DNA of 64,000 nt from Rhodopila globiformis (GTDB taxonomy: Bacteria > Pseudomonadota > Alphaproteobacteria > Acetobacterales > Acetobacteraceae), in the NCBI RefSeq assembly GCF_002937115.1, contig NZ_NHRY01000074.1, forward strand, positions 1-64,000. The letters run 5' to 3'. Position numbers and translations under genes: made by a program. Numbering within the stretch: the stretch's first letter is position 1; the number at the start of each line of letters is the position of its first letter. Below are positions 1 to 64,000 of this stretch, in pieces. The notes under the pieces are model-generated. The model saw nothing but the letters and a program-made list of their open reading frames with translations. It did no database searches and was not told the DNA's origin.

Positions 1-395
1 GCTCAGCCCCGCCCCCGCCACCGCCGGTTTCCGACAAGGCGGCGACCACCGCCGCGCCGACGACCTCGGGCCTGCGCCTGACGTTTGCCTCGGGCCAGTC
101 GGACCTGAGCCCGGAAAGCGTGGCCGCCATCAAGCAACTGACCGCCTCCGTGCCATCCAGCGATGCCACGACGTTCAATGTCGATGCCTATGCGCCCGGA
201 ACGCCGGACGACCCGTCCACCGCACGGCGGCTTTCCCTGTCGCGCGCCATGGCGGTCCGAAGCGCCCTGATCGCCGACGGCGTTCCGTCGGCTCGCATCT
301 TTGTGCGAGCGCTGGGCGCAAAGTTTGGCGATGGACCGGCCGACAGGGCCGACGTGAGCGTTGAAGGCACTGGCAACCAGGCGGCGCAGAAATGA
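1..395 (+). CDS. OmpA-family C-terminal domain protein, 5' end missing
   Basis: The reading frame is open from the left edge (base 3) to TGA at 393-395, so the gene starts outside the window. A proline- and alanine-rich linker leads into an OmpA-like peptidoglycan-binding fold: a strand reading LRLTFASGQSDLSPES, then a region ending STARRLSLSRAMAVRSALI, which matches the family's helix where conserved Arg/Leu/Ser residues contact diaminopimelate. The next strand, RIFVRALG, also fits. The stop overlaps the next start (ATGA), so it belongs to one operon with the two channel genes that follow. It probably anchors the complex to the cell wall; that role is inferred. Confidence 0.7.
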   Translation, partial: SAPPPPPPVSDKAATTAAPTTSGLRLTFASGQSDLSPESVAAIKQLTASVPSSDATTFNVDAYAPGTPDDPSTARRLSLSRAMAVRSALIADGVPSARIFVRALGAKFGDGPADRADVSVEGTGNQAAQK

Positions 396-1534
396 CCAAG
401 CCCTCGGCCTACCTGATCCGGATGATCCTGTTCCTGATCGCGGTGGGCATCGTGGCTGGCCTGCTTTCTCCGGTACTGATCACCGCCTTCTACAACAACC
501 CCGTTCTCAACAGCCTGATCCTGCTGATCCTGCTGCTGGGCATCCTCTGGAACCTGAACCAGGTCCTGCGGCTGCGGCCGGAGGTCATCTGGCTGGAAAC
601 CTACCAGACCTCGCGCAGCCGCCTCGCCGCCCTGCCCTCGCCGAAGCTGCTGGCGCCGATGGCCAGCATGCTGGCGATGCGGGAAGGCCAGAAGCGCAGC
701 GACAACCGCCACCTCACACTGTCGGCCTCGGCGATGCGCAGCCTGCTGGACGGGCTGTCGTCGCGCATGGACGAGAGCCGGGAACTGTCGCGCTACATGA
801 CCGGGCTGCTGATCTTCCTGGGCCTGCTCGGGACGTTCTGGGGCCTGCTGAAGACCGTCGGCGCGGTGTCCGAGGTCATTCGCGACATGACGCTGGGCAA
901 CGGCGACATGACCATGATGTTCGACCAGCTGAAGTCGGGCCTTGTCAAGCCGCTGGCGGGGATGGGAACCGCCTTCTCGGCCAGCATGTACGGCCTGGCC
1001 GGCGCGCTGGTGCTGGGTTTTCTGGACCTGACCGCAGGCCAGGCGATGAACCGTTTCTTCAATGAGCTGGAGGAGTGGCTGGCGGGCCTGACGCGGCTGC
1101 CGTCCGGCGCGCTGTCGGAAGGCGAAGGGTCGGTGCCGGTCTACGTCCAGGCGCTGCTTGAGCAGACGGCGGAAAACATGGAAGGATTGCAGCAGGTCCT
1201 GGTGCGGGACGAAGAGAACCGCATCCAGATGAACCAGGCGGTCCTGGCCCTGAACGAACGCCTGGGCATGCTGGCCGACACCATGCGGGCGAACCAGCAG
1301 CTGATGCTGCGGATCGCGGAAACCCAGACGGCGATGCGCCCGGCGCTGCAGCGGCTGGGCGAGGCACAGGGAGGCGATGATATTACCCGAAACCATCTGC
1401 GCAATATCGAACATGCCCTGCAGCGGCTGCTGGCCGAATCGGAGCAGGGCCGCGCCCGCTCGACGGCGGAGCTGCGCAACGACCTGCGGCTGCTGACCCG
1501 CACGGTCGCGGCGCTGGCGGAGCCGCCGCGGTAA
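392..1534 (+). CDS. MotA/TolQ/ExbB-type proton channel subunit
   Basis: This is a 380-residue membrane protein with four hydrophobic segments: two near the N-terminus (about residues 10-30 and 36-55), one at about 133-158 (YMTGLLIFLGLLGTFWGLLK) and one at about 193-220 (GTAFSASMYGLAGALVLG). The last two match the conserved pore helices of MotA, TolQ and ExbB. The C-terminal 140 residues are polar and helical, so probably cytoplasmic. It overlaps both neighbours by ATGA-type junctions and is followed by a MotB-like partner, so the pair should form a proton-driven inner-membrane motor. No flagellar or tonB gene is near. The driven process is unknown. Confidence 0.8.
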   Translation: MTKPSAYLIRMILFLIAVGIVAGLLSPVLITAFYNNPVLNSLILLILLLGILWNLNQVLRLRPEVIWLETYQTSRSRLAALPSPKLLAPMASMLAMREGQKRSDNRHLTLSASAMRSLLDGLSSRMDESRELSRYMTGLLIFLGLLGTFWGLLKTVGAVSEVIRDMTLGNGDMTMMFDQLKSGLVKPLAGMGTAFSASMYGLAGALVLGFLDLTAGQAMNRFFNELEEWLAGLTRLPSGALSEGEGSVPVYVQALLEQTAENMEGLQQVLVRDEENRIQMNQAVLALNERLGMLADTMRANQQLMLRIAETQTAMRPALQRLGEAQGGDDITRNHLRNIEHALQRLLAESEQGRARSTAELRNDLRLLTRTVAALAEPPR

Positions 1535-2835
1535 TGGCCGCCCGCACCCGCCGCAACGGCAGCAACGGCCTGGAGGCCTGGCCGGGCTACGTGGACGCGC
1601 TGTCCACGCTGCTGATGGTCATCATCTTCGTCCTGCTGGTGTTCGTCCTGGCGCAGGCCTTCCTCAGCACGGCGCTGTCCGGCCGCAGCCACGAACTGGA
1701 CAAGGCCCGGCAGCAACTGACGCAACTGGCCGACGCCCTGTCGCTGGAACGCGGGAAAGAGACCGACCTGCAGCAATCGGTGGCCCAGCTTGGGGTCGAG
1801 CTGGCCAACCGCACGGCCGAGCGTGAGCGGCTGATGGGCAAGCTGAACGACGCCAGCCTGGCGGTGCAGGCCGCCAATGCCGCCGCGGCTCGGCTGCAGG
1901 CGCAACTGGGCGAGGCGTCGCAGCACGCCGACAAGGCGGACACACAACTCGCCGACGCGCAGCGCCAGCTTGACGAGATGCACAAGCAGATCGCCACGCT
2001 GGACAGGACCGTCGCGGTCGACAAGGACACGTTGCAGGCCAAACTGTCGGATCTGGCGAAGCTGGCGGACCAGACACGTGCCCTGGCGGCGTTGCGCGAT
2101 CAGCTGGAACAGAAGGCACAGGATGCCGCCGCCCGGGCGATGACCGAGCAGCAGCGGCGTCAGGCGGTGGAACTGCAGCTGTCGGACGAGAAGAAGCTCG
2201 GCGACAGCGCCAAGGCCCAGATCGCGCTGCTGAACCAGCAGATCGACCAGCTGAAGTACCAGCTGTCGGCGATCTCCAGCAGCCTGGAACTGACGCAGGA
2301 GCAGAACAAGGAGAAGGATGTCAAGATCGCCGACCTGGGCCAGCGGCTGAACATGGCCCTGGCGCAGAAGGTGGAGGAACTGCAGCAGTACCGCAGCGAA
2401 TTCTTCGGCCGGCTGCGCAGCGTGCTGGCCAACCACCCGGGCATCCAGATCGTCGGCGACCGGTTCGTGTTCCAAAGCGAAGTGCTGTTCCCCGTCGGCA
2501 GCGCCGATCTGACTCCCGCCGGGCAGGCGCAGATGACGGCCCTCGCGGTCACGATCAAGGACATCGCGAAGGAGATCCCGAGCGACGTGAACTGGGTCCT
2601 GCGGGTGGATGGCCATACCGATCCGCAGCCGGTGAAGAACGGCGCGTTCGCATCGAATTGGGAGCTGTCGGCCGCGCGGGCGATCACGGTGGTGAAGCTG
2701 CTGATTGCCGATGGCGTGCCGCCGGAGCATCTGGCCGCGACGGGCTTCGGGCAATACCAGCCGTTCGGTCCCGGCGACACGCCGGATGCCTATGCGAAGG
2801 ATCGCCGGATCGAGCTGCGGCTGACCGATCGCTGA
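1534..2835 (+). CDS. MotB-like stator partner with long coiled coil and OmpA domain
   Basis: A 433-residue protein. One transmembrane helix (about residues 20-46) follows GYVDALSTLL, whose Asp is in the position of the proton-carrying Asp of MotB. Residues about 50-270 are a heptad-rich, Gln/Ala/Leu/Lys coiled coil. Residues about 290-433 are an OmpA/MotB peptidoglycan-binding domain (FQSEVLFPVGSADLTP, VDGHTDPQPV, NWELSAARA, RRIELRL). The start codon overlaps the previous stop. The periplasmic coiled coil is much longer than in flagellar MotB, giving a long reach from membrane to wall. With the upstream channel it makes a complete stator-like unit. Its function is not known from the sequence. 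Confidence 0.82.
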   Translation: MAARTRRNGSNGLEAWPGYVDALSTLLMVIIFVLLVFVLAQAFLSTALSGRSHELDKARQQLTQLADALSLERGKETDLQQSVAQLGVELANRTAERERLMGKLNDASLAVQAANAAAARLQAQLGEASQHADKADTQLADAQRQLDEMHKQIATLDRTVAVDKDTLQAKLSDLAKLADQTRALAALRDQLEQKAQDAAARAMTEQQRRQAVELQLSDEKKLGDSAKAQIALLNQQIDQLKYQLSAISSSLELTQEQNKEKDVKIADLGQRLNMALAQKVEELQQYRSEFFGRLRSVLANHPGIQIVGDRFVFQSEVLFPVGSADLTPAGQAQMTALAVTIKDIAKEIPSDVNWVLRVDGHTDPQPVKNGAFASNWELSAARAITVVKLLIADGVPPEHLAATGFGQYQPFGPGDTPDAYAKDRRIELRLTDR

Positions 2836-2890
2836 CAGCCTGGCCCCGGGCCGAGTAAGCCAGCCGGCGGCGACGGTAGCGCAATTGGCT

Positions 2891-3165
2891 CACCGTCATG
2901 GCCGGGCGTGTCCCCACGCGTATCAGGATAGGACGTCTGGCGGAGCAAGGGCTTCTCCCTCACCGATAGGGGCCGGGCGTGTCCCGGCCATCTGCGCACA
3001 GACGGTGGGGGGTGGACGGCCGGGACGCGCCCGGCCATGACGGTGAGGCAACGGACCTGGCGCCCAATCCTTCTCCGTCCACCACCTTATGCTGATACTC
3101 GTGGGGACACACCCGGCCGTCACGACAAGGAGACGACCGGCGCCCGCGGAACCGCATCTTGATCA
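2891..3165. repeat. Dispersed palindromic repeat, type A copy 1 (composite)
   Basis: Contains CATGGCCGGGCGTGTCC at 2898, an inverted copy around 3025-3043 (ending GGCCATGAC), and the longer tails seen in other copies: ATCAGGATAGG near 2923, CCAATCCTTCTCCG near 3064 and AGACGACCGGCGC near 3132. The same blocks recur at 4.7, 18.8, 27.8, 34.8, 43.8 and 51.1 kb. No gene is supported here. Confidence 0.8.
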
Positions 3166-3175
3166 TAGAAAGCAG

Positions 3176-3202
3176 AAAGCCCCGGACGAGGCCCGGGGCT
3201 TT
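3176..3202 (-). terminator. Rho-independent terminator of the small gene
   Basis: A perfect 10-bp stem, AAAGCCCCGG (3176-3185) with CCGGGGCTTT (3193-3202) and a 7-nt loop. Read on the minus strand the stem ends in a T-rich run (TTTCTGCTTTCT). It lies 40 nt after the stop of the 21-codon gene at 3242-3307. Confidence 0.7.
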
Positions 3203-3241
3203 CACATTGTTTGCAGCTGTCCGTTGCCGGACCGGAGAGTT

Positions 3242-3307
3242 CTATGCCGACGGAATGGCGCCGGCAATCCAGGTCATGGCAATGGAAGCCACCGAACAAT
3301 GAGACAC
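3242..3307 (-). CDS. Small protein (21 aa) with perfect Shine-Dalgarno
   Basis: A GTG start at 3307 is followed by 21 codons and TAG. The peptide begins MSHCSVASIAM and ends TWIAGAIPSA; it is mostly hydrophobic with one Cys, so it could be a membrane or leader peptide. Upstream lies AAAGGAGGTGATCC (3309-3322), a full-length complement of the 16S anti-Shine-Dalgarno, spaced 7 nt from GGAGG to the start. A plausible promoter (TTGGTT, 17 nt, TTAACT) precedes it and a strong terminator follows. Together these make an independent transcription unit, divergent from the dehydrogenase at 3470. Function unknown; it may be a leader peptide rather than a working protein. Confidence 0.55.
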   Translation of the reverse strand: MSHCSVASIAMTWIAGAIPSA

Positions 3308-3308
3308 T

Positions 3309-3322
3309 GGATCACCTCCTTT
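3309..3322 (-). promoter_or_regulatory. Perfect extended ribosome binding site
   Basis: Minus-strand AAAGGAGGTGATCC complements the 16S rRNA 3' end over 14 nt, much longer than any other RBS in this window. It decides the GTG start at 3307. Confidence 0.65.
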
Positions 3323-3373
3323 CAGTTGTTGCGACGATCCCCGAAGTTTGCGCCGAAACCATGCGGGTTGGCA

Positions 3374-3402
3374 AGTTAACCAATTGTTCAAATTGCAACC
3401 AA
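3374..3402 (-). promoter_or_regulatory. Putative sigma-70 promoter with operator-like dyad
   Basis: Minus-strand TTGGTT (3397-3402) and TTAACT (3374-3379) are 17 nt apart. The dyad CAATT-GTTCA-AATTG (3381-3395) sits in the spacer, where a repressor could act. The leader to the small gene would be about 60 nt. The dehydrogenase promoter probably shares this region. Confidence 0.35.
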
Positions 3403-3469
3403 CACCGCCCGCCCCTTTCCGCCCGTGCCCGCCTCCGCCATGCTGGCGCCAAAGCAGGAGGATAACCCC

Positions 3470-4639
3470 ATGATCCGTGGCATTCACCGCACGCCGCCGA
3501 TGGACCGCGTCGTCTATGGCATTCCCCTCGCCGAAGCCCTGGCTGACGAGATCACCCGCCTCGGTGCCCGCGCGGTGTATGTCCTGGCCAGCGGCACGCT
3601 CAATCGGGAGACGGATGTCGTCGACACGGTGCGCCATGTCCTGGGCAACCGTCTGGCCGGGTTGTGTGCCCGCATCGGCGCGCACACGCCGCGCACCGAC
3701 GTCGTGGCCGCGGCGAACGAGGCGCGGGCGGCCCGGGCCGACTGGCTGCTGACCGTCGGCGGCGGATCGGTGACCGACGCGGCCAAGATGATCGGCCTGT
3801 GCCTGGGCAACGACGTGACGGCGCCGGCGCAGCTCGATGCATTCCGCGCCGTCATTACGGCGGACGGAAAGACCGAACGGCCGCCGGTCAGGTCGCCGGC
3901 CCTGCGCTCGATCGACGTGCCGACGACCCTGTCGGCCGGTGAATACACCGCCATGGCCGGCTGCACCGACACGGTGCGGCATGTGAAGGAAAGCTATGCG
4001 CATCCGCTGATGATGCCGCATACGGTAATCCTCGACCCGGCCGTCACCGTCCACACGCCGGCGTGGCTGTTCCTGTCCACCGGCATCCGCGCCGTCGATC
4101 ATGCGGTGGAGGACATCTGCTCGATCAACCCCGCACCGTTCTCCGACGGGACGTCGCTGCACGCGCTGCGCCTGCTGTCCACCGGTCTGCCGCGGGTGAA
4201 GGCGAACCCGGGTGACCTGGACGCGCGGCTGGACTGCCAGCTTGGTGCGTGGATGTCGATCATGGGATCGCAGAACGGCGTCAGCAAAGGCGCCAGCCAC
4301 GGCATCGGCCACGTGCTGGGCGGCACCGCCAACGTGCCGCACGGCTATACCTCCTGCGTGATGCTGCCGCACGTGCTGCGCTTCAACGAACCGGTCAACG
4401 CCGCGCGGCAGAAATGGGTGAGCGAGGCGCTCGGGCAGCCGGACCAGCCGGCTGCGGACGCGGTCGCGGCCCTGATCGCCGGCCTGGGCCTGCCGCGCAC
4501 GCTGCGGGAGGTGGGCGTGACGGCTGACCAGCTCGATGTGATCGCAAAGGGCTCGATGCACGACCGCTGGGTTCACACCAATCCGCGGAAGATCGATGGT
4601 TCGGCGACGGTGCGCGCGCTGCTGGATGCGGCATGGTAG
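3470..4639 (+). CDS. Iron-containing alcohol dehydrogenase / maleylacetate reductase family
   Basis: A 389-residue NAD(P)-dependent oxidoreductase of the group III (Fe-type) family. The nucleotide-binding loop is GGGSVTDAAK (about residues 96-105), followed by DVPTTLSAGEYT. The helical domain carries the metal-site pattern AVDHAVED (about 210) and SHGIGHVLGG (about 273), then NVPHGYTS. The C-terminus WVHTNPRKI resembles the NPRPI ending of maleylacetate reductases, so reduction of a ring-cleavage product is possible, but no aromatic pathway gene is adjacent. The start is set by AGGAGG 8 nt before ATG 3470; an ATG at 3440 has no RBS. It is monocistronic. Confidence 0.85.
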   Translation: MIRGIHRTPPMDRVVYGIPLAEALADEITRLGARAVYVLASGTLNRETDVVDTVRHVLGNRLAGLCARIGAHTPRTDVVAAANEARAARADWLLTVGGGSVTDAAKMIGLCLGNDVTAPAQLDAFRAVITADGKTERPPVRSPALRSIDVPTTLSAGEYTAMAGCTDTVRHVKESYAHPLMMPHTVILDPAVTVHTPAWLFLSTGIRAVDHAVEDICSINPAPFSDGTSLHALRLLSTGLPRVKANPGDLDARLDCQLGAWMSIMGSQNGVSKGASHGIGHVLGGTANVPHGYTSCVMLPHVLRFNEPVNAARQKWVSEALGQPDQPAADAVAALIAGLGLPRTLREVGVTADQLDVIAKGSMHDRWVHTNPRKIDGSATVRALLDAAW

Positions 4640-4700
4640 TTGGCCAGCTGGCGCGCCGGCACCGTGGGGCCCGAAAATGGGTGAGAGGCCGTTGCCTCTC

Positions 4701-4822
4701 CGTCATGGCCGGGCGTGTCCCGGCCATCCACCCCCCACCGTTGAAGCGCAGATGGCCGGCCACGCCCAACCATGACGATAGAGAGACGACCGGCGCTTGC
4801 GAGACCGCATTTTCATAGGAGC
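4701..4822. repeat. Dispersed palindromic repeat, type A copy 2
   Basis: A 76-bp core from CGTCATGGCCGGGCG to CCATGACG, slightly degenerate in the right arm, followed by the AGACGACCGGCGC...ACCGCATTTTCATAG tail shared with copies at 3.1 and 51.2 kb. Confidence 0.8.
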
Positions 4823-4831
4823 CGTCGGCGG

Positions 4832-5752
4832 CTATCGGCCAGCCACGAAGATCTGCCGTGTCGCGAAGGAAATCCAGATCCTCCGGCCGACCAGCCAGTC
4901 AACGCCCAGCAGCATGTCGACAATCGGCGACAGGCGGATCGGGGCCACCCATAGCAACGGCGCCTGGATGACCTGCTGCCCGACCTGGAGTGTCCGGAAC
5001 CTGTGAAGACGCATGACGACCGAACGCGGTCCGAGGCCGCTGAATGCCTTGGCCGGGTCCGCCGCAAGCCGTGACGGCTGCAGCCCCAGCCGGAACATCC
5101 CCGGCCTCGCCACCAGGCTGGCGCTGGAGCCGGTGTCCAGCAAGGCCCGCAGCGGCGTCCCGTCCAGCGTCACCGGCAGGACCAGCGCCTGCCCGGTCGG
5201 GACGGAAACCGGGACGGATGTATAGTCGCCCTGCCACGGCAGGAAGCGGCCGGCGCAGTCATGCACGTGGAAGAGCGTCAGGCGGGCGCCGGGCATGTCC
5301 AGGTCCAGATCGAACACCGACAGGAAATCGCGTCCGAGCAACCCGTCGATGACCCGGTTGCCAACACGCGGGCGCGGCAGGATGCCAACCGTCAGGCTGT
5401 TGTCGTGGTTCAGTGTCCGCCGCACCAGCGTCACGCCACCCAGGCTGAGGCTGCGCGGATCGGCGTTGGGACGGCGATCGATGCCGCCGATGCCACTCAT
5501 GGTGGTGCCAACCCAGGGGTCCCGCGTCAATCCCAGGCGCTGAACCGCCTCCATGCTGACCAGCGAGCGTTGCGCGCCGGTGTCCAGGACGAACGTGGCG
5601 GTGATGCCGTTCACTTGCACCGGAAGGGTAAGCACGTTGTCGGCTGTGCCCAGTGGTACCGTGGCCTTCGCCTCCACCGAGCAGGCCGCACGGGCGCCGG
5701 TTGGAAGAAGGCACGCGACCACCAGCAGCATTGCGGCTATCTGTCGAAGCAC
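4832..5752 (-). CDS. Exported tandem retropepsin-like aspartic protease
   Basis: About 306 residues. After a signal peptide (LLVVACLLPTGARA) there are two retropepsin-like units, each with a catalytic DTG: VLDTGAQRSLVS in the first and LLDTGSSASLVA in the second. Each has a later hydrophobic-Gly strand (DGLLGRDFL and DMLLGVDWL) completing the fold. Two copies in one chain could give a complete two-Asp active site without dimerisation. It is probably periplasmic. The GTG at 5752 is chosen because AAAGGGAAC precedes it; ATG at 5782 is in frame but lacks an RBS. Neighbours give no substrate clue. Confidence 0.72.
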   Translation of the reverse strand: MLRQIAAMLLVVACLLPTGARAACSVEAKATVPLGTADNVLTLPVQVNGITATFVLDTGAQRSLVSMEAVQRLGLTRDPWVGTTMSGIGGIDRRPNADPRSLSLGGVTLVRRTLNHDNSLTVGILPRPRVGNRVIDGLLGRDFLSVFDLDLDMPGARLTLFHVHDCAGRFLPWQGDYTSVPVSVPTGQALVLPVTLDGTPLRALLDTGSSASLVARPGMFRLGLQPSRLAADPAKAFSGLGPRSVVMRLHRFRTLQVGQQVIQAPLLWVAPIRLSPIVDMLLGVDWLVGRRIWISFATRQIFVAGR

Positions 5753-5848
5753 CCTGTTCCCTTTCCGGCGCCGCCGCCACATTACGCTGCCACAGCGGCC
5801 GGTGGAATTGCCGTACCCCCAGCGGCCGGCGGCACGGCCATTTCCACA

Positions 5849-5940
5849 ACGTCATGGTGGGCGAAGGCCCACCATCCGTGCCTTCTGATGGTATCAGCAC
5901 CGCAAGGCGTAGATGGCCAGCCTGCGCCGGCAATGACGAT
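5849..5940. repeat. Dispersed palindromic repeat, type B copy 1
   Basis: An imperfect inverted repeat from CGTCATGGTGGGC to GCCGGCAATGACG, with internal CCTTCTGATGGTATC and GCAAGGCG. A second copy lies at 15694-15790 in the opposite orientation. Confidence 0.7.
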
Positions 5941-6008
5941 GAAGGCGCGCCGTCGGGTCGTCTCAACCTATCTGCGGTTTGCTGTAGCGCCGATGCCGGC
6001 ACCCCGCC

Positions 6009-6866
6009 TCAGTACCGCACAACCCTGCGATACAAATGCCACGTCGCATGTCCGAGGACCGGCATGACCACGATCAGCCCAAGCAGCAGAGGAATCGAGC
6101 CGATGACCAGCCCGGCTGTGATGACCAGCCCCCACGCCGCGATCACCACCGGATTGTGGCGAACCACATTAATCGAGGTGCGCACGGCGGTTTCCAGCGA
6201 GACATGGCGGTCCAGCAGCATCGGAAACGACACGACGCTGATCGACAGCGCAATCGCCGCGAACACGAAGCCGACGCCGGTGCCGACGATCGCCATGACC
6301 CACCCCGCCGGGGTCGTCAGCACGTCATGCGCGAAACTGCCCAACGAAACCGGCGGCTCCGGCCCCAACGTCAGGTTATAGACAAGCTGCGCGAGCACCA
6401 GCCAGAACACGAACATCCCCATCAGGATCAGGCCCAGCAGGGCGATGCTGTTGAAGGATGGCGAACGGAACACCTTGAAGGCGTCGCTCCACCCGGCGGA
6501 CAGGCCAAGCTCCCGCCGCCGGCTCAGTTCGTTCAGGCCGACCGCGGCGAGCGGCCCGAGCAGCGCGAAGCCCGATGCCAGCGGGAACACCAGGGGCAGC
6601 ATCTCATAGCCGAATGCCAGGCGGGCCAGCAGCAGGCCGGCCAGGGGATACACCACGCAGAGGAAGATCACGTCGGTCCGCGACTGGCCGAAATCGTCCC
6701 AGCCACGGGCCAGCGCCCACCGCAGGTCATCGAAATTGAGGCGCCGGACGCCCAGATGGCCGGACAGGCGATCCGCCTCCCAGCTTCCTGTTTCTGTTGT
6801 CGTGGTCAACGAACGATAGGCCTGGGTCAGCATATCCGCGCCCCAGCCCGGCGGTGTTCTGATCAT
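6009..6866 (-). CDS. DUF2189 family integral membrane protein
   Basis: 285 residues with a polar N-terminus (HLGVRRLNFDDLRWALARGW) then six likely membrane helices, e.g. FLCVVYPLAGLLLARLAF, LLGLILMGMFVFWLVLAQLV and LLLGLIVVMPVLGHATWHLY. The layout and the closing GHATWHLYRR match the DUF2189 family, sometimes annotated as cytochrome c oxidase subunit I-like. The start ATG 6866 is set by GGAGGAG 7 nt upstream. No known biochemical role. It is divergent from the hydantoinase gene. Confidence 0.75.
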   Translation of the reverse strand: MIRTPPGWGADMLTQAYRSLTTTTETGSWEADRLSGHLGVRRLNFDDLRWALARGWDDFGQSRTDVIFLCVVYPLAGLLLARLAFGYEMLPLVFPLASGFALLGPLAAVGLNELSRRRELGLSAGWSDAFKVFRSPSFNSIALLGLILMGMFVFWLVLAQLVYNLTLGPEPPVSLGSFAHDVLTTPAGWVMAIVGTGVGFVFAAIALSISVVSFPMLLDRHVSLETAVRTSINVVRHNPVVIAAWGLVITAGLVIGSIPLLLGLIVVMPVLGHATWHLYRRVVRY

Positions 6867-7056
6867 CTGGCCACTCCTCCGTATTATTGTTCGCGAGGTC
6901 GCAGAGCCTGTCAGGCAGTTTTGCCCGATTGCCTGACAAAGCATCGTCACGGCCATCGCGTAAACGAGAACATGGGGATTCCGCGCGGTCCTGCGATCAC
7001 AAAGTATGGACCACGGACGGCTTTCGCGACGGCCATGGATGCGCCACCATCATGGC

Positions 7057-8688
7057 ATGACCGATCCCATCACCATCGCCGTGCTGCAGAACCGGCTGAG
7101 CGCGATTGCCGAGGAAATGGGCGAGGCGATGCTGCGCACCGCCTATTCGCAGATCCTGAATTCATCCCGCGACTTTTCCATCGCGCTGATCGACGCGCGC
7201 TGCCGGCTGATTGCGCAGGCGGACCACATTCCCGTGCATGTCGGGGCGATGTCCTGGGCGGCGAAGGCGATAGCCGGGCGGTTCCCGTCTCCCGCGCCGG
7301 ACGATGTTTACCTGCTGAACGATCCGTATCGCGGCGGCTCGCACCTGCCGGACCTGACCATCTTCGTGCCGGTCTTTGCCGGCGACGCGCTGATGTTCTG
7401 GTCCGCGGTCCGGGCGCATCATTCCGATATCGGCGGCGCGACGCACGGCGCCTACAATCCCGCCGCCACGGAAATCTGGCACGAGGGCCTGCGCCTGCCG
7501 CCGATGCGCCTGACCGAGAACGGCGTGCTGCGCGAGGACCTGCTGGAGATGCTGGCGCTGAACGTCCGCCACCCGCGCGACTTCCGCGGCGACCTGGCCG
7601 CGCAAATCGGCGCCGCCCGCCTGGGCGAGCAACGCCTGGCCGCGGTGATCCGGGAGTTCGGCGGGGAAACCCTGTCGGCCTCGATCGAGGCGATGCTGGA
7701 CACCGCCGAGCGCCACGCCCGCCGGATCGTTTCGGAATGGGCCGACGGCGTTTACGACGGCGAGGCGGTGCTGGACGACGACGGTTTCGATCGCAAGGAC
7801 ATCGTCGTCCGGGCGCGGGTGACCAAGCAGGGCAGCGACGTGACGATCGACCTGAGCGGATCCGATCCTCAGGTCACCGGGTTCGTCAACTCGTCGCATG
7901 CCAATACCCAGTCGGCGGTGACGATGGCGTTTGCCTTCCTGCTCGATCCGGATATTGCCAAGAACGACGGCGCGTTCCGGCCACTGACGGTGACGCTGAA
8001 GGAAGGCACCATCGTCTGGGCCCGCGAGGGCGCGCCGGTGACGATGTGCACCAGTCACTGCTCGAACGAGATCATCGAGGCGATCATCGTCGCCCTGGCC
8101 AAGGCGTGCCCCGAGCGCGTCACGGGCGGGTGGGGACGGCGCCTGCGGATCGCGCTGACCGGCACCGATCCCCGCACTGGTCGCCGCTTCATCTGGCACA
8201 TGTTCCAGGCGCGGCCCGGCGGCGGCGGTTCGGCGGCGGGCGACGGCTATTCGACCATCGGCGAGTGGCACTCCGCCGGCGGCATCAAGTTTGGCAGCAT
8301 CGAGGTGGCGGAGACACGCTTCCCGCTGGTGTTCGAGACGCATGAATACCGTCCCGGCTCGGCCGGCGATGGGCAGTACCGCGGCGGCTACGGCGGCGAC
8401 ATGCGGCTGCGGGTGGAGGCCGCGGGCGTCACCTGTGCCAACACTGCCGGGGAAGGCGTCGTGCACGGCGCCCGCGGGATCAACGGCGGGCAGGATGGCG
8501 CGCCGCACGACTACACGCTGCTGGCGCCGGGGGCGGCGCCGCGGAAACTGAAGAGCAAGGAAGTCAACGTGCCGGTCCCGACCGGCAGCGTGATCCATGT
8601 GCGCTCCGGCGGCGGCGGCGGCTGGGGCGACCCGGCATTGCGGGATGCGGCGGCGCGCAGGGCCGACGAAGCGGAGGGCCTTGCTTGA
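7057..8688 (+). CDS. Hydantoinase B / oxoprolinase family subunit
   Basis: 543 residues spanning a full HyuB chain: DPITIAVLQNRLSAIAEEMG at the start, the conserved LNDPYRGGSHLPD, HHSDIGGATHG with likely metal ligands, and the Gly-rich ending SGGGGGWGDP. Family members hydrolyse 5-oxoproline, hydantoins or acetone-type substrates with ATP, normally together with a HyuA partner. No HyuA gene is adjacent on either side, which is odd. The start ATG 7057 matches the family N-terminus; there is no good RBS, and ATG 7039 is an alternative. Confidence 0.85.
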   Translation: MTDPITIAVLQNRLSAIAEEMGEAMLRTAYSQILNSSRDFSIALIDARCRLIAQADHIPVHVGAMSWAAKAIAGRFPSPAPDDVYLLNDPYRGGSHLPDLTIFVPVFAGDALMFWSAVRAHHSDIGGATHGAYNPAATEIWHEGLRLPPMRLTENGVLREDLLEMLALNVRHPRDFRGDLAAQIGAARLGEQRLAAVIREFGGETLSASIEAMLDTAERHARRIVSEWADGVYDGEAVLDDDGFDRKDIVVRARVTKQGSDVTIDLSGSDPQVTGFVNSSHANTQSAVTMAFAFLLDPDIAKNDGAFRPLTVTLKEGTIVWAREGAPVTMCTSHCSNEIIEAIIVALAKACPERVTGGWGRRLRIALTGTDPRTGRRFIWHMFQARPGGGGSAAGDGYSTIGEWHSAGGIKFGSIEVAETRFPLVFETHEYRPGSAGDGQYRGGYGGDMRLRVEAAGVTCANTAGEGVVHGARGINGGQDGAPHDYTLLAPGAAPRKLKSKEVNVPVPTGSVIHVRSGGGGGWGDPALRDAAARRADEAEGLA

Positions 8689-8923
8689 CAAGCTGCGCAT
8701 CGCGTCCACGAGCGATGCCGGCGGGATCTGCGCGTCAACAGCCGGATATGCCGATTCAGGAACGATCGCGCGTTGTCCCTGCCCTGCCGGCATGGAGACA
8801 GCGCGGCACGATCGCCGCCCCATCGTCATGGCGTCACGTGGCCGCATCGCCGCCAACCGGACGGAGCACGCGGCGCAATCGGTACCATCGCGTCATAACT
8901 CATGCCGGTGGCACCGACGGCGA

Positions 8924-9292
8924 TCAAGCCGACACGGCGTTGCCCCGCGTGCGTTGATAGGTCAGCACGGCATTTCGCTTGCCGTTGAAGTGCTGCTCCA
9001 TCCGTTCGGCCTCGTCAGCGGCCAGCGGCACGCCATAAGTCCGTGCCACCGCGGCCAGTTGCGTTGCAGCCATGTTCTTCAGCGACCCCAGGGCCGCGGC
9101 CGCCATCGCCGTCACGCGGCTACGCAAGGCCGGATCAGCGGTGCGCGCCAGCCAGCCGTCCCGGATCGATCCTGGCGTATAGCCGGCGCCGGTTTCGGTA
9201 GCGGACTGGTGATCGTACGTGTTGATCGCAGCCATCATGGCGATGTCAGCAAGAATCAGGTGATAGTGCTGGTTGTCGGTCCGGGCAGCCAT
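8924..9292 (-). CDS. Unknown small protein cotranscribed with the nif activator
   Basis: 122 residues, largely alpha-helical and Ala-rich (VTAMAAAALGSLKNMAATQLAAVARTYG in the middle), with no signal peptide or Cys. It starts 13 nt after the activator stop with its own RBS (AGAGGAC), so it is very likely in the same transcript. I do not recognise the family. Its position suggests a role tied to nitrogen-fixation control, but nothing in the sequence shows one. Confidence 0.6.
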   Translation of the reverse strand: MAARTDNQHYHLILADIAMMAAINTYDHQSATETGAGYTPGSIRDGWLARTADPALRSRVTAMAAAALGSLKNMAATQLAAVARTYGVPLAADEAERMEQHFNGKRNAVLTYQRTRGNAVSA

Positions 9293-9304
9293 GGCAGTTG
9301 TCCT

Positions 9305-10900
9305 CTAGTGGCGCGAGTCCGCGCGGCGAAACGTCTTGTAGCTGATGGCGTGCTTTTCCATCCGCAGGCCCAGGATCCGCCGGGTCAGGCCCAGTTCCCT
9401 GGCTGCCTCCGTCATGTTGCCCTGATGGGTCTTCAAGGCCTCGACGATCATCTCGTATTCCACGGCGTGGATCTTCGCTTCCAGACCGCAGCCGAAGGCG
9501 GTGCCGGTTTCGGCCGACGTCTGCAACGACGGCGGCAGGTTGTAGCCATGGATGACGGCATCGTCCGAGAGAATCACGGAGCGCTCAATCACGTTCTCCA
9601 ACTCACGCACGTTGCCTGGCCAGTGATACGCCATCAGCATGTTCAGCGCAGGCGTGGAGATCCGCTTCACCTCCTTGCCCGCCTGCGCCGAGCAGCGGGC
9701 GGCGAAATGGTCCGCCAGCAGGATGACGTCGCTGCCGCGCTCACGCAGCGCCGGGACGGTGATCGGGAAAACATTCAGGCGATAGTAGAGATCTTCGCGG
9801 AACGTGCCTTTCGCCACCATCTCCGGCAGATTGCGGTTGGTCGCGGCGATGATGCGCAGGTCCACCTTCACCGGGCGGTTGCCACCGACGCGTTCGAAGG
9901 TTCTTTCCTGCAGCACCCGCAGCAGCTTGGCCTGGATCGGCGGACTGAGCTCGCCGACTTCGTCGAGGAAAATGGTGCCCCCATCGGCCAGCTCGAAGCG
10001 TCCCTTGCGCATCATGGCGGCGCCGGTGAAGGCGCCTTTTTCGTGGCCGAACAGCTCGCTCTCGACGATGTTTTCCGGCAGCGCCGCGCAGTTGAAGGTG
10101 ACCAGCGGTCCATCGGCATTGGCGCCGTGGTAATGAATGGCGCCGGCGACCAGTTCCTTGCCAACGCCGCTTTCACCCAGGATCAACACCGTCGCCTTGG
10201 TCGCCGCGACCTTGTCGACCAGTTCGTACACCTCCTGCATCGGCTTGGACTTGCCGATGATGTTGGAGGGCTTGAAGCGCTCACGCAACGCGTTCTTCAG
10301 GCGGCGATTTTCGTTCTCCAGCCGCACCTTGGCGACATTCTCCAGCAGATACAGTTCCACCGCAGGCCCGATCATCGAGGCGATGGTGGCGAGCAGCTCG
10401 ACATCCTGCTTGAGCAGACCGCGGTTGAGGTACACGCGTTCGGCCCCGATTGTTCCTACGACTTTCCTGGCGTGCATGATCGGGACACAAATGAAGGATG
10501 CCTTGGCGTTGCTGGATTCGCCGTCGCTGGCGGCATCGTCCACAAAGCCCGGCTGGTCGCGCAGGTGCGGCACGATGACGGCGCGCCCGCTTTCCACCAC
10601 CCTGGTGTTGATGTCGCCGTCCGGCGCATAGCGGCCCTTGGCCTTTTCCACGCCTGTCAGGCCGAAGCTTTCATGGATAAAGGTGGCATCCGACTGGTTG
10701 TCGTAGAGCGTCACCATGCCGCGGCGCATCCTCAGGCGCTGGCGCATCACCTGCAGCATGACGGTCAGTGACGTGGCGAGATCCTGGTTTTCAGCAATGA
10801 TCTGGCTGATCTGAAACAGGATCGGCAGCATGTTCACGCGGCATTCGCCGGTGAAGCAATGCGTGAATTCCTCGACGTCGATGGCGACTGACTGGTCCAT
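9305..10900 (-). CDS. nifA: Sigma-54 activator of nitrogenase genes (NifA/VnfA type)
   Basis: 531 residues. GAF-type sensor domain about 30-185; AAA+ domain about 212-440 with Walker A GESGVGKE (242-249) and the sigma-54 contact loop GAFTGA (289-294); helix-turn-helix at the C-terminus (MTEAARELGLTRRILGLRM). The inter-domain linker after the AAA+ domain lacks the C-X4-C of oxygen-sensitive alphaproteobacterial NifA. Instead the N-terminus has Cys15-X4-Cys20 (CFTGEC), like the cluster-binding region of VnfA/AnfA. It sits divergently upstream of nifE, which has a sigma-54 promoter. Called nifA by context; by sequence it may be a VnfA/AnfA-type regulator. Confidence 0.85.
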   Translation of the reverse strand: MDQSVAIDVEEFTHCFTGECRVNMLPILFQISQIIAENQDLATSLTVMLQVMRQRLRMRRGMVTLYDNQSDATFIHESFGLTGVEKAKGRYAPDGDINTRVVESGRAVIVPHLRDQPGFVDDAASDGESSNAKASFICVPIMHARKVVGTIGAERVYLNRGLLKQDVELLATIASMIGPAVELYLLENVAKVRLENENRRLKNALRERFKPSNIIGKSKPMQEVYELVDKVAATKATVLILGESGVGKELVAGAIHYHGANADGPLVTFNCAALPENIVESELFGHEKGAFTGAAMMRKGRFELADGGTIFLDEVGELSPPIQAKLLRVLQERTFERVGGNRPVKVDLRIIAATNRNLPEMVAKGTFREDLYYRLNVFPITVPALRERGSDVILLADHFAARCSAQAGKEVKRISTPALNMLMAYHWPGNVRELENVIERSVILSDDAVIHGYNLPPSLQTSAETGTAFGCGLEAKIHAVEYEMIVEALKTHQGNMTEAARELGLTRRILGLRMEKHAISYKTFRRADSRH

Positions 10901-11056
10901 GTCTGGCCTGCTGTATCCTTGCGATAGCCCGCTACGATGGATGCAATCCCGATGCCAGGATCATAATATTATAAACCACTGATTTATATACGAACCGCTA
11001 TTGTCGGATTGCGGACCATAATGGGTCTGGTCGCTTTTCCGACATCGGCCGGATAT

Positions 11057-11070
11057 GTTCCATGGTGTAC
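11057..11070 (+). promoter_or_regulatory. Candidate VnfA/NifA-type upstream activator site
   Basis: GTTC-N6-GTAC (GTTCCATGGTGTAC), about 107 nt upstream of the nifE sigma-54 promoter, which is normal enhancer spacing. It resembles, from memory, the GTAC-N6-GTAC dyads bound by Azotobacter VnfA. Confidence 0.4.
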
Positions 11071-11176
11071 GAAATCCAAAGAAGAAGCGGCTTATGTACG
11101 ATGTCCTGAGGCCAAATTTCTTCCAGGACGACGGTTCCGCAAGGACACCACCGCTATAGCCGGATTCGCACGATCT

Positions 11177-11191
11177 TGGCCCGCGGATTGC
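11177..11191 (+). promoter_or_regulatory. Sigma-54 promoter of nifE
   Basis: TGGCCC-GCGGA-TTGC matches the -24/-12 consensus TGGCAC-N5-TTGC with one change. It lies 41 nt before the nifE ATG. Confidence 0.65.
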
Positions 11192-11231
11192 TACGCTGCT
11201 GTGCGCGCCACCACAGCCAGTGAGGCCGGAT

Positions 11232-12617
11232 ATGAAAGCCGACGAACTGCTTGCCCTGATGAACGAACCGGCCTGCGCGCAGAACGCGAAGGCCAAGTCG
11301 GGCTGTGCCAAACCGCAGCCGGGTGCCACCCAGGGCGGGTGCTGCTTCGATGGCGCCCGTAATGCCCTGCTGCCTATAGCGGATGCGGCTCATATAGTAC
11401 ATGGGCCGATCGGCTGTGCCGGATCGTCGTGGGACAATCGCGGCTCGCGGTCCAGCGGGGCGGATCTGTTCCGCATCGGCATGACAACCGACCTGTCGGA
11501 CATGGACGTCGTCATGGGACGCGGGGAGAAACGGCTGTTCAACGCCGTGCGCCAGGCGGTGGAGACCTATAATCCGGCCGGCGTGTTCATCTACAACACC
11601 TGCGTGCCCGCGCTGCAGGGCGACGACATCGAGGCCGTCGCCAGGCTGGCGGCGGAACGGTTCGGCGTGCCGGTGGTGCCGGTGGATTGCGCCGGCTTCT
11701 ACGGCAACAAGAACCTCGGCAATCGCATCGGCGGCGACGCTGTCTACAAGCACGTCATCGGCACGCGCGAGCCGGACCCGGTGCCCGCCTCCGCGCGGCG
11801 GCCGGGCATCGTCACCCACGACGTCAACCTGATCGGGGAATGGAACGTTGGCGGCGAGTTCTGGTCTGTCGCGCCGCTGTTCGACGAACTTGGCCTGCGC
11901 GTCCTGTGCACATTCTCCGGCGACTCCCGGTTCCGGGACGTGCAGACGATGCATCGGGCAGAGGCCAACATGGTGGTGTGCTCCAAGGCGATGATCCACG
12001 TCGCGCGCAAGCTGCAGGCGGATCATGGCACGCCGTTCTTTGAAGGCAGCTTCTACGGGATTGCCGACACCTCCCGTGCCTTCCGCAACCTGGCGCGGCT
12101 GCTGGACGATGCGGATCTCGTCGCGCGGACCGAGGCGCTGATCGCGCGCGGGGAAGCCAGGGTCGAGGCTGCGCTGGCGCCGTTGCGTCCGCGCCTGGCC
12201 GGCAAGCGGGTGCTGATCTTCACCGGCGGTTACAAGTCCTGGTCGATTGTTTCTGCCATGCAGGATTTCGGCTTGGACGTGGTCGCCACGGGAACGGAGA
12301 AATCCACCGAGGAAGACAAGGCCCGGATCCGAGAATTGATGGGACCCGACGCCCGGATGATCTCCGACAACGACCAGACGGCGTTGTTGCGGACCTTCCA
12401 CGAATGCCGCGGTGACATTCTGATCGCCGGCGACCGCTATATCTATCCGACGCTGAAGTCGCGCATCCCGTTCCTGGACATCGATCATGTCAGGCGCATC
12501 GGCTATGCCGGCTATGACGGCATGATCGAGCTTGCCACGAATCTCGTGCACACCGTGCATTCGCCGATCTGGGCGAGGCTGCGGGGCGATGCGGCGGAAC
12601 CGCGGCAGGCGGCCTGA
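11232..12617 (+). CDS. nifE: FeMo-cofactor scaffold protein NifE
   Basis: 461 residues, the usual NifE length. It opens with the characteristic NEPAC...SGCAKP...[12 protein letters not shown], then [18 protein letters not shown] and [18 protein letters not shown]. These hold the Cys ligands for the bridging cluster of the NifEN scaffold. With NifN it forms the cytoplasmic heterotetramer on which the NifB cofactor matures. ATG 11232 gives the family N-terminus; an in-frame GTG at 11220 is possible. First gene of the nifENX operon. Confidence 0.96.
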
Positions 12618-12629
12618 AGGGACCATTAC

Positions 12630-14012
12630 ATGGCTGAAATCCTGACCCCCACCAAGGCGCTCGCCGTCAACCCGCTGAAGACCAGCCAGCCGATCGGCGC
12701 CTCGCTGGCGTTCCTCGGGCTGGCTCGTTCGATGCCGCTGGAGCATGGCGCGCGCGGCTGCACATCGTTCAACAAGCTGTTTTTCATGCGCCATTTCCAT
12801 GAGCCGATCGCCTTGCAGACGACGGCGATGGACCATGTCATTGCCGTCATGGGCGCCGATGCCAACGTGGTGGAAGCGCTTGCCACGATCTGCGCCAAAG
12901 ATCGGCCTTCCGTCATCGGCCTGATCACCACGGGGCTTTCGGAAATGCAGGGCGCGGACATCCAGCGCACCGTTGCAATGTTCCGGTCGCAGTATCCGGC
13001 GCACGATGACGTCATTGTCATCCCGGTTGCAACGACCGACACCATCGGCTGCCTGGAAAGCGGCTTTGCCCGGGCAGTCGAGGCTATCATTACGGCTCTG
13101 GTGCCGGAGACGCCAGGCGTGCGCCGCGACAGGAAGCGCGTGAACGTGCTGGCGTCGGCGATGCTGACCCCGGGCGACATCGAAGCGGTCAAGACCCTGA
13201 TCGGCGCATTCGGCCTGAGCGCCATCATGCTGCCCGACATTGCGGACTCGCTCGATGGCCATCTGATCGAGCAGGGGTTCTCCACCCTGACCTATGGCGG
13301 CACGCCCCCGGCATCCATTCCGGACATGAGCCGATCGGCCGCCACGCTCGTCATCGGGCCGTCATTGAACAAGGCGGCCGATCTGTTACGTAACCGGACG
13401 GGCGTGCCGGATTACCGCTTTGCCAGCCTGATCGGGCTGGAGGCATGCGACGCGTTCTGCCGGCCCCTGTCGGAAATCGCCGGTTGCCCGGTACCGCCTG
13501 GCATCCGGCGCCAGCGGGACCAGTTGCAGGATGCCATGGTGGATTGCCAGTTCCAGCTTGGCGGCGCACGTGTGGCAATCGCCGCCGATGCCGATCTTCT
13601 GAGCGCGCTGACAGGTTTCTTCAACGACATGGGTTCCGGGATCGTCGCCGCGGTCGCCACCGCCCGGGCATCGCATCTTGCGGACCTGCCGCTGGCATCG
13701 GTGGTCATCGGCGACCTGGAGGACCTGGAAATCCTGGCCCGCGAAGGCCGCGCGGACATGATTGTCACCAACTCGCATGGCGTGGAAATCGCCCGGCGCC
13801 AGGGAACGGCGCTGCTGCGGGCCGGCTTCCCGATCTATGACTGCTACGGCGCCCACGCCCGCGCCTGGGTCGGCTATGCCGGCACCCGCCAGCTTCTGTT
13901 CGAAACCGCCAACCTGCTGGCGGCGCATTACCAGGAAATCCGCCCATACCGCTCCCGCTACTGGCAAGGCACGCCACGCGCGGACGAATCCGGAAGCGAG
14001 CTGCCATGCTGA
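12630..14012 (+). CDS. nifN: FeMo-cofactor scaffold protein NifN
   Basis: 460 residues beginning with a typical NifN stretch: ALAVNPLKTSQPIGASLAFL, then MPLEHGARGCTSFNKLFFMR, whose Cys44 is the single conserved cluster ligand. It pairs with NifE. It starts 12 nt after the nifE stop with AAGGGA as RBS, and its end overlaps nifX by 7 nt. The C-terminus (AHARAWVGYAGTRQLLFETANLL) keeps the oxidoreductase-family pattern. Confidence 0.95.
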   Translation: MAEILTPTKALAVNPLKTSQPIGASLAFLGLARSMPLEHGARGCTSFNKLFFMRHFHEPIALQTTAMDHVIAVMGADANVVEALATICAKDRPSVIGLITTGLSEMQGADIQRTVAMFRSQYPAHDDVIVIPVATTDTIGCLESGFARAVEAIITALVPETPGVRRDRKRVNVLASAMLTPGDIEAVKTLIGAFGLSAIMLPDIADSLDGHLIEQGFSTLTYGGTPPASIPDMSRSAATLVIGPSLNKAADLLRNRTGVPDYRFASLIGLEACDAFCRPLSEIAGCPVPPGIRRQRDQLQDAMVDCQFQLGGARVAIAADADLLSALTGFFNDMGSGIVAAVATARASHLADLPLASVVIGDLEDLEILAREGRADMIVTNSHGVEIARRQGTALLRAGFPIYDCYGAHARAWVGYAGTRQLLFETANLLAAHYQEIRPYRSRYWQGTPRADESGSELPC

Positions 14013-14482
14013 GAATCGCCTTCGCCTCCAGCGACCGCAGGACGGTCGATCTTCATTTCGGTGGCGCCGAGAGCCTGATGATCTATGACGTGTCACCGGG
14101 TCAGGCCGACCTGGTCGGCGTCGCGGAATTCATGAAGGCCGAACAGATTGGCGAGTCCGGGCGAGCCGGGCTGACCGGCACGGTGCACGACAAGGTGCTG
14201 CCGAAGCTGGATTTCGTCGACGGCTGCGCCGCGGTCTACGCTGCCTCCATCGGCAGTTCTTCGATCCGCAGGCTGATGAAACTGGGGATCCAGCCGATCA
14301 TTGTCGACAATGGTCATGACATTCTCGACCTGCTGAACGAGGTCTCGCTGGCGCTGATCCACGGTGGCCTCGCCTGGGTCGACCGCGCCAAGGCCAAGGC
14401 ACGCGATACACCGCGTGTGGCAGCCGCCGTCGCCGGCGCGCCACGGCACGTGCTGATGAGTTCCATTGACGAAATGGAGTAG
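14006..14482 (+). CDS. nifX: Cofactor-binding carrier protein NifX
   Basis: 158 residues of the NifX/NifB-C-terminal (dinitrogenase iron-molybdenum cofactor binding) fold: MLRIAFASSDRRTVDLHFGG at the start, the His-containing strand being typical, and AAVYAASIGSSSIRRLMKLGIQPI later. NifX carries NifB-co or the VK-cluster to and from NifEN. It overlaps the nifN end, so translation is coupled. Confidence 0.93.
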   Translation: MLRIAFASSDRRTVDLHFGGAESLMIYDVSPGQADLVGVAEFMKAEQIGESGRAGLTGTVHDKVLPKLDFVDGCAAVYAASIGSSSIRRLMKLGIQPIIVDNGHDILDLLNEVSLALIHGGLAWVDRAKAKARDTPRVAAAVAGAPRHVLMSSIDEME

Positions 14483-14489
14483 CAACGGG

Positions 14490-15317
14490 ATGAAACTGGC
14501 CATTTCCAACCTGGCATTGCCTGCCTACTACCATCTTGGGATGCTGCCCTGCGTGCACAGCCTCGGGGTGGATGGGCTGGAGATCGTGCCGACGCATACC
14601 TGGCCCGACCGTGTCACCTCGGCCATGGTCAGGGATTACCGCAAGGCGGTGGAGGCAGCGGAACTGTCGGTCATCGGCATGCACGGGCTGTTCCGCCACC
14701 GTCCTGACCTCGGGCTGTTCACGACCGGCGAAAAGCGCGCCCGCAGTTTGGAACTGCTGGTCCAGCTTTCGGCCGCGTGCCGCGACCTGGGCGGGCGGAC
14801 GCTGGTCCTGGAAAGCCGCTGGCGCAACGATATCGCCGAGCGGGAAGCGTGGCTGCAGTGCCGCGGCTTCCTGTATGACCTGCTGCCACGCATCGAAGGC
14901 CACGGCACCGTGCTGTGCTTCGCGCCGCTTGCGCCAGCGGAAGGCGATTTCTGCGCCCGCGCCCGGCAGTGCACCATGCTGAGCCACGCCATCGGGCACA
15001 GATCCTTCGGCCTGCATCTGGGCGCGGCGGCGCTTACCGCGAACCGCGAGATGGGGCACAGCACGTTCGCCGCCTTGGCCCGGCGCCTGGATCTGGTGCA
15101 CCTGGACGAGCCAGGGCAGGCCGTGCTGGGCGGCTCGGGCCAGGTCGACCACAGTGACATGCGCAACCACCTGGTGGCCATCGGCTACCAGGGCTGGGCA
15201 TCGCTGGTGCAGAAGGTGGCGCCGTTCGCCGATGCCGCCGCCGGCCTGAAGCAGGGGCTGCGTTTCTTTGCCACCAGCTACGGCTCCGCCGGTGCCCGCA
15301 GGGGCATCCGGGTATGA
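14490..15317 (+). CDS. TIM-barrel (sugar isomerase/AP endonuclease 2-like) protein in nif operon
   Basis: 275 residues with the repeating beta-alpha pattern of the xylose isomerase-like TIM barrel family: MKLAISNLAL, GVDGLEIVPTHTW, LSVIGMHGLF, RTLVLES, FGLHLGAAAL and LDLVHLDEP. The usual metal-binding Glu and Asp appear replaced: VLCFAPLAP where LxxEP is expected, and GLHLG where an Asp strand is expected. Catalysis may therefore be lost or changed. It lies 7 nt after nifX and overlaps the nifU-like start by ATGA, so it is cotranscribed with cofactor-assembly genes. It is not one of the standard nif genes I know. Function unknown. Confidence 0.75.
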   Translation: MKLAISNLALPAYYHLGMLPCVHSLGVDGLEIVPTHTWPDRVTSAMVRDYRKAVEAAELSVIGMHGLFRHRPDLGLFTTGEKRARSLELLVQLSAACRDLGGRTLVLESRWRNDIAEREAWLQCRGFLYDLLPRIEGHGTVLCFAPLAPAEGDFCARARQCTMLSHAIGHRSFGLHLGAAALTANREMGHSTFAALARRLDLVHLDEPGQAVLGGSGQVDHSDMRNHLVAIGYQGWASLVQKVAPFADAAAGLKQGLRFFATSYGSAGARRGIRV

Positions 15318-15545
15318 CGGAGGCGAAACGGCTCGCCATCATCGCCGCGATAATCGCCGCCGTGCGCCCTGCCATCCAACAGGACGGTGGCGACGTGGAA
15401 CTGGTGGCGGTGGAGGGGCATCGCCGTCCGGGTGCGGCTGTCCGGCCGCTGCACCACGTGTTCCAGCGCCGGACAGACGCTGGGTGGGATACGCCGCCGG
15501 CTGATGCAGGTGCTGGATGGGCCGGTGATGGTGGTGCCGGCGTAA
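15314..15545 (+). pseudogene. NifU C-terminal (Nfu-type) scaffold domain, +1 frameshift
   Basis: ATG 15314 starts RPAIQQDGGDVELVAVEG, the hallmark of NifU/Nfu C-terminal domains. The frame then leaves the family at the GGGG run 15415-15418. Reading with one G removed gives VRVRLSGRCTTCSSAGQTL and a TAA at 15543, with the cluster-binding C-X2-C (CTTC) in place. The repaired protein would be 76 residues, a complete stand-alone domain that carries Fe-S clusters. As given, the CXXC is out of frame. This is either a sequencing error or a real lesion. It overlaps the TIM-barrel gene stop. Confidence 0.8.
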
Positions 15546-15555
15546 CTGCCGGCAC
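15534..15555 (+). terminator. Hairpin at end of nifENX operon
   Basis: GTGCCGGC (15534-15541) pairs perfectly with GCCGGCAC (15548-15555); the TAA of the repaired nifU-like frame lies in the loop. There is no T run, so it may be a weak terminator or an mRNA stabiliser. Confidence 0.35.
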
Positions 15556-15593
15556 GCCCATGGCCTTCGCGTCGGCCCGGCGGCCGTTACCGC

Positions 15594-15831
15594 CGCATAG
15601 GCGCTAACATAGGGGAGCACGTTGGCCTATCCGTCATGGCCCGGCTTGTCCGCATAGGCGCTAACTTGGGCGGCCGGGCACGGTGATCGTCCCGTCGTCA
15701 TGGCGGCCGCAGGGCCGCCATCCACGCCTTGCGGTGCCGATACCAGCAGAAGGCGTGGATGGCGGGCCTGCGCCCACCATGACGTTGTAGCAACGACCAT
15801 GCCGCCAGCCCGTTAAGTTAGCGCGTATGCG
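15594..15831. mobile_element. MITE-like element with nested palindromes
   Basis: The ends are inverted repeats: CGCATAGGCGCTAACAT at the left and, reverse-complemented, CGCATACGCGCTAACTT at the right. A third copy of the motif lies at 15651-15670. The left end (GGAGCACGTTGGCCTATCC before GTCATGGCCCGG) matches the element at 48666-48843. No transposase inside. It fills the gap between the convergent nifU-like and nifH genes. Confidence 0.65.
15694..15790. repeat. Dispersed palindromic repeat, type B copy 2
   Basis: GTCATGGCGGCCGCAGGGC to CCACCATGAC with arms around CCATCCACGCCTT / AAGGCGTGGATGG. It is nested within the element 15594-15831 and related to 5849-5940. Confidence 0.75.
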
Positions 15832-15853
15832 TTACCCGCCGGGCCGATACCGA

Positions 15854-17032
<1,179 letters not shown>

Positions 17033-17043
17033 TCACCAGGCAG

Positions 17044-18369
17044 TCACGGCCCCAGAATGACCAGCAACGTCAGCGCGGCCGCTGCCATGACCGCTGCCGT
17101 TGCCCAGCCGAGCATCGTAAGCACGGGCGAAAGGGCCAGCCAGCCCATCGTTTCGCGCCGGGTCGCGACCAGCATCATTGCCACGAGCACCGGGGCAGCC
17201 AGCACGCCATTGATCACCGCGCTCCAGAGCAGCGCCCGCATCGCGTTTGCGCCAAATATGTTCATGACGATACCAGCCGCCGTGGCAGCCAGGATGCAGC
17301 CATGGAACGCGGGAGCCTCGTTGGGCATGCGCGCAAGCCCGACGGGCCAGCCCAGCGCCTCCCCGACCGCGAACGCCGCGGAACCCGCCAGCATGGGAAC
17401 TGCCAGCAGCCCCGTGGCCAGGATGCCGAGCGAAAACAGCACATGCGTCAACGGTCCCGCAAGCTGGCGCAGCTGTTCCGCCGCCTGCGCCGTTGTCTCA
17501 ACCGCCGTGATGCCGGCGGCATGCAAGGTCCAGGCGGCGGTGACGATCACGGCATAAGCCACGATCGTCGCCACCGCCATGCCGGCACAGGTGTCCGCCC
17601 TGATCCGCCTTGCCTCTTCACCGGCCACGACAGCAGCGTCGCGCTCTCGCAGGCTTGGCATGCCACACGCCCGCTCGCCCTCCAGCGATGATTGCCAGAC
17701 GAACAGGTAGGGGCTGATGGTGGTGCCCATGACCGCGACGATGAGCATGACGATCGAGGACCGGTCCAGGGATATCGACGGGGCGGGAAGCCGTGGCAGG
17801 GCGTTCCAGGACGACGCGGCGTGAATTGCCGCCAGGACATAAACCGACAGCGAAAGCGCCGCCCACTTCACAAACCGCACGTAGAGCCTGAGCCGCAGCC
17901 GGATCAGCAGCCCTGCGCACAGGGTTCCGAACAGCGCGGCGTAGGCCAGCCTTGGTCCGCCGATCAGCAGCCGGGACACCTCGGCCATGGCGCCCAGATC
18001 GGCGCCAAGGTTGACGGTGTTGGCGAAGGCAATCATCGCCACCACAAGGTAAACCACCCAGCGCGGATACCGCGTGCGCAAGGCCGCGACGATGCCGCCC
18101 CCGGTCGCACGGCCGATGCGGGCGCTGATCTCCTGGGTGGCGACCATCATCGGATAGCACAGCAACAGAATCCAGCATCCGGCGCAGCCAAGCTGCGCGC
18201 CGGCCTGGGAATAGGTGGCGATGCCGCTCGGATCGTCATCCGCGGCGCCGGTCACGAGGCCCGGGCCGAACTGGCGCAGCAACGATCGATGCCACGGCCG
18301 AACGGCCTGCTGAAGGACGCGGTGTCCCGTGCCGGGCGACACCGCGCCCGGGCGATCCATGACACCCAT
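17044..18369 (-). CDS. NRAMP-family divalent metal transporter, variant motifs
   Basis: 441 residues with about 11 hydrophobic helices. The first carries GPGLVTGAADDDPSGIATYS, the TM1 position of the NRAMP metal site (DPGN in classic members). TM6 reads MGTTISPYLFVWQ, so the Met-Pro-His of Mn/Fe transporters is replaced by Ser-Pro-Tyr. The NRAMP fold is clear but the ion may differ, Mg being possible by analogy with Met-less relatives. It starts 25 nt after the DUF5132 gene, so both share a transcript. Its position upstream of nifH hints at metal supply; this is inference. Confidence 0.8.
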   Translation of the reverse strand: MGVMDRPGAVSPGTGHRVLQQAVRPWHRSLLRQFGPGLVTGAADDDPSGIATYSQAGAQLGCAGCWILLLCYPMMVATQEISARIGRATGGGIVAALRTRYPRWVVYLVVAMIAFANTVNLGADLGAMAEVSRLLIGGPRLAYAALFGTLCAGLLIRLRLRLYVRFVKWAALSLSVYVLAAIHAASSWNALPRLPAPSISLDRSSIVMLIVAVMGTTISPYLFVWQSSLEGERACGMPSLRERDAAVVAGEEARRIRADTCAGMAVATIVAYAVIVTAAWTLHAAGITAVETTAQAAEQLRQLAGPLTHVLFSLGILATGLLAVPMLAGSAAFAVGEALGWPVGLARMPNEAPAFHGCILAATAAGIVMNIFGANAMRALLWSAVINGVLAAPVLVAMMLVATRRETMGWLALSPVLTMLGWATAAVMAAAALTLLVILGP

Positions 18370-18393
18370 GACGCTACCGAAGCCCCGGATCGC

Positions 18394-18723
18394 TTACACC
18401 GGTTGGGACTTGAGGTCCGGCTTCAGCGGGTCCGATTTCGCCGTTGTTGCGTTTGCAGCGGGTTTCGCCGCGGTTGCCGGCCGCGGATGCTGCGCTTCGG
18501 CCCGGGCCTCGGCGGCCATGTCGCTCGCGGCCTCGCTGACTTCGGCCGCCGCCTGACGGCCCCAGTCGTAGGCCAGGATGCCCCCCTTGATCACGGTCTT
18601 GGCCGCCGGCCGCAGGATCGTGCTGACAGCCGGCGCGACCAGGGGCGCAAGGATCGTCGCACCGATGCCGATCGCCAGGCCGGTGACGATGTTGCCGCCC
18701 TTGAAAAAGTCTTCGAGAGCCAT
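18394..18723 (-). CDS. DUF5132-like small membrane protein
   Basis: 109 residues. A Gly/Ala-rich hydrophobic segment (NIVTGLAIGIGATILAPLVA, about residues 11-30) is followed by a basic amphipathic stretch (RPAAKTVIKGGILAYDWGRQ) and an Ala/Glu-rich then Pro/Lys tail. This matches the DUF5132 pattern as I know it. RBS GGAGA precedes ATG 18723. It is the first gene of a two-gene unit with the NRAMP-type transporter. Function unknown. Confidence 0.65.
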   Translation of the reverse strand: MALEDFFKGGNIVTGLAIGIGATILAPLVAPAVSTILRPAAKTVIKGGILAYDWGRQAAAEVSEAASDMAAEARAEAQHPRPATAAKPAANATTAKSDPLKPDLKSQPV

Positions 18724-18836
18724 GTGCGTTATCTCCTGTGATCAGATCGGCGTTGGGTGCCCAGAGGCGCGCCTTAGCGGCGGCCGCTGCCCGCATGCTG
18801 GTACGGAAATACGGTTCCGCAGGGTCATCGCCCCAT

Positions 18837-19060
18837 CGTCATGGCCGGGCGTGTCCCGGCCATCTGCGCTTCAACGGCGGGGGGTGGATGGCCGGAGCAC
18901 GCCCGGCCATGACGGTGAGAGAACGGCCGCGGCGCCAAATCCTTCTCCGCCTGCCGCCTTATCCTGATGCGTATGGGGACACGCCCAGCCATGACGATGA
19001 GGCAACGAGCCTCGCCCATTTTCTTCCATGGTGGTGGCCACGCGCGGCCAGGGGGACTGC
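18837..19060. repeat. Dispersed palindromic repeat, type A copy 3
   Basis: Full core from GTCATGGCCGGGCG to CCCGGCCATGAC at 18838-18913, then the CAAATCCTTCTCCGCC...GATGCGTATGGGGACAC extension and a second CCATGACGATGAGGC end, then CCATGGTGGTGGCCACG. It is the most complete extended copy. Confidence 0.8.
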
Positions 19061-20834
19061 TTCGAAGGCGGCGACGATGCGGCCGCTTGTGGCTTGCCGG
19101 TCTGGCACCAGCCGCCGGTTCCAGTTGCGCCTCGGTCACTGACGTGCCCTCTGCGGCACCAACCGCCCCTGCGGTGGAGCGTGACGCCGGTGCGCATCAC
19201 CGCTTTGGCCGCCGGATGCAGGGTCGAGGAGGCAGCGGCGCGGGCAACGCCGCGCTGAGGCCGATCGCAACATCGCCGGGATGACGCCTTCTGCAAGATC
19301 CCTCGGCACGGTCATACCGTTCTCCGTTCCTAACCGTCCCAGGTCAACCTCATCAAGTCTCTGGCCGTCACGCCTCGACCGATCGCCAGGCGCAATCGGT
19401 TTCCAGGCACGCTTTCGACCGGTGCCGTGCTGACCTTTTTTGACGGAACGATGACAGTAGTCTGCGATTTATGAACCGGCCATCCGCATAGCGACAGTCC
19501 GGATTTCACAATCCAATGACCGCCCCTGGTCGAAAATACCAGACAAGGCCGGTGTCTCTTGTGCAAGATCCTCTGCGCAATCCATGCGCCGCAGTTCCAC
19601 TAGGAAACAATCAAGACTCCTGTCGGGTTCCGGGGTGGTCGGGTGAGGCGTTCCACGGCCCGAAATCCAACCGGAACCGTGTTGAAAAGGGCCACGACAC
19701 TGCCCTGTCGGATGACGTGCGCCCCCGCTGCGGCAACAGCCCTGCTGCATTCGCGTTCATCTGCGGTTCCATTTCTCCTTTGGCGCAGCACGCACGCGTT
19801 GGAACATCCCTCCCGCCGCCACGCTGATTCAGGAACCGCAGATGAACGCAAATGAACGCAAATGGCCCGGTGGTGAAACGGACCTCCGAACGTACTGTCG
19901 GCCGCGCGCCGATCGTTGCCAGGGCGCTCGGTTGCGGTTTTCAAGGCTCCTGCCGGGTTCCGGATGGGCGGTGAAGCGTCTCACCACCCCGAAATCCAAC
20001 AAGAGCCAAAATCAGAGGCATGGCTTTCGGATTTCAGGTGCCTATGCACGCGTCCATACAGCGAACTCCGGCACGACTCGTTGATCCGGCAGCGAACCGG
20101 CGGACGCCGTGCAGACCTGCCCGCGCCATCGCCTTCCTCGGCGGCCAAACCGGGAAATTCACCGCAGCATCAGAGCGGGGTCGCCAACCAGGCATCGAGA
20201 GATATCCACTGCCGCCCCGCGGGCAGCATGGCGGGAAGAAGTCTTGTCATCCAATCATCACACAAAGCGCACCACCGCCCGTTACATATCAGCGAGGACA
20301 CGATCCCACTGATCCTGCGGGAAGCGATCCTCGCTCTTCGCGCACCGAAAATGACGAATGATAGTCCTGGTCACCAGCACCGCGGCACGTTTGCCGCTGC
20401 GCGAAGCGGAATGACGTGGACATGAGCACCGCAACCTCGTCCGGCCACGTCCAGGCGAACGGCGTTGGGAACCAGAACCTCGCTGGCCGTGGCGCGGTCG
20501 CGATCGATCCCGCGCGCCCCGCCATGCGCAACCTGAATTTCCACGACGTTGATCATCAGGCGCTGAACAGGATGCGCGCCCTCGACCCGCACCCCGCGGC
20601 GATGATGGATGACATCTCCGCCAACATGACCCGGCGCGGGCCGGTGGAGCCGCGGGCGCCGGCGGCAGCGCCGGTTCCGCCGCCGCGGTGCGCGATGGAC
20701 GATCTGCGGGCGGACAGGATGCCGCCGCCGATGGGCCTCGCGCTGCCCGAAAAAGGCGCCGCATGGCCTGGAGCTTTTGGCAGCAAAGACACCCGAAGCT
20801 GGCTTCCGTCATGGCTCGCGAGACGCACGGGACA
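19061..20834. other. Long region without a supportable gene
   Basis: Short frames here have neither a convincing RBS nor family features; the frame at 20416-20880 is the least poor but overlaps the porin start. The region holds an imperfect direct duplication of about 66 bp (19612-19678 and 19941-20008, sharing CGAAATCCAAC and GGGTTCCGG). It also holds an inverted repeat TCGCGTTCATCTGCGGTTCC (19751-19770) with its complement at 19832-19851. It may be decayed or regulatory DNA. Confidence 0.5.
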
Positions 20835-22324
20835 ATGCGCAATGCGGTTGCCCCACTGTGGCAAGGGCGCGGCTTCCTGAATCGCCGGCCCCGGTCCCTT
20901 GCCGTCGGCAGCCTTCTGCTGTTCGTTTCGGCAGCGGCGAGCGCTCAGACCGCCCCCGGGTCGGGTGGGCAAACCCTGCCCGCGGAGCCGCCCGCCCAGC
21001 AGACCCCGACCGCGCAGCCCGGCGCGCAGCCGACGGGCAACCTGATTCTCTCCATCTGGAACCAGGACACGCTGACCGACGACTGGAATGGCTGGCGTAA
21101 AAGGCTGCTGGACGCCGGCGTCGTCCTCGGCCTGCAGGAGCAAAGCGAGCTCTGGGGCAACATGACCGGCGGATTGCGCCAGGGCGTAGTTTATGACGGA
21201 TTGACCACGGCCAGCGTCCAGCTGGACCTGGGGCGGCTGCTGGGCTGGGACGACATGACCTTCTTCGTCTCCGGCTACCAGATCCACGGCCGTGGGCCGT
21301 CCGAGAACCTGGTCGGCAACCTGCAGTTCCTCAGCAATGTCGAGGCGACCCGCGACACCAAGCTGTACGCGCTGTGGCTGGAGCAGAAGTTCCTGCGTGG
21401 GCGCCTCACGCTGCGGCTCGGCCAGGAGGGCGCCAATGACCAGATGATGATCACCCAGTATGGCGCGCTGTTCCTGAACGCGAGCTTCGGCTATCCGGCG
21501 CTTGCGGCGGTCGACCTGCCGGATGGCGGCCCGAACTACCCGCTGGCGGCGCCATTCGTGCGTGCGCAATATGAGGCGACAAGCAAGATCACCGCAATCG
21601 GCGCGGTGTTCACCGCCGATCCGGCTCGATCCGGACTGGGGGACCCGGATATGCGGGACAAAGGCGGCGTTGCGTTCCGCTTGAATGACCACGTGCTGGT
21701 GTTCACCGAGCTGTGGTACGCCCTGAACCAGGAAGAGGGCGCGCCGGGATTGCCGGGAACCTACAAGCTGGGCGCCTGGTTCGCTTCGGGACATTTAAAC
21801 AGTCCCGTTCTTGCCTCCAACGGGCTCCCGCTGGCCAGCCCGGCCAGCAGCGGCATGCCGCTCGGGCACGCAACCGACTATGCCGTGTATGGCATCGTCG
21901 ATCAGCTTGTCCGGCGAAACCCCGGAAGCAAGGACAAGGGCATCGGCGTGTTCCTTCAGGTCAAGGGCGCGCCGGGAAACTGCAACCTGAGCAACCTGTT
22001 CATCGAGGGCGGGCTGAACTGGACCGCGCCGCTCAGCGGACGCGACAACGACGCTTTCGGCTGGGCGTTGCGTATCTTGGCATCAGCCCGGCCGCCGTGC
22101 GCTTCGGCAGCGACCAGGTGTTCTATACCGGCACCGGCTTCCCCTATGCCGGCAACGAGACGGTGGTCGAGCTGACCTACCTGTATCAGGCGGCCCCATG
22201 GCTGGCGCTGCAACCCGATCTGCAGGTGGTGATCAATCCGGGCGCCGGCATGCCGAGCATCTATAGCCGCATGCCGCTGAAGAACGGCGTCATAGGCGGG
22301 GTGCGGGCGACGATTACGTTCTGA
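20835..22324 (+). pseudogene. OprB-family carbohydrate porin with -1 frameshift
   Basis: Outer-membrane porin of the OprB type. Signal peptide with AVGSLLLFVSAAASAQ, then GNLILSIWNQDTLTDDWNGW, then alternating beta strands (GLTTASVQLDLGRLLGWDD, LWLEQKFLRGRLTLRLGQEG). At 22063-22065 a GGG run breaks the frame after NDAFGW. One extra G restores GVAYLGISPAAVRFGSDQVF, NETVVELTYLYQAAPWLALQ and the terminal VRATITF. The repaired protein is about 496 residues. The 5' start is uncertain; ATG 20835 gives the best signal peptide. This is a sequencing error or a real lesion. Confidence 0.8.
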
Positions 22325-22390
22325 AGCCCGCCGGCATGCTGCTCCGGAGCCCGGCAATGGCGGACCCGCGGCAAGTCGTGCCGCTTCAGT

Positions 22391-23164
22391 CTATTCGAAT
22401 TCAGTATCCAGGTTGTACAGCAAACGATCGCTTTCAGCCTCGCGATGGTGTCCGTCGGGCGACAGGCTGTCGCCATCCAGGCGTCCCGACAGCTCGCTTG
22501 CCAGGCGAACGCCGGTGCGAACGTCGAGTTCCTCGACGCCGGACACCTGCAGCTGACCGGTGAAATCATCGGTGTGCACCGTTGCACTGCCCGTGCAGGA
22601 AAAGACCAACGTATCCCTGCCGTCTATCCGCCCGCCGCCATCCGGCCGGCATGACAGGCGCACGTCCACGGGCGTCGGCAGGGAGAACCGAACCGTGAAG
22701 CCCACGGTCTGCCCCGATCGGATCATTTGCTGTTTCGAGAGACCGATCCGTTGTGCCAGCCTGGCCGCGGCAGCCGCATCGTCCGATCCCTGGGCAAGCA
22801 GGCCCGTATCGCCCGGTGCCGCTGGCCGCGCGGCGCCACGCCTGTCCCGGACAAAGCGGAGGATGCGCGGAGACGAAAACTCGCTGCCTGTGCCGAGGCT
22901 CGCTGTGATGGCGACGGCGTCGCTGCCTTCGCTTCCGGGTGTCGTGGTGAACCCGATGCACCGTATGTAGGTTTCCGTGACGTCCTCCGGGCTCAGGCGA
23001 GGATGGGACACGAAGTGGGACAGGCGCGTGGTCGCGCACTGGCGCGCGAACGGCCCCCACGCTTCCGTCATCGCTTCGACCGGCCCGCTCATGGGCGTTT
23101 GTGACGATGCGCAACCAACCGGCAGCCCCATGAGCAAGGCAAGCGGAAGCGTGCCTGCAGCCAT
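22391..23164 (-). CDS. Putative lipoprotein of unknown function
   Basis: 257 residues. ATG 23164 gives a lipoprotein-like signal (LPLALLMGLPVGCASS, Cys18). The mature part contains ARQCATTRLSHFVSHPRLSP, RCIGFTTTPGSEG, and several strand-like stretches such as GQTVGFTVRFSLPTPVDVRL and VHTDDFTGQLQVSGVEELDV. Earlier in-frame starts lack a signal sequence. I do not recognise a family. It is convergent with the porin gene, 66 bp apart. Confidence 0.55.
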   Translation of the reverse strand: MAAGTLPLALLMGLPVGCASSQTPMSGPVEAMTEAWGPFARQCATTRLSHFVSHPRLSPEDVTETYIRCIGFTTTPGSEGSDAVAITASLGTGSEFSSPRILRFVRDRRGAARPAAPGDTGLLAQGSDDAAAAARLAQRIGLSKQQMIRSGQTVGFTVRFSLPTPVDVRLSCRPDGGGRIDGRDTLVFSCTGSATVHTDDFTGQLQVSGVEELDVRTGVRLASELSGRLDGDSLSPDGHHREAESDRLLYNLDTEFE

Positions 23165-23532
23165 CGCCTGATTGCAATCGTATCGCAAGGCCGCCGCTCT
23201 TCTGATATCGCATCTCCAGCCGGATGGCGCGCCCCTTCGGGAAACACGCCGGCAAACGCGTGGCCGCATGGCTACTCCGCCGCGTTTGCGACTGCAACAG
23301 GATTGCGGACCGAAGCCGCAGGCGGCTGATGCGCGATTGGTCACCGCCAGCCCGAGCGGTGGCCGTGTCAGGCGTGTTCGGTAAGCCCGGTTGCCGTGCC
23401 GCGATGCAGCACCGGACATCATGCGAGCGTTTGGAAACCTTGCCCCGGCGGACCTGCAACGGTCAGGCGGGACCGGATGGGCGTCGTGATCGGATGGCGA
23501 CCTTCGATAGAGCGCCCGTGACGCAGTCGCCG
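23165..23532. other. 368-bp gap without a recognised feature
   Basis: Only overlapping frames without RBS; nothing supported. It probably includes the promoter of the lipoprotein gene. Confidence 0.4.
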
Positions 23533-23850
23533 TCAGCCAGCGAGCAGCGCCGACTGGACCTTTTTCGCTGCAATGTCCGGCCGCGGTCCGATTTCGCCTG
23601 GCCGTTCGATGGCCTGGCATCCAGCGCCCTGCGTCGTGCTTTCGCAACGCAAGCCCGTCGCCAGGTGATGCGGATTGGCGCGTCGAATCTGCCGGGCACG
23701 CAGCATGATACCTGGATGCATCAAGCGGTTCGTCTCCCAGGCTTCCATGAACCGAAGATCGGAAATGACCTCATTGTCCCGGGTTGCCTGCGACGCCTGC
23801 TGAACGGTTGGCGTCGCGGGCGTCCGACCGATGGTTGTCGCGTGACTCAT
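23533..23850 (-). CDS. Small hypothetical protein
   Basis: 105 residues starting MSHATTIGRTPATPTVQQAS, with a helical middle (EVISDLRFMEAWETNRLMHP) and two Cys near residues 71-82. The start at 23850 is supported by a strong RBS (GAGGAG, 5 nt spacing). No family is recognised and codon use is less biased than in neighbours, so it may be a recent or decayed gene. Confidence 0.4.
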   Translation of the reverse strand: MSHATTIGRTPATPTVQQASQATRDNEVISDLRFMEAWETNRLMHPGIMLRARQIRRANPHHLATGLRCESTTQGAGCQAIERPGEIGPRPDIAAKKVQSALLAG

Positions 23851-24043
23851 TGTCGCTCCTCGGTTCCGGCACGGGCCGACGCAGTAAGACAAACGGGCCC
23901 TCGGCGTCATGGCATCACGATGACAAGCGAATGAAATTGCGCCACTGCAACTGAAAGCTGGTGAGGCGCAGGCTATCCGCACCGAACAAGGGCCATGCAG
24001 GAACGTCAGCCTGGCGTGGCGACGCCGGCCAAGGCCGCCCCGA

Positions 24044-25054
24044 TCATTGCATCGTCATCGGCGTCATCAAACCGCCGTCGGTCCAAAGCGCGTTCAGCCC
24101 CCGCTCGAGGTGGTAGAGCTTCCCGGTGGTGCGCTGGAAGATTTCGCCGTAGTTGCCGGTCGCGGCGATGACCTTGGCGGCCCAGTCGCGGGCCAAGCCG
24201 AGAGCCTGGGCGGTCGCGAAATCGTGGCCCAGCAGTTGCTCGGCCCGCATGTCCTCGCGTCGGGTGGCTTCGGAGACGTTGCGCTGCGTGATCCCCAGCG
24301 CTTCCGCCTCGATCAGCGCACCGATCGTCCAGTCAACGATCAGCCCGAAAGCCTGGTCGCCGTAGCGATAGGCAGGAACCACCGGATTCAGCGTCAACCG
24401 TTCCGGAAGAAATACGAAATCGCTGGCCCGGGCATGGAAATTCGCCCGCGACTGGGCCAGGCGCGTCTCCATGCCGGTGCCTGCGACGCAGTGCCGGACG
24501 GCGAGCGCGGCATCCATCTCGCCCTGTTCCGAATGCGACGCCAGGGCGTACCGGATGCCGCGCGCCGTCATCTCATCCCGCAACGTCCGCTCGGGCGGGG
24601 TCATGTCCAGCGCACAGACAAGCCGGTCGCGGAGGCCGGACAGGTCCGTGATCCGGCTGCTCCTGGCGACCATGATACGTTGCGAGTCGTAAAAGACCGG
24701 ACGCCCGAAGCCGACGCCGTACTGCACAGCCGTCCTGGCGGACGGCGAGATCCCGACCGCCAACGCGACAGTGTCCGCCTTCAGCGCGTTCAGCGCCTCG
24801 GGTTCGGCGGGGAAGGGCGTGACCTTGAGCCCGTCCTGGCTATCGAGAATGGCGACGGTGACGGCACGGCAGATCTCGGCGCCGAGGGCGGACAGATTGC
24901 CGTGGATGTCCTGGCCGTTCCAGTCATCCGCTTCCTGGACGGTGCCGCAGTCCAGATGATGAGTGGCGCGCACGCTGGCCAGGGTCTGGCCCTGGGCGGC
25001 ACTGCCTGTCGCCAGCAAGCCGGCAACGAGAAAACGGCGCAGCAATCGAGACAT
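24044..25054 (-). CDS. AapJ/BztA-like periplasmic amino-acid binding protein (orphan)
   Basis: 336 residues with a signal peptide (FLVAGLLATGSAAQGQ). It follows the class 3 solute-binding pattern, with LGAEICRAVTVAILDSQDGL near the N-terminus, and the C-terminus NYGEIFQRTTGKLYHLERGL then NALWTDGGLM is diagnostic of the general L-amino-acid binding proteins AapJ/BztA. No permease or ATPase gene is near, so it may serve another transporter or act as a sensor. It is downstream of and probably cotranscribed with the phosphoesterase gene, separated by a strong hairpin. Confidence 0.75.
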   Translation of the reverse strand: MSRLLRRFLVAGLLATGSAAQGQTLASVRATHHLDCGTVQEADDWNGQDIHGNLSALGAEICRAVTVAILDSQDGLKVTPFPAEPEALNALKADTVALAVGISPSARTAVQYGVGFGRPVFYDSQRIMVARSSRITDLSGLRDRLVCALDMTPPERTLRDEMTARGIRYALASHSEQGEMDAALAVRHCVAGTGMETRLAQSRANFHARASDFVFLPERLTLNPVVPAYRYGDQAFGLIVDWTIGALIEAEALGITQRNVSEATRREDMRAEQLLGHDFATAQALGLARDWAAKVIAATGNYGEIFQRTTGKLYHLERGLNALWTDGGLMTPMTMQ

Positions 25055-25079
25055 GGATGGTCCTGGCTCTTTCACGGAA

Positions 25080-25110
25080 GGAGAGACGGAAGCTTGGCTT
25101 CCGTCTCTCC
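25080..25110 (-). terminator. Perfect 14-bp intercistronic hairpin
   Basis: GGAGAGACGGAAGC and its exact complement flank a 3-nt loop, between the phosphoesterase stop (25156) and the binding-protein start (25054). There is no T run follows on the minus strand, so it may act as a processing or stability element rather than a full terminator. Confidence 0.5.
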
Positions 25111-25155
25111 AATAGCTCGACCGGTTTGCCTGGGCGAACGTTGATCCGGACCGGA

Positions 25156-27297
25156 TCAAGGCGTCCAGTTGCCCGAGGCCGGTATGCCGGGCGACTGGGT
25201 GGGACGCGGATTCACCGAGGCCGGGTACGGATCAATCGGCTGGCCTTGCTGATAGGCATGCGATGACGGGAAGTCGGTCGGCAGGATGCCGATCGCCGCG
25301 CAGGCGCCGTTGGTATAGCCGTTCGGCGCGTAGTTGGCGGTCGCCAGATGCGGCAGCGTCTTGATCTGCTCCGGCGTGAACACGGCGTCCGAGGCGGGCA
25401 GCGGCGCCTTCGCCCCGGACAGGATGCCATAGTCGAAGGCCTCCGTCAGGTCGCCAAGTTCGTTGTTCGGATCATCCGACGGACCGAGGTTCGGCTGGCC
25501 CAGCGTCTGCGCACCGACCGCCCGGCCGCGCTGCTCGTCCGGCAGATCGGCCAGCGGCACCAGTCCAAACAGTTCATTGATGAATTTGATGATCGAACCG
25601 TGCTCGCTGTAACGATGCGAGATCATGCCCGCACTGGCGAAGGGCGAGATCACCAGCGTCGGGACGCGCGGGCCGGCGGCCAGTTGCGACCCGTCGGCGA
25701 AGGTGCTGCGCCGCTTGGGCGAGACATGGTCATAGAAGCCGTCCGTCTCGTCATACGTGATGATGATCGCGCTGTTCTGCCAGTACGGGCTGCTGGCGAT
25801 GGCGCTGATCGCCTTGGCGGCGAAGGCCTCGGAGATCTGCTGGTCCGAATAGGCGGGATGGTCGTCGTTGCCGAGGAACGCCTGCTGGATCGCCGGCGTG
25901 GGATCGACCGGCACCAGTCCATCGTTGTTGTCGTAGCCGCCACGCAGATAGAACACGCCGCCGCTGACGGGCAGTGTCTGGCACTCGACCGCGTCGATGA
26001 AGTCCCGGGCGCCGTGCAGGTTGCTGCTCAGCACCTGCGGATTGTCGGCAAGGTAGGCGAAGTACTGCGGAGCATTGTGGTGCAGAATGTAGCCGGTGTA
26101 CAGCCCCGGGTCATTGTTCGGGTTCGGGGTTCCCGTGCCTTGCGGCTCATAGGGATCGGGGGCGTCGTTCGCGTCGAAGCCCTGCTGGTACCAGCCCCAG
26201 TTCACGGCGGGATCCTTGCTGGCGATCGTCTCGATGTCCTGCTGCACGTCGAGCAGATCCGCCGCCGGATTCGGATCGTTGGCGATGATCCGCTTGATGT
26301 TCGCGCCCATGAACGACAGCGGCTGGGTGGCGAATGTCAGGTTCAGCGTCGGGGTGGCCGCATCCTCGTCGAAGTTGTACGGCGGCTTCACCGTGCTCTT
26401 GTCGAGATTGGATCCCGGGAAAGGCCCCGGATCGCTGACCACCGGGACGTAGGCGTTGCTGTTCGACGGCGTGACGTTGGAGCCGTAGCTGGCGCCCAGC
26501 GGGTTCGGAAAGTTCGTGTTGGTGTACGTTACGGTTGCGCCCTGGTCGTTGTGCAGCGCCCATTGCGTCTCGCCGGATTGCCCGGCGATCAGCGCGATGG
26601 CGTTGGGAGTCGACGGCCCGACGATGGTCTGGTGGAAATTGTCGAACAGGACGAAGCGCTTCGCCCAGGCCCACATGAACGGAATCGTGTCGCAGTCGAT
26701 GTGGCCGATATCCGTCTCGGCCTTCTGCCGCTGGGCCAGCGTGACCGAGGTTGGAGCGGCGCCGCTGGGCGTTACGATATTGCCCACGTCGTCGGTGGTC
26801 AGGCCCTCCTGGTCCATCGCGTAACGGTCGTTGGCCGCAACGCCGGTCGCCGGGTCGACATGCAGGCCGTTGTCCATGCCCTGGTGGCTGTGGTCAACCG
26901 AGATCTCGTCAGCCGGATAGATCGGCACGACGTTCCCGCCCGCGGTGGTCACGGCCTGCGGCATCAGGAAGGGCGAGATCTTTGCAACGTTGAGGCCGGT
27001 GTCGAGGTAGGTCTGGACGAAGCTCCGCGTTCTCTTGGCGGGCTTGAAGCCGTCGGGCGCTGTGAACAATCCGTTCGTACCCGGGAACGTGCCGAAGAAG
27101 TGGTCGAACGATTCGTTTTCATGGAAAATGACGAAAACGTATTTCACCTTCTTGCGCAGCAGGTTCACCTTCTCGGCGAGCGTCAGTCGCGGCTCGGAGG
27201 AAACCTGATCATCGGCCAGCGAAGGCGCGGCCTGCCCAAGCATGACGAGCAGACTCACGGCAAGTCCTGTCATCACCAGCAGTCTCTTATGGGTCAT
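25156..27297 (-). CDS. Exported phosphoesterase (phospholipase C/acid phosphatase family)
   Basis: 713 residues. Signal peptide (LLVMTGLAVSLLVMLGQAAP) then the phosphoesterase domain: VKYVFVIFHENESFDHFFGT (metal-site Glu-Asn), VDHSHQGMDNG, CDTIPFMWAWAKRFVLFDNF with the QTIVGPSTPN block, and SAIIITYDETDGFYDHVSPK with a late metal ligand pattern. Substrate could be phospholipid or phosphomonoester. RBS AAGGAT precedes ATG 27297. It lies beside a type II secretion island and is a likely substrate of it; that link is inferred. Confidence 0.85.
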   Translation of the reverse strand: MTHKRLLVMTGLAVSLLVMLGQAAPSLADDQVSSEPRLTLAEKVNLLRKKVKYVFVIFHENESFDHFFGTFPGTNGLFTAPDGFKPAKRTRSFVQTYLDTGLNVAKISPFLMPQAVTTAGGNVVPIYPADEISVDHSHQGMDNGLHVDPATGVAANDRYAMDQEGLTTDDVGNIVTPSGAAPTSVTLAQRQKAETDIGHIDCDTIPFMWAWAKRFVLFDNFHQTIVGPSTPNAIALIAGQSGETQWALHNDQGATVTYTNTNFPNPLGASYGSNVTPSNSNAYVPVVSDPGPFPGSNLDKSTVKPPYNFDEDAATPTLNLTFATQPLSFMGANIKRIIANDPNPAADLLDVQQDIETIASKDPAVNWGWYQQGFDANDAPDPYEPQGTGTPNPNNDPGLYTGYILHHNAPQYFAYLADNPQVLSSNLHGARDFIDAVECQTLPVSGGVFYLRGGYDNNDGLVPVDPTPAIQQAFLGNDDHPAYSDQQISEAFAAKAISAIASSPYWQNSAIIITYDETDGFYDHVSPKRRSTFADGSQLAAGPRVPTLVISPFASAGMISHRYSEHGSIIKFINELFGLVPLADLPDEQRGRAVGAQTLGQPNLGPSDDPNNELGDLTEAFDYGILSGAKAPLPASDAVFTPEQIKTLPHLATANYAPNGYTNGACAAIGILPTDFPSSHAYQQGQPIDPYPASVNPRPTQSPGIPASGNWTP

Positions 27298-27769
27298 CGG
27301 AACGCAATCCTTTCGAATTTTCGCGTCGAAGCTGCATGAGCGAACCGGCCGATACGCCAAACGACTGTCGTGACATTAACCGAAAGTCAAAGTGTGTGTA
27401 ATGTGCGATGGGTGACACCTTACGGAAGTTCGCGGCCTGCAACGTGTTGTCCGGCATTTACTTCACGGCTTTTCGAGTGGAGAAGAATTCCCGGCATTTG
27501 TCTTGAATTGCCCACAGTTTACACGACGCGAAAGTAACGGCCACCGCCAGCGAGCCGCCGCCTCTTGACCATTTTGCTGTGGAGCAGGGCCTTGGCAATG
27601 AACATCTTCTGCCCCCCTGAAACCAAGATCGAGACACGGCGATCCATCGGCCGCGGCGATTTGACCACCTGGGCGCCGGCCTTGTCCTTACACCTTGCAG
27701 TCGCCTCCCGATCGAGTGAGCGCAGGTGGATATGGTCCGGGGCGAGCCTCGTCATGCCTTTTCATCACA
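27298..27769. other. Promoter region of the phosphoesterase, no gene
   Basis: Moderately AT-rich for this genome near 27380-27530. A minus-strand frame at 27519-27755 (78 codons) has no proper RBS. No convincing operator was found. Confidence 0.4.
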
Positions 27770-27950
27770 GTCCCTCTGGCCACGCGCGGCCACCACCATG
27801 GATGAAAATGGCAGGCGCCGTTGCCCTTCCGTCATGGCCGGGCGTATCCCGGCCATCCACCCCCCGCCGTCGCAGCGCAGATGGCCGGGACACGCCCGGC
27901 CATGACGATAGGGCGATGACCCTGTGGAACCGCATTTTTCGAAGCAGCCG
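27770..27950. repeat. Dispersed palindromic repeat, type A copy 4
   Basis: Left extension GGCCACGCGCGGCCACCACC then ATGGATGAAAATGGCAGGC, followed by the core 27830-27905 (GTCATGGCCGGGCG to CCCGGCCATGAC) and the ACCGCATTTTTCG tail. The next 270 bp to gspG hold no supported gene. Confidence 0.8.
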
Positions 27951-28221
27951 GGTCCCTTGACATTGGCCCGCCCAGGCAGCGGCCGCAACAAGCCGCAGTG
28001 CGGTCACGCCATGAGCATGACGTATCTGGCCTGCATGACAGCGGCAGCGGCTTCCCTCAACCTCCCGCCGCGGGTGCCGCCGGCAGTCCAGACGGTCTCG
28101 CGCGGGCGCCCGGCCTCGTCGGTGTAAATCAACGTGGAATTGCCGATCCGAGGTATGCAGATCAATCCGTTCTGGATACAACCATCAGCACAGTACGCCC
28201 GCACGAAAAAAAGGCTACCTC

Positions 28222-28638
28222 ATGAGCAATCAATCCCGCCGTGACGAGCGCGGCTTCACGCTGCTTGAACTGCTGGTCGTTATCGCCATCCTCGGCCTGC
28301 TGATCGGCCTCGTGGCACCCGCCGCGCTGCGCCAGCTTGGCAGCGCGCGGACCTCGGTCGCGCGGCAGTCGATCGAGCGGATCTCCTCGATCCTGGACAT
28401 GTACAAGCTGGACGTCGGCAGCTATCCCAGCAGCGACCAGGGCCTGCGCGCGCTCGTCGAGCAGCCGACGGGCGTCACCGGCTGGAACGGTCCCTATGTG
28501 AAAGGCAACGTACCGGTCGATCCATGGAACCACGCCTACGTTTACCGCGAGCCTTCCACCCGGGCGGGCCATGACTTTGACCTGTGCTCGAACGGCCCGG
28601 CCGGCAGTGGCGGCAGTGATATGATCTGCAACCAGTAG
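28222..28638 (+). CDS. gspG: Type II secretion major pseudopilin GspG
   Basis: 138 residues. The prepilin cleavage site and N-terminal helix read RGFTLLELLVVIAILGLLIG, with Glu5 of the mature pilin. The body has LDVGSYPSSDQGLRALVEQP, PYVKGNVPVDPWNHAYVYRE and a GspG ending with YGxDGxxGG-like GPAGSGGSD. It forms the pseudopilus shaft in the periplasm. It is the only gsp gene on this side and is convergent with gspD. Confidence 0.95.
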   Translation: MSNQSRRDERGFTLLELLVVIAILGLLIGLVAPAALRQLGSARTSVARQSIERISSILDMYKLDVGSYPSSDQGLRALVEQPTGVTGWNGPYVKGNVPVDPWNHAYVYREPSTRAGHDFDLCSNGPAGSGGSDMICNQ

Positions 28639-28654
28639 ATCTGGTCGTTACAAC

Positions 28655-30991
28655 CTACTGCTGCAAGTGCAGTTGCTTCCGCAGGCGGGCTGATGGATCC
28701 GACTGGCCGGAAGGACGCAGGTTGTTCAGCAACTCCGGCACGGCGGCCGCGTTGATCAGTTGCTCGCGCAGATCGTTGGTCAGCGCCCGCGCGTCCCGCT
28801 GGTCGTGGACCACGTGCGGCGTGATCAGCACCAGCAGTTCCGTCCGCTGCCGCTGGTTGTTCTGATCGCCCGCCAGCAGCCCCAGGATCGGCACGTCCTT
28901 CAGCCAGGGAATGCCGCTATTGCCGGTGGACGCCGAGTCGGTGATCAGCCCCGCCAGCCCGACCGTCTGCCCGTCCTGCACCACGACACGGGAATTGATG
29001 TTACGTTCGTTGAACGTCGGCGAGGTGATCCCCTGCGTCGTCAGGCCCTGGGCGACGCTGCTGACATCCTGCATGATGTCCAGCGTCACCAGCCCGCCGC
29101 TGTTCACCCGCGGCGTGACCTCCATGATGACGCCAGTCTGCTGATAGTTGATCGAGTTGACGACCGGCGCATTGGACACGATCGTGCTCTGCGACGTCTG
29201 GCTCAGGTACGGCACCACCGCGCCGACCTGCAACCGCGCCGGCTGGTTGTCCAGGACCAGAAGTTGCGGCGAGGAAAGCACATGCACCGTGGTGACCTGC
29301 TGCAACGCCTGGATCGCGAACGGCGCGCCGCCGGCGCCGGTGCCGCCCAGGAAGAAGCCCGGGAAGCTCAGGTTCAGGTTGGCCGCCGCTGGATTGGCGA
29401 TCGCGGTCTGGGTGTTGTTGCTCAGGATACCGTTGATGCCGCCGGACTTGAAGAAGAACTGCGTGCCGTACTGCAGCGCGTCGTTCAGCGTCACTTCGGC
29501 GATCACCGCATCGATGCGAACCTGCAAGGGCAGGATGTCGATCTTGCGCAGCATCGCCTCGACGGTGCCCTGCTCGCGCTCGGTGCCGTAGACCAGGATG
29601 GCGTTGTTCTGGTCGTCCGGGATGACCCGCAGCGCATTGGTCTGCTGCTCGCCGCCGCCCGGCTCAAGCCCGCCCAGCAGCGGATTGGCGCCCCCCGCGG
29701 CCGGAGCGGCCTGCGATCCGGCGGACGGCAGATTTGTTCCGGCCTGCTGGCCGCCGAGCGGCTGGCCCATGCCGCCGCCGGTGATGCCGCCCGACAGGCT
29801 GGATCGCCCAAGCATACCAGTCATGCTTCCGCCGATGCCACCAGCCCCGGCATTGGCGCCGAGCATGCCGCCGCCGTTCGGCTGCCCCAGGAAACCCTGC
29901 TGGGACCGGTTCTGGCCCGACGGCTGCGCGGTCACGTTGTTCGGCGTGAACGCCTGCTGCAACACATAGGCAACGTCCTCCGAATGGCTGTCCTGCAGGT
30001 AATAGACGTGCCAGCTCCGTAACGTCATCCGCCGGCCGCGATCGATCATCGCATAGACCCGTCGCGCCTGGTCGATGTACCGCGGCTGCGGCGAGACCAC
30101 CAGCACGGCGTTGATCCGCGACAGCGGGATCACCCGCACCAGGCCGGCCAGCGCGCCGCCGTTCTGGCCGCGGAACGCATCCTGCATGGCCGAGGCGAAG
30201 TCCTTGACGTCGCCCGCGCTGACCGGCAGCAGCGCGTAGGACTGGTGCGCCAGCATATCGACATCGAACGCCTGGATCAGGCCGATCAGCCCCTCCCTGG
30301 CCTGCGGGTCGCCGGAGACCAGCAGGGCGTTGCGGCCAGGATCGGCGGTGATCTTGCCGCCGTCGCCGACATAGGGCTGCAGGACCTTGACCAGTTCCTC
30401 GGCCGAGGCATAGCGCAGCGGGACCACGACCGCGCCGGCGGTTCCCGGGCCACTGGCCGCGGTTCCCACCGCCTGGGCGATCGGAACCACGCGGTATAAT
30501 GCTCCATTCGTAACTAATGCGGCACTATTCTGTGCAAGCAACGATTCCAGAGTCGGAATCAGCTCCGACCGGGCCAGCGGGCGGACGGTGTGCAGCGTCG
30601 CGGCGCCGCGCACCGCCGGGTCGATGGTGTAGTTGACCTTCAGGATGGAGCCCAGGATCTGCGCCGCCACCTCCCGTATGTCGGTGTCGGCGAAGTCCAG
30701 CGTGATATCGCCGGCGGCGGGTGCGGCGCCGCCTCTGCCCCCCACTGTCGAGGCTACCGGCGCGGCAGCGGTGCCGTATGACACCTGCGGCGGCGGCAAG
30801 GCCTCCGGTGAACCGACGGAGCCGTTGATGCGCGGCGGCGCGCGCGTGGCGCCCCCGGGCAGCGGCGGCAGCGCGGCAATGGCCGGCGGCGACGGATGGT
30901 TGCAGCCCACGAGCGGCGCGAGGCTGAGAAAAACCGCCAGGCATCGGCGCGACAGGCCCAACCGCCTTGCGCAAGCAACGTTCGACTGCAT
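28655..30991 (-). CDS. gspD: Type II secretion secretin GspD
   Basis: About 778 residues. A lipoprotein-like signal (LAVFLSLAPLVGC) targets it to the outer membrane. N0 domain begins ITLDFADTDIREVAAQIL; repeated N domains follow, with a Gly/Gln-rich insert of about 120 residues (GGGMLGANAGAGGIGGSM type) in the middle one. The secretin C-domain has VHVLSSPQLLVLDNQPARLQ, VGAVVPY and VQDGQTVGLAGLI. It forms the outer-membrane gate. The start is uncertain; ATG 30991 gives a clean signal. It is alone on its transcript. Confidence 0.93.
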   Translation of the reverse strand: MQSNVACARRLGLSRRCLAVFLSLAPLVGCNHPSPPAIAALPPLPGGATRAPPRINGSVGSPEALPPPQVSYGTAAAPVASTVGGRGGAAPAAGDITLDFADTDIREVAAQILGSILKVNYTIDPAVRGAATLHTVRPLARSELIPTLESLLAQNSAALVTNGALYRVVPIAQAVGTAASGPGTAGAVVVPLRYASAEELVKVLQPYVGDGGKITADPGRNALLVSGDPQAREGLIGLIQAFDVDMLAHQSYALLPVSAGDVKDFASAMQDAFRGQNGGALAGLVRVIPLSRINAVLVVSPQPRYIDQARRVYAMIDRGRRMTLRSWHVYYLQDSHSEDVAYVLQQAFTPNNVTAQPSGQNRSQQGFLGQPNGGGMLGANAGAGGIGGSMTGMLGRSSLSGGITGGGMGQPLGGQQAGTNLPSAGSQAAPAAGGANPLLGGLEPGGGEQQTNALRVIPDDQNNAILVYGTEREQGTVEAMLRKIDILPLQVRIDAVIAEVTLNDALQYGTQFFFKSGGINGILSNNTQTAIANPAAANLNLSFPGFFLGGTGAGGAPFAIQALQQVTTVHVLSSPQLLVLDNQPARLQVGAVVPYLSQTSQSTIVSNAPVVNSINYQQTGVIMEVTPRVNSGGLVTLDIMQDVSSVAQGLTTQGITSPTFNERNINSRVVVQDGQTVGLAGLITDSASTGNSGIPWLKDVPILGLLAGDQNNQRQRTELLVLITPHVVHDQRDARALTNDLREQLINAAAVPELLNNLRPSGQSDPSARLRKQLHLQQ

Positions 30992-31116
30992 TCCTACGCT
31001 ATGCCCTGCCCCATCGGTTTCGCGCTCCCTGATGGACCCGGGCATCCGTCGGACGCGACGCAATCCGTTGTGATCGAAATGCGAGTTTGCGTGAAGAATA
31101 GTAATGCCAGCAAGAC

Positions 31117-31136
31117 GGGGCGCCCGCGGGCGCCCC
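31117..31136 (-). terminator. Palindromic hairpin after the second phosphoesterase
   Basis: GGGGCGCCCGCGGGCGCCCC is a perfect 20-bp palindrome, 27 nt past the phosphoesterase stop and upstream of gspD on the same strand. It is followed by CGTCTTGCT on the minus strand, so terminator activity is plausible. Confidence 0.5.
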
Positions 31137-31162
31137 GGTTGCGGTAGCGGCTGCGAAACCGC

Positions 31163-33076
31163 CTATTGGTGGAACAGCGACGTCAGGTCGCCAATCGCCG
31201 GCCCGTTGGTCGGGACATACGGGTTGCTTCCGGATTGCACCGGATTGGGCAGGTTGTCTCGGCTGCGGTTGGAGATCGTCGGCAGGCCCCAGTTGGCCTC
31301 GATGAACTTGGCGATCGAAACGTGATCCGAATACTCATGCGAGACATGGCCACCCTTGGTGTATGGCGACACCACGATCAGCGGAATGCGCGGGCCGTCG
31401 CCGAAGAAGTCCAGCGGCTGAATGTAGCCCGAGTCGTAGTAGCCACCGGCTTCATCCACCGTAATGAACACCGCCGTCTCCGCCCACAGCTTCGGGTGCT
31501 TCTGAAGCTCCACGATGATCTTCCTGGTGAAAGCTTCGAAGATGCTGAATTTCGAGGACGCCGGATGGCCGTCGTTCAGCCCGCCCGGCTTGACGAACGA
31601 CACCGCCGGCAGCTCGCCGGACTGCAAGGCCGTGTACAGGTCGGCCGTGTCCCCGATCACCTGCTCCCGTATCGTTTCGTTGGTCATGATCGAGGTCTGG
31701 TACTGGAACGGATTGCAGATGTTGCAATACACGTTCGTCGAGGCCGATGGATTCTGGACATATTGGTCCCAGCCCTCGCCATACCAGCGGAACGAGACCG
31801 CGCCGGCCAGCAGCACGTTGCCGATGCTGGGGGTGGGCACCGGCGGGATGGTGTAGGTGTCCTTGGTGTCGACCGTCCCGTCGCCGAAATAGCCGGGATT
31901 GTAGTTGTTCAGCAGGTAGTAGTGACCGGCCTCGCAGTTCATTGCCACCGGTTTCGGCAGCGCCTGCAGGTAGGCGGCGACCGAAGCGACGCCGGGCTGG
32001 CTGGTATCGGCGCACTCACTGTAGGAGCCGCCGGAGTAGCCATCCTGCGTATACCAGTTGTTGGTGCCGGACTGCGGGTTGGGGTTCTCGATCTGGTCCG
32101 TGGGCGGCGTCGTGGCATTGCCCTTGCCGTCGCTGTACCAGAGCGCATCGCCGAAGAAGCCCAGGATGTGGTCCAGGCCGGTGCCGCCCCAACCAGGCTG
32201 GTGGTAGTTGTCATCGATCGTGTACTCGTCGGCCAGCGACTTGAAGTACGGCATGTCGCCCTCGGCGACGTTATAGAACGCCATCGCCGCGGCCCCCTCG
32301 CCGGTCGTCGCGTCCGTGAACGGGCTGGGCTGTGGCTTGCCGTTGCTGCCCGCACCGATGGTCACCTCGACCCACGGATACAGGTCATTGGCGCAGCCCG
32401 ACGGATTCTGGTCGGTCGCCTTCGAGGCGTCGCAGTCGCCCTGCTGGCGCCCCTGGTAGTAGCGATGCACCGGGCTCGCCGCGTAGGCGTCATACGGCAC
32501 ACCGGGAGTCAGCTGGAACGGGCCGCTGGGCAGTGAGTAGACATTGGCGATGCGGGTATCGACCGATCCTTTCGGCAGCCCTGTCGCGCCAGTCGTCAGC
32601 AGGCGCAGGGCATGCGGCAGCAGGCCATAATCAGCATTGGCGGCCGCCTGGATCGTTGCGAACGGCGGCGGCGAGGTGTCGCTGGCGGACTGCGCCCCCC
32701 CGACAATCGGCGGTGGCAGGGTCTTGTAGGCCGAGGCCTTCGGCGGGCTGACGCTGTAGCTGCCGGTTCCGTCCGCCTGGTACTGCATGGCCTTGGCGAA
32801 GTTGGGCCCCGGCGTGCCGTCCTGCTTGATGATGCCCTCGGACAGCAGGTTCATGACGGAGTCGCCGGAAGGCGACGTATAGGTCGCGAAGAGATGATCG
32901 AAGCTGCGGTTCTCACCAATGATGACGATCACATGCTTGATCGGCGTCTTGGTGTTCAGGTCGTTCGTGCCGAGCGGCACCTCCCCGGCTATGGCCGCGG
33001 GTGCGATCGCCTGGCTCGACATCGCAACAAGCGACGAGCACAAGAACAGTTTCATGCGAAGGGTTCTTTTTTGCAT
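31163..33076 (-). CDS. Exported phosphoesterase (acid phosphatase/phospholipase C family)
   Basis: 637 residues with a signal peptide (LFLCSSLVAMSSQAIAPAAI). Family blocks: IKHVIVIIGENRSFDHLFAT (metal-site Glu-Asn), MPYFKSLADEYTIDDNYHQP, WAETAVFITVDEAGGYYDSG and RIPLIVVSPYTKGGHVSHEY with the late Asp/His ligands. It is a distant paralogue of the enzyme at 25.2 kb. It sits between gspD and gspK, so it is a likely type II secretion cargo. Start ATG 33076 has GGGATAGGAA just upstream. Confidence 0.85.
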   Translation of the reverse strand: MQKRTLRMKLFLCSSLVAMSSQAIAPAAIAGEVPLGTNDLNTKTPIKHVIVIIGENRSFDHLFATYTSPSGDSVMNLLSEGIIKQDGTPGPNFAKAMQYQADGTGSYSVSPPKASAYKTLPPPIVGGAQSASDTSPPPFATIQAAANADYGLLPHALRLLTTGATGLPKGSVDTRIANVYSLPSGPFQLTPGVPYDAYAASPVHRYYQGRQQGDCDASKATDQNPSGCANDLYPWVEVTIGAGSNGKPQPSPFTDATTGEGAAAMAFYNVAEGDMPYFKSLADEYTIDDNYHQPGWGGTGLDHILGFFGDALWYSDGKGNATTPPTDQIENPNPQSGTNNWYTQDGYSGGSYSECADTSQPGVASVAAYLQALPKPVAMNCEAGHYYLLNNYNPGYFGDGTVDTKDTYTIPPVPTPSIGNVLLAGAVSFRWYGEGWDQYVQNPSASTNVYCNICNPFQYQTSIMTNETIREQVIGDTADLYTALQSGELPAVSFVKPGGLNDGHPASSKFSIFEAFTRKIIVELQKHPKLWAETAVFITVDEAGGYYDSGYIQPLDFFGDGPRIPLIVVSPYTKGGHVSHEYSDHVSIAKFIEANWGLPTISNRSRDNLPNPVQSGSNPYVPTNGPAIGDLTSLFHQ

Positions 33077-33349
33077 TTCCTATCCCCGGTGACGGCCATA
33101 TTGGGCCGGTGGCCGTCTTGCACCCATTATGGGTCGCGCGGCTGACAGGTGGATTGCAGTTTGAAGACTCACGCTGTTGTGCCATCTCGTATCAGTCGGT
33201 TTTTCATTCGTGCCCGCAACGGAGTGGTTCAGGTCTGCGCTGGATTTTTCCACAACTTCACATTGCTGAAATAAGGGCAAGGACACCTATATCGAGTGAC
33301 AAAGTGATCCAGAAGACACAAAAATACTCGTTTTATAAATGCTCAACGA

Positions 33350-33378
33350 AAGAATTTCTACCTGAAGTCGAAATTCTT
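33350..33378 (-). terminator. Putative terminator of gspEFIJK
   Basis: AAGAATTTC (33350-33358) pairs with GAAATTCTT (33370-33378) immediately after the gspK stop, with an 11-nt loop. The 33077-33377 gap is AT-rich and holds no other feature. Confidence 0.5.
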
Positions 33379-34220
33379 CAAGAACCACCCGCCACCACCA
33401 TGGCGCCGGCCGTCGGCGTGACGCGCTGTCGCGACAGGATCGCCACCCGTGGCGGGCGAGTCTGGAAGTCCGCCGATGCCACGACGACTTCCGAATAGCG
33501 CGCTGCGCCCGTCCCAGTGGCGATCACCGTGATCCGCATGATCGCGTTCAGCCCCCGCTGGTCGCCGCCCGAGTCGTCGCCGATGCCGGCGGCTTCGGTG
33601 AGGGCCAGGGCAACGACCGGGTCGCGCGTGGACAGGTCCGGATCGCTGTCGGTCAGCACCGTCACATGCGGCTCCAGGCGCGCGAACAGCGCGGGCGTCA
33701 TGCCCAGCACGTCGCGCAGTTCATCCACGCTTTCGAACGGTGCGCCCGGCGGCACGTAGCCGAGTCCCGCCTCCTGATAGTCCGGCGCCGTCGCCCCGGC
33801 CCGCTGTGCCGCCATCCCGGCCGAGCGCCAGGCCACGATCGATCCCGCCAGGGCACCGGCCCGGGCGGGCTCCAGGCCGGTGGCGATCAGCAGGGCCCGC
33901 AGCAGAGCAACCGAGGCGGTGTTGAGGTTGACCCGGTCGTATTCGTTGCTGATCCGCAGCAGCACCGGCGTCTGGCCGATACGCACCATGCGGGCCACGC
34001 CGTCTGGACGGAACGCCGGGTCGTGCGCCGCCTGCAGTGCGAACATGGCCCGCGCCACCGCGCCGTCGGCCGCCGCCTGAAGCACCGCCTCCTGCTTCAG
34101 GTTATCCGCAAGCTGCACCGCCGATCGGCTGGCGGCAACCAGGCGGGTGCCGACCAGCGCGAGAAAGCCGACCGTCAACAGGACGATCAGCAGGGCATAG
34201 CCGGACTGCAGCCTGCTCAT
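33378..34220 (-). CDS. gspK: Type II secretion minor pseudopilin GspK
   Basis: 280 residues. An N-terminal hydrophobic helix (YALLIVLLTVGFLALVGTRL) lacks Glu5, as is normal for GspK. The saposin-like domain follows: NEYDRVNLNTASVALLRALL and FESVDELRDVLGMTPALFAR. GspK caps the pseudopilus tip. The start overlaps the gspJ stop by ATGA. Confidence 0.9.
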   Translation of the reverse strand: MSRLQSGYALLIVLLTVGFLALVGTRLVAASRSAVQLADNLKQEAVLQAAADGAVARAMFALQAAHDPAFRPDGVARMVRIGQTPVLLRISNEYDRVNLNTASVALLRALLIATGLEPARAGALAGSIVAWRSAGMAAQRAGATAPDYQEAGLGYVPPGAPFESVDELRDVLGMTPALFARLEPHVTVLTDSDPDLSTRDPVVALALTEAAGIGDDSGGDQRGLNAIMRITVIATGTGAARYSEVVVASADFQTRPPRVAILSRQRVTPTAGAMVVAGGS

Positions 34221-34786
34221 GGCCGCGACAGCAGCGGCGCGGCGACGATGTCGGGCCAGCGCCGGTTGCCCGTCAGGCGCAGCCGCAGGCGGATCAGCAG
34301 CGGCAGGTCAGGCTGCTGCCAGGACGAAACCCAGGTGCCCGAAGGCTGCCAGTAGGCGATCTGCAGCGACGCGACACCCTCCATCAGGTCGGTTTCCTGC
34401 GGCGGTGGCGGCGGCCGCAGCAGGGTGACGTGGTGATAGGGCCGCCAGCGCAGCACCAGGCGCGAGCCCGACACCGCCAGGCCGGCTTCGATCGGTACCG
34501 GCTCCAGGTCCGCCCCCGGCAGCCGCAGCCGGGTCCGGCCGGCAAGCTCGGTGGCGGAGCCGGTGATCGCGGCGCGGACCGTGTCGTCGCCCGGCGCCAG
34601 GTTCTCGATGATCGACCGCAGGCTGCGATCGACCGCCTCCATGTCGTCCGGGCCGTCCGACAGCCGCGCCTCCTGCCGCCACGCGGTCAGGCCGAAGCGG
34701 ATGGTCTGGCTCAGGCTAACCAGCAACAGGCCGAACACGGCCAGGGCCACCAGCAGTTCCAGCAGCGTGAAGCCGTGCTGCCTCAT
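34217..34786 (-). CDS. gspJ: Type II secretion minor pseudopilin GspJ
   Basis: 189 residues starting MRQHGFTLLELLVALAVFG, the prepilin site and helix, then the GspJ-type beta domain (LRWRPYHHVTLLRP, VASLQIAYWQPSGTWVSSW). It is part of the tip complex with GspI and GspK. It overlaps gspK; 176 bp separate it from gspI, filled by a repeat remnant. Confidence 0.88.
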   Translation of the reverse strand: MRQHGFTLLELLVALAVFGLLLVSLSQTIRFGLTAWRQEARLSDGPDDMEAVDRSLRSIIENLAPGDDTVRAAITGSATELAGRTRLRLPGADLEPVPIEAGLAVSGSRLVLRWRPYHHVTLLRPPPPPQETDLMEGVASLQIAYWQPSGTWVSSWQQPDLPLLIRLRLRLTGNRRWPDIVAAPLLSRP

Positions 34787-34799
34787 CCTGGTCCCACCG

Positions 34800-34945
34800 T
34801 CATATCGGGCGCAGGCGCCATGGCCATGACGGTGAGGGGACCGAGCTGCCGAACCCTTCCCCGTTGGCCGCCTTATCATGATACGCATGGGTGCAGGCCC
34901 GGAGCCAGTGCCCGGGCTCTTGTCCCGGATAGCCGCCATGACGAC
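34800..34945. repeat. Degenerate type A repeat between gspI and gspJ
   Basis: Shares CCATGACGGTGAGG, AACCCTTCCCCG, CCGCCTTATCATGATACGCATGG and a closing GTCCCGGATAGCCGCCATGACG with the extended type A copies at 3.0 and 18.9 kb. It is the only copy inside an operon. Confidence 0.6.
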
Positions 34946-34962
34946 GGAGCAGGCCGCCAATC

Positions 34963-35364
34963 TCACCCGCCGACCTGCTCGGTATACAGGTGCACCGCCC
35001 GTTCCCGGCCGCCTTCGTTCCAGGCGATCCAGACGCTGATGCCGTACAGCGTCACCGCCACCGCCGAGGGCGCGCGTGGCCCGGCAAGCAGCGGACGGAC
35101 CGCGGCGCTCGCCACCGGCACGATGCGCAGGCGCCAGCGGAAACCGCCGCCGTCGTCCCCACGCATGTTGCCGGGGACGAGGCGCGTGCCGTAGGCCGCG
35201 GCCGCCAGGTGCGACTTCGCCCGGACAATGGCCTGATCGACCATCGACGCCGTGCGAGTCGCGTGCAGACCGGTTCCTACCGCCTGCATCAGCGCGACCG
35301 CCGCCAGCCCGGCAATGACCAGGGCGACAATCACCTCCAGTAGGGTGAAGCCACGTTGGCTCAT
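34963..35364 (-). CDS. gspI: Type II secretion minor pseudopilin GspI
   Basis: 133 residues starting MSQRGFTLLEVIVALVIAGL, a perfect prepilin N-terminus, followed by a short beta domain ending in IAWNEGGRERAVHLYTEQ. It overlaps the gspF stop by ATGA. It initiates the pseudopilus tip. Confidence 0.9.
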   Translation of the reverse strand: MSQRGFTLLEVIVALVIAGLAAVALMQAVGTGLHATRTASMVDQAIVRAKSHLAAAAYGTRLVPGNMRGDDGGGFRWRLRIVPVASAAVRPLLAGPRAPSAVAVTLYGISVWIAWNEGGRERAVHLYTEQVGG

Positions 35365-36584
35365 CCTGACGCCAGGTCGTTCAGGCTGAGCATCGCCGTC
35401 ATCAATGAGGCGACGATCCCGCCGACGGCAATGCCCATCAGGATGGTGATGGCCGGCACCAGCAGCGCGGTCAGCCGCTGCGTCGCCAGGCGGGTGCTGT
35501 TCTCGTGGATATCCGCGGCACGCAGGGCCATGGCGCCAAGCTGCGCGGTTTCCTCGCCCAGGCGCAGCAGGTGGATGGTGCGCGGCGGGAAGATGCCAGT
35601 GGCCTCCAGTTCGGGGCTCAGCGCGCCGCCGCCGCGGGCGGCCAGGCTGGCGCTTTCCACCGCGGCTCGGCCGGCGCGGTTGCCCATGGCGTCGCGCACG
35701 ATGCCCAGCGCCGGGATCAGCGCGACGCCGTTCAGCAGCAGCGTCCCCAGCACGCGGCTGAACCGCGCCGCCAGCACCTCCCGCGTCAGGCCACCGATCA
35801 TCGGCAGGCGCAGCAGCAGGCGGTCCACCACCAGCCGGACCGCATCCTGCCGCAGCGCCGCCCGCGCCAGCAGCAGCATGACCAGCAGGCCGAGCAGCAT
35901 CGGCAGCCCGTCTGCCTGCACCAGATTGCCGGCATCGATCAGGAACTGGGTGGAGGCCGGCAGGGCGACGCCGCTCTGCTCGAACATCGGCACGAACTGC
36001 GGCAGCACCTCGGTCAGCAGCAGCGTCACCGCGCCAACCATCGCGATCAGCAGCACGATGGGATAGATCATGGCCGAGGTGATGGTGGACGCCAGGGCCC
36101 GCTGGCGGTCCAGCAGATCCGCCAGGCGCGCCAGCGTCGGACCCAGGTTGCCGCCGGCCTCCCCCGCCCGCACCAGGCCGACATGCATGGCAGGGAAACT
36201 GGCCGGATAGCGCCCCATGGCGACCGACAACGGCGCACCGTCGCGCACCGCGTCGCGCAGTCCGGTCACCGTCGGCCGCACCCGGGCGGGCGCGGTCTCC
36301 TGCATGTAGCGCAGCGCGCGGTCGAGGTCCTGGCCGGCGGTCAGCATCGTCGCCAGTTCGCGGATCAGGTCCGCGACGTCCTGTTTGCGCAACCCCCGCC
36401 GCGCGCCGAGGTCGAGGGTCAGCCAGCCGGACCAGCGCCGCCCCTGCCCTGCCGGTTCGGCCCGCACCGGCAGGCTGCCCTGGCGTTGCAGGCGGGCGAT
36501 CACCTCGTCGGCGGTGGCGGCTTCCATGACCCCGGCCAGCCGCTCGCCGCCGGGGCCGATGGCGGTGTAGCGGAACGTGGTCAC
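35361..36584 (-). CDS. gspF: Type II secretion inner-membrane platform GspF
   Basis: 407 residues with GTG start overlapping the gspE stop (GTGA). N-terminal FRYTAIGPGGERLAGVMEAA is the GspF/PilC signature, followed by two T2SSF repeats (about 70-195 and 270-395), each with ELATMLTAGQDLDRALRYM-like helices, and three membrane spans such as YPIVLLIAMVGAVTLLLTEV. Confidence 0.93.
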   Translation of the reverse strand: MTTFRYTAIGPGGERLAGVMEAATADEVIARLQRQGSLPVRAEPAGQGRRWSGWLTLDLGARRGLRKQDVADLIRELATMLTAGQDLDRALRYMQETAPARVRPTVTGLRDAVRDGAPLSVAMGRYPASFPAMHVGLVRAGEAGGNLGPTLARLADLLDRQRALASTITSAMIYPIVLLIAMVGAVTLLLTEVLPQFVPMFEQSGVALPASTQFLIDAGNLVQADGLPMLLGLLVMLLLARAALRQDAVRLVVDRLLLRLPMIGGLTREVLAARFSRVLGTLLLNGVALIPALGIVRDAMGNRAGRAAVESASLAARGGGALSPELEATGIFPPRTIHLLRLGEETAQLGAMALRAADIHENSTRLATQRLTALLVPAITILMGIAVGGIVASLMTAMLSLNDLASG

Positions 36585-38278
36585 GGATCGGCCCGAATGC
36601 TGCGGGTGACTTCCTCGATAGTGGTTTCCCCGGCGAGAGCGGCGGCCAGGCCCGCGTCGAACATGCTTTCCATGCCCTCGGCGACCGCGGCCCGCTCGAT
36701 GGCGCTGTGATCGGCACGGGAGAAGATCAGCCGCTCGATCTCCGGCCCCATCGGCAGGAACTCGGCGATCGCCGCCCGGCCGCGATAGCCGGTCTGCCGG
36801 CACGCGGGGCAGCCGACGGCGTAACTGAGGGTAATTGGTCTGGCGCTGGTCCGCCGATCGAGGCCGAAGCGTTGGACCAGTTCCGGCGCCGCCGGGGCTT
36901 GCTGCCGGCACTCCGGGCACAGCCGGCGCACCAGGCGCTGCGCCATGACGCCGCGCAGCACGGCGGTGAGAAGGTAGTCCTCCACCCCCATGTCGCGCAG
37001 CCTTGTCACGGCGGCGGCGGCGGAATTGGTGTGCAGGGTGGAGAGCACCAGATGCCCGGTCAGCGCCGCCTGCACCGCGATCTGCGCGGTCTCGCCATCG
37101 CGGATTTCGCCGACCATGATGACGTCGGGGTCCTGGCGCAGGATGGAGCGCAGCAGGCTGGCGAAGCTCAGGCCGATCTGGGAGCGGACCTGGATCTGGT
37201 TGATGCCATGCAGGTGATATTCGATCGGGTCCTCGACGGTGATGATCTTGCGCGTTACCGCGTTCAGCGCCAGCAGCCCGGTATACAGCGTGGTGGTCTT
37301 GCCGCTGCCAGTCGGCCCGGTGACCAGCACGATGCCGTTGGGCAGATCCAACGCCGCGCCGAACCGGCGGATCACGGCAGGCGACAGGCCGAGGCGGCCA
37401 TAGTCGAAGACGACGGCGGTGCGGTCGAGGATGCGCAGCACCACCGTCTCCCCATACAGAGACGGAATGGTCGAGACGCGGAAATCCACGTCCTGGCCGC
37501 GCACCGCCATTCTGATGCGGCCGTCCTGCGGCATGCGGCGCTCGGCGATGTCCAGCCGGGCCATGATCTTGATGCGGGAGGTGATCGCCGCGGCCAGGTG
37601 GCGCGGCGGCGTTTCCGCCTCGTGCAGCACGCCGTCATAGCGGTAGCGGACGCGCAGGCGGTCCTCGAACGGCTCGATGTGGATGTCCGACGCCTGGGTC
37701 TCGACCGCGCGGGTGATCAGCAGGTTGACCAGCCGGATCACCGGCGCCTCGCTCGCCAGGTCCTTCAGCCGATCGGCGTCGTCTTCCAGGGGGACGTCGG
37801 GGTCGGTGGCGGGCGCGGCTTCGGCGCCGTCCGGGTACAGCCGGTTCATCGCCGCTTCCAGTTCGATCGGCACCGCGACCTGCACCTGCACGCGGCGGCC
37901 GGTGGCGGCGGCGACGGCCGAGGGGGTGAACGGGTCCAGCGGGTCCGCCGCGGCCAGCACCAGCGTCTCGGCATCGGCCGCAAGCGGGATGGCGCGTGCG
38001 TGGCGGAGGAAGGCGGGGGCAAGAACATCCGGCAGCACCGGCTCGGAAACCGGATAGCCGTCGGCAGCGGCGATCGGCACGGACAGCAGCCGGGCATAGG
38101 CGTCCGCAAGGCCGCGTTCCGACACCAGGCCGAGCTGGATCAGGATCGCATCCAGCCGCCGATCGGCGTCGGCCGCGGCACGGCGGGCGCGGTCGAGGGT
38201 CCTCTGGTCACAATGGCCAAGCTGACGCAGGATGCCGGCGAGCGCGTCAAGCTGCTGATCGGTGACGGTTGTCCCCAT
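36581..38278 (-). CDS. gspE: Type II secretion ATPase GspE
   Basis: 565 residues. N1E-type domain about 1-150, then the ATPase core: Walker A GPTGSGKTTT, Asp box ITVEDPIEYH, Walker B VIMVGEIRDGETA, His box LSTLHTNSA. The zinc-type pair CPECRQQ and CPACRQTGYRGR is intact. It powers pseudopilus assembly from the cytoplasm. Start ATG 38278 has AGGGGGG upstream. First gene of the gspE-F-I-J-K operon; the 97-bp gap to gspO must hold divergent promoters. Confidence 0.95.
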   Translation of the reverse strand: MGTTVTDQQLDALAGILRQLGHCDQRTLDRARRAAADADRRLDAILIQLGLVSERGLADAYARLLSVPIAAADGYPVSEPVLPDVLAPAFLRHARAIPLAADAETLVLAAADPLDPFTPSAVAAATGRRVQVQVAVPIELEAAMNRLYPDGAEAAPATDPDVPLEDDADRLKDLASEAPVIRLVNLLITRAVETQASDIHIEPFEDRLRVRYRYDGVLHEAETPPRHLAAAITSRIKIMARLDIAERRMPQDGRIRMAVRGQDVDFRVSTIPSLYGETVVLRILDRTAVVFDYGRLGLSPAVIRRFGAALDLPNGIVLVTGPTGSGKTTTLYTGLLALNAVTRKIITVEDPIEYHLHGINQIQVRSQIGLSFASLLRSILRQDPDVIMVGEIRDGETAQIAVQAALTGHLVLSTLHTNSAAAAVTRLRDMGVEDYLLTAVLRGVMAQRLVRRLCPECRQQAPAAPELVQRFGLDRRTSARPITLSYAVGCPACRQTGYRGRAAIAEFLPMGPEIERLIFSRADHSAIERAAVAEGMESMFDAGLAAALAGETTIEEVTRSIRADP

Positions 38279-38375
38279 CGTTGCCGCCCCCCTGCACGGA
38301 CTGGTCGAATAGGTCGCCCGAGCGATCACAGGCAAATGACAGGTCAGCGATGAGGCCCGGCTCGCGGAGCCATCG

Positions 38376-39119
38376 ATGATGCAATCCCTGATCCCGGCCT
38401 GGGTCTGGCCGCTGCTGGCGGCACCGTTCGCCGGCAGTTTCCTGGGCGTCCTGATCACGCGCCTGCCGCTGGGGCAACCCGTCGTCCTCAGCCGATCGGC
38501 GTGTCCGCAGTGCGGAACGCGGCTGGGCGCGGCGGAGCTTGTGCCGGTGGTGAGTTTCCTGGCGTTGCGCGGACGCTGCCGCCACTGCGGGCATCGCATC
38601 GACTGGTTCCATCCGGCGGTGGAACTGGCCGCCGTGGCGGTTGCCGCCTGGGCCGGCTGGGCGGAGACGGATCCAGCGTGGCTCTGGATCGCCTGCGGCC
38701 TGGGCTGGACGTTGCTGGCGCTCGGCTGGATCGACCTGGACAGCTTCCTGTTGCCGGACGTGCTGACCTTGCCGCTGTTGCTCGCGGGTCTTGTTGTTAC
38801 AGTCATGTTGCAGCCGGAGGCGCTGGCGGATCATTGCCTGGCGGCTGCCCTGGGCTATCTGTCGTTTGCCGGCATTGCGCTGGCGTATCGCCGCCTGCGC
38901 GGCCGGGAAGGCCTGGGCGGCGGCGATGCCAGGCTGATCGCCGCGGCAGGCGCCTGGTGCGGGCTGGAGGCGTTGCCCTGGATCGTCTTTGCCAGCGCGG
39001 CGCTGGGGTTGCTCGCGGTCTTGGGATTGGCGCTGACGGGCCGCGCGGTGACATCCAGGACGCGGATACCGTTTGGCACCTGTATCGCTTTGGCATTCTG
39101 GGTGGTGTGGTTGTACTGA
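38376..39119 (+). CDS. gspO: Prepilin peptidase GspO
   Basis: 247 residues. It has the Cys motifs CPQCGTRL and CRHCGHRIDWFHP, and the two catalytic Asp regions of the GXGD membrane proteases: LGWIDLDSFLLPDVLTLP and GLGGGDARLIAAAGAW. It cleaves and may N-methylate the pseudopilins. GGAG lies 7 nt before ATG 38376. First gene of the plus-strand gsp operon. Confidence 0.92.
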   Translation: MMQSLIPAWVWPLLAAPFAGSFLGVLITRLPLGQPVVLSRSACPQCGTRLGAAELVPVVSFLALRGRCRHCGHRIDWFHPAVELAAVAVAAWAGWAETDPAWLWIACGLGWTLLALGWIDLDSFLLPDVLTLPLLLAGLVVTVMLQPEALADHCLAAALGYLSFAGIALAYRRLRGREGLGGGDARLIAAAGAWCGLEALPWIVFASAALGLLAVLGLALTGRAVTSRTRIPFGTCIALAFWVVWLY

Positions 39120-39279
39120 AACGGACAGCGGCCGGTTTCGTTACATCAGCTCCCGGGACCTGCCTGCGGACCGGATGCACCACCAATGGGCCCAGGCGAG
39201 CTTGCCGGCGGGACATGGCACGACGGTGAGACCTGTTGCAACCCAACCTTTGCGCGGGCATTGGGGCCGGGAGGAGTGG

Positions 39280-39618
39280 ATGGAACGGTGGATCGCGATG
39301 CTCGCAACGGCGGCGGCTGCGCTCGCCGCGACACAGCCGGCTGCCGCGTGGGAGCGTGGACCGGTGTGCCGGCAACCGACGGTGATCGACGAGATGGCGC
39401 GTGAGATGCGAAATCAGAATTATTACGCATGGGTCGATCCGAGCCTGGTGACGGAACAGGCCACGTCCGTTGCCGATGTGGTGCGGTGCCAGGTCTGCGT
39501 TCTGGTCGCTCCGTACGAGATGACCCGCTTCGGCGACCGCCCGGTCCCGCAATGTCTGGCGCACGCGTTCGAGGTGCGCATCGTGCCGGCTGGCTTCGTC
39601 GTACGCAATCTGCAATGA
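39280..39618 (+). CDS. Unknown exported Cys-containing protein in gsp operon
   Basis: 112 residues. ATG 39280 is set by GGGAGGAG. A signal peptide (MLATAAAALAATQPAAAWER) is followed by a mature domain with four Cys (PVCRQP, RCQVCVLV, PQCLAH), suggesting two disulfides in the periplasm. Its stop overlaps the gspH start (ATGA). I know no standard gsp gene of this type. It may be a small T2SS accessory factor; this is only inferred from position. Confidence 0.65.
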   Translation: MERWIAMLATAAAALAATQPAAAWERGPVCRQPTVIDEMAREMRNQNYYAWVDPSLVTEQATSVADVVRCQVCVLVAPYEMTRFGDRPVPQCLAHAFEVRIVPAGFVVRNLQ

Positions 39619-40040
39619 CGACCCATCCCCCCAGGCGCGGCGAAGCCGGTTTCACCCTGATCGAAATGATCGTGGTGATTGCCATCGTTGGCCTGGTCGC
39701 CGGGCTGGTACTGATACGGCAGCCCTGGACGAGCGCCGGATTTGAAAGGCAGGCGACGCAACGCGCACTGGCCGATGCCCTGCACCTGGCCCGCTCGCGC
39801 GCCATCGCGCAAGGCCGGAACGTTTCAATCCTGACCGGAGCCGCCGGTTTTTCGGTTGACGGCGGTCCAGTCAGGGCGCTGCCGGCGCATGAGGCGCTGA
39901 GCGCATCGCGCATCGTCTTCATGCCGGATGGCGGATCCTCCGGCGGAACGATCGTGCTTGCTGCGGGGCAGAAAAGAATCGCCATGACCGTCAACTGGCT
40001 GACCGGGCGCGTGCGTGCCAGCGCCCTGGAGGGGCACTGA
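39615..40040 (+). CDS. gspH: Type II secretion minor pseudopilin GspH
   Basis: 141 residues with AGFTLIEMIVVIAIVGLVAG at the N-terminus and the GspH body: ALADALHLARSRAIAQGRNV and IVFMPDGGSSGGTIVLAAGQ. It binds between shaft and tip of the pseudopilus. It overlaps the previous gene; a 35-codon frame (40044-40151) between it and gspL is not supported further. Confidence 0.9.
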   Translation: MTTHPPRRGEAGFTLIEMIVVIAIVGLVAGLVLIRQPWTSAGFERQATQRALADALHLARSRAIAQGRNVSILTGAAGFSVDGGPVRALPAHEALSASRIVFMPDGGSSGGTIVLAAGQKRIAMTVNWLTGRVRASALEGH

Positions 40041-40140
40041 CGGATGCCGTACCAGGCCCGTCCTCCGGCGCCGAACGCCCACACGCGCGACTGGCGCTGC
40101 GGCGCCGGGCGGATCACGGTTCCTGATGGGAGCCTGATGC

Positions 40141-41127
40141 ATGCTCGCTGACTTTATCGCCTGGTGGACCGCGCGGATCGCCGAGTTGCTGCCGGCATCG
40201 TGGATGCGCGGCAGCGCCGGCACGGCCGACGCCGTCGTCATCGAGGCGTATCAGAATGGTGAAGTAACGGCCTTGCGGCGCCACAAGGGTCGTGTGGAAC
40301 CCATCGGCCTCGGCGCGGCAGCCCGGCTGGCGGCGCGCGAGCCGGTGGTGCTGCGGCCGGCGGCCGGCATGGTGCTGGAAAAGCGCTACACCGTTCCCAC
40401 GGCGCCACGGCGCGACCTGGACCAGATGCTGCGCCACGATCTGTCGCGGGTGACGCCGTTCCCGGCCCAGGCGTTGTACTGGCGGTGGGATGGGCGGCCG
40501 AAGCCGGCAGACCGCAGCCGGTTGGACATCGTGCTGACGATGGTGCCGAAAACGACCGTGGCGGCAGCGCTGGAAACACTGGCGGACGCCGGCATCGCGC
40601 CGGGCGCCGTCGAGGTCGATGCCGGCGGGCACTGCCTGCTGCTGCCGATGGCGGATCAGGATCCCAGCCGATCGGCGCTGCTGCGCGGGCTGGCCTGGGG
40701 ATGTGCCGGCCTGGCCGTGGTGGCGCTGATATTGCCGTTTGTCCTGCAGGCAGTGGCGTTGCAGAGCGTGAACACGCAAATCGCGGACCTGCAACCGGCA
40801 CTGACGCAGGTCGAGGCATTGCGCCGGGGCATCGTCGCCGGCAACGCCGGGCGCGAGGTGCTGGCGCGCGAAGCCGAGCACACGGCCGATGTGTTGCAAG
40901 TCCTGGCGACGCTGACGCGAATCCTGCCGGACGACACGTTCCTGACCGACTTTGTCCTGCGCGACCGGCATTTCACCATCAGCGGCCGATCGGCCTCGGC
41001 GCCGCGGCTGATCACGGGGCTGGCGGCGGACCAGACGATCCGCAATGCGGCTTTCGCCGCGCCGGTGACGCGGATCGAGGGCACCGCGGCCGATGCGTTT
41101 TCCATTGGCGGGGATATCGTGCCATGA
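40141..41127 (+). CDS. gspL: Type II secretion protein GspL
   Basis: 328 residues. A cytoplasmic actin-like/PilM-type half (VLEKRYTVPTAPRRDLDQML, RHDLSRVTPFPAQALYWRWD) is followed by one membrane helix (AGLAVVALILPFVLQAVAL, about residues 195-215) and a PilN-like periplasmic domain (TRILPDDTFLTDFVLRDRHF). It links GspE to the inner-membrane platform. The end overlaps gspM by ATGA. Confidence 0.85.
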   Translation: MLADFIAWWTARIAELLPASWMRGSAGTADAVVIEAYQNGEVTALRRHKGRVEPIGLGAAARLAAREPVVLRPAAGMVLEKRYTVPTAPRRDLDQMLRHDLSRVTPFPAQALYWRWDGRPKPADRSRLDIVLTMVPKTTVAAALETLADAGIAPGAVEVDAGGHCLLLPMADQDPSRSALLRGLAWGCAGLAVVALILPFVLQAVALQSVNTQIADLQPALTQVEALRRGIVAGNAGREVLAREAEHTADVLQVLATLTRILPDDTFLTDFVLRDRHFTISGRSASAPRLITGLAADQTIRNAAFAAPVTRIEGTAADAFSIGGDIVP

Positions 41128-41708
41128 GTCCGGTGGCCTGGCGCACCGGCCGGCCCGGGCAGGCGCTGGCCGTCGGCTGCGGCCTGCTGGGACTGGCGCT
41201 GATCTGGCTCGGCGCGATTGCGCCGCTCTGGTCATGGTACGCCGATCGGCAGGCGTTGCTGGAGCGGCGGCAGATGATGCTTGCGCACATGCAGGGGTTG
41301 GCGGCCAGGCTACCGGCCTTGCGGGCGGCCTCGGCGAGCCGGCATGGCGTCGAAGCCGAGCACGACATGCTGCCGGGCGCAACCGATGCCGTTGCCGCGG
41401 CGGCCTTGCAGGAAGCCGTGCAGAAGATGGCGACCGCGGCCGGCGCCAGCCTGACGGCGGTGGAGACGCTGCCGCCGGCGACCGAGGCCGATCGGTGGCG
41501 CAAGGTGTCGCTGCGGATCAGCCTGAACGCCCCCTGGCCGGTGCTGATCGGCCTGATGCACGCGATCGAGCGCTCGCCATCCCGCCTTTTCATCGCCGAC
41601 GTGCATTTCCACAGCCCGGCGATCCTGGTCCATTCGACGAACCGGCCCATCCAGGCGTCGATGGTGCTGTATGGCTTCCGGCGAGCGGCGGGAGGGCAAG
41701 GCGCATGA
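41124..41708 (+). CDS. gspM: Type II secretion protein GspM
   Basis: 194 residues with an N-terminal membrane helix (GCGLLGLALIWLGAIAPLWS), a short coiled region and a ferredoxin-like periplasmic domain (WPVLIGLMHAIERSPSRLFI). It partners GspL. Coupled by ATGA overlaps on both sides. Confidence 0.82.
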   Translation: MSPVAWRTGRPGQALAVGCGLLGLALIWLGAIAPLWSWYADRQALLERRQMMLAHMQGLAARLPALRAASASRHGVEAEHDMLPGATDAVAAAALQEAVQKMATAAGASLTAVETLPPATEADRWRKVSLRISLNAPWPVLIGLMHAIERSPSRLFIADVHFHSPAILVHSTNRPIQASMVLYGFRRAAGGQGA

Positions 41709-42229
41709 ACGGAGGCGCGCTGGCTGGCTTGGCCGCTCTCGCCCTTGGGCTGTCCGGGACGATTGGCCTGGAGATTCTGGCCTGGCAGGCGAGGCCGGAG
41801 GGGACAGCGCTGGTGCGGCCCGTTTCCGTCACGCCGTCCGACGCTCCGGCTGCGCCGGCCGAGCCGCCTGACGGCCATGAGGATCCGTTGAACACCATCC
41901 TGGGCCGGCCGCTGTTCAGCCCGGACCGCCGCCCGGCGGCGTCCGGCGCACGCAGCGTGAGCGGTTTGCCGCGCCTGGCCGGAATCGTGGTGACGGGCTC
42001 GCGGCGGACGGCGATTTTTGCCGCCTCACCGGGCGGCAAGCCGGTCATCGCCGATGAAGGTGTGCGGATCGGGGCCTATGACGTGAAAGCGATCAGCGAG
42101 GCCGGTGTGACGGTCGCCGGGCCGGAAGGGACGATGGTGCTGCGGCCGATGTTCGATCCCGCCCCGCCGCCGATTGGAAAGGCCACGCCGCTGGTACGGA
42201 CGGAGTCGCCGAGGCGGCCGGCGCGGTAG
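41705..42229 (+). CDS. GspN/GspC-like type II secretion protein
   Basis: 174 residues. One N-terminal membrane helix, a Pro/Ala linker, then a short HR-like domain: DPLNTILGRPLFSPDRRP, LPRLAGIVVTGSRRTAIFA and KPVIADEGVRIGAYDVKAIS. This is the GspC homology-region pattern, but there is no PDZ domain, so it is a short GspC or a GspN-type protein. It should connect the platform to the GspD N-domains. Last gene of the operon. Confidence 0.7.
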   Translation: MNGGALAGLAALALGLSGTIGLEILAWQARPEGTALVRPVSVTPSDAPAAPAEPPDGHEDPLNTILGRPLFSPDRRPAASGARSVSGLPRLAGIVVTGSRRTAIFAASPGGKPVIADEGVRIGAYDVKAISEAGVTVAGPEGTMVLRPMFDPAPPPIGKATPLVRTESPRRPAR

Positions 42230-42512
42230 GATCGAAGGGCACGGGACCCGTTCAATGGCCACCTGAATGGCAGACGGCGGCGATATCCTTTCCGGAGGGT
42301 CGCCCTGCGAATCCCCACGTCCCACCATGTATTGTCTCCCCCCTTGATGTGCCGCCGGACGCGCTGCACCCTGCGGAGCAGCAGGAAGGGTGGCCGCCCG
42401 CGCTTCTTGGCTGTCACAGCCGACGCCCGGCGCCAGGCAGGCCCGGCCGGCGCGCTTGCGGAGCGGACGCAAAGCCCGACCGCGATGCTTATCGCCAGAA
42501 GGGAGAGGCTGG

Positions 42513-43208
42513 ATGTTCGCCAACAAGGTCATCCTCGTCACAGGGGCCGCCGGCAACGTGGGAACGGCGCTCGCAAAGCTGCTGGCCCCGCGCGCGGCGC
42601 GCGTGGTCCTTGCCGATACCGATCGCGGCCGGCTTGCCGCCGTGGCCGGGGCGCTGGAGGGCAGCGGCCATCTGGCGTTGCCGGACTACGACCTGACCAG
42701 GTCCGCAGCCGCGGAGGCGCTGGTCGGCAAGATCCAGTCCGATTGCGGCCGTCTCGACGGCGTCGCCACGACTGTCGGCGGATTCTCCATGGCCACGCTC
42801 GCGGATGCTGGGGCGGAGCAATGGGAGGCCATGTTCCGCCTGAACGTCATGACGACCTGGAACATCTATCGCGCAGCCGTGCCGGCCATTCGGCAGGCAG
42901 GTGGCGGTGCCCTGGTGGCGATCGCCAGTGCGGCCGGGTTGCGCGGCAGTGCGCAGATGGCCGCCTATAGCGCAACGAAGAGCGCGGTGATGCGGCTGAC
43001 GGAAAGCCTCGCGGATGAGCTGCGCGGCGACCGCATCCGGGTCAATGCGGTCCTGCCCACCACGATCGATACGCCACAGAACAGGGCGGCCATGCCGGGG
43101 GCGGATACGTCGCTCTGGGTCCAGCCGTCCGAGGTGGCCGAGGCGATGGCCTTTCTTCTGTCAGGCGCCGCAAGCGGCATCACCGGCGTGTTGCTGCCTG
43201 TGGGATAG
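42513..43208 (+). CDS. Short-chain dehydrogenase/reductase (SDR)
   Basis: 231 residues. Rossmann motif VTGAAGNVG (TGxxGxxG, about 9-17), NVMTTWN, catalytic Ser in IASAAGLRG and the Y-X3-K pair in AAYSATKSAV. The C-terminal AMAFLLSGAASGITGVLLPV is typical of classical SDRs. Substrate unknown. RBS GGGAGAGG precedes ATG 42513; upstream in-frame starts are not supported. It stands alone. Confidence 0.88.
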   Translation: MFANKVILVTGAAGNVGTALAKLLAPRAARVVLADTDRGRLAAVAGALEGSGHLALPDYDLTRSAAAEALVGKIQSDCGRLDGVATTVGGFSMATLADAGAEQWEAMFRLNVMTTWNIYRAAVPAIRQAGGGALVAIASAAGLRGSAQMAAYSATKSAVMRLTESLADELRGDRIRVNAVLPTTIDTPQNRAAMPGADTSLWVQPSEVAEAMAFLLSGAASGITGVLLPVG

Positions 43209-43394
43209 CGGCGATGCTCGTGAACAGGCCGCTTCTGCGTCCCAACTACCTGCGGACTGGTGTGGCCAGACCTGGCCTCCGGCCGCAGTCAATCTGCCTG
43301 AACGCCATGCCGGCCAGGGCCTTGCCACCTCAAGACCCTGGCCGTCCGGAGTCGCAACACGATATGCGTTGTAGTCGCCCAGCCCGCCCGCGGG

Positions 43395-43660
43395 CACCAC
43401 GATGGATGAAAATGGCAGGCGTCGTTGCCTCACCGTCATGGCCGGGCATGTCCCTACGCAATGCACACATCCTGGAAACGAGTCGGAAATGACCGTAAAA
43501 TCAAGTGCTTGCCTGGGCGCCGCTGCGTTCCCCCATCGTCATGGCCCGGCTTGTCCGGGCCACCTGTCGCGGCACAAGTGCTGGAATAGGTGGCCCGGAC
43601 AAGCCGGGCCATGACGAAAGGGAAACGCAGCGGCGGACCGTTTCCGAGATGTGTGCATCC
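43395..43660. mobile_element. MITE-like palindromic element (type C) with partial type A
   Basis: A 78-bp core (43538-43615) runs from GTCATGGCCCGGCTTGTCC to its complement, with loop GCACAAGTGCTGGAAT. Outer arms also match: ATGCACACATC...GGAAACG at 43462 and, inverted, at 43639-43656, plus GCCGCTGCGTT on both sides. A partial type A block (GATGGATGAAAATGGCAGGC, GTCATGGCCGGGC) precedes it. Confidence 0.65.
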
Positions 43661-44334
43661 CGTAGGAGCCTGCGGCGGCCGACGATGGTTCACCACAGAG
43701 CCACAGAGATTGCAACGAAGCCGCCGGCGGTGTGGCGGTTCTGATCTCTGTGGCTCTGTATCTACCATGAAAATGCCCTCTGGCAGGCGCCGATCGTCTC
43801 TCTATCGTCATGGCCGGGCGTGTCCCGGCCATCCACCCCCCACCGTCGAAGCGCAGATGGCCGGGACACGCCCGGCCATGACGGAGGGGCAATGGACCCC
43901 TCGCCCATTTTCCGCCATTGCGGTGCCGGCGCGCCGGCTGGCTAACTCTGTGGTGAAATCCGCGGATTCTCCGCCATTACAACATCGCCGATCGGCCGCC
44001 GACCCCGCAGCCCGTTGCTGCGCGGGCGCAACCTTGCCGCCGATGGACGGCATCCGTGTCTCCACGGGCTGTCGATCCCGCACATTCGTCTCAACCGACC
44101 TGCTGTTTGCTATAGTGTCTTTGTGTTGAAGCGATTTCGCCGCTGGCACCGGCGACTGACGTTGGGCGTACGACTGTCACCACCCGTCTTTGCCCGCAGT
44201 ATCGCATTTCAACACGAATGACTCCGAAGGCCACAAAGCACGCGAAGCAAACTCTTCGCCTGCGTCTTTCTCCTGCGGCCAGCAACGGCTGGACAGCGGG
44301 CGGCGCACTTGCCGGCACGCCGCCCCGCCCCCTT
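43661..44334. repeat. Type A repeat copy and gene-free DNA
   Basis: A clean 76-bp type A core lies at 43807-43882, with AAAATG...GGCAGGCGCCG on its left and CTCGCCCATTTTCCGCC on its right. A CACAGAGCCACAGAG block (43693) is inverted at 43746-43758. No gene is supported up to rquA. Confidence 0.7.
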
Positions 44335-45096
44335 TCAGACCGTGATCACCAGCTTCTGGTAGAAGCCGCCGAAATAGCCGCTGCGCGAGACGATCCGGTT
44401 GCGGTGCGTCACCGGCAGCCAGGTCTCCACCGGCCAGGTCCACAGGTCCGGGGCGAACGGCTCCAGCCGGGTCAGCACCGGGTGCCAGAGGTATTTCAGC
44501 GGATGCCAGGCCGCCGGCCGGGCGAAATCCACGACCACCAGCTTGCCGCCCGGCTTCACCACCCGCAGCGCCTCGCGCAGCGTCGCCTCGCGCACGGGCA
44601 CCGGCATCTCGTGCAGCAGGAAGAACAGCAGCGCCCGGTCATAGCTGGCGTCCGGCAGCTGCAGGTCCGAACTGTCCATCGCCAGCAGGCTCACCCGCGC
44701 GTCCGCCGGCAGCTTCCGCTGCAAATTCTCCAACTGGATCGGCAACACGTCCACCACGTCCAGCTGCGAGCCCTCCGGCACGCGGGCGGCGAGTTGCGGC
44801 GTCAGGTTGCCGTAGGCGCAGGCCACCTGCAGCGTGCGCCCGGGCAGGCTGTCGCCCATCTCGGCCAGCGTGGCGTCGCGCATGGTGACGTACTTGCCCC
44901 ACAGGATCAGGTTCACCAGCCACTGCCGCTCGAAGAACCGGACTGCCCGCGGATGGACATAGGTCCACCAGTAGACCTCGTTCAGGTAATCGGGAATACG
45001 CAGTCCGGCCTTGCCGGTGCCGGCAGCCGGGGTGCTGGCGGCGAATGACAAGGGCCCTGTCAGATCACGGTCCGTGACAGGAAAAAATGACCCCAT
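44335..45096 (-). CDS. rquA: Rhodoquinone biosynthesis methyltransferase-like RquA
   Basis: 253 residues. IPDYLNEVYWWTYVHPRAVR then FFERQWLVNLILWGKYVTMR are characteristic of RquA. The SAM-site loop reads LQVACAYGNLTP, not the usual DxGxGxG, which is the known RquA deviation. Later blocks DVVDVLPIQLENL, ALLFFLLHEMP and VKPGGKLVVVDFARP fit the family. RquA converts ubiquinone to rhodoquinone for fumarate-reducing anaerobic metabolism. RBS GGAGA precedes ATG 45096. It is monocistronic, with a promoter-operator-like region upstream. Confidence 0.8.
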   Translation of the reverse strand: MGSFFPVTDRDLTGPLSFAASTPAAGTGKAGLRIPDYLNEVYWWTYVHPRAVRFFERQWLVNLILWGKYVTMRDATLAEMGDSLPGRTLQVACAYGNLTPQLAARVPEGSQLDVVDVLPIQLENLQRKLPADARVSLLAMDSSDLQLPDASYDRALLFFLLHEMPVPVREATLREALRVVKPGGKLVVVDFARPAAWHPLKYLWHPVLTRLEPFAPDLWTWPVETWLPVTHRNRIVSRSGYFGGFYQKLVITV

Positions 45097-45123
45097 CTGG
45101 CTTTCTCCATCTGCGCGTGCATT

Positions 45124-45151
45124 TGTATAAATTCACACACGCGTGAACAAG
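45124..45151 (-). promoter_or_regulatory. Putative rquA promoter with internal dyad
   Basis: Minus-strand CTTGTT (45146-45151), 16 nt, TATACA (45124-45129). The dyad TTCAC-N6-GTGAA (45132-45147) lies between the boxes, where a regulator would control access. A second dyad, GATAA-N4-TTATC, lies at 45205-45218. Confidence 0.45.
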
Positions 45152-45204
45152 TGAAACTTCGGGTCTCAGAAGTTCTTCCGAGTCGCAAATAGTTATCTTT
45201 TATC

Positions 45205-45218
45205 GATAAAGAATTATC
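45205..45218. promoter_or_regulatory. FNR-like-spaced dyad upstream of rquA
   Basis: GATAA-AGAA-TTATC, with the adjacent palindrome TTTATCGATAAA (45199-45210). The N4 spacing recalls FNR/Crp boxes, but the half-sites differ (TTGAT expected). It lies between the divergent rquA and rpmB. Confidence 0.25.
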
Positions 45219-45530
45219 AATGCGAGAGACCCTGTGACTGGACCGCGCCTGCGTCCCACAACCGCCCGCTTCCATCCCGCCCGCGCCGGGGCTGAAAATC
45301 CCGCGACGCCGGCCACGGCCCTTGCGCCGTGCCTGCACAGACACTTCTTGCTCTCTTGTAACGCAGACGAAAAGACATGCAGATCCCTTCTGCGCCCACC
45401 GCGGGCGGGACGCCGGAAGCCGGGAATGTCCGGTTGCAGGTGTTGCCTACCTCTTCCTTGGCGCGCCGGCATTGTGACAGATCAAAAAGCCGCGACACCA
45501 GCCTGATCCGGCCTGCCCGCGGCCGGGGGA

Positions 45531-45554
45531 GGGCCGCCGCCGACCCGGCGGCCC
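45531..45554. other. GC hairpin upstream of rpmB promoter
   Basis: GGGCCGCCG pairs with CGGCGGCCC (6-nt loop), followed on the plus strand by GTCTTGCTTG. It may insulate the rpmB promoter from upstream transcription. The rest of 45219-45530 shows no gene. Confidence 0.35.
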
Positions 45555-45561
45555 GTCTTGC

Positions 45562-45590
45562 TTGACGCCGCCCGCCCGGATCGTCATAAC
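45562..45590 (+). promoter_or_regulatory. Sigma-70 promoter of rpmB
   Basis: TTGACG (45562-45567), 17 nt, CATAAC (45585-45590); leader of about 30 nt to the start. Confidence 0.55.
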
Positions 45591-45625
45591 CCGCCGCTTC
45601 CAATCTGTTCTGAGGGTCATGTGCG

Positions 45626-45931
45626 ATGTCACGTCGCTGCGAAATCACGGGTAAAGGCGTTCTCAGTGGCAACAACGTCAGCCACGCCAACAACAAGACC
45701 CGTCGGCGCTTCCTGCCGAACCTCCAGGTGACGTCGCTGCTGTCCGAAAGCCTCGGGCACGAGGTGCGCATGCGCCTGTCCACCCGCGGCATCCGCACAG
45801 TGGAGCACAATGGCGGCATCGACGCCTACCTGCTGGCCACCCCCAACAGCAAGCTGACCGGCGAGGCGAAGCTGCTGAAGCGCCGGATCGAGCGCGCGCG
45901 CGCCAAGCGGGCCGACGCCGCCGCCGCCTGA
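45626..45931 (+). CDS. rpmB: 50S ribosomal protein L28
   Basis: 101 residues: [20 protein letters not shown], the conserved N-terminus, then [13 protein letters not shown]. The family's usual length in alphaproteobacteria is about 95-100. A structural protein of the large subunit. Preceded by a good promoter; RBS GAGGG about 9 nt upstream. Single gene, as is usual in this group. Confidence 0.97.
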
Positions 45932-46378
45932 CCCAACCGTCCGCGCCGCGCCGGAGCCACCGGCGGGGCGCCACGGCTTTCCCGGATGACCGGAACGGCA
46001 AGCGCGGCCACGGGGACATCCTCCCCCCTGCCGCTTCCGCTGTTTGCGGCGTTCTGGCGCGCCCGTCGCCGGCTGGCGTTGCCCGGCGGCAGCCGAGTCG
46101 GCATCGGGTTGTATCCCGCCGGAAAGTTGTTCAACTAAAAGTTGATCAGCGAAGGTTTGTCTTATTATTGGCGCAGTGCCGGACTATTGGTGTTTTTTTC
46201 ACACAGTTCCGAGAAATTCATCAAATCACTTCGGCCATTCGCTCACGGCGGTTGCCCGGTGCGCTCTTTCGTTGCAAATGCACCGACGGGATCTCGAAGC
46301 AGGCCAACTGCTCTCTGTGACGTGATATCTTTCCTTACTTTTTCATCCCTATTCTGGTTGCAGAACAGGAGGCTGGCT
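45932..46378. other. 447-bp intergenic region, AT-rich in the middle
   Basis: Holds a TCAAC-TAAAA-GTTGA hairpin (46131-46145) and an AT-rich stretch around 46150-46220. In-frame translation of the next gene could extend back to 46142, but the composition is unlike coding DNA here. Confidence 0.35.
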
Positions 46379-46837
46379 TTGGACGCTTCACACTTCAGGC
46401 AGCGGGCAGCAATCGCCCGGGAGCTGGCCCAGGCGGGCGAGGATCGCCGCCTGGCGCACATGCTCTTGGAACTCGCCATCGATCTGGATGCGGAAGCCGA
46501 GGCGATCGAAGCCGAGCAGGCCCGCACCGCCGATCGGCACCCTGCCAGCGCGACGGCACAGGCCAGCGCGACAGCACCGGATGGTAACAGAGCGGCTGCC
46601 CCGATCATCGATCTGACGACGCCCGGCGTGAAGCCCCCGGTGGACACCCGGCCCAGCCGCTTCAGTGCCGTGGTGTTGCCCTTCCCGGCCCGCGGCCTGC
46701 CGCAGGAAACGACACTGCCGCCGGCGGCCAGGCACCCAGCGGCAAGGGCCACGCCGCCGCTTGCCGTTCCGGCCCCGCCGCAGCCGTCGCCAGCCGACAC
46801 CCAGGCCGACATCTGCACGCTGCTGACCATCGGCTGA
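46379..46837 (+). CDS. Hypothetical protein with TTG start
   Basis: 152 residues from TTG 46379, chosen because AGGAGG lies 6 nt upstream and the coding character begins there. The N-terminal third is helical (HFRQRAAIARELAQAGEDRR, MLLELAIDLDAEAEAIEAEQ), the rest Pro/Ala-rich and disordered. No family recognised; the helical part resembles small cytosolic proteins often seen in Rhodospirillales. Function unknown. Confidence 0.5.
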   Translation: MDASHFRQRAAIARELAQAGEDRRLAHMLLELAIDLDAEAEAIEAEQARTADRHPASATAQASATAPDGNRAAAPIIDLTTPGVKPPVDTRPSRFSAVVLPFPARGLPQETTLPPAARHPAARATPPLAVPAPPQPSPADTQADICTLLTIG

Positions 46838-46902
46838 TGCCGGCCGCTCGATAACCACTGGCCGGCACGCGGCGCGGCGAAGCACGCTGACGGGGCAGGC
46901 TG

Positions 46903-48312
46903 TCAGGGCAGCCGCCCGAGCAGCCGCACCAACGATTTCATCCCCGGCGAAAACAGCCTTGCCATGAAAGCCCCGGTCGCGGCGCGCTTGGCCGCCTCCG
47001 ACCGGGTCGGGTAGGGCACGATCAGCCCGGCCAGGGCGGACAGCCGGGTGCGGCGGGCGATCGCCAGGCTCCAGGCGGTGATCATTTCGCCGGCCTGCGG
47101 CGCCAGGATGCCGGCCCCGACGATGCGGCCGCGCACCGCCACCAGCTTGACCAGGCCGTCGGTGTCGCGTTCGGCCACGGCGCGGTCGTTGTCTGCCAGC
47201 GTCCAGCGCAGAATCCGCACGGGCAGCCCCGCCGCCGCCGCCTCGGCCTCGGTCAGGCCGGTCTGCGCCAGGTCCGGGTCGGTGTAGATGACCCGCGGGA
47301 GCGCGGTATAGTCCAGGCGCGCCGGCAGGCGGAACAGCACGCGGCGGATGATGATGCCGGCATGGTACGACCCAACATGGGTGAAGGCGCGCGGCCCCAA
47401 GCCGACCGGGCTGGCGATGTCGCCGGCGGCGTACACATGCCGGTTGCTGACGCTGCGCAGGCCGCTGTCGGTCACGATGCCGTGCGCATCGGCCTGGATC
47501 CCGGCCGCCGGCAGGTCCAGCGCCTCCGTGTTCGGCGTCCGCCCGGCGGCAACCAGCAGGTGCGACCCGTTGATGCGGCTGCCGTCGGACAGCACCAGCA
47601 CCGGGCCGGAGGCCACGCGCGCCACCGAGGCGCCTTCCCGGATGGTCACACCGCGCCGCACCAGCACGCGCCGCAATCCGGCGGCGAGTTCCGGGTCCTC
47701 CCGCAGCGCGATGCGGGCCGCCTCCACCACGGTCACCGCGCAGCCCAGATCGCAGAACGCAGCCGCCATCTCCAGGCCCACCGGCCCGCCGCCGAGGATC
47801 AGCAAATGGTCCGGCCGCTCGGCCAGCTCGAACAGCGTGTCGTTGGTCCAACAGGGAACCTGGTCCAGGCCCGGAATCGCCGGCACCGCGGCGCGGCTGC
47901 CCGCCGCCACGACGAAGCGGCGCGCGCTGAGCCGCCGGCCATCCACCGACAGGGTCGCGGAGTCGAGGAACCGCGCCTCGCCACGCAGCACCGTGGCGCC
48001 GAGGGCACGGTAGCGGGCCTCGGAATCGGCCGGCGCAATGGCGGCGACGACTCCCCGGATATGCGCACGCAGGCGATCCCAGTCGATGATCGGCTCCAGG
48101 GCGATGACGCCGAACCGCCCGGCCTCACGCACGGCACGCGCGGCGTGCGCGGCGGCCAGCAGGGCCTTGCTGGGCACGCAGCCGGTGTTGAGGCAGTCGC
48201 CGCCCATCCGCCCGCGCTCGATCAGCGCCACCCGCACCCCAAGCTGCGCCGCCCCGGCCGCAACCGAAAGCCCGGCGGACCCGGCGCCGATGACGGCGAG
48301 GTCAAAATCCAT
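46903..48312 (-). CDS. FAD-dependent pyridine nucleotide-disulfide oxidoreductase
   Basis: 469 residues. FAD site VIGAGSAGLSVAAG (8-20), redox pair Cys40-X4-Cys45 in GGDCLNTGCVPSK, NAD(P) site LILGGGPVGLEMA, FAD loop HVYAAGDIA. The C-terminal interface reads VPYPTRSEAAKRAA where dihydrolipoamide dehydrogenase has a His-Glu dyad, so it belongs to the mercuric reductase-like subgroup of unknown substrate, not Lpd. ATG 48312 matches the family start; a 60-residue Cys-rich N-terminal extension is open upstream but has no RBS. The gene stands alone. Confidence 0.85.
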   Translation of the reverse strand: MDFDLAVIGAGSAGLSVAAGAAQLGVRVALIERGRMGGDCLNTGCVPSKALLAAAHAARAVREAGRFGVIALEPIIDWDRLRAHIRGVVAAIAPADSEARYRALGATVLRGEARFLDSATLSVDGRRLSARRFVVAAGSRAAVPAIPGLDQVPCWTNDTLFELAERPDHLLILGGGPVGLEMAAAFCDLGCAVTVVEAARIALREDPELAAGLRRVLVRRGVTIREGASVARVASGPVLVLSDGSRINGSHLLVAAGRTPNTEALDLPAAGIQADAHGIVTDSGLRSVSNRHVYAAGDIASPVGLGPRAFTHVGSYHAGIIIRRVLFRLPARLDYTALPRVIYTDPDLAQTGLTEAEAAAAGLPVRILRWTLADNDRAVAERDTDGLVKLVAVRGRIVGAGILAPQAGEMITAWSLAIARRTRLSALAGLIVPYPTRSEAAKRAATGAFMARLFSPGMKSLVRLLGRLP

Positions 48313-48665
48313 CGGGGTATCCGCCGGCCGCGGCAGGGCGGCCCCGGCCTGCGCCAACGCGCTGCCGGCGGCGCCAGCGCACACCGCGCAGACTCCGCAA
48401 CAGGCCGGTGAGACGCCACCGGACGCGACGGACTGCCGGGGTTGCCGCCCCTGCTCCTCCAGGCCCGCATGCACGCCGTTCGGCTGTTGCATGTGACATC
48501 AACGGAAGTTCACGCTCCGGGTTCGTCACGTCGATCCTGTGTTTGCCCCGGTGTATCGCCGCAACGGCACCGGCAGGAGTGACAACCCCGCGAGCGCGGT
48601 ATCGGGAACAGGATTCGCCAACAGAACAAGACGGCGGGATGGCAGGCAGGCGGGATGACGCCCAC

Positions 48666-48843
48666 AGGCGCCAACATGGCGGAGCACGTTGTCTATCCGT
48701 CATGGCCCGGCCCGTCCGGGCCACCTGTCGCGGCACACGTGCTGGAATAGGTGGCCCGGACACGCCGGGCCATGACGAGGAGGCAATGGCCGTGCTGCCA
48801 ACACGTGGCATTGGCCGTGCCGCCGGCCCGCCAAGTTGGCGTC
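48666..48843. mobile_element. MITE-like element with terminal inverted repeats (type C core)
   Basis: The left end AGGCGCCAACATGGCGG and the right end, reverse-complemented GACGCCAACTTGGCGG, are inverted repeats. Inside is the 78-bp type C palindrome (48699-48776). The left 35 bp closely match the element at 15594. No coding capacity. The remaining gap from 48313 shows nothing else. Confidence 0.7.
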
Positions 48844-48987
48844 GGTGGGGATCACACAGCCCATCCCGCCGGCAGGCGGCGGGCCGCTGCGCTCGTCCCG
48901 CGACAATCCGTCAAAAAACAGCGCCTGCGTGCCTCGAAATGAGTCACATCGCTTGCTCCTTTGGACCGCGCGCCGATATGTTCAGGT

Positions 48988-49962
48988 ATGTCTGAAACGC
49001 ATCACACGAAGCTTCTGATCATCGGCGCCGGGCCGGCCGGCTATACCGCGGCGATCTACGCCGCGCGCGCCGCCATGGCGCCGCTGCTGGTCGCCGGCAT
49101 GCAGCCGGGCGGACAGCTGATGATCACCACCGACGTCGAGAACTATCCCGGTTTCGCCGACGTCATCCAGGGCCCCTGGCTGATGGAGCAGATGCAGGCG
49201 CAGGCCGAGCATGTCGGCACCCGCATCGTCCACGACCTGATCACCGAGGTGGACTTCTCCCGCCGGCCGTTCCGCTGCCGCGGCGACTCGGGCGACCTGT
49301 ATACCGCCGACGCCGTGGTCATCGCCACCGGCGCGCAGGCCCGCTGGCTGGGCCTGGAGTCGGAACAGGCGCTGCGCGGCCGCGGCGTCTCGGCCTGCGC
49401 CACCTGCGACGGCTTCTTCTACCGCGGCAAGACCGTCGCGGTCATCGGCGGCGGCAACACGGCGGTCGAGGAAGCGCTCTACCTGACGCACCATGCCGAT
49501 CACGTGACGCTGGTGCACCGCCGCGACAGCCTGCGCGCGGAAAAGATCCTGCAGGACCGCCTGTTCGCCAATCCCAGGATCAGCGTGATCTGGAACAGCG
49601 GGGTGCGGGCGATCCTGGGCGGCGGCACGCCCGAGGTCGTGACCGGCGTGCGGCTGCGCGACACGGTCAGCGGCGCCGAGTCGGACCTGCCGCTCGACGG
49701 CGTGTTCATCGCCATCGGCCACACGCCAAACACCGCGGTGTTCAAGGGCCAGGTCGACATGGATGCCGAAGGCTACATCCGCACCACGCCCGGCAGCACC
49801 CGCACCTCGGTCGCGGGCGTGTTCGCCGCGGGCGACGTGCAGGACAAGGTGTTCCGCCAGGCGGTCACCGCCGCCGGCACCGGCTGCATGGCCGCTTTGG
49901 AGGCCGAGCGGTTCCTCGCCGGGGCCGGGCAGGAAATAACCCCGTCCGTGGCGGCCTATTGA
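48988..49962 (+). CDS. trxB: Thioredoxin reductase
   Basis: 324 residues. FAD motif IIGAGPAGYTAAIYAARA, the active-site CATC (Cys137/Cys140) in SACATCDGFFYRGK, NADPH motif GGGNTAVEEALYL with HRRDSLRAEKI, and the second FAD stretch GVFAAGDVQDKVFRQAVTAA. It reduces thioredoxin with NADPH. ATG 48988 gives the family N-terminus. It is followed by a LysR gene on the same strand. Confidence 0.95.
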   Translation: MSETHHTKLLIIGAGPAGYTAAIYAARAAMAPLLVAGMQPGGQLMITTDVENYPGFADVIQGPWLMEQMQAQAEHVGTRIVHDLITEVDFSRRPFRCRGDSGDLYTADAVVIATGAQARWLGLESEQALRGRGVSACATCDGFFYRGKTVAVIGGGNTAVEEALYLTHHADHVTLVHRRDSLRAEKILQDRLFANPRISVIWNSGVRAILGGGTPEVVTGVRLRDTVSGAESDLPLDGVFIAIGHTPNTAVFKGQVDMDAEGYIRTTPGSTRTSVAGVFAAGDVQDKVFRQAVTAAGTGCMAALEAERFLAGAGQEITPSVAAY

Positions 49963-50100
49963 AAAATGTACACGAAGGTCTTGAATGATCCCTTCGTGAA
50001 TCGGAACATCGTGCCCGGGAATGATCGGCTGCCCCGGCCCCATGTGGACGACTGACGGAATGCGGCAGGCATCATGCCGACTGCGGGGAGAGGTTCTGTG

Positions 50101-50985
50101 ATGGATTGGGACAAGCTGCGTGTCTTTCACGCCGTCGCGGAGGCCGGCAGTTTCACGCATGCGGGCGACACCCTCAGCCTCAGCCAGTCCGCGGTGTCCC
50201 GGCAAATCTCGGCGCTGGAAGAGGCGCTGCAGGTGCCGCTGTTCCACCGCCACGCCCGCGGCCTGATCCTGACCGAGCAGGGCGAGTCGCTCAACCGCAC
50301 GGTGCGGGAGGTGTTCGCCAAGCTGGCGATCACCGAGGCGCTGCTGACGGAAAGCAAGGAAAAGCCGGCGGGCAAGCTGAAGGTGACGACCACCGCCGGG
50401 TTCGGCTCGATGTGGCTGGCGCCACGCCTGCATGCGTTCCTGGACGCCTATCCGGACGTCTCGGTCTCGCTGCTGCTGGATGACCAGGACCTCGACCTGG
50501 CAATGCGGGAGGCCGACGTGGCGATCCGCATGCACGCGCCGAAGCAGCCCGACCTGGTGCAGCGGCACCTGTTGACGCTGCAATGGAACATCTGCGCCTC
50601 GCCCGAATACCTGAAGAAGCACGGCGTGCCGCAGCGGGCCGAGGAGCTGGACGCGCACCGGCTGATCCTGTTCGGCAACCATCATCCGCCGGTGCCGGAG
50701 ATCAACTGGCTGGCCGAGGCTGGGCGGCGTCCCGGCAACCCGCGGCGGGCGCTGCTGGAGGTGAACTCGATCAACGCCATCCTGCTGGCGATCCGGGCCG
50801 GGACGGGAATCGGCGCCCTGCCGGATTTCGCGAGCACGGAGAACCCCGACCTGGTGCAGGTGCTGCCGGAGCTGAAGGGGCCGAAGGTGGACGTGTTCTT
50901 CGTCTATCCCGAGGAGCTGCGGAACTCGAAGCGGGTGGCGGTGTTCCGCGATTTCCTGCTGGCCCGGCTGGCGGAGCGGCATTAG
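50101..50985 (+). CDS. LysR family transcriptional regulator
   Basis: 294 residues. Winged helix-turn-helix at about 1-60 (VFHAVAEAGSFTHAGDTLSL, then SQSAVSRQISALEEALQVPL) and a periplasmic-binding-protein-like effector domain after about 90. Start at ATG 50101 (GGGAGAGG upstream), with GTG 50098 as an alternative. It lies 138 bp after trxB; the pair is commonly conserved in related bacteria, so it may act on trxB or on redox genes. Effector unknown. Confidence 0.9.
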   Translation: MDWDKLRVFHAVAEAGSFTHAGDTLSLSQSAVSRQISALEEALQVPLFHRHARGLILTEQGESLNRTVREVFAKLAITEALLTESKEKPAGKLKVTTTAGFGSMWLAPRLHAFLDAYPDVSVSLLLDDQDLDLAMREADVAIRMHAPKQPDLVQRHLLTLQWNICASPEYLKKHGVPQRAEELDAHRLILFGNHHPPVPEINWLAEAGRRPGNPRRALLEVNSINAILLAIRAGTGIGALPDFASTENPDLVQVLPELKGPKVDVFFVYPEELRNSKRVAVFRDFLLARLAERH

Positions 50986-51056
50986 CGGCGGGACCGGCGC
51001 CCCGCCACGGTACGGCAAAGCAGGTCGCCTGCGACGGAGCAGCGGCGCGGCCTCAC

Positions 51057-51265
51057 CGTCAACGACCGCGACACGCCCCATGGAATCAGGATAGGGCGTC
51101 GGGCGGAGCAAGGTCGTCTCCCTATCGTCATGGCCGGGCGTGTCCCGGCCATCTACCCCCGACCGTCGAAGCGCAGATGGCCGGGACACGCCCGGCCATG
51201 ACGGTGAGGCAACGGACCTCGCCCCGCGCCCATTGGCGCCGGCGAAACCGCATTTTCATGGGAGA
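51057..51265. repeat. Dispersed palindromic repeat, type A copy (extended)
   Basis: Left extension with ATCAGGATAGGGCGTCGGGC (as at 2923), a clean 76-bp core at 51127-51202, and the right tail GCCGGCGAAACCGCATTTTC. No gene in 50986-51609. Confidence 0.8.
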
Positions 51266-51609
51266 GGGCAAAGACCTTGCGCCGCAGGACCGCGGCTGGC
51301 CGCGGATCCGATCCGGCAGAGGCGCAATCGTTATGACCTAGCGAATATCCCGCGCTTGATCCACGCCCGGGGACAGCGGATTTGCCCGCGATCACGCCGC
51401 GCCGCCCCGCCGAACCGCCCCAGGCCGATCGCCGCCGCGCCGGGGGCGACAGGCGGCAATCCCCTCGGGCGTCAGGCCCATCATGACGGCGGCAGGGTCG
51501 CGCCGGTTCCAGCATATAATTTTTGTTTCGTTATGAAACTGGCAAGTTCGCACAAAAGCCATACGCTCTACGCCGGTACCGTTCGGTAGATATGCGTACT
51601 CAGCATATC

Positions 51610-51790
51610 GGCTGCCTGTTTCAGGGGGTAGTCGCCTTCGCAGGTGCGGGATACATGGTCCCTGTGAGTTACGGCAGCAATGCTGTTCGAGTTCCAGCGC
51701 AGGCCGCTGGAAAGGGGTCATTGGCCCCTGCGTCTCCCAGACGTGAAGCCTCCCTGTATACTTGCCCCCGGTCATGACCGGGGGCATTTT
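51610..51790 (+). ncRNA. ssrS: Structured RNA, candidate 6S RNA
   Basis: About 180 nt ending in a strong terminator with no gene downstream on this strand. The 5' end CAGGG (51622) can pair with CCCTG near 51753, GCAGG (51640) with CCTGC (51727), and an asymmetric internal region remains, which is the 6S closing-stem and bubble layout. Local hairpins: CAGCA-A-TGCTG, TTCCAGCG-N5-CGCTGGAA and AGGGG-N7-CCCCT. The TTCGCA...GTCCCTGTGAG stretch recalls the 5' half of E. coli 6S. The 5' end is not known exactly. It could be another structured RNA. Confidence 0.5.
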
Positions 51791-51791
51791 T
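51764..51791 (+). terminator. Rho-independent terminator of the structured RNA
   Basis: GCCCCCGGTCA and its exact complement (51764-51785), then ATTTTTC. The T run is on the plus strand only, so it ends plus-strand transcription. Confidence 0.8.
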
Positions 51792-51794
51792 CTT

Positions 51795-53222
51795 TCATCC
51801 CGCCGCCCGCGCCCGGCCGAGGCGCAGCACCGCATCCACCATTATTGCGATATCGTCCGCTGTCGTCCGGTGGTTCACCAGCGCCGCGCGGATCGCCAGC
51901 ACGCCGTTCACCAGCGTCGTCGAGGGCGCGGCAATGCCGGCCTCCTGCAGATCCGCCACGATGTCCGCGTTCAGCCGATCGAGGTCACCGGCGGCGGCGC
52001 GGTAGCGGAAGCAGACGATGTTCAGCGCCACCGGCGCCAGCCGTTCCAGTTCCGGCTCCCGGTCCACCCGCGCCGCCAGCGCCGCCGCCAGGTCGCAGCC
52101 GGCCTGCACCACCTGCCCCAGCGCGTCGGCGCCATACACCGACAGCGTCATCCACACCTTCAGCGCCCGGAACCCGCGCGACAGGTCGGGGCCGAGGTCG
52201 CAGGGCCATACCCCGCCCCCGGCCAGGCCACGCTGCTCGCGGCGCAGATAGGCCGCCTCGGCGCCGAAGGTTTCGATCTGCCGGGTGGGGTCGCGCACCA
52301 CCACGCAGCCGGCGTCGTACGGCACCTGCGCCCATTTGTGGAAATCGAACGCGACCGAATCCGCCCGTTCGATGCCCGCCAGCTTCGGGCGCAGCGCCGG
52401 GGCCAGCAGCGCCGTGGCACCGAACGCGCCGTCGACGTGGAACCACAGCGACTCGTGCGCGGCCACGTCCGCCAGCGCCGCCAGGTCGTCGATCGCGCCG
52501 ATATCCACCGAGCCGGCAGTGCCGACGACCAGGAACGGCCTCAGCCCGGCTGCCCGGTCCTGCGCGATGCGCTGCCGCAGCAGGTCCACCCGCATGCGGC
52601 CGTCGGCGTCGAACGGGATCATGCGCAGCGCCTCGCGCCCCAGGCCGGCCATCTCCATCGCCCGTGGCAGGCAGCCGTGCGCGGCGGCCGAGGCATAGCC
52701 GACCAGTCCGCGGCCGGACACGCCGGTCTGCCGCACAGCCGGACCCTCGCTGGCGGTGCGCGCCACCAGCACGCCGATGAAGTTGGCCATCGAGCTGCCG
52801 GTGACCAGCACGCCACCGGCCTCGGACGGGAAGCCCAGCATCTCGGCCGCCCAGGCGATCACCTGGCGCTCGACCTCGATGGGGGCATGGTCGCGGCCGC
52901 CGAGGTTGGCGTTCAGCCCGGCCGCCAGCAGCTCGGCCAGCATGCCAACGGGATTGCCGCCGCCATGCACCCAGCCCATGAAGCGCGGGTGCAGGTTGCC
53001 GGTGGCGTAGGGCTGCACCAGGCGCCGGAAGTCCGCATACACCGACCCGAGCGGCGACGGATCGCGCGGCAGCGGCTGCCGCAGCTCGGCGCGCAAGGAT
53101 TCCGGCATTGGCTGCCAGACCGGGCCCTCGCGCAGGGTTTGCAGGTGGTCGACCATGTCGTCGATCATGCGGTGTCCGAGGGCGCGCAGGTCGCTCCAGT
53201 CGGCGGGGTCAAGGCTGTCCAT
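51795..53222 (-). CDS. Group II PLP-dependent amino-acid decarboxylase
   Basis: 475 residues of the aromatic-L-amino-acid/glutamate decarboxylase family. Blocks: HPRFMGWVHGGGNPVGMLAE, VLVTGSSMANFIGVLVAR, HVDGAFGATALLAP, and SVAFDFHKWAQVPYDAG with the Lys that binds PLP. C-terminal FRYRAAAGDLDRLN fits. Substrate cannot be read from the sequence; aromatic amino acids are likely. It is separated from the GH5 gene by 9 bp and may share its transcript. Confidence 0.88.
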   Translation of the reverse strand: MDSLDPADWSDLRALGHRMIDDMVDHLQTLREGPVWQPMPESLRAELRQPLPRDPSPLGSVYADFRRLVQPYATGNLHPRFMGWVHGGGNPVGMLAELLAAGLNANLGGRDHAPIEVERQVIAWAAEMLGFPSEAGGVLVTGSSMANFIGVLVARTASEGPAVRQTGVSGRGLVGYASAAAHGCLPRAMEMAGLGREALRMIPFDADGRMRVDLLRQRIAQDRAAGLRPFLVVGTAGSVDIGAIDDLAALADVAAHESLWFHVDGAFGATALLAPALRPKLAGIERADSVAFDFHKWAQVPYDAGCVVVRDPTRQIETFGAEAAYLRREQRGLAGGGVWPCDLGPDLSRGFRALKVWMTLSVYGADALGQVVQAGCDLAAALAARVDREPELERLAPVALNIVCFRYRAAAGDLDRLNADIVADLQEAGIAAPSTTLVNGVLAIRAALVNHRTTADDIAIMVDAVLRLGRARAAG

Positions 53223-53231
53223 GCGGTGGGA

Positions 53232-54368
53232 TTACATCCGTAATGAAAGCCCCAGCGCCGCCAGGACCGGACGGTCCAGGACCGGGCGCAGGCGGGGCGG
53301 TGGGGTAATGGCGAAGCCCATACTATCGTCGTAACCCCAGAGTGCCCAGCCAATGCCGTCGGTTTCCAGCGCCTGGCGCACGGTTTTCAGCCAGGTGAGG
53401 CGCGCGGGCGCGTTCAGCGCGGCGCTGGCGCCGAACTCGCCGGCAAGCAGGCGGACGCCGTGCCGCCGCGCCCAGGCCGTTGCCCGCCCGATGCGCGCCT
53501 CCAGCCGCGCTGCGGTCCAGCCGTAGTGACAATAGGCGCGCATGACGTCCCGCGTCGCCGTGTCGGCCGCCCGGGCGGTGGTGGCGTCGCAGGCGGCGGC
53601 GTCGCAGGCGGGGAACGGCAGGCGCGCCAGCGCGGTGCGGTCCAGCCCCGGACGCCAGGCCGCCAGCGACGTCAGTTCCGGCGGGTCGTAGAGGTGGAAG
53701 CTGTACAGCACATTGCGATCGGCCTCCGGCGCCAGCGCCAGCAGGCCGCCGATGCTGCCCCAGTCGGCGCCGGTCAGCACCACGGTGGGGTCGGGCAGCG
53801 CGCGGCGGATGATCAGCAGCAGGCGGTGCTGCAGGGCGGCCCAGGCAGCGGGATCGCCGGGGAAGACCGGCTCGTTCAGCACCTCGGGCACGGTCCGCAA
53901 CGGATCCAGCGGCCGCAGCGCCGGCGCCAGCGCCTGCCAGAAGGCGAGGATTGGCGCGGCATCGGCTTCCAGGTGCCAGCCCTGCGGATGCGGCGCGACC
54001 ACCACCGCCAGCCCCTGGCGCTGGATGCGGTGGATCGCGCGCAGCAGCGCGGCGCGGCCGGAGGTGTCGCCGACGACGGCCGGATCGACCGCCAGCCGCA
54101 CGAAGTCGAACCCGGCGGCGCGCACGTCGGCCAGCGCGCCGTCGCCGAGATAGGCGACGAGTGCCGCGGGGTCGCGGCTGGGCGGGAAGCGGAACCAATG
54201 GGTCAGGTTGACGCCGCGGGACAGGCGGAGGGGGATCTGCGACGTGGTCGGCAAAGGCGGTGGCGCCGTCTCCATCGTCCTGGCGGCCGACGGCACCACC
54301 GCCCCCTCCGTCATGGCAGCCACGGGCCACAACCACGCCGCCAGCAGAACCGCCAGGGCCCGCCTCAC
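53232..54368 (-). CDS. Exported glycoside hydrolase family 5-like enzyme
   Basis: 378 residues with GTG start overlapping the GT2 stop (GTGA). A signal peptide (ALAVLLAAWLWPVAAM) precedes a (beta/alpha)8 domain: LSRGVNLTHWFRFPPSRDPA, VRLAVDPAV, the acid/base Glu in VPEVLNEPVF (NEP motif), YSFHLYDPPELT, and the nucleophile Glu in LLAGEFGAS. GH5 enzymes cut beta-linked glucans. Coupling to a GT2 suggests processing of a polysaccharide made by its neighbour; this is inferred. Confidence 0.85.
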   Translation of the reverse strand: MRRALAVLLAAWLWPVAAMTEGAVVPSAARTMETAPPPLPTTSQIPLRLSRGVNLTHWFRFPPSRDPAALVAYLGDGALADVRAAGFDFVRLAVDPAVVGDTSGRAALLRAIHRIQRQGLAVVVAPHPQGWHLEADAAPILAFWQALAPALRPLDPLRTVPEVLNEPVFPGDPAAWAALQHRLLLIIRRALPDPTVVLTGADWGSIGGLLALAPEADRNVLYSFHLYDPPELTSLAAWRPGLDRTALARLPFPACDAAACDATTARAADTATRDVMRAYCHYGWTAARLEARIGRATAWARRHGVRLLAGEFGASAALNAPARLTWLKTVRQALETDGIGWALWGYDDSMGFAITPPPRLRPVLDRPVLAALGLSLRM

Positions 54369-55339
54369 CGGTCGATCCGGACGGCGCTGGGGGCGTAGTG
54401 CTGCACCAGGTAGAGTGGCCGCTGCTTGGTCTCGTTGAACACCCGGCCGAGGTACTCGCCGATGACCCCCAGGAACATCAGTTGCACCCCGCCCAGGAAC
54501 AGCACCACCGTCATCAGGCTGGGATAGCCGGCGACCGGGTTGCCGATGACCAGCGTCTTGACGATCACCTGCAGCGCATACACGCCGGCGAGGGCCGCCA
54601 CGCCCAGCCCGAGATAGGTCGCGCACTTCAGCGGCATGACGGTGAAGCTGGTGATGCCCTCCAGAGCCAGGTTCCACAGCCGCCAGTAAGTCCATTTGCT
54701 CACCCCGGTGCTGCGGCACGCCCGGTCGTACGGCACGAACGTGGTGGGAAAGCCCACCCAGGCGAACACGCCCTTCATGAAGCGGTGGTGCTCCCGGAGC
54801 TGGCCTACGGCGTTGACGGCGCGGCGGCTGAGCAGGCGGAAGTCGCCGGTGTCCTCGGGCAGCCGCACGTCGCCCATGCCGCGCGCCAGGCGGTAGAAGG
54901 CGTGCGCGGTCCAGCGCTTCAGCCAGGTTTCGCCGGCGCGGCTGCGGCGGCGGGCGGCGACCATGTCGTAGCCGGCGCGCCACTCTGCGACCAGCGCCGG
55001 GATCAGCTCCGGCGGGTCCTGCAAATCGGCGTCGATCACCACCACCGCGTCGCCGGCGGCATGGTCGAGCCCGGCGGTGATCGCCGTCTCCTTGCCGAAG
55101 TTGCGCGACAGGCTGAGTACGCCGACGCGGTCGTCCGCCGCCTGCAAGGCCCGCATCACCGTCAGCGTGGCGTCGGTGCTGCCGTCGTCGACGTAGATGA
55201 CTTCCCAGTTTTCCTGCCCCTCCAGCGCCGCCGCCAGGCGCTGGTGGAAGGCGTCCAGGCCGGCCGCCTCGTTGCACGCCGGCACCACCACCGAGATCAC
55301 CGGCTGCCAGGCCGGCCGCTGTGGAAACAGGTCGGGCAT
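54365..55339 (-). CDS. GT2 membrane glycosyltransferase (polyprenyl-phosphate sugar type)
   Basis: 324 residues. GT-A domain: VISVVVPACNEAAGLDAFHQ, VIYVDDGSTDAT, VVVIDADLQDPPELI (DXD-like), EDTGDFRLLSRRAV. Two C-terminal helices (LGLGVAALAGVYALQVIVKT, TVVLFLGGVQLMFLGVIGEY) are followed by the YLGRVFNETKQRPLYLV motif of DPM1/GtrB-type enzymes, which load a sugar on undecaprenyl phosphate. RBS ACGGAG precedes ATG 55339. Translationally coupled to GH5; divergent from the GT39-like gene. Confidence 0.9.
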   Translation of the reverse strand: MPDLFPQRPAWQPVISVVVPACNEAAGLDAFHQRLAAALEGQENWEVIYVDDGSTDATLTVMRALQAADDRVGVLSLSRNFGKETAITAGLDHAAGDAVVVIDADLQDPPELIPALVAEWRAGYDMVAARRRSRAGETWLKRWTAHAFYRLARGMGDVRLPEDTGDFRLLSRRAVNAVGQLREHHRFMKGVFAWVGFPTTFVPYDRACRSTGVSKWTYWRLWNLALEGITSFTVMPLKCATYLGLGVAALAGVYALQVIVKTLVIGNPVAGYPSLMTVVLFLGGVQLMFLGVIGEYLGRVFNETKQRPLYLVQHYAPSAVRIDR

Positions 55340-55402
55340 AAGCACTCCGTTAACCATTCCATGGCAGCATCGGCGCCAGGATGAGCCGGAAAGTGCTGCG
55401 AT

Positions 55403-56830
55403 TTGGTTAACGTATCGAAGAATTCCGCCCCCGGGGCCGTGCTGCTGCTGGGCGTGGCCGTGCTGATTGCCGCCGCTTGGCTGCGCGGGGCCGAGTATGA
55501 CGAGCAGTACACGCTGTTCCTGACCGCCGGCATACCGCGGCCGGTGTGGCCGGACGGGTTGTTCCCGGCCGGGGTGATCGCCGCGGCGCAGGCGGGGCAC
55601 GCCTCGGCCGCGCAAATCGCCGCCGATTTGCGGGCCACCGACGTGCATCCGCCGCTGTATTTCTGGGCAGTGGCGCTGTGGCGCGCGGCGTTCGGGCCGG
55701 GCCTGCTCACCGCCCGCCTGTTCTCGGTGCTGTGCGGCGTGGCGTCGCTCAGACTGGTGGGCGTGATCGCGCGGCAGTGCCGCATCGGCGCGGCGGCGGC
55801 GATGCTGCTGGCACTGGGGTGCTACGGCTTCGTCTATACCAACGCCATCGCCCGCGGCTTCGCGCCGGCCGAGACGGCGTGCCTGGCGGGGATAGCGCTG
55901 CTGCTGGCGCGGCGGCCGGTGCTGGCCGGGGTGGCGTTCGGCGTCGCCTGCGGCTGCAATTACCTGGCGGTGTTCGTCGGCGTGGCGGCGATCGCGGCGG
56001 CGGGAGCCTGGAGCGGGGTGCTCGGCGCCGCGCCGTTCCTGGCGCTGGATGCCTGGTTCTTCGCCGCCCAGCACGGCGCGCGGCCGGACCAGTTCCCGCC
56101 GTTCGCCCTGCTGCCGTCGCTGCTGCGCCTGGCGGGCTACCAGGCGGCGGCGGTGTTCGGCGGCTTGCCACTGTATGTCGAGGGTCTTGCGCGGCTGGCG
56201 GTCGGCGGCGCCATCGGGCTGGTGGCGGTGGCCCTGGCCGTGCGGATGGCGCGGACGCTGCCCGGCGGCGGGTTCCGTTTGCTGCTTGCCGCGGTGGTGG
56301 CGCCGGCGGCGGGGCTGCTGCTGCTAGGGGTCACCTTCAACACCACGCCGATTGAGCTGCGCTACCTGGCGTTCGGGCTGCCGTTCCTGGCGCTGCTGCT
56401 GGCTCGTGCGACGGCGGGCGCGCCGGTGCTGCAGGCGGCGGTGCTCGGCCTGCAGCTTGCCGGGGTCGCCGGGCTGCTGCTCGCGCCGGGCACCATGCAG
56501 CCGATGCGCGCCGCGGCGGCCGAGGCGGCGCGTTTCGCCGGCGACGGGGTGGTGCTGCTGCCGCGCGGCAACGACGGCGTCGGCCTCGTCGGCGCCTTCG
56601 GGATCGAGGCGCCGGCCGCGATGAAACTGCGCCTGGTGCGCCCCGGCGAGACGGTAGCGGTTCCCGGGCGCCGGGTGGCGCTGGTGCTGCTCGGCCGCGA
56701 CCGCGACAGCACTGCCACCCTGCCCGCTCTGCGTGAGGCGGTGGCAGGTCCCGGCTGGCGCCGCGTGGCGGGCGGTTCGGGCGTGGAGGTCTATGAGCGG
56801 AACGAAATCGGTGTTGCGCGAAAGGAATGA
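55403..56830 (+). CDS. GT39-like polytopic glycosyltransferase
   Basis: 475 residues, about ten hydrophobic segments. An acidic pair follows TM1 (AAWLRGAEYDEQYTLFLTAG), as in the catalytic Asp/Glu loop of PMT/ArnT enzymes, and DVHPPLYFWAVALWRAAFG is the family's next motif. It probably moves a lipid-linked sugar, plausibly the one made by the divergent GT2. TTG 55403 is the best start seen. The C-terminal 100 residues are soluble (PGETVAVPGRRVALVLLGRD). Confidence 0.75.
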   Translation: MVNVSKNSAPGAVLLLGVAVLIAAAWLRGAEYDEQYTLFLTAGIPRPVWPDGLFPAGVIAAAQAGHASAAQIAADLRATDVHPPLYFWAVALWRAAFGPGLLTARLFSVLCGVASLRLVGVIARQCRIGAAAAMLLALGCYGFVYTNAIARGFAPAETACLAGIALLLARRPVLAGVAFGVACGCNYLAVFVGVAAIAAAGAWSGVLGAAPFLALDAWFFAAQHGARPDQFPPFALLPSLLRLAGYQAAAVFGGLPLYVEGLARLAVGGAIGLVAVALAVRMARTLPGGGFRLLLAAVVAPAAGLLLLGVTFNTTPIELRYLAFGLPFLALLLARATAGAPVLQAAVLGLQLAGVAGLLLAPGTMQPMRAAAAEAARFAGDGVVLLPRGNDGVGLVGAFGIEAPAAMKLRLVRPGETVAVPGRRVALVLLGRDRDSTATLPALREAVAGPGWRRVAGGSGVEVYERNEIGVARKE

Positions 56831-57482
56831 TCATGCTCGAGGGGTTCCGGAGCACGAGGGACCAGCAGGAGGGTCATCCTGATAACCGGAAAGGGCAACG
56901 GCGTTCGTTTCGCTTATAGGGCGGGATTTCCCTGGCTTTGATGACCAGGGCACGGTGGTCGATGTCAGGCCAAAGCGGCCCAATCCCTTCTCTGCGGACT
57001 CTGCGCCCCGCTCTGCGAACTCTGCGTTGAATCGCGGTGGCCGGGGCGCCACCGGCGCTTCAGGTTGGGCGGCTCGCTGGCGACGCCGATCTTTGTTACG
57101 GCATCAGATTCTTAACGCAGAGTGTGCAGAGCGGGGCGCAGAGCCCGCAGAGAAGGATTTGTTGCGACCTGCGATCCCAGCGGCTCGACGCCAATCGGCA
57201 GCCCCTGTGACGGCTCCGGCCTGGCCGCCAGGACAATGCAGGCCAACCCGATATTTCCCCGGCGGACCAACGCGAACGTCAACAGCCGCGCCATGACTGT
57301 GATTGCCCGGCCGGTGCGGACCGGCGATAACGCGATTGGCGCGCCTGGCACGCCATCGCTGGATTTGTTCCATAAGCCAATCGACGGTGCCCGCGACCCG
57401 GCTTCGTCCGCGGCGGCAGGACCGGACGGACCCATGCCGCTCCCCGGGGTGCAGGGACACCCAACAATGGAGGGAAAAGCCG
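56831..57482. other. 652-bp gene-free region with large inverted repeat
   Basis: CCTTCTCTGCGGACTCTGCG (from 56987) through GCGTTGA (57029) recurs inverted at 57111-57156, about 43 bp per arm with few mismatches and an 80-bp loop. Similar CTCTGCG repeats are common in bacterial intergenic DNA. A promoter for the next operon must lie near 57300-57460. Nothing else is supported. Confidence 0.5.
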
Positions 57483-58496
57483 ATGGACTATGAAATTCTC
57501 GAACTCGGCAACGTCGTTCTGCAGAACGGCGCCACCATCCGCAACGGCCGTCTCGCCTACAAGACCTTCGGCACGCTGAACGCCGCGAAGGACAACGTCA
57601 TCGTCTATCCGACCTGGTATTCCGGCCAGCACACCGACAACGAATGGCTCGTCGGCGAGGGCCGCGCGCTGGACCCCGCCCGGCAGTTCATCATCATTCC
57701 CAAAATGCTCGGCAACGGCCTGTCGTCATCCCCGAGCAACACGCCCGAGCCCTGCAACGGCCCGCGCTTCCCGAAAGTCACAGCCTATGACAACGTCCGC
57801 GTCCAGCACCGCCTGGTGACCGAGAAATTCGGCATCGAGCGCATCCGCCTGGTGACCGGCTGGTCGATGGGCGGGCTGCAGACCTTCCACTGGGGGGCGA
57901 TGTATCCATCGATGGTCGAGCGCATCGCGCCGTTCTGCGGTTCCGCCAAATGCTCGCGGCACAATTTCGTTTTCCTCGAAGGCGTCAAGGCCGCGCTGAC
58001 CGCCGACGCGGCGTTCGCCGGCGGCTGGTACAAGACGAAACCGGAAACCGGCCTGCGCGCGATGGCCCGCGTCTATGCCGGCTGGGGCTTCTCGCAGGCG
58101 TTCTATCGCGAGCAGCTCGACATCAAGGCGATGGGCTATTCCTCGCTGGAGGACTTCCTGGTTTCGTTCTGGGAAGGACTGTTCCTGCCGCGGGACGCCA
58201 ATAACCTGCTCGCGATGCTGTGGACCTGGCAGAACGGCGACATCAGCGCCAACGAGCTTTACGGCGGCGACCTGAAGAAGGCGCTGAACGCCATCACCGC
58301 CAAGGCCTACGTCATGCCCGGCATCACCGACCTGTACTTCCCGCCGGAGGACAGCGAATTCGAGGTTGCCAACATGCCCAACGCCAGCTTCGTTCCGATC
58401 CGGTCGATCTGGGGCCACTTCGCCGGCGGCCCGGGCCTCAATCCAGAGGACGTGGCCTTCATCGACGGCAAGCTGAAGGAACTGCTGGCCAGCTGA
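57483..58496 (+). CDS. MetX-like alpha/beta hydrolase
   Basis: 337 residues of the homoserine O-acetyltransferase superfamily: NGRLAYKTFGTLNAAKDNVI, the nucleophile elbow GWSMGG (Ser128), VMPGITDLYFPPEDSE with the acid Asp, and RSIWGHFAGGPG with the His. The fold is MetX-like but the setting, an amidase operon, argues for hydrolysis or acyl transfer on an amide or ester rather than methionine synthesis. GGAGGGA precedes ATG 57483. It lies 36 bp upstream of the amidase gene. Confidence 0.82.
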   Translation: MDYEILELGNVVLQNGATIRNGRLAYKTFGTLNAAKDNVIVYPTWYSGQHTDNEWLVGEGRALDPARQFIIIPKMLGNGLSSSPSNTPEPCNGPRFPKVTAYDNVRVQHRLVTEKFGIERIRLVTGWSMGGLQTFHWGAMYPSMVERIAPFCGSAKCSRHNFVFLEGVKAALTADAAFAGGWYKTKPETGLRAMARVYAGWGFSQAFYREQLDIKAMGYSSLEDFLVSFWEGLFLPRDANNLLAMLWTWQNGDISANELYGGDLKKALNAITAKAYVMPGITDLYFPPEDSEFEVANMPNASFVPIRSIWGHFAGGPGLNPEDVAFIDGKLKELLAS

Positions 58497-58532
58497 GATC
58501 ATTCATTCACTGCCGCCACACAGGAGATCATC

Positions 58533-59969
58533 GTGACCCTGTCATGGAAAACCGATGCCGCAACGCTCGCCGACGCGGTGCGGCGACGCGACGTCTCGGC
58601 GGTCGAGCTGGCGCAGGCCGCGCTGGCGCGCATCGACAAGCTCGACGCCACCCTGCACGCCTTCTGCACGCCGACTCCCGAACTGGCCTTGCGCGAAGCC
58701 ACTGCGGTGGATCGCGCCATCGCGGCCGGCGAGCCCGTCGGTCCGCTCGCCGGCGTGCCGTATGGCATCAAGGACCTGATCTGCACCAGGGACGTGCGCA
58801 CCATGTCAGGCGCCGTCGCCTATGCCGATTTCGTTCCGGATGAGGACGACGTCGTGGTCGAACGGATGCGCGCCGCCGGCGCCGTCGCGCTGGGCAAGAC
58901 CAACGTGCCGGAGTTCGGCTACAGCGGCGTCGGCCACAATCCCGTTTGCGAAACGACGGTCAATCCGTGGGACACCACCCGCACCCCGGGCGGCTCCAGC
59001 GCCGGCTCGGGCGCCGCGGTCGCCGCCGGGCTTTGCCCGATCGCGCTGGGCAGCGACGGCGGCGGCTCGGTGCGCATCCCCTCGTCGTTCTGCGGCCTGG
59101 TCGGCGTCAAGGCCTCGATGGGCCGCGTGCCGCTGTATCCAGGAACCAAGGACGAGCGCTATCCCGGGGTTTCCAGTTGGGAATCACTGGAACACATCGG
59201 CCCGATGACGCGCACCGTGCGCGACGCGGCGCTGATGCTGTCGGTCATTGCGGGACCGGATGCGCGCGATCGGCTGTCCATCCCGACGTGCGATATCGAC
59301 TGGCTCGCCGCGGCGACGCCGAAGGAGATGAAGGGCCTGCGCGTCGCCTACAGTCCCGACTGGGGCTATGCCGCCGTCGATCCCGAGGTGCGGCGCATCG
59401 TCGGCGAGGCGGTGCGCGTGTTCGAACAGGACCTGGGCTGCAGCGTCGAGGAAGCGCATCCCGGCTTCAGCGATCCGCTGGGCGCGTTCTGGGCGCTGGT
59501 TGCGATGGAAACCGACCTGAAGGGCATGCGCGCGATCGTCGCCGAACACGGCGACAGGATGACGCCGCACCTGGTCGAGTTCATCCGCCGCGACTGGAAG
59601 GCCGAGGACCTGACCGATGCGCTGATGGTGCGCAAGGCGGTGACCAACAAGCTGTGGCGTTTCATGCGCAACTACGACCTGCTGCTGACGCCGACCCTGG
59701 CGGTGCCGGCGTTCGGGCTGCATGTCCAGGGGGTCGAGAAAATCGACGGCCGCATGGTGACACCGTCGTCATGGCTGGCCTTCACCTTCCCGATGAACAT
59801 GACCGGCCAGCCCGCGGCGAGTGTCCCCGCCGGCTTCACCGCGTCCGGCCTGCCGGTCGGTTTGCAGATCATCGGCCGGCACCTGGACGATGCGTCGGTT
59901 CTGCGTGCCGCCGCTTCGTTCGAAGCGGCGAGGCCGTGGGCGGATCGGTGGCCGGCAATGGCGCAATGA
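58533..59969 (+). CDS. Amidase signature family enzyme
   Basis: 478 residues. It has the catalytic Lys region LAGVPYGIKDLICTRDV, then NPWDTTRTPGGSSAGSGAAV with the cis-Ser, and GSDGGGSVRIPSSFCGLVGV with the nucleophile Ser. It hydrolyses an amide to acid and ammonia; substrate unknown. GTG 58533 has AGGAG 7 nt upstream. The stop overlaps the next gene by ATGA. Confidence 0.92.
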   Translation: MTLSWKTDAATLADAVRRRDVSAVELAQAALARIDKLDATLHAFCTPTPELALREATAVDRAIAAGEPVGPLAGVPYGIKDLICTRDVRTMSGAVAYADFVPDEDDVVVERMRAAGAVALGKTNVPEFGYSGVGHNPVCETTVNPWDTTRTPGGSSAGSGAAVAAGLCPIALGSDGGGSVRIPSSFCGLVGVKASMGRVPLYPGTKDERYPGVSSWESLEHIGPMTRTVRDAALMLSVIAGPDARDRLSIPTCDIDWLAAATPKEMKGLRVAYSPDWGYAAVDPEVRRIVGEAVRVFEQDLGCSVEEAHPGFSDPLGAFWALVAMETDLKGMRAIVAEHGDRMTPHLVEFIRRDWKAEDLTDALMVRKAVTNKLWRFMRNYDLLLTPTLAVPAFGLHVQGVEKIDGRMVTPSSWLAFTFPMNMTGQPAASVPAGFTASGLPVGLQIIGRHLDDASVLRAAASFEAARPWADRWPAMAQ

Positions 59970-60769
59970 CCGCAGTCGACTCGTTCCGTATCGAAACGGA
60001 GCCGTACTACCGGCCGGTTGGCGACGAGGTCGCGGTGTTCGAGGCCGCCTATCAGCATCGCCTGCCGGTGATGCTGAAGGGGCCGACCGGCTGCGGCAAG
60101 ACGCGCTTCCTGGAATACATGGCGTGGCGGCTGCGCCGCCCGCTGGTTACCGTCGCGGCGCACGAGGACATGACCGCCGCCGATATGATCGGCCGCTTCC
60201 TGCTGGTGCCGGGCGAGATGGCCTGGCACGACGGGCCGCTGACGCTGGCGGTGCGCGGCGGCGCCATCTGCTACGTGGATGAGATCGTCGAGGCGCGGCA
60301 GGACACCATCGTGATCATCCACCCCCTGACCGACGCGCGCCGCATGCTGCCGTTAGAGAAAAAGAACGAGTTGGTTGCCGCGCATCCCGACTTCCAGCTG
60401 ACCATCTCCTACAACCCCGGCTACCAGAGCGCGGTGAAGGACCTGAAGGAATCCACCAGGCAGCGCTTCGTCGCCATCGATTTCGGCTATCCGGCGCCAC
60501 CGGTCGAGGCCGAGATCGTTGCATGTGAAAGCGGCATTGACCCGGGACGCGCGGCGACGCTGGTGGAGTTCGCCCAGCGCTCGCGCAATCTCCGCGGCCA
60601 GGGGCTGGAGGAAGGCGCGTCGACCCGGATGCTGATCCACGCCGGTCGGCTGATGCTGGCGGGCCTGTCGCCGGCGGCGGCGGCGCAGGCGGCGATCGTG
60701 CTGCCGCTGACCGACGACGCGGAGCTGCGCGAGGCGCTGGCCGCCGCCATCGCCGCCTGCCTGGGATGA
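59966..60769 (+). CDS. CbbQ/NirQ/NorQ-type MoxR AAA+ ATPase
   Basis: 267 residues. Walker A GPTGCGKT (39-46), Walker B ICYVDEIVEA, sensor region LTISYNPGYQSAVKDLKEST then RQRFVAIDF, which is the CbbQ/NorQ signature, and a CbbQ_C-like C-terminus. Such ATPases work with VWA partners as activases for Rubisco or nitric oxide reductase. Neither enzyme is encoded here. Overlaps the amidase and the VWA gene. Confidence 0.9.
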   Translation: MTAVDSFRIETEPYYRPVGDEVAVFEAAYQHRLPVMLKGPTGCGKTRFLEYMAWRLRRPLVTVAAHEDMTAADMIGRFLLVPGEMAWHDGPLTLAVRGGAICYVDEIVEARQDTIVIIHPLTDARRMLPLEKKNELVAAHPDFQLTISYNPGYQSAVKDLKESTRQRFVAIDFGYPAPPVEAEIVACESGIDPGRAATLVEFAQRSRNLRGQGLEEGASTRMLIHAGRLMLAGLSPAAAAQAAIVLPLTDDAELREALAAAIAACLG

Positions 60770-62970
60770 GGCCGGCCGGCCCGCCGCCTCCTCCCGGCAC
60801 AGAGCTTCTGGCCGCCCTGGCCGATCGGCCGGCGCTGCTGGAGCCGGCGCGCCAGGCGTCGGACGCGCTGGCCGGACAGCCGGGCGCCGAGCGCTGGGCC
60901 GCCGCCGTGCTGGCGCTGCTGCACGCCAACGCGGGCGCGGCTTGCCTGACCGCGTTGTTGCGACTGCGCGACGAGGCTGCGGCGCTGGAAGCGGTGGCCG
61001 AGCATGTCACCGACATCGTGCGCCAGGCTGGCGCCGCGGCGGCGGTTGCCGCCATCGAGGCCTGGGCACGGCTGCGCGAACCGGCGCTCTGGCCGCAGCT
61101 GCGCCGGCTGGCGCACGAAGCGCCTGACTGCGTCGCGCTTCTTGCTGCCAACGCCGGCGCGGTCCTGCGGTCCCGCGGGCCTGACGGGCTGGGCGATTTC
61201 GTTTCGCTTGGCTTAAAAGCCGCGGGCCGCGATAAGTCGAAACGGGCGCGGTTCTTTGCGCTTGACGATCCGCTCGCTCGGCAAGCATTGGCGCAATCCG
61301 GCAGCGACTTCGCGATGCTGGAGCGCCGGCTGAAACTGTTCGCCACCGCGCTGTGGGGACGGCCGCCGCTGCTGCGTCCACGCCCTGCCGTCCCCGGGCA
61401 GCCGCCGCCCCGGCGCGCCGGCGTAACGGATGGCGTGATCCTGCTGCCGGACAGTTTCCCCGGCGTGCCGCGGGCGGCGCAGCCAACGCTGTTTCACGCC
61501 GCGGTGGCCCATGCGCTGGCGCACCTGATGGCGGGAGCGCCGCGCCAGCTCGTCGGCACGCTGAAGCCATTGCAGCTCGCGCTGATCGGCTTGGTCGAGG
61601 ACGCGCGCGTCGAGGCCCTGGCGATGCGGCGCTTTCCCGGCCTGCGGCGGCTGTGGGCGCGGCATCACGTTGCGCAGCCGGAAGGCAGCACCGCGCCGGC
61701 CCTGCTGGCCCGCTTGGCGCGCGCGCTGTTCGACCCCGGATACGACGACGCCCACGGCTTCGTCGCCAAGGGCGCGGCGCTGTTCGCCGCCGCGGACCTG
61801 GAGAACCCGGCGGAAAGCCGCCGCATCGGCGGGCTGCTGGGCAACGACCTGGGCCAGATGCGCATCCAGTTCAACGCCCGCATCTTCGTCATCGAGCCGC
61901 CGTACCGCGACGACAATCTCGGCCTGTGGGATTTCGGTGCGCAGCCGGATGCGTCGCCCGCGGTCCTCGACCTGATGATCGAGACCGCCCGGCTGCGCCA
62001 GGAAGAAACGAAGGATGCGCCGAAAAGCGACTCCGCGGCTGAGGAAACGACCGTCCGCGCCCGCCCGGTCGCCGCCTCGCAGGAGGGCGTTCCGCTGGCC
62101 CGCTATCCCGAATGGGACCGGGCACAGGGCGTGGAGCGGCCGGACTGGACCTGCGTGCGTGCCGTTCCGGCTGCGTCCGGCGACGTCCGCCGCCTGGAAG
62201 CGGCGCTGGAGGCGGCGCCAGAGTTGCGCCGGCGCATCGACCGCCTGGTCCGCGCCGCCCGGCCCGGCCGCCCGCAGCGGCTGCGGCACCAGCCGGAGGG
62301 AATGGATCTCGACATCGACGCGGTGCTCGACGCCGAGATCGCGCGGGCGGCGGGCGAGACGCCGGATGAGCGTGTGTATCGCGGCACCGCGCTGCGCACC
62401 CGCGACCTGGCCACGGTGGTTCTGCTGGATGTTTCGGAGTCGACCCGCCGCGACGGCGCGCTGGAGACCGAGCGCCTGGCGGTGGCGCTGCTGGCCGACG
62501 CCATGATCCGGCTGGACGATCCGTTCGCGCTGCTGGCGTTCGCCTCCGACGGGCGGGAGCAGGTGCGGCTGACCCGCATCAAGGATTTCGCCGAGCCGTT
62601 CGCGCGGACGCAGCGCGCGCGGCTGGCGGGGATGGCGCCCGGGCTGTCCACCCGCCTGGGCGCCGCGCTGCGCCATGCCGGGGCGGAACTGGCGGCGGTA
62701 CGCAGTTTCCGCCGGCTGGTGCTGGTGCTGACCGACGGCGAGCCGTCGGATATCGACGTGGCGGACCCGCTTGACCTGGTCGAGGACAGCCGGCGCGCGG
62801 TGCTTGGGCTGCGGTCGCGCGGGATCGATACGTTCGCGGTGCTGCCGGGCTGCCGGGGAACCGATGCCGCCGCGCGGATGTTCGGCCGCGCCGGCTATGC
62901 GGCGCTGCGCCGGCTGGACGACCTGCCGGCGCGACTGTCGGAGCTGTATTTCCGCCTGTCGCACCGGTGA
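60766..62970 (+). CDS. CbbO/NorD-like VWA-domain protein
   Basis: 734 residues. A long N-terminal helical region (TPR/HEAT-like, Ala/Leu/Arg-rich), a middle NorD region (RIQFNARIFVIEPPYRDDNL is not typical but conserved in length), and a C-terminal VWA domain with MIDAS DVSES (about 556-560), LVLVLTDGEPSDIDV and DTFAVLPGCRGT. It pairs with the ATPase it overlaps by ATGA. Its client is unknown; the context points to the amide-degrading enzymes. Confidence 0.85.
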   Translation: MRPAGPPPPPGTELLAALADRPALLEPARQASDALAGQPGAERWAAAVLALLHANAGAACLTALLRLRDEAAALEAVAEHVTDIVRQAGAAAAVAAIEAWARLREPALWPQLRRLAHEAPDCVALLAANAGAVLRSRGPDGLGDFVSLGLKAAGRDKSKRARFFALDDPLARQALAQSGSDFAMLERRLKLFATALWGRPPLLRPRPAVPGQPPPRRAGVTDGVILLPDSFPGVPRAAQPTLFHAAVAHALAHLMAGAPRQLVGTLKPLQLALIGLVEDARVEALAMRRFPGLRRLWARHHVAQPEGSTAPALLARLARALFDPGYDDAHGFVAKGAALFAAADLENPAESRRIGGLLGNDLGQMRIQFNARIFVIEPPYRDDNLGLWDFGAQPDASPAVLDLMIETARLRQEETKDAPKSDSAAEETTVRARPVAASQEGVPLARYPEWDRAQGVERPDWTCVRAVPAASGDVRRLEAALEAAPELRRRIDRLVRAARPGRPQRLRHQPEGMDLDIDAVLDAEIARAAGETPDERVYRGTALRTRDLATVVLLDVSESTRRDGALETERLAVALLADAMIRLDDPFALLAFASDGREQVRLTRIKDFAEPFARTQRARLAGMAPGLSTRLGAALRHAGAELAAVRSFRRLVLVLTDGEPSDIDVADPLDLVEDSRRAVLGLRSRGIDTFAVLPGCRGTDAAARMFGRAGYAALRRLDDLPARLSELYFRLSHR

Positions 62971-63004
62971 CGCGTTATATTGCTGCGTTGAACTCAGTCG
63001 TTGC

Positions 63005-63050
63005 CGTCACGCCGTGGTCCGGACACCAAGCCGGGCCATGACGCAAGGAA
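63005..63050. repeat. Fragment of type C palindromic repeat
   Basis: GGTCCGGACACCAAGCCGGGCCATGACGCAAGG resembles the right arm of the type C element, cut short. It lies between the convergent VWA and aliphatic amidase genes. Confidence 0.45.
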
Positions 63051-63073
63051 TGCGCGCCGAACCCGGAACGTTC

Positions 63074-64000
63074 CTACCGGTGCCGGGCCGCCTCGTTCGG
63101 GATGCCATCGATCGGGCATTCCTCGGTGCCGACGGTCGGGCGGGTGATCGCCTCCACCATTTCCCGCGTCGCGTCGGGATCGCCAATCCATTTCGAATAA
63201 AAATCGTATGGGCAGGCGGCAACGCCGCGGTTGTCCTCGCCGGAGTTGATCTTCCCCGTGTAGCCGCGATGCAGCAGCTTGAACAGGTGGTTCTCGGACT
63301 GGCCGTTGCGCCGGAAGTCGCGGATCAGCGATTTCGATAGTGCCGCGTATTGAACACCGTAGTCCTCCTCACCGCACTCGCCCAGCGTGCGGCCGTCGAA
63401 GCCGATGATCGCCGAGTGGCCGAAGTACGAATAAACCCCGTCGAAACCGGCGGCGTTGGCGACGGCGACATAGGTGTTGTTCGCCCAGGCCATAGACTTC
63501 GCCATCATGATCTGCTGCTCCTTGGCCGGGTACATGTAGCCCTGGCAGCGGACGATCAGCTCGGCGCCGCGCATCGCGCAGTCGCGCCAGATTTCCGGGT
63601 AGTTGCCGTCGTCGCAAATGATCAGGCTGACCTTCAGGCCCTTCGGCCCCTCCGACACATACGTGCAATTCCCCGGATACCACCCCTCGATCGGCACCCA
63701 CGGCATGATCTTGCGGTACTTCTGGACGATGTCGCCCTTGTCGTTCATCAGGATCAGCGTGTTGTACGGCGCCTTGTTCGGATGCTCCTCGTGCCGCTCG
63801 CCGGTCAGCGAGAACACGCCCCAGACCCGCGCCTTGCGGCACGCTTCGGCGAAGATTTCGGTTTCCTCGCCCGGCACCTTGGACGCGGTGGCGTACATCT
63901 CCGCGCTGTCGTACATGATGCCGTGGGTGGAATATTCCGGGAAGATCACCAGGTCCATGCCCGGTAGCCCCTGCTTCATGCCGATCAGCATGTCGCCGAT
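63074..64000 (-). CDS. amiE: Aliphatic amidase AmiE, N-terminus beyond the window
   Basis: The frame is open to the right edge; about 308 residues are present and some 35-40 N-terminal residues are missing. It is very close to Pseudomonas aliphatic amidase: [13 protein letters not shown] (catalytic Glu), YRKIMPW (Lys), [19 protein letters not shown] (Cys nucleophile), [20 protein letters not shown] and [16 protein letters not shown]. It hydrolyses short aliphatic amides to acid and ammonia. It is convergent with the amidase operon. Confidence 0.95.

Follow-up and report, generated by a model that had tools for sequence, protein, structure and literature searches.

A small RNA related to CC2171 with an extended Shine-Dalgarno sequence and an apparently peptide-indifferent reading frame in Alphaproteobacteria

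The locus and its catalogued relative

In the 64,000-nt stretch of Rhodopila globiformis DNA analyzed here (contig NZ_NHRY01000074.1, positions 1 to 64,000; hereafter the window), two plus-strand genes, encoding an OmpA-family protein (1534-2835) and an iron-containing alcohol dehydrogenase (3425-4639), flank a predicted small RNA gene, about 160 nt long, on the minus strand. From its predicted RNA start near position 3338, the minus strand reads through a CAACAAC leader (3324..3338), an extended Shine-Dalgarno sequence (SD) GAAAGGAGGTGATCCAG (3307..3323) with the core AAAGGAGGTGATCC (3322-3309), and a GTG start codon (3307-3305) located 7 nt from GGAGG, into the 21-codon frame VSHCSVASIAMTWIAGAIPSA (3242..3307), which ends with a TAG stop codon (3244-3242). 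These coordinates agree with a sequence-only reading of the locus, which had described a 21-codon gene with this start. Codons 3-5 of the frame supply the motif CATTGTT (3295..3301, minus strand), the 5' arm of a helix, P1, that is predicted from a 31-sequence consensus fold and an arm test described below and whose 3' arm, AACAATG (3205..3211, minus strand), lies just ahead of the terminator. Between the two arms are CTGGATTGCC (3263..3272, minus strand), a stretch within the TWIA codons that partially resembles the 16S rRNA tail and could pair with the SD at 3316-3307, and, 3' of the stop codon, the consensus-fold hairpin GTCCG-GCAA-CGGAC (3219..3232, minus strand). The unit closes with an intrinsic terminator followed by TGCTTTCTAT (3175..3203, minus strand), which the sequence-only reading had recognized, with a stem of 10 bp rather than the 13 pairs called here.

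The weak point of that reading is the claim that the gene has its own promoter. The promoter-like boxes TTGCCA (3374-3369) and CAAACT (3350-3345), separated by an 18-nt spacer on the minus strand, were read from the sequence, and a consensus scan upstream of the element found no sigma-70 promoter. The looser pattern TTGN3-N16-19-YANNNT, which the stretch 3374-3345 fits, is nevertheless enriched, being present upstream of 63% of 161 copies of the element compared with 5% of shuffles. Furthermore, CAAC or AACA occurs within 16 nt ahead of the SD in 89% of the 161 copies and in 15% of shuffled sequences.

Elsewhere in the window, long imperfect inverted repeats surround CGTCATGGCCGGGCGTGTCCCGGCCAT in the intergenic segment 2885-3124, which has the look of a dispersed palindromic repeat, and similar letters were seen by eye near 4700-4790 and 5850-5950. 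In the segment 9300-12000, inspection by eye suggested a nitrogen-fixation cluster: the minus strand appears to encode a NifA-like regulator, and a putative NifE-like frame starts at 11232 on the plus strand.

A relaxed Rfam search of positions 3100-3500 aligned the element with RF01867, the Caulobacter sRNA CC2171, over the complete model (1-159 of 159) with an E value of 1.3e-8. The score of 45.9 bits is 29 bits under the curated cut-off of 75, which the window element does not reach. Among 19 related loci scanned, five attain the cut-off, namely L062, L128 (Methylobacterium), L132 (Falsiroseomonas), L145 (Brevundimonas) and L150 (Rhizobium), all of the VSHC type, to which seven of the scanned loci belong; the other 14, including all the Rhodobacterales, sphingomonad, Bradyrhizobium and Mesorhizobium types tried, contain no gathering-level RF01867. 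Judged by sequence, the window element is firmly placed as a divergent relative of this uncharacterised Caulobacter sRNA family, not as a formal member. In the passages available, the CC2171 family is represented by one table row of a predicted sRNA in Mesorhizobium huakuii (PMC5596092) and by one table row in PMC11701678. Counting against a translated frame, the Caulobacter genome paper states in general terms that translation does not occur in the ncRNA regions it mapped (PMC4117421). We found no account of the frame and no function for CC2171 in the portions seen of the open-licence literature.

Shine-Dalgarno sequence, distribution and reading frame

The segment 3323-3307 on the minus strand is complementary over 17 nt to what we take to be the 3' tail of 16S rRNA, a sequence that was not found in the host assembly, and the predicted duplex has an energy of -32.4 kcal/mol. 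The next-best complementarity to this tail anywhere in the window, on both strands, is 10 nt, which bears out the earlier observation that this ribosome-binding site is far superior to all others in the window. Neither the 17-nt extent of this match nor the likeness to a catalogued sRNA family had been noticed in the sequence-only reading. The 14-mer core occurs as a single exact copy in the 7.25-Mb assembly, with one further site at one mismatch. Of 16 other genomes searched, two gave the exact tail string GGCTGGATCACCTCCTTTCT, as a string match alone; another two matched it at two mismatches, in one case through the element itself, and the remaining 12 gave no match. We considered that the 14-mer could be part of a 16S gene on the opposite strand and rejected this explanation, given that the likeness to 16S ends after CTGGATCACCTCCTTTC and that the window contains neither an Rfam family at gathering level nor a tRNA. 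In 34 rows with one mismatch to the search pattern, GGAGGTG, C13 and the TG of the start codon are never altered; the mismatches fall at positions 1 (6 rows), 3 (1), 11 (9), 12 (1), 14 (16) and the last base of the pattern (1), and all nine at position 11 are A to G changes that retain a wobble pair with 16S.

Of the 32 congeneric genomes besides the window's own, 30 contain the element with E values of 2e-16 or better, the two genomes that lack it having a completeness of 80% and 68%, and this conservation excludes chance as the origin of the site. Across the class, the exact pattern AAAGGAGGTGATCCNNTGTC is present once in each of 56 of 385 genomes, the window's own included, and the reversed-pattern control has no match; with up to one mismatch, 89 of the 385 match, a stringency at which a missing hit does not prove true absence from a genome. 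In a sample of 160 genomes from the phylum, exact matches occur in 21 of 41 alphaproteobacteria and in 0 of 119 other Proteobacteria. Among the matches listed, at least 117 of which are named, all but seven titles, as we read them, belong to alphaproteobacterial groups, the seven being two Gemmatimonadetes, one Nitrospinota, one SAR92 MAG and three labelled only 'Proteobacteria'. The two Gemmatimonadetes MAGs and the Nitrospinota MAG (L081, L112 and L190) carry the same SD and a TTG start, followed by frames of 20 or 14 codons and then hairpins, and their presence may reflect transfer, misbinning or a wider distribution. Six matches were found in 2.9 million viral contigs, at least three of them with Bradyrhizobium-type frames and one resembling an ordinary phage gene. 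A single genome (G046) among the 89 matching class genomes has two copies, L033 and L034, which are divergent (MSHCHALN... and MSHGSAKG...).

The boundaries of the frame were compared in 134 copies, which remained of 147 loci (L044-L190) after removal of 13 with identical first 60 nt. The start codon is GTG in 67 of these distinct copies, ATG in 62, TTG in 5 and CTG in none, the first base alone being free to vary here, as TG and the following TC are fixed by the search pattern; on a tree of 127 copies, the start codon switched at least nine times. In lineage sets chosen by peptide pattern (for sphingomonads also by a length below 25), the first frame-0 stop lies at +54 in all 17 Rhodobacterales copies and in 22 of 24 sphingomonad copies, at +42 in all six Bradyrhizobium copies and at +63 in 29 of the 30 copies from the genus. 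The exception in the genus, L015, has one codon inserted and a frame one codon longer. One of the sphingomonad exceptions, L186, likewise has one codon inserted, and the other, L159, has CAG at the usual stop and a frame two codons longer; two additional codons are also seen in L200, a Bradyrhizobium-type copy from a viral contig. In the Mesorhizobium-type set (n = 11), the stops are at +66 (5 copies), +69 (4) and +75 (2), and VSHC-type frames span 20 to 26 codons.

Some out-of-frame stops are kept as well: all 11 Mesorhizobium-type copies have a frame-2 stop at +8, 11 of the 17 Rhodobacterales copies have one at +5, and 20 of the 30 genus copies share a frame-1 stop at +31, as expected if the RNA itself is conserved. 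A stronger sign of a kept frame than the comparison of frame-0 with other-frame stop positions is the switching of the stop codon in place. Parsimony on trees of the element itself requires at least nine changes among TAA, TAG and TGA in Rhodobacterales, at least six in sphingomonads and at least seven in the genus; the columns beside the stop vary freely, and the first T of the stop is invariant in copies with the usual stop. Apart from the exceptions listed, the start and the stop are kept and their codons are interchangeable, the pattern looked for in a translated frame, and the sequences provide good support for conserved frame boundaries. Relatives thus retain more than the RNA, contrary to one outcome that the sequence-only reading had envisaged: the start and, in several lineages, the position of the stop are conserved as well.

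The encoded peptide was examined with a codon test that measures the BLOSUM gain over column shuffles. In the genus, 30 copies yielded 27 distinct 21-codon sequences after exclusion of one 22-codon sequence and two duplicates (L024, at a contig end, was also left out), and the frame scores z 0.5, below the 1.2 of frame 1. The Rhodobacterales set (16 sequences) gives z 1.0 and the sphingomonad set (24 sequences) z -0.9, with 1.3 in frame 2 and with third codon positions being the least variable; the value for the Mesorhizobium type, z -0.4, comes from four sequences, too few to judge. As a control, 69 overlapping 20-codon blocks of the two flanking genes (10-14 sequences each, identity 0.66-0.90) score z 4.6 to 9.1. 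A conserved peptide in the window's genus was rejected on this comparison, and peptide indifference there is well supported by the sequences. The proposal of a highly translated small protein is accordingly disfavored, with amino-acid selection lacking in three lineage sets and the test having power in the flanking genes. A weak peptide constraint may still exist, and the test could understate selection on the peptide because RNA pairing restrains synonymous change. The peptide motifs VSHC, PRS and TWI-AS recur across distant orders and coincide with P1, P2 and SD-complementary stretches; with VSHC and PRS falling on helices, their recurrence can be explained without peptide selection.

A different situation was encountered in an Azospirillum-like family, probably Azospirillaceae as judged from the likeness to L152 (title Azospirillum sp. 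B21), in which a related pattern, with no more than two mismatches allowed, is present in 13 of 39 genomes. The 16 frames recovered (13 distinct, three earlier loci among them) comprise 56-59 codons with a signal-peptide-like start and display codon-level selection, with z 4.1 in frame 0 and values below 0 in the other frames, in an ungapped comparison in which a few frames differ by one codon. Because these long frames score z 4.1, selection can capture a peptide at this site and the codon test can detect it. In L048, L152, L194 and L213-L225, the same SD and an MSHG start lead into the frame of 56-59 aa, and one genome (G558) holds both the long form (L213) and a short CC2171-like form (L226). 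In these relatives, a protein gene may have been born from a disposable frame.

RNA folding and pairing of the Shine-Dalgarno sequence

The window RNA is predicted to fold with -72 kcal/mol (z -4.3 relative to shuffles), a long stem containing the frame. In the centroid fold the SD is open, whereas in the minimum-energy fold its 3' part is paired to the leader; the CAACAAC leader is correspondingly unpaired in the former and partly paired in the latter. In the consensus fold of 31 sequences from the genus, P1 joins columns 38-44 with columns 139-145 and is largely invariant, with wobble changes in no more than five sequences and one pair broken in one sequence. The terminator stem covaries strongly, and every pair of the GCAA hairpin that follows the stop is kept in 30 or 31 of the 31 sequences. 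P1 also appears in the consensus folds of the VSHC type (34 sequences), which has a second helix near CCGCGG, of sphingomonads (21) and of the Mesorhizobium type (11). The Rhodobacterales consensus (17) contains a different long helix that involves the SD, and P1 was not seen in the consensus of the MSSE group (10 sequences).

Of the 134 copies, 130 were long enough, 128 had a terminator call and entered the arm test, and 124 entered the SD-partner test. In the arm test, matched P1 arms pair better than swapped arms in all seven groups, one of which is a mixed remainder; the gain, a purely descriptive comparison of energies, lies between 2.0 and 5.9 kcal/mol (spread 2.3-3.8). Matched arms are also stronger than shuffled arms.

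Pairing of the SD within the RNA varies among lineages. In the Rhodobacterales consensus, the SD pairs with a stretch that resembles CCACCTCCTT and is close to the terminator, the variants preserving wobble, and in the MSSE-group consensus it pairs with GGAGCARCCTYC. The best downstream SD partner has a mean z of -0.93 over the 124 copies, compared with -0.20 for a reversed-SD control. Group means are -1.71 for Rhodobacterales, -1.53 for the Mesorhizobium type, -0.89 for MSSE, -0.77 for the others and -0.64 for VSHC; in sphingomonads the control does better (-0.63 versus -0.38), and in the six Bradyrhizobium-type copies the two are about equal (-1.93 versus -1.81 for the control). For the window, the potential duplex of CTGGATTGCC (3272-3263) with 3316-3307 amounts to -13.7 kcal/mol, less than half of the energy calculated for the 16S tail, and in the window's own fold no downstream partner, CTGGATTGCC included, takes the SD. 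These results support only in part the notion that an internal anti-SD locks the SD.

Possible roles and comparison with known systems

The reading that we favor, with moderate confidence, is a free-standing, translated, peptide-indifferent small RNA that is opened by ribosome loading. The comparison of sequences supports the SD, the conservation of start and stop, peptide indifference and, in the genus, P1. The CAACAA leader and the 17-nt SD would recruit 30S subunits very strongly, and the 21-codon frame would be translated from GTG up to the kept stop, with the peptide as a by-product: the start and the stop would be under selection, the amino acids would not. P1, formed by codons 3-5 with the stretch ahead of the terminator, would enclose the frame, and because the frame sits within P1, ribosome loading and the folded state should be mutually exclusive. 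Loading and the run to the stop would then shift the RNA from a closed to an open form with a freed 3' arm, a switch that would govern how stable the RNA is or how it pairs with other RNAs. We infer that the element is transcribed and translated in the host, and likewise the ribosome-gated switch, its output and its targets.

A more specific version, in which the RNA acts as a sensor of free 30S subunits across the class, appears rather unlikely. Here, the SD would pair either with the real 16S tail or with an internal likeness of it (CTGGATTGCC in the window, YGGATY..GCCTY or CCACCTCCTT in other lineages), such that the fold would report ribosome supply, and the disposable frame with its kept stop would set the extent to which a captured ribosome opens the RNA. 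The SD-partner data support this idea only moderately.

Among the alternatives, a functional small protein, that is, a hydrophobic 21-codon peptide acting in the membrane or on a partner and produced in large amounts from the strong SD, is unlikely though credible. The largely conserved start and stop, the motifs shared by distant orders and the selected protein of 56-59 aa in the Azospirillum-like relatives would all fit such a role, which is difficult to reconcile with the lack of codon-level selection in the genus, Rhodobacterales and sphingomonads, given the scores of the flanking genes at similar divergence, and with the overlap of the recurrent motifs with P1, P2 and SD-complementary stretches. 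Quite improbable is a pure stabiliser, in which a 30S subunit bound near the 5' end would merely shield the RNA from nucleases, an arrangement comparable to the STAB-SD of Bacillus cry mRNAs; the SD is indeed close to the predicted 5' end and the leader is open in the centroid fold, but an in-frame kept stop codon would have no reason. A cis-acting leader or attenuator of a downstream gene is very nearly untenable. A short frame followed by a terminator is attenuator-like, and the sequence-only reading had raised the possibility of a leader whose translation is sensed. However, a minus-strand leader could serve neither flanking gene because both are on the plus strand, including the next gene in that direction (1534-2835); the terminator ends the unit, and across 129 loci no widely conserved neighbor gene was found, the largest neighbor cluster covering 14 of them. 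What survives of that suggestion is that translation itself may be what matters.

Distinctly unlikely is a base-pairing sRNA whose extended SD alone would function as a decoy for the 16S tail or as a sponge of sRNAs with anti-SD seeds, translation being incidental. It would account for the unaltered GGAGGTG in the 34 one-mismatch rows and for the cataloguing of RF01867 as an sRNA, and a precedent is described in the part of PMC12559287 available to us, in which CrfA of Caulobacter acts as a sponge of the SisA-D sRNAs and pairs with a 10-mer in them that carries an anti-SD signature. Yet, the complementarity reaches GATCCAG, which fits 16S rather than a seed limited to CCUCC, and the in-place switching of stop codons would be left unexplained.

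On the favored reading of a translated, peptide-indifferent RNA, a catalogued sRNA without an assigned function would be an apparently widespread alphaproteobacterial element with a frame under selection for translation, not for the peptide made. If conserved in a free-standing bacterial RNA, peptide-indifferent translation would offer a testable way into the question of how cells sense ribosome supply.

The closest known relative, RF01867 CC2171, shares with the window element the CAACAA..GAAAGGAGGUGAUCCAGUGUCUCAUUGU block, the closing helix and the terminator stem, whereas its description line does not mention a reading frame. Among dual-function sRNAs and small mRNAs, rnTrpL of Sinorhizobium meliloti is likewise a short transcript with a short frame, of 14 aa, and, according to the portion of PMC10117765 available, acts both as RNA and by translation; unlike the window element, which has an extreme SD and a peptide that is not conserved, rnTrpL is a leaderless RNA that encodes a functional peptide. 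SD/anti-SD chemistry also links the element to the anti-SD sRNAs SmelA075/A099, with CCUCCUCCC loops, and SisA-D, as far as described in the available parts of PMC3927594 and PMC12559287. In contrast to these sRNAs, the window RNA bears the SD itself, complementary to 16S over 17 nt, in place of an anti-SD loop.
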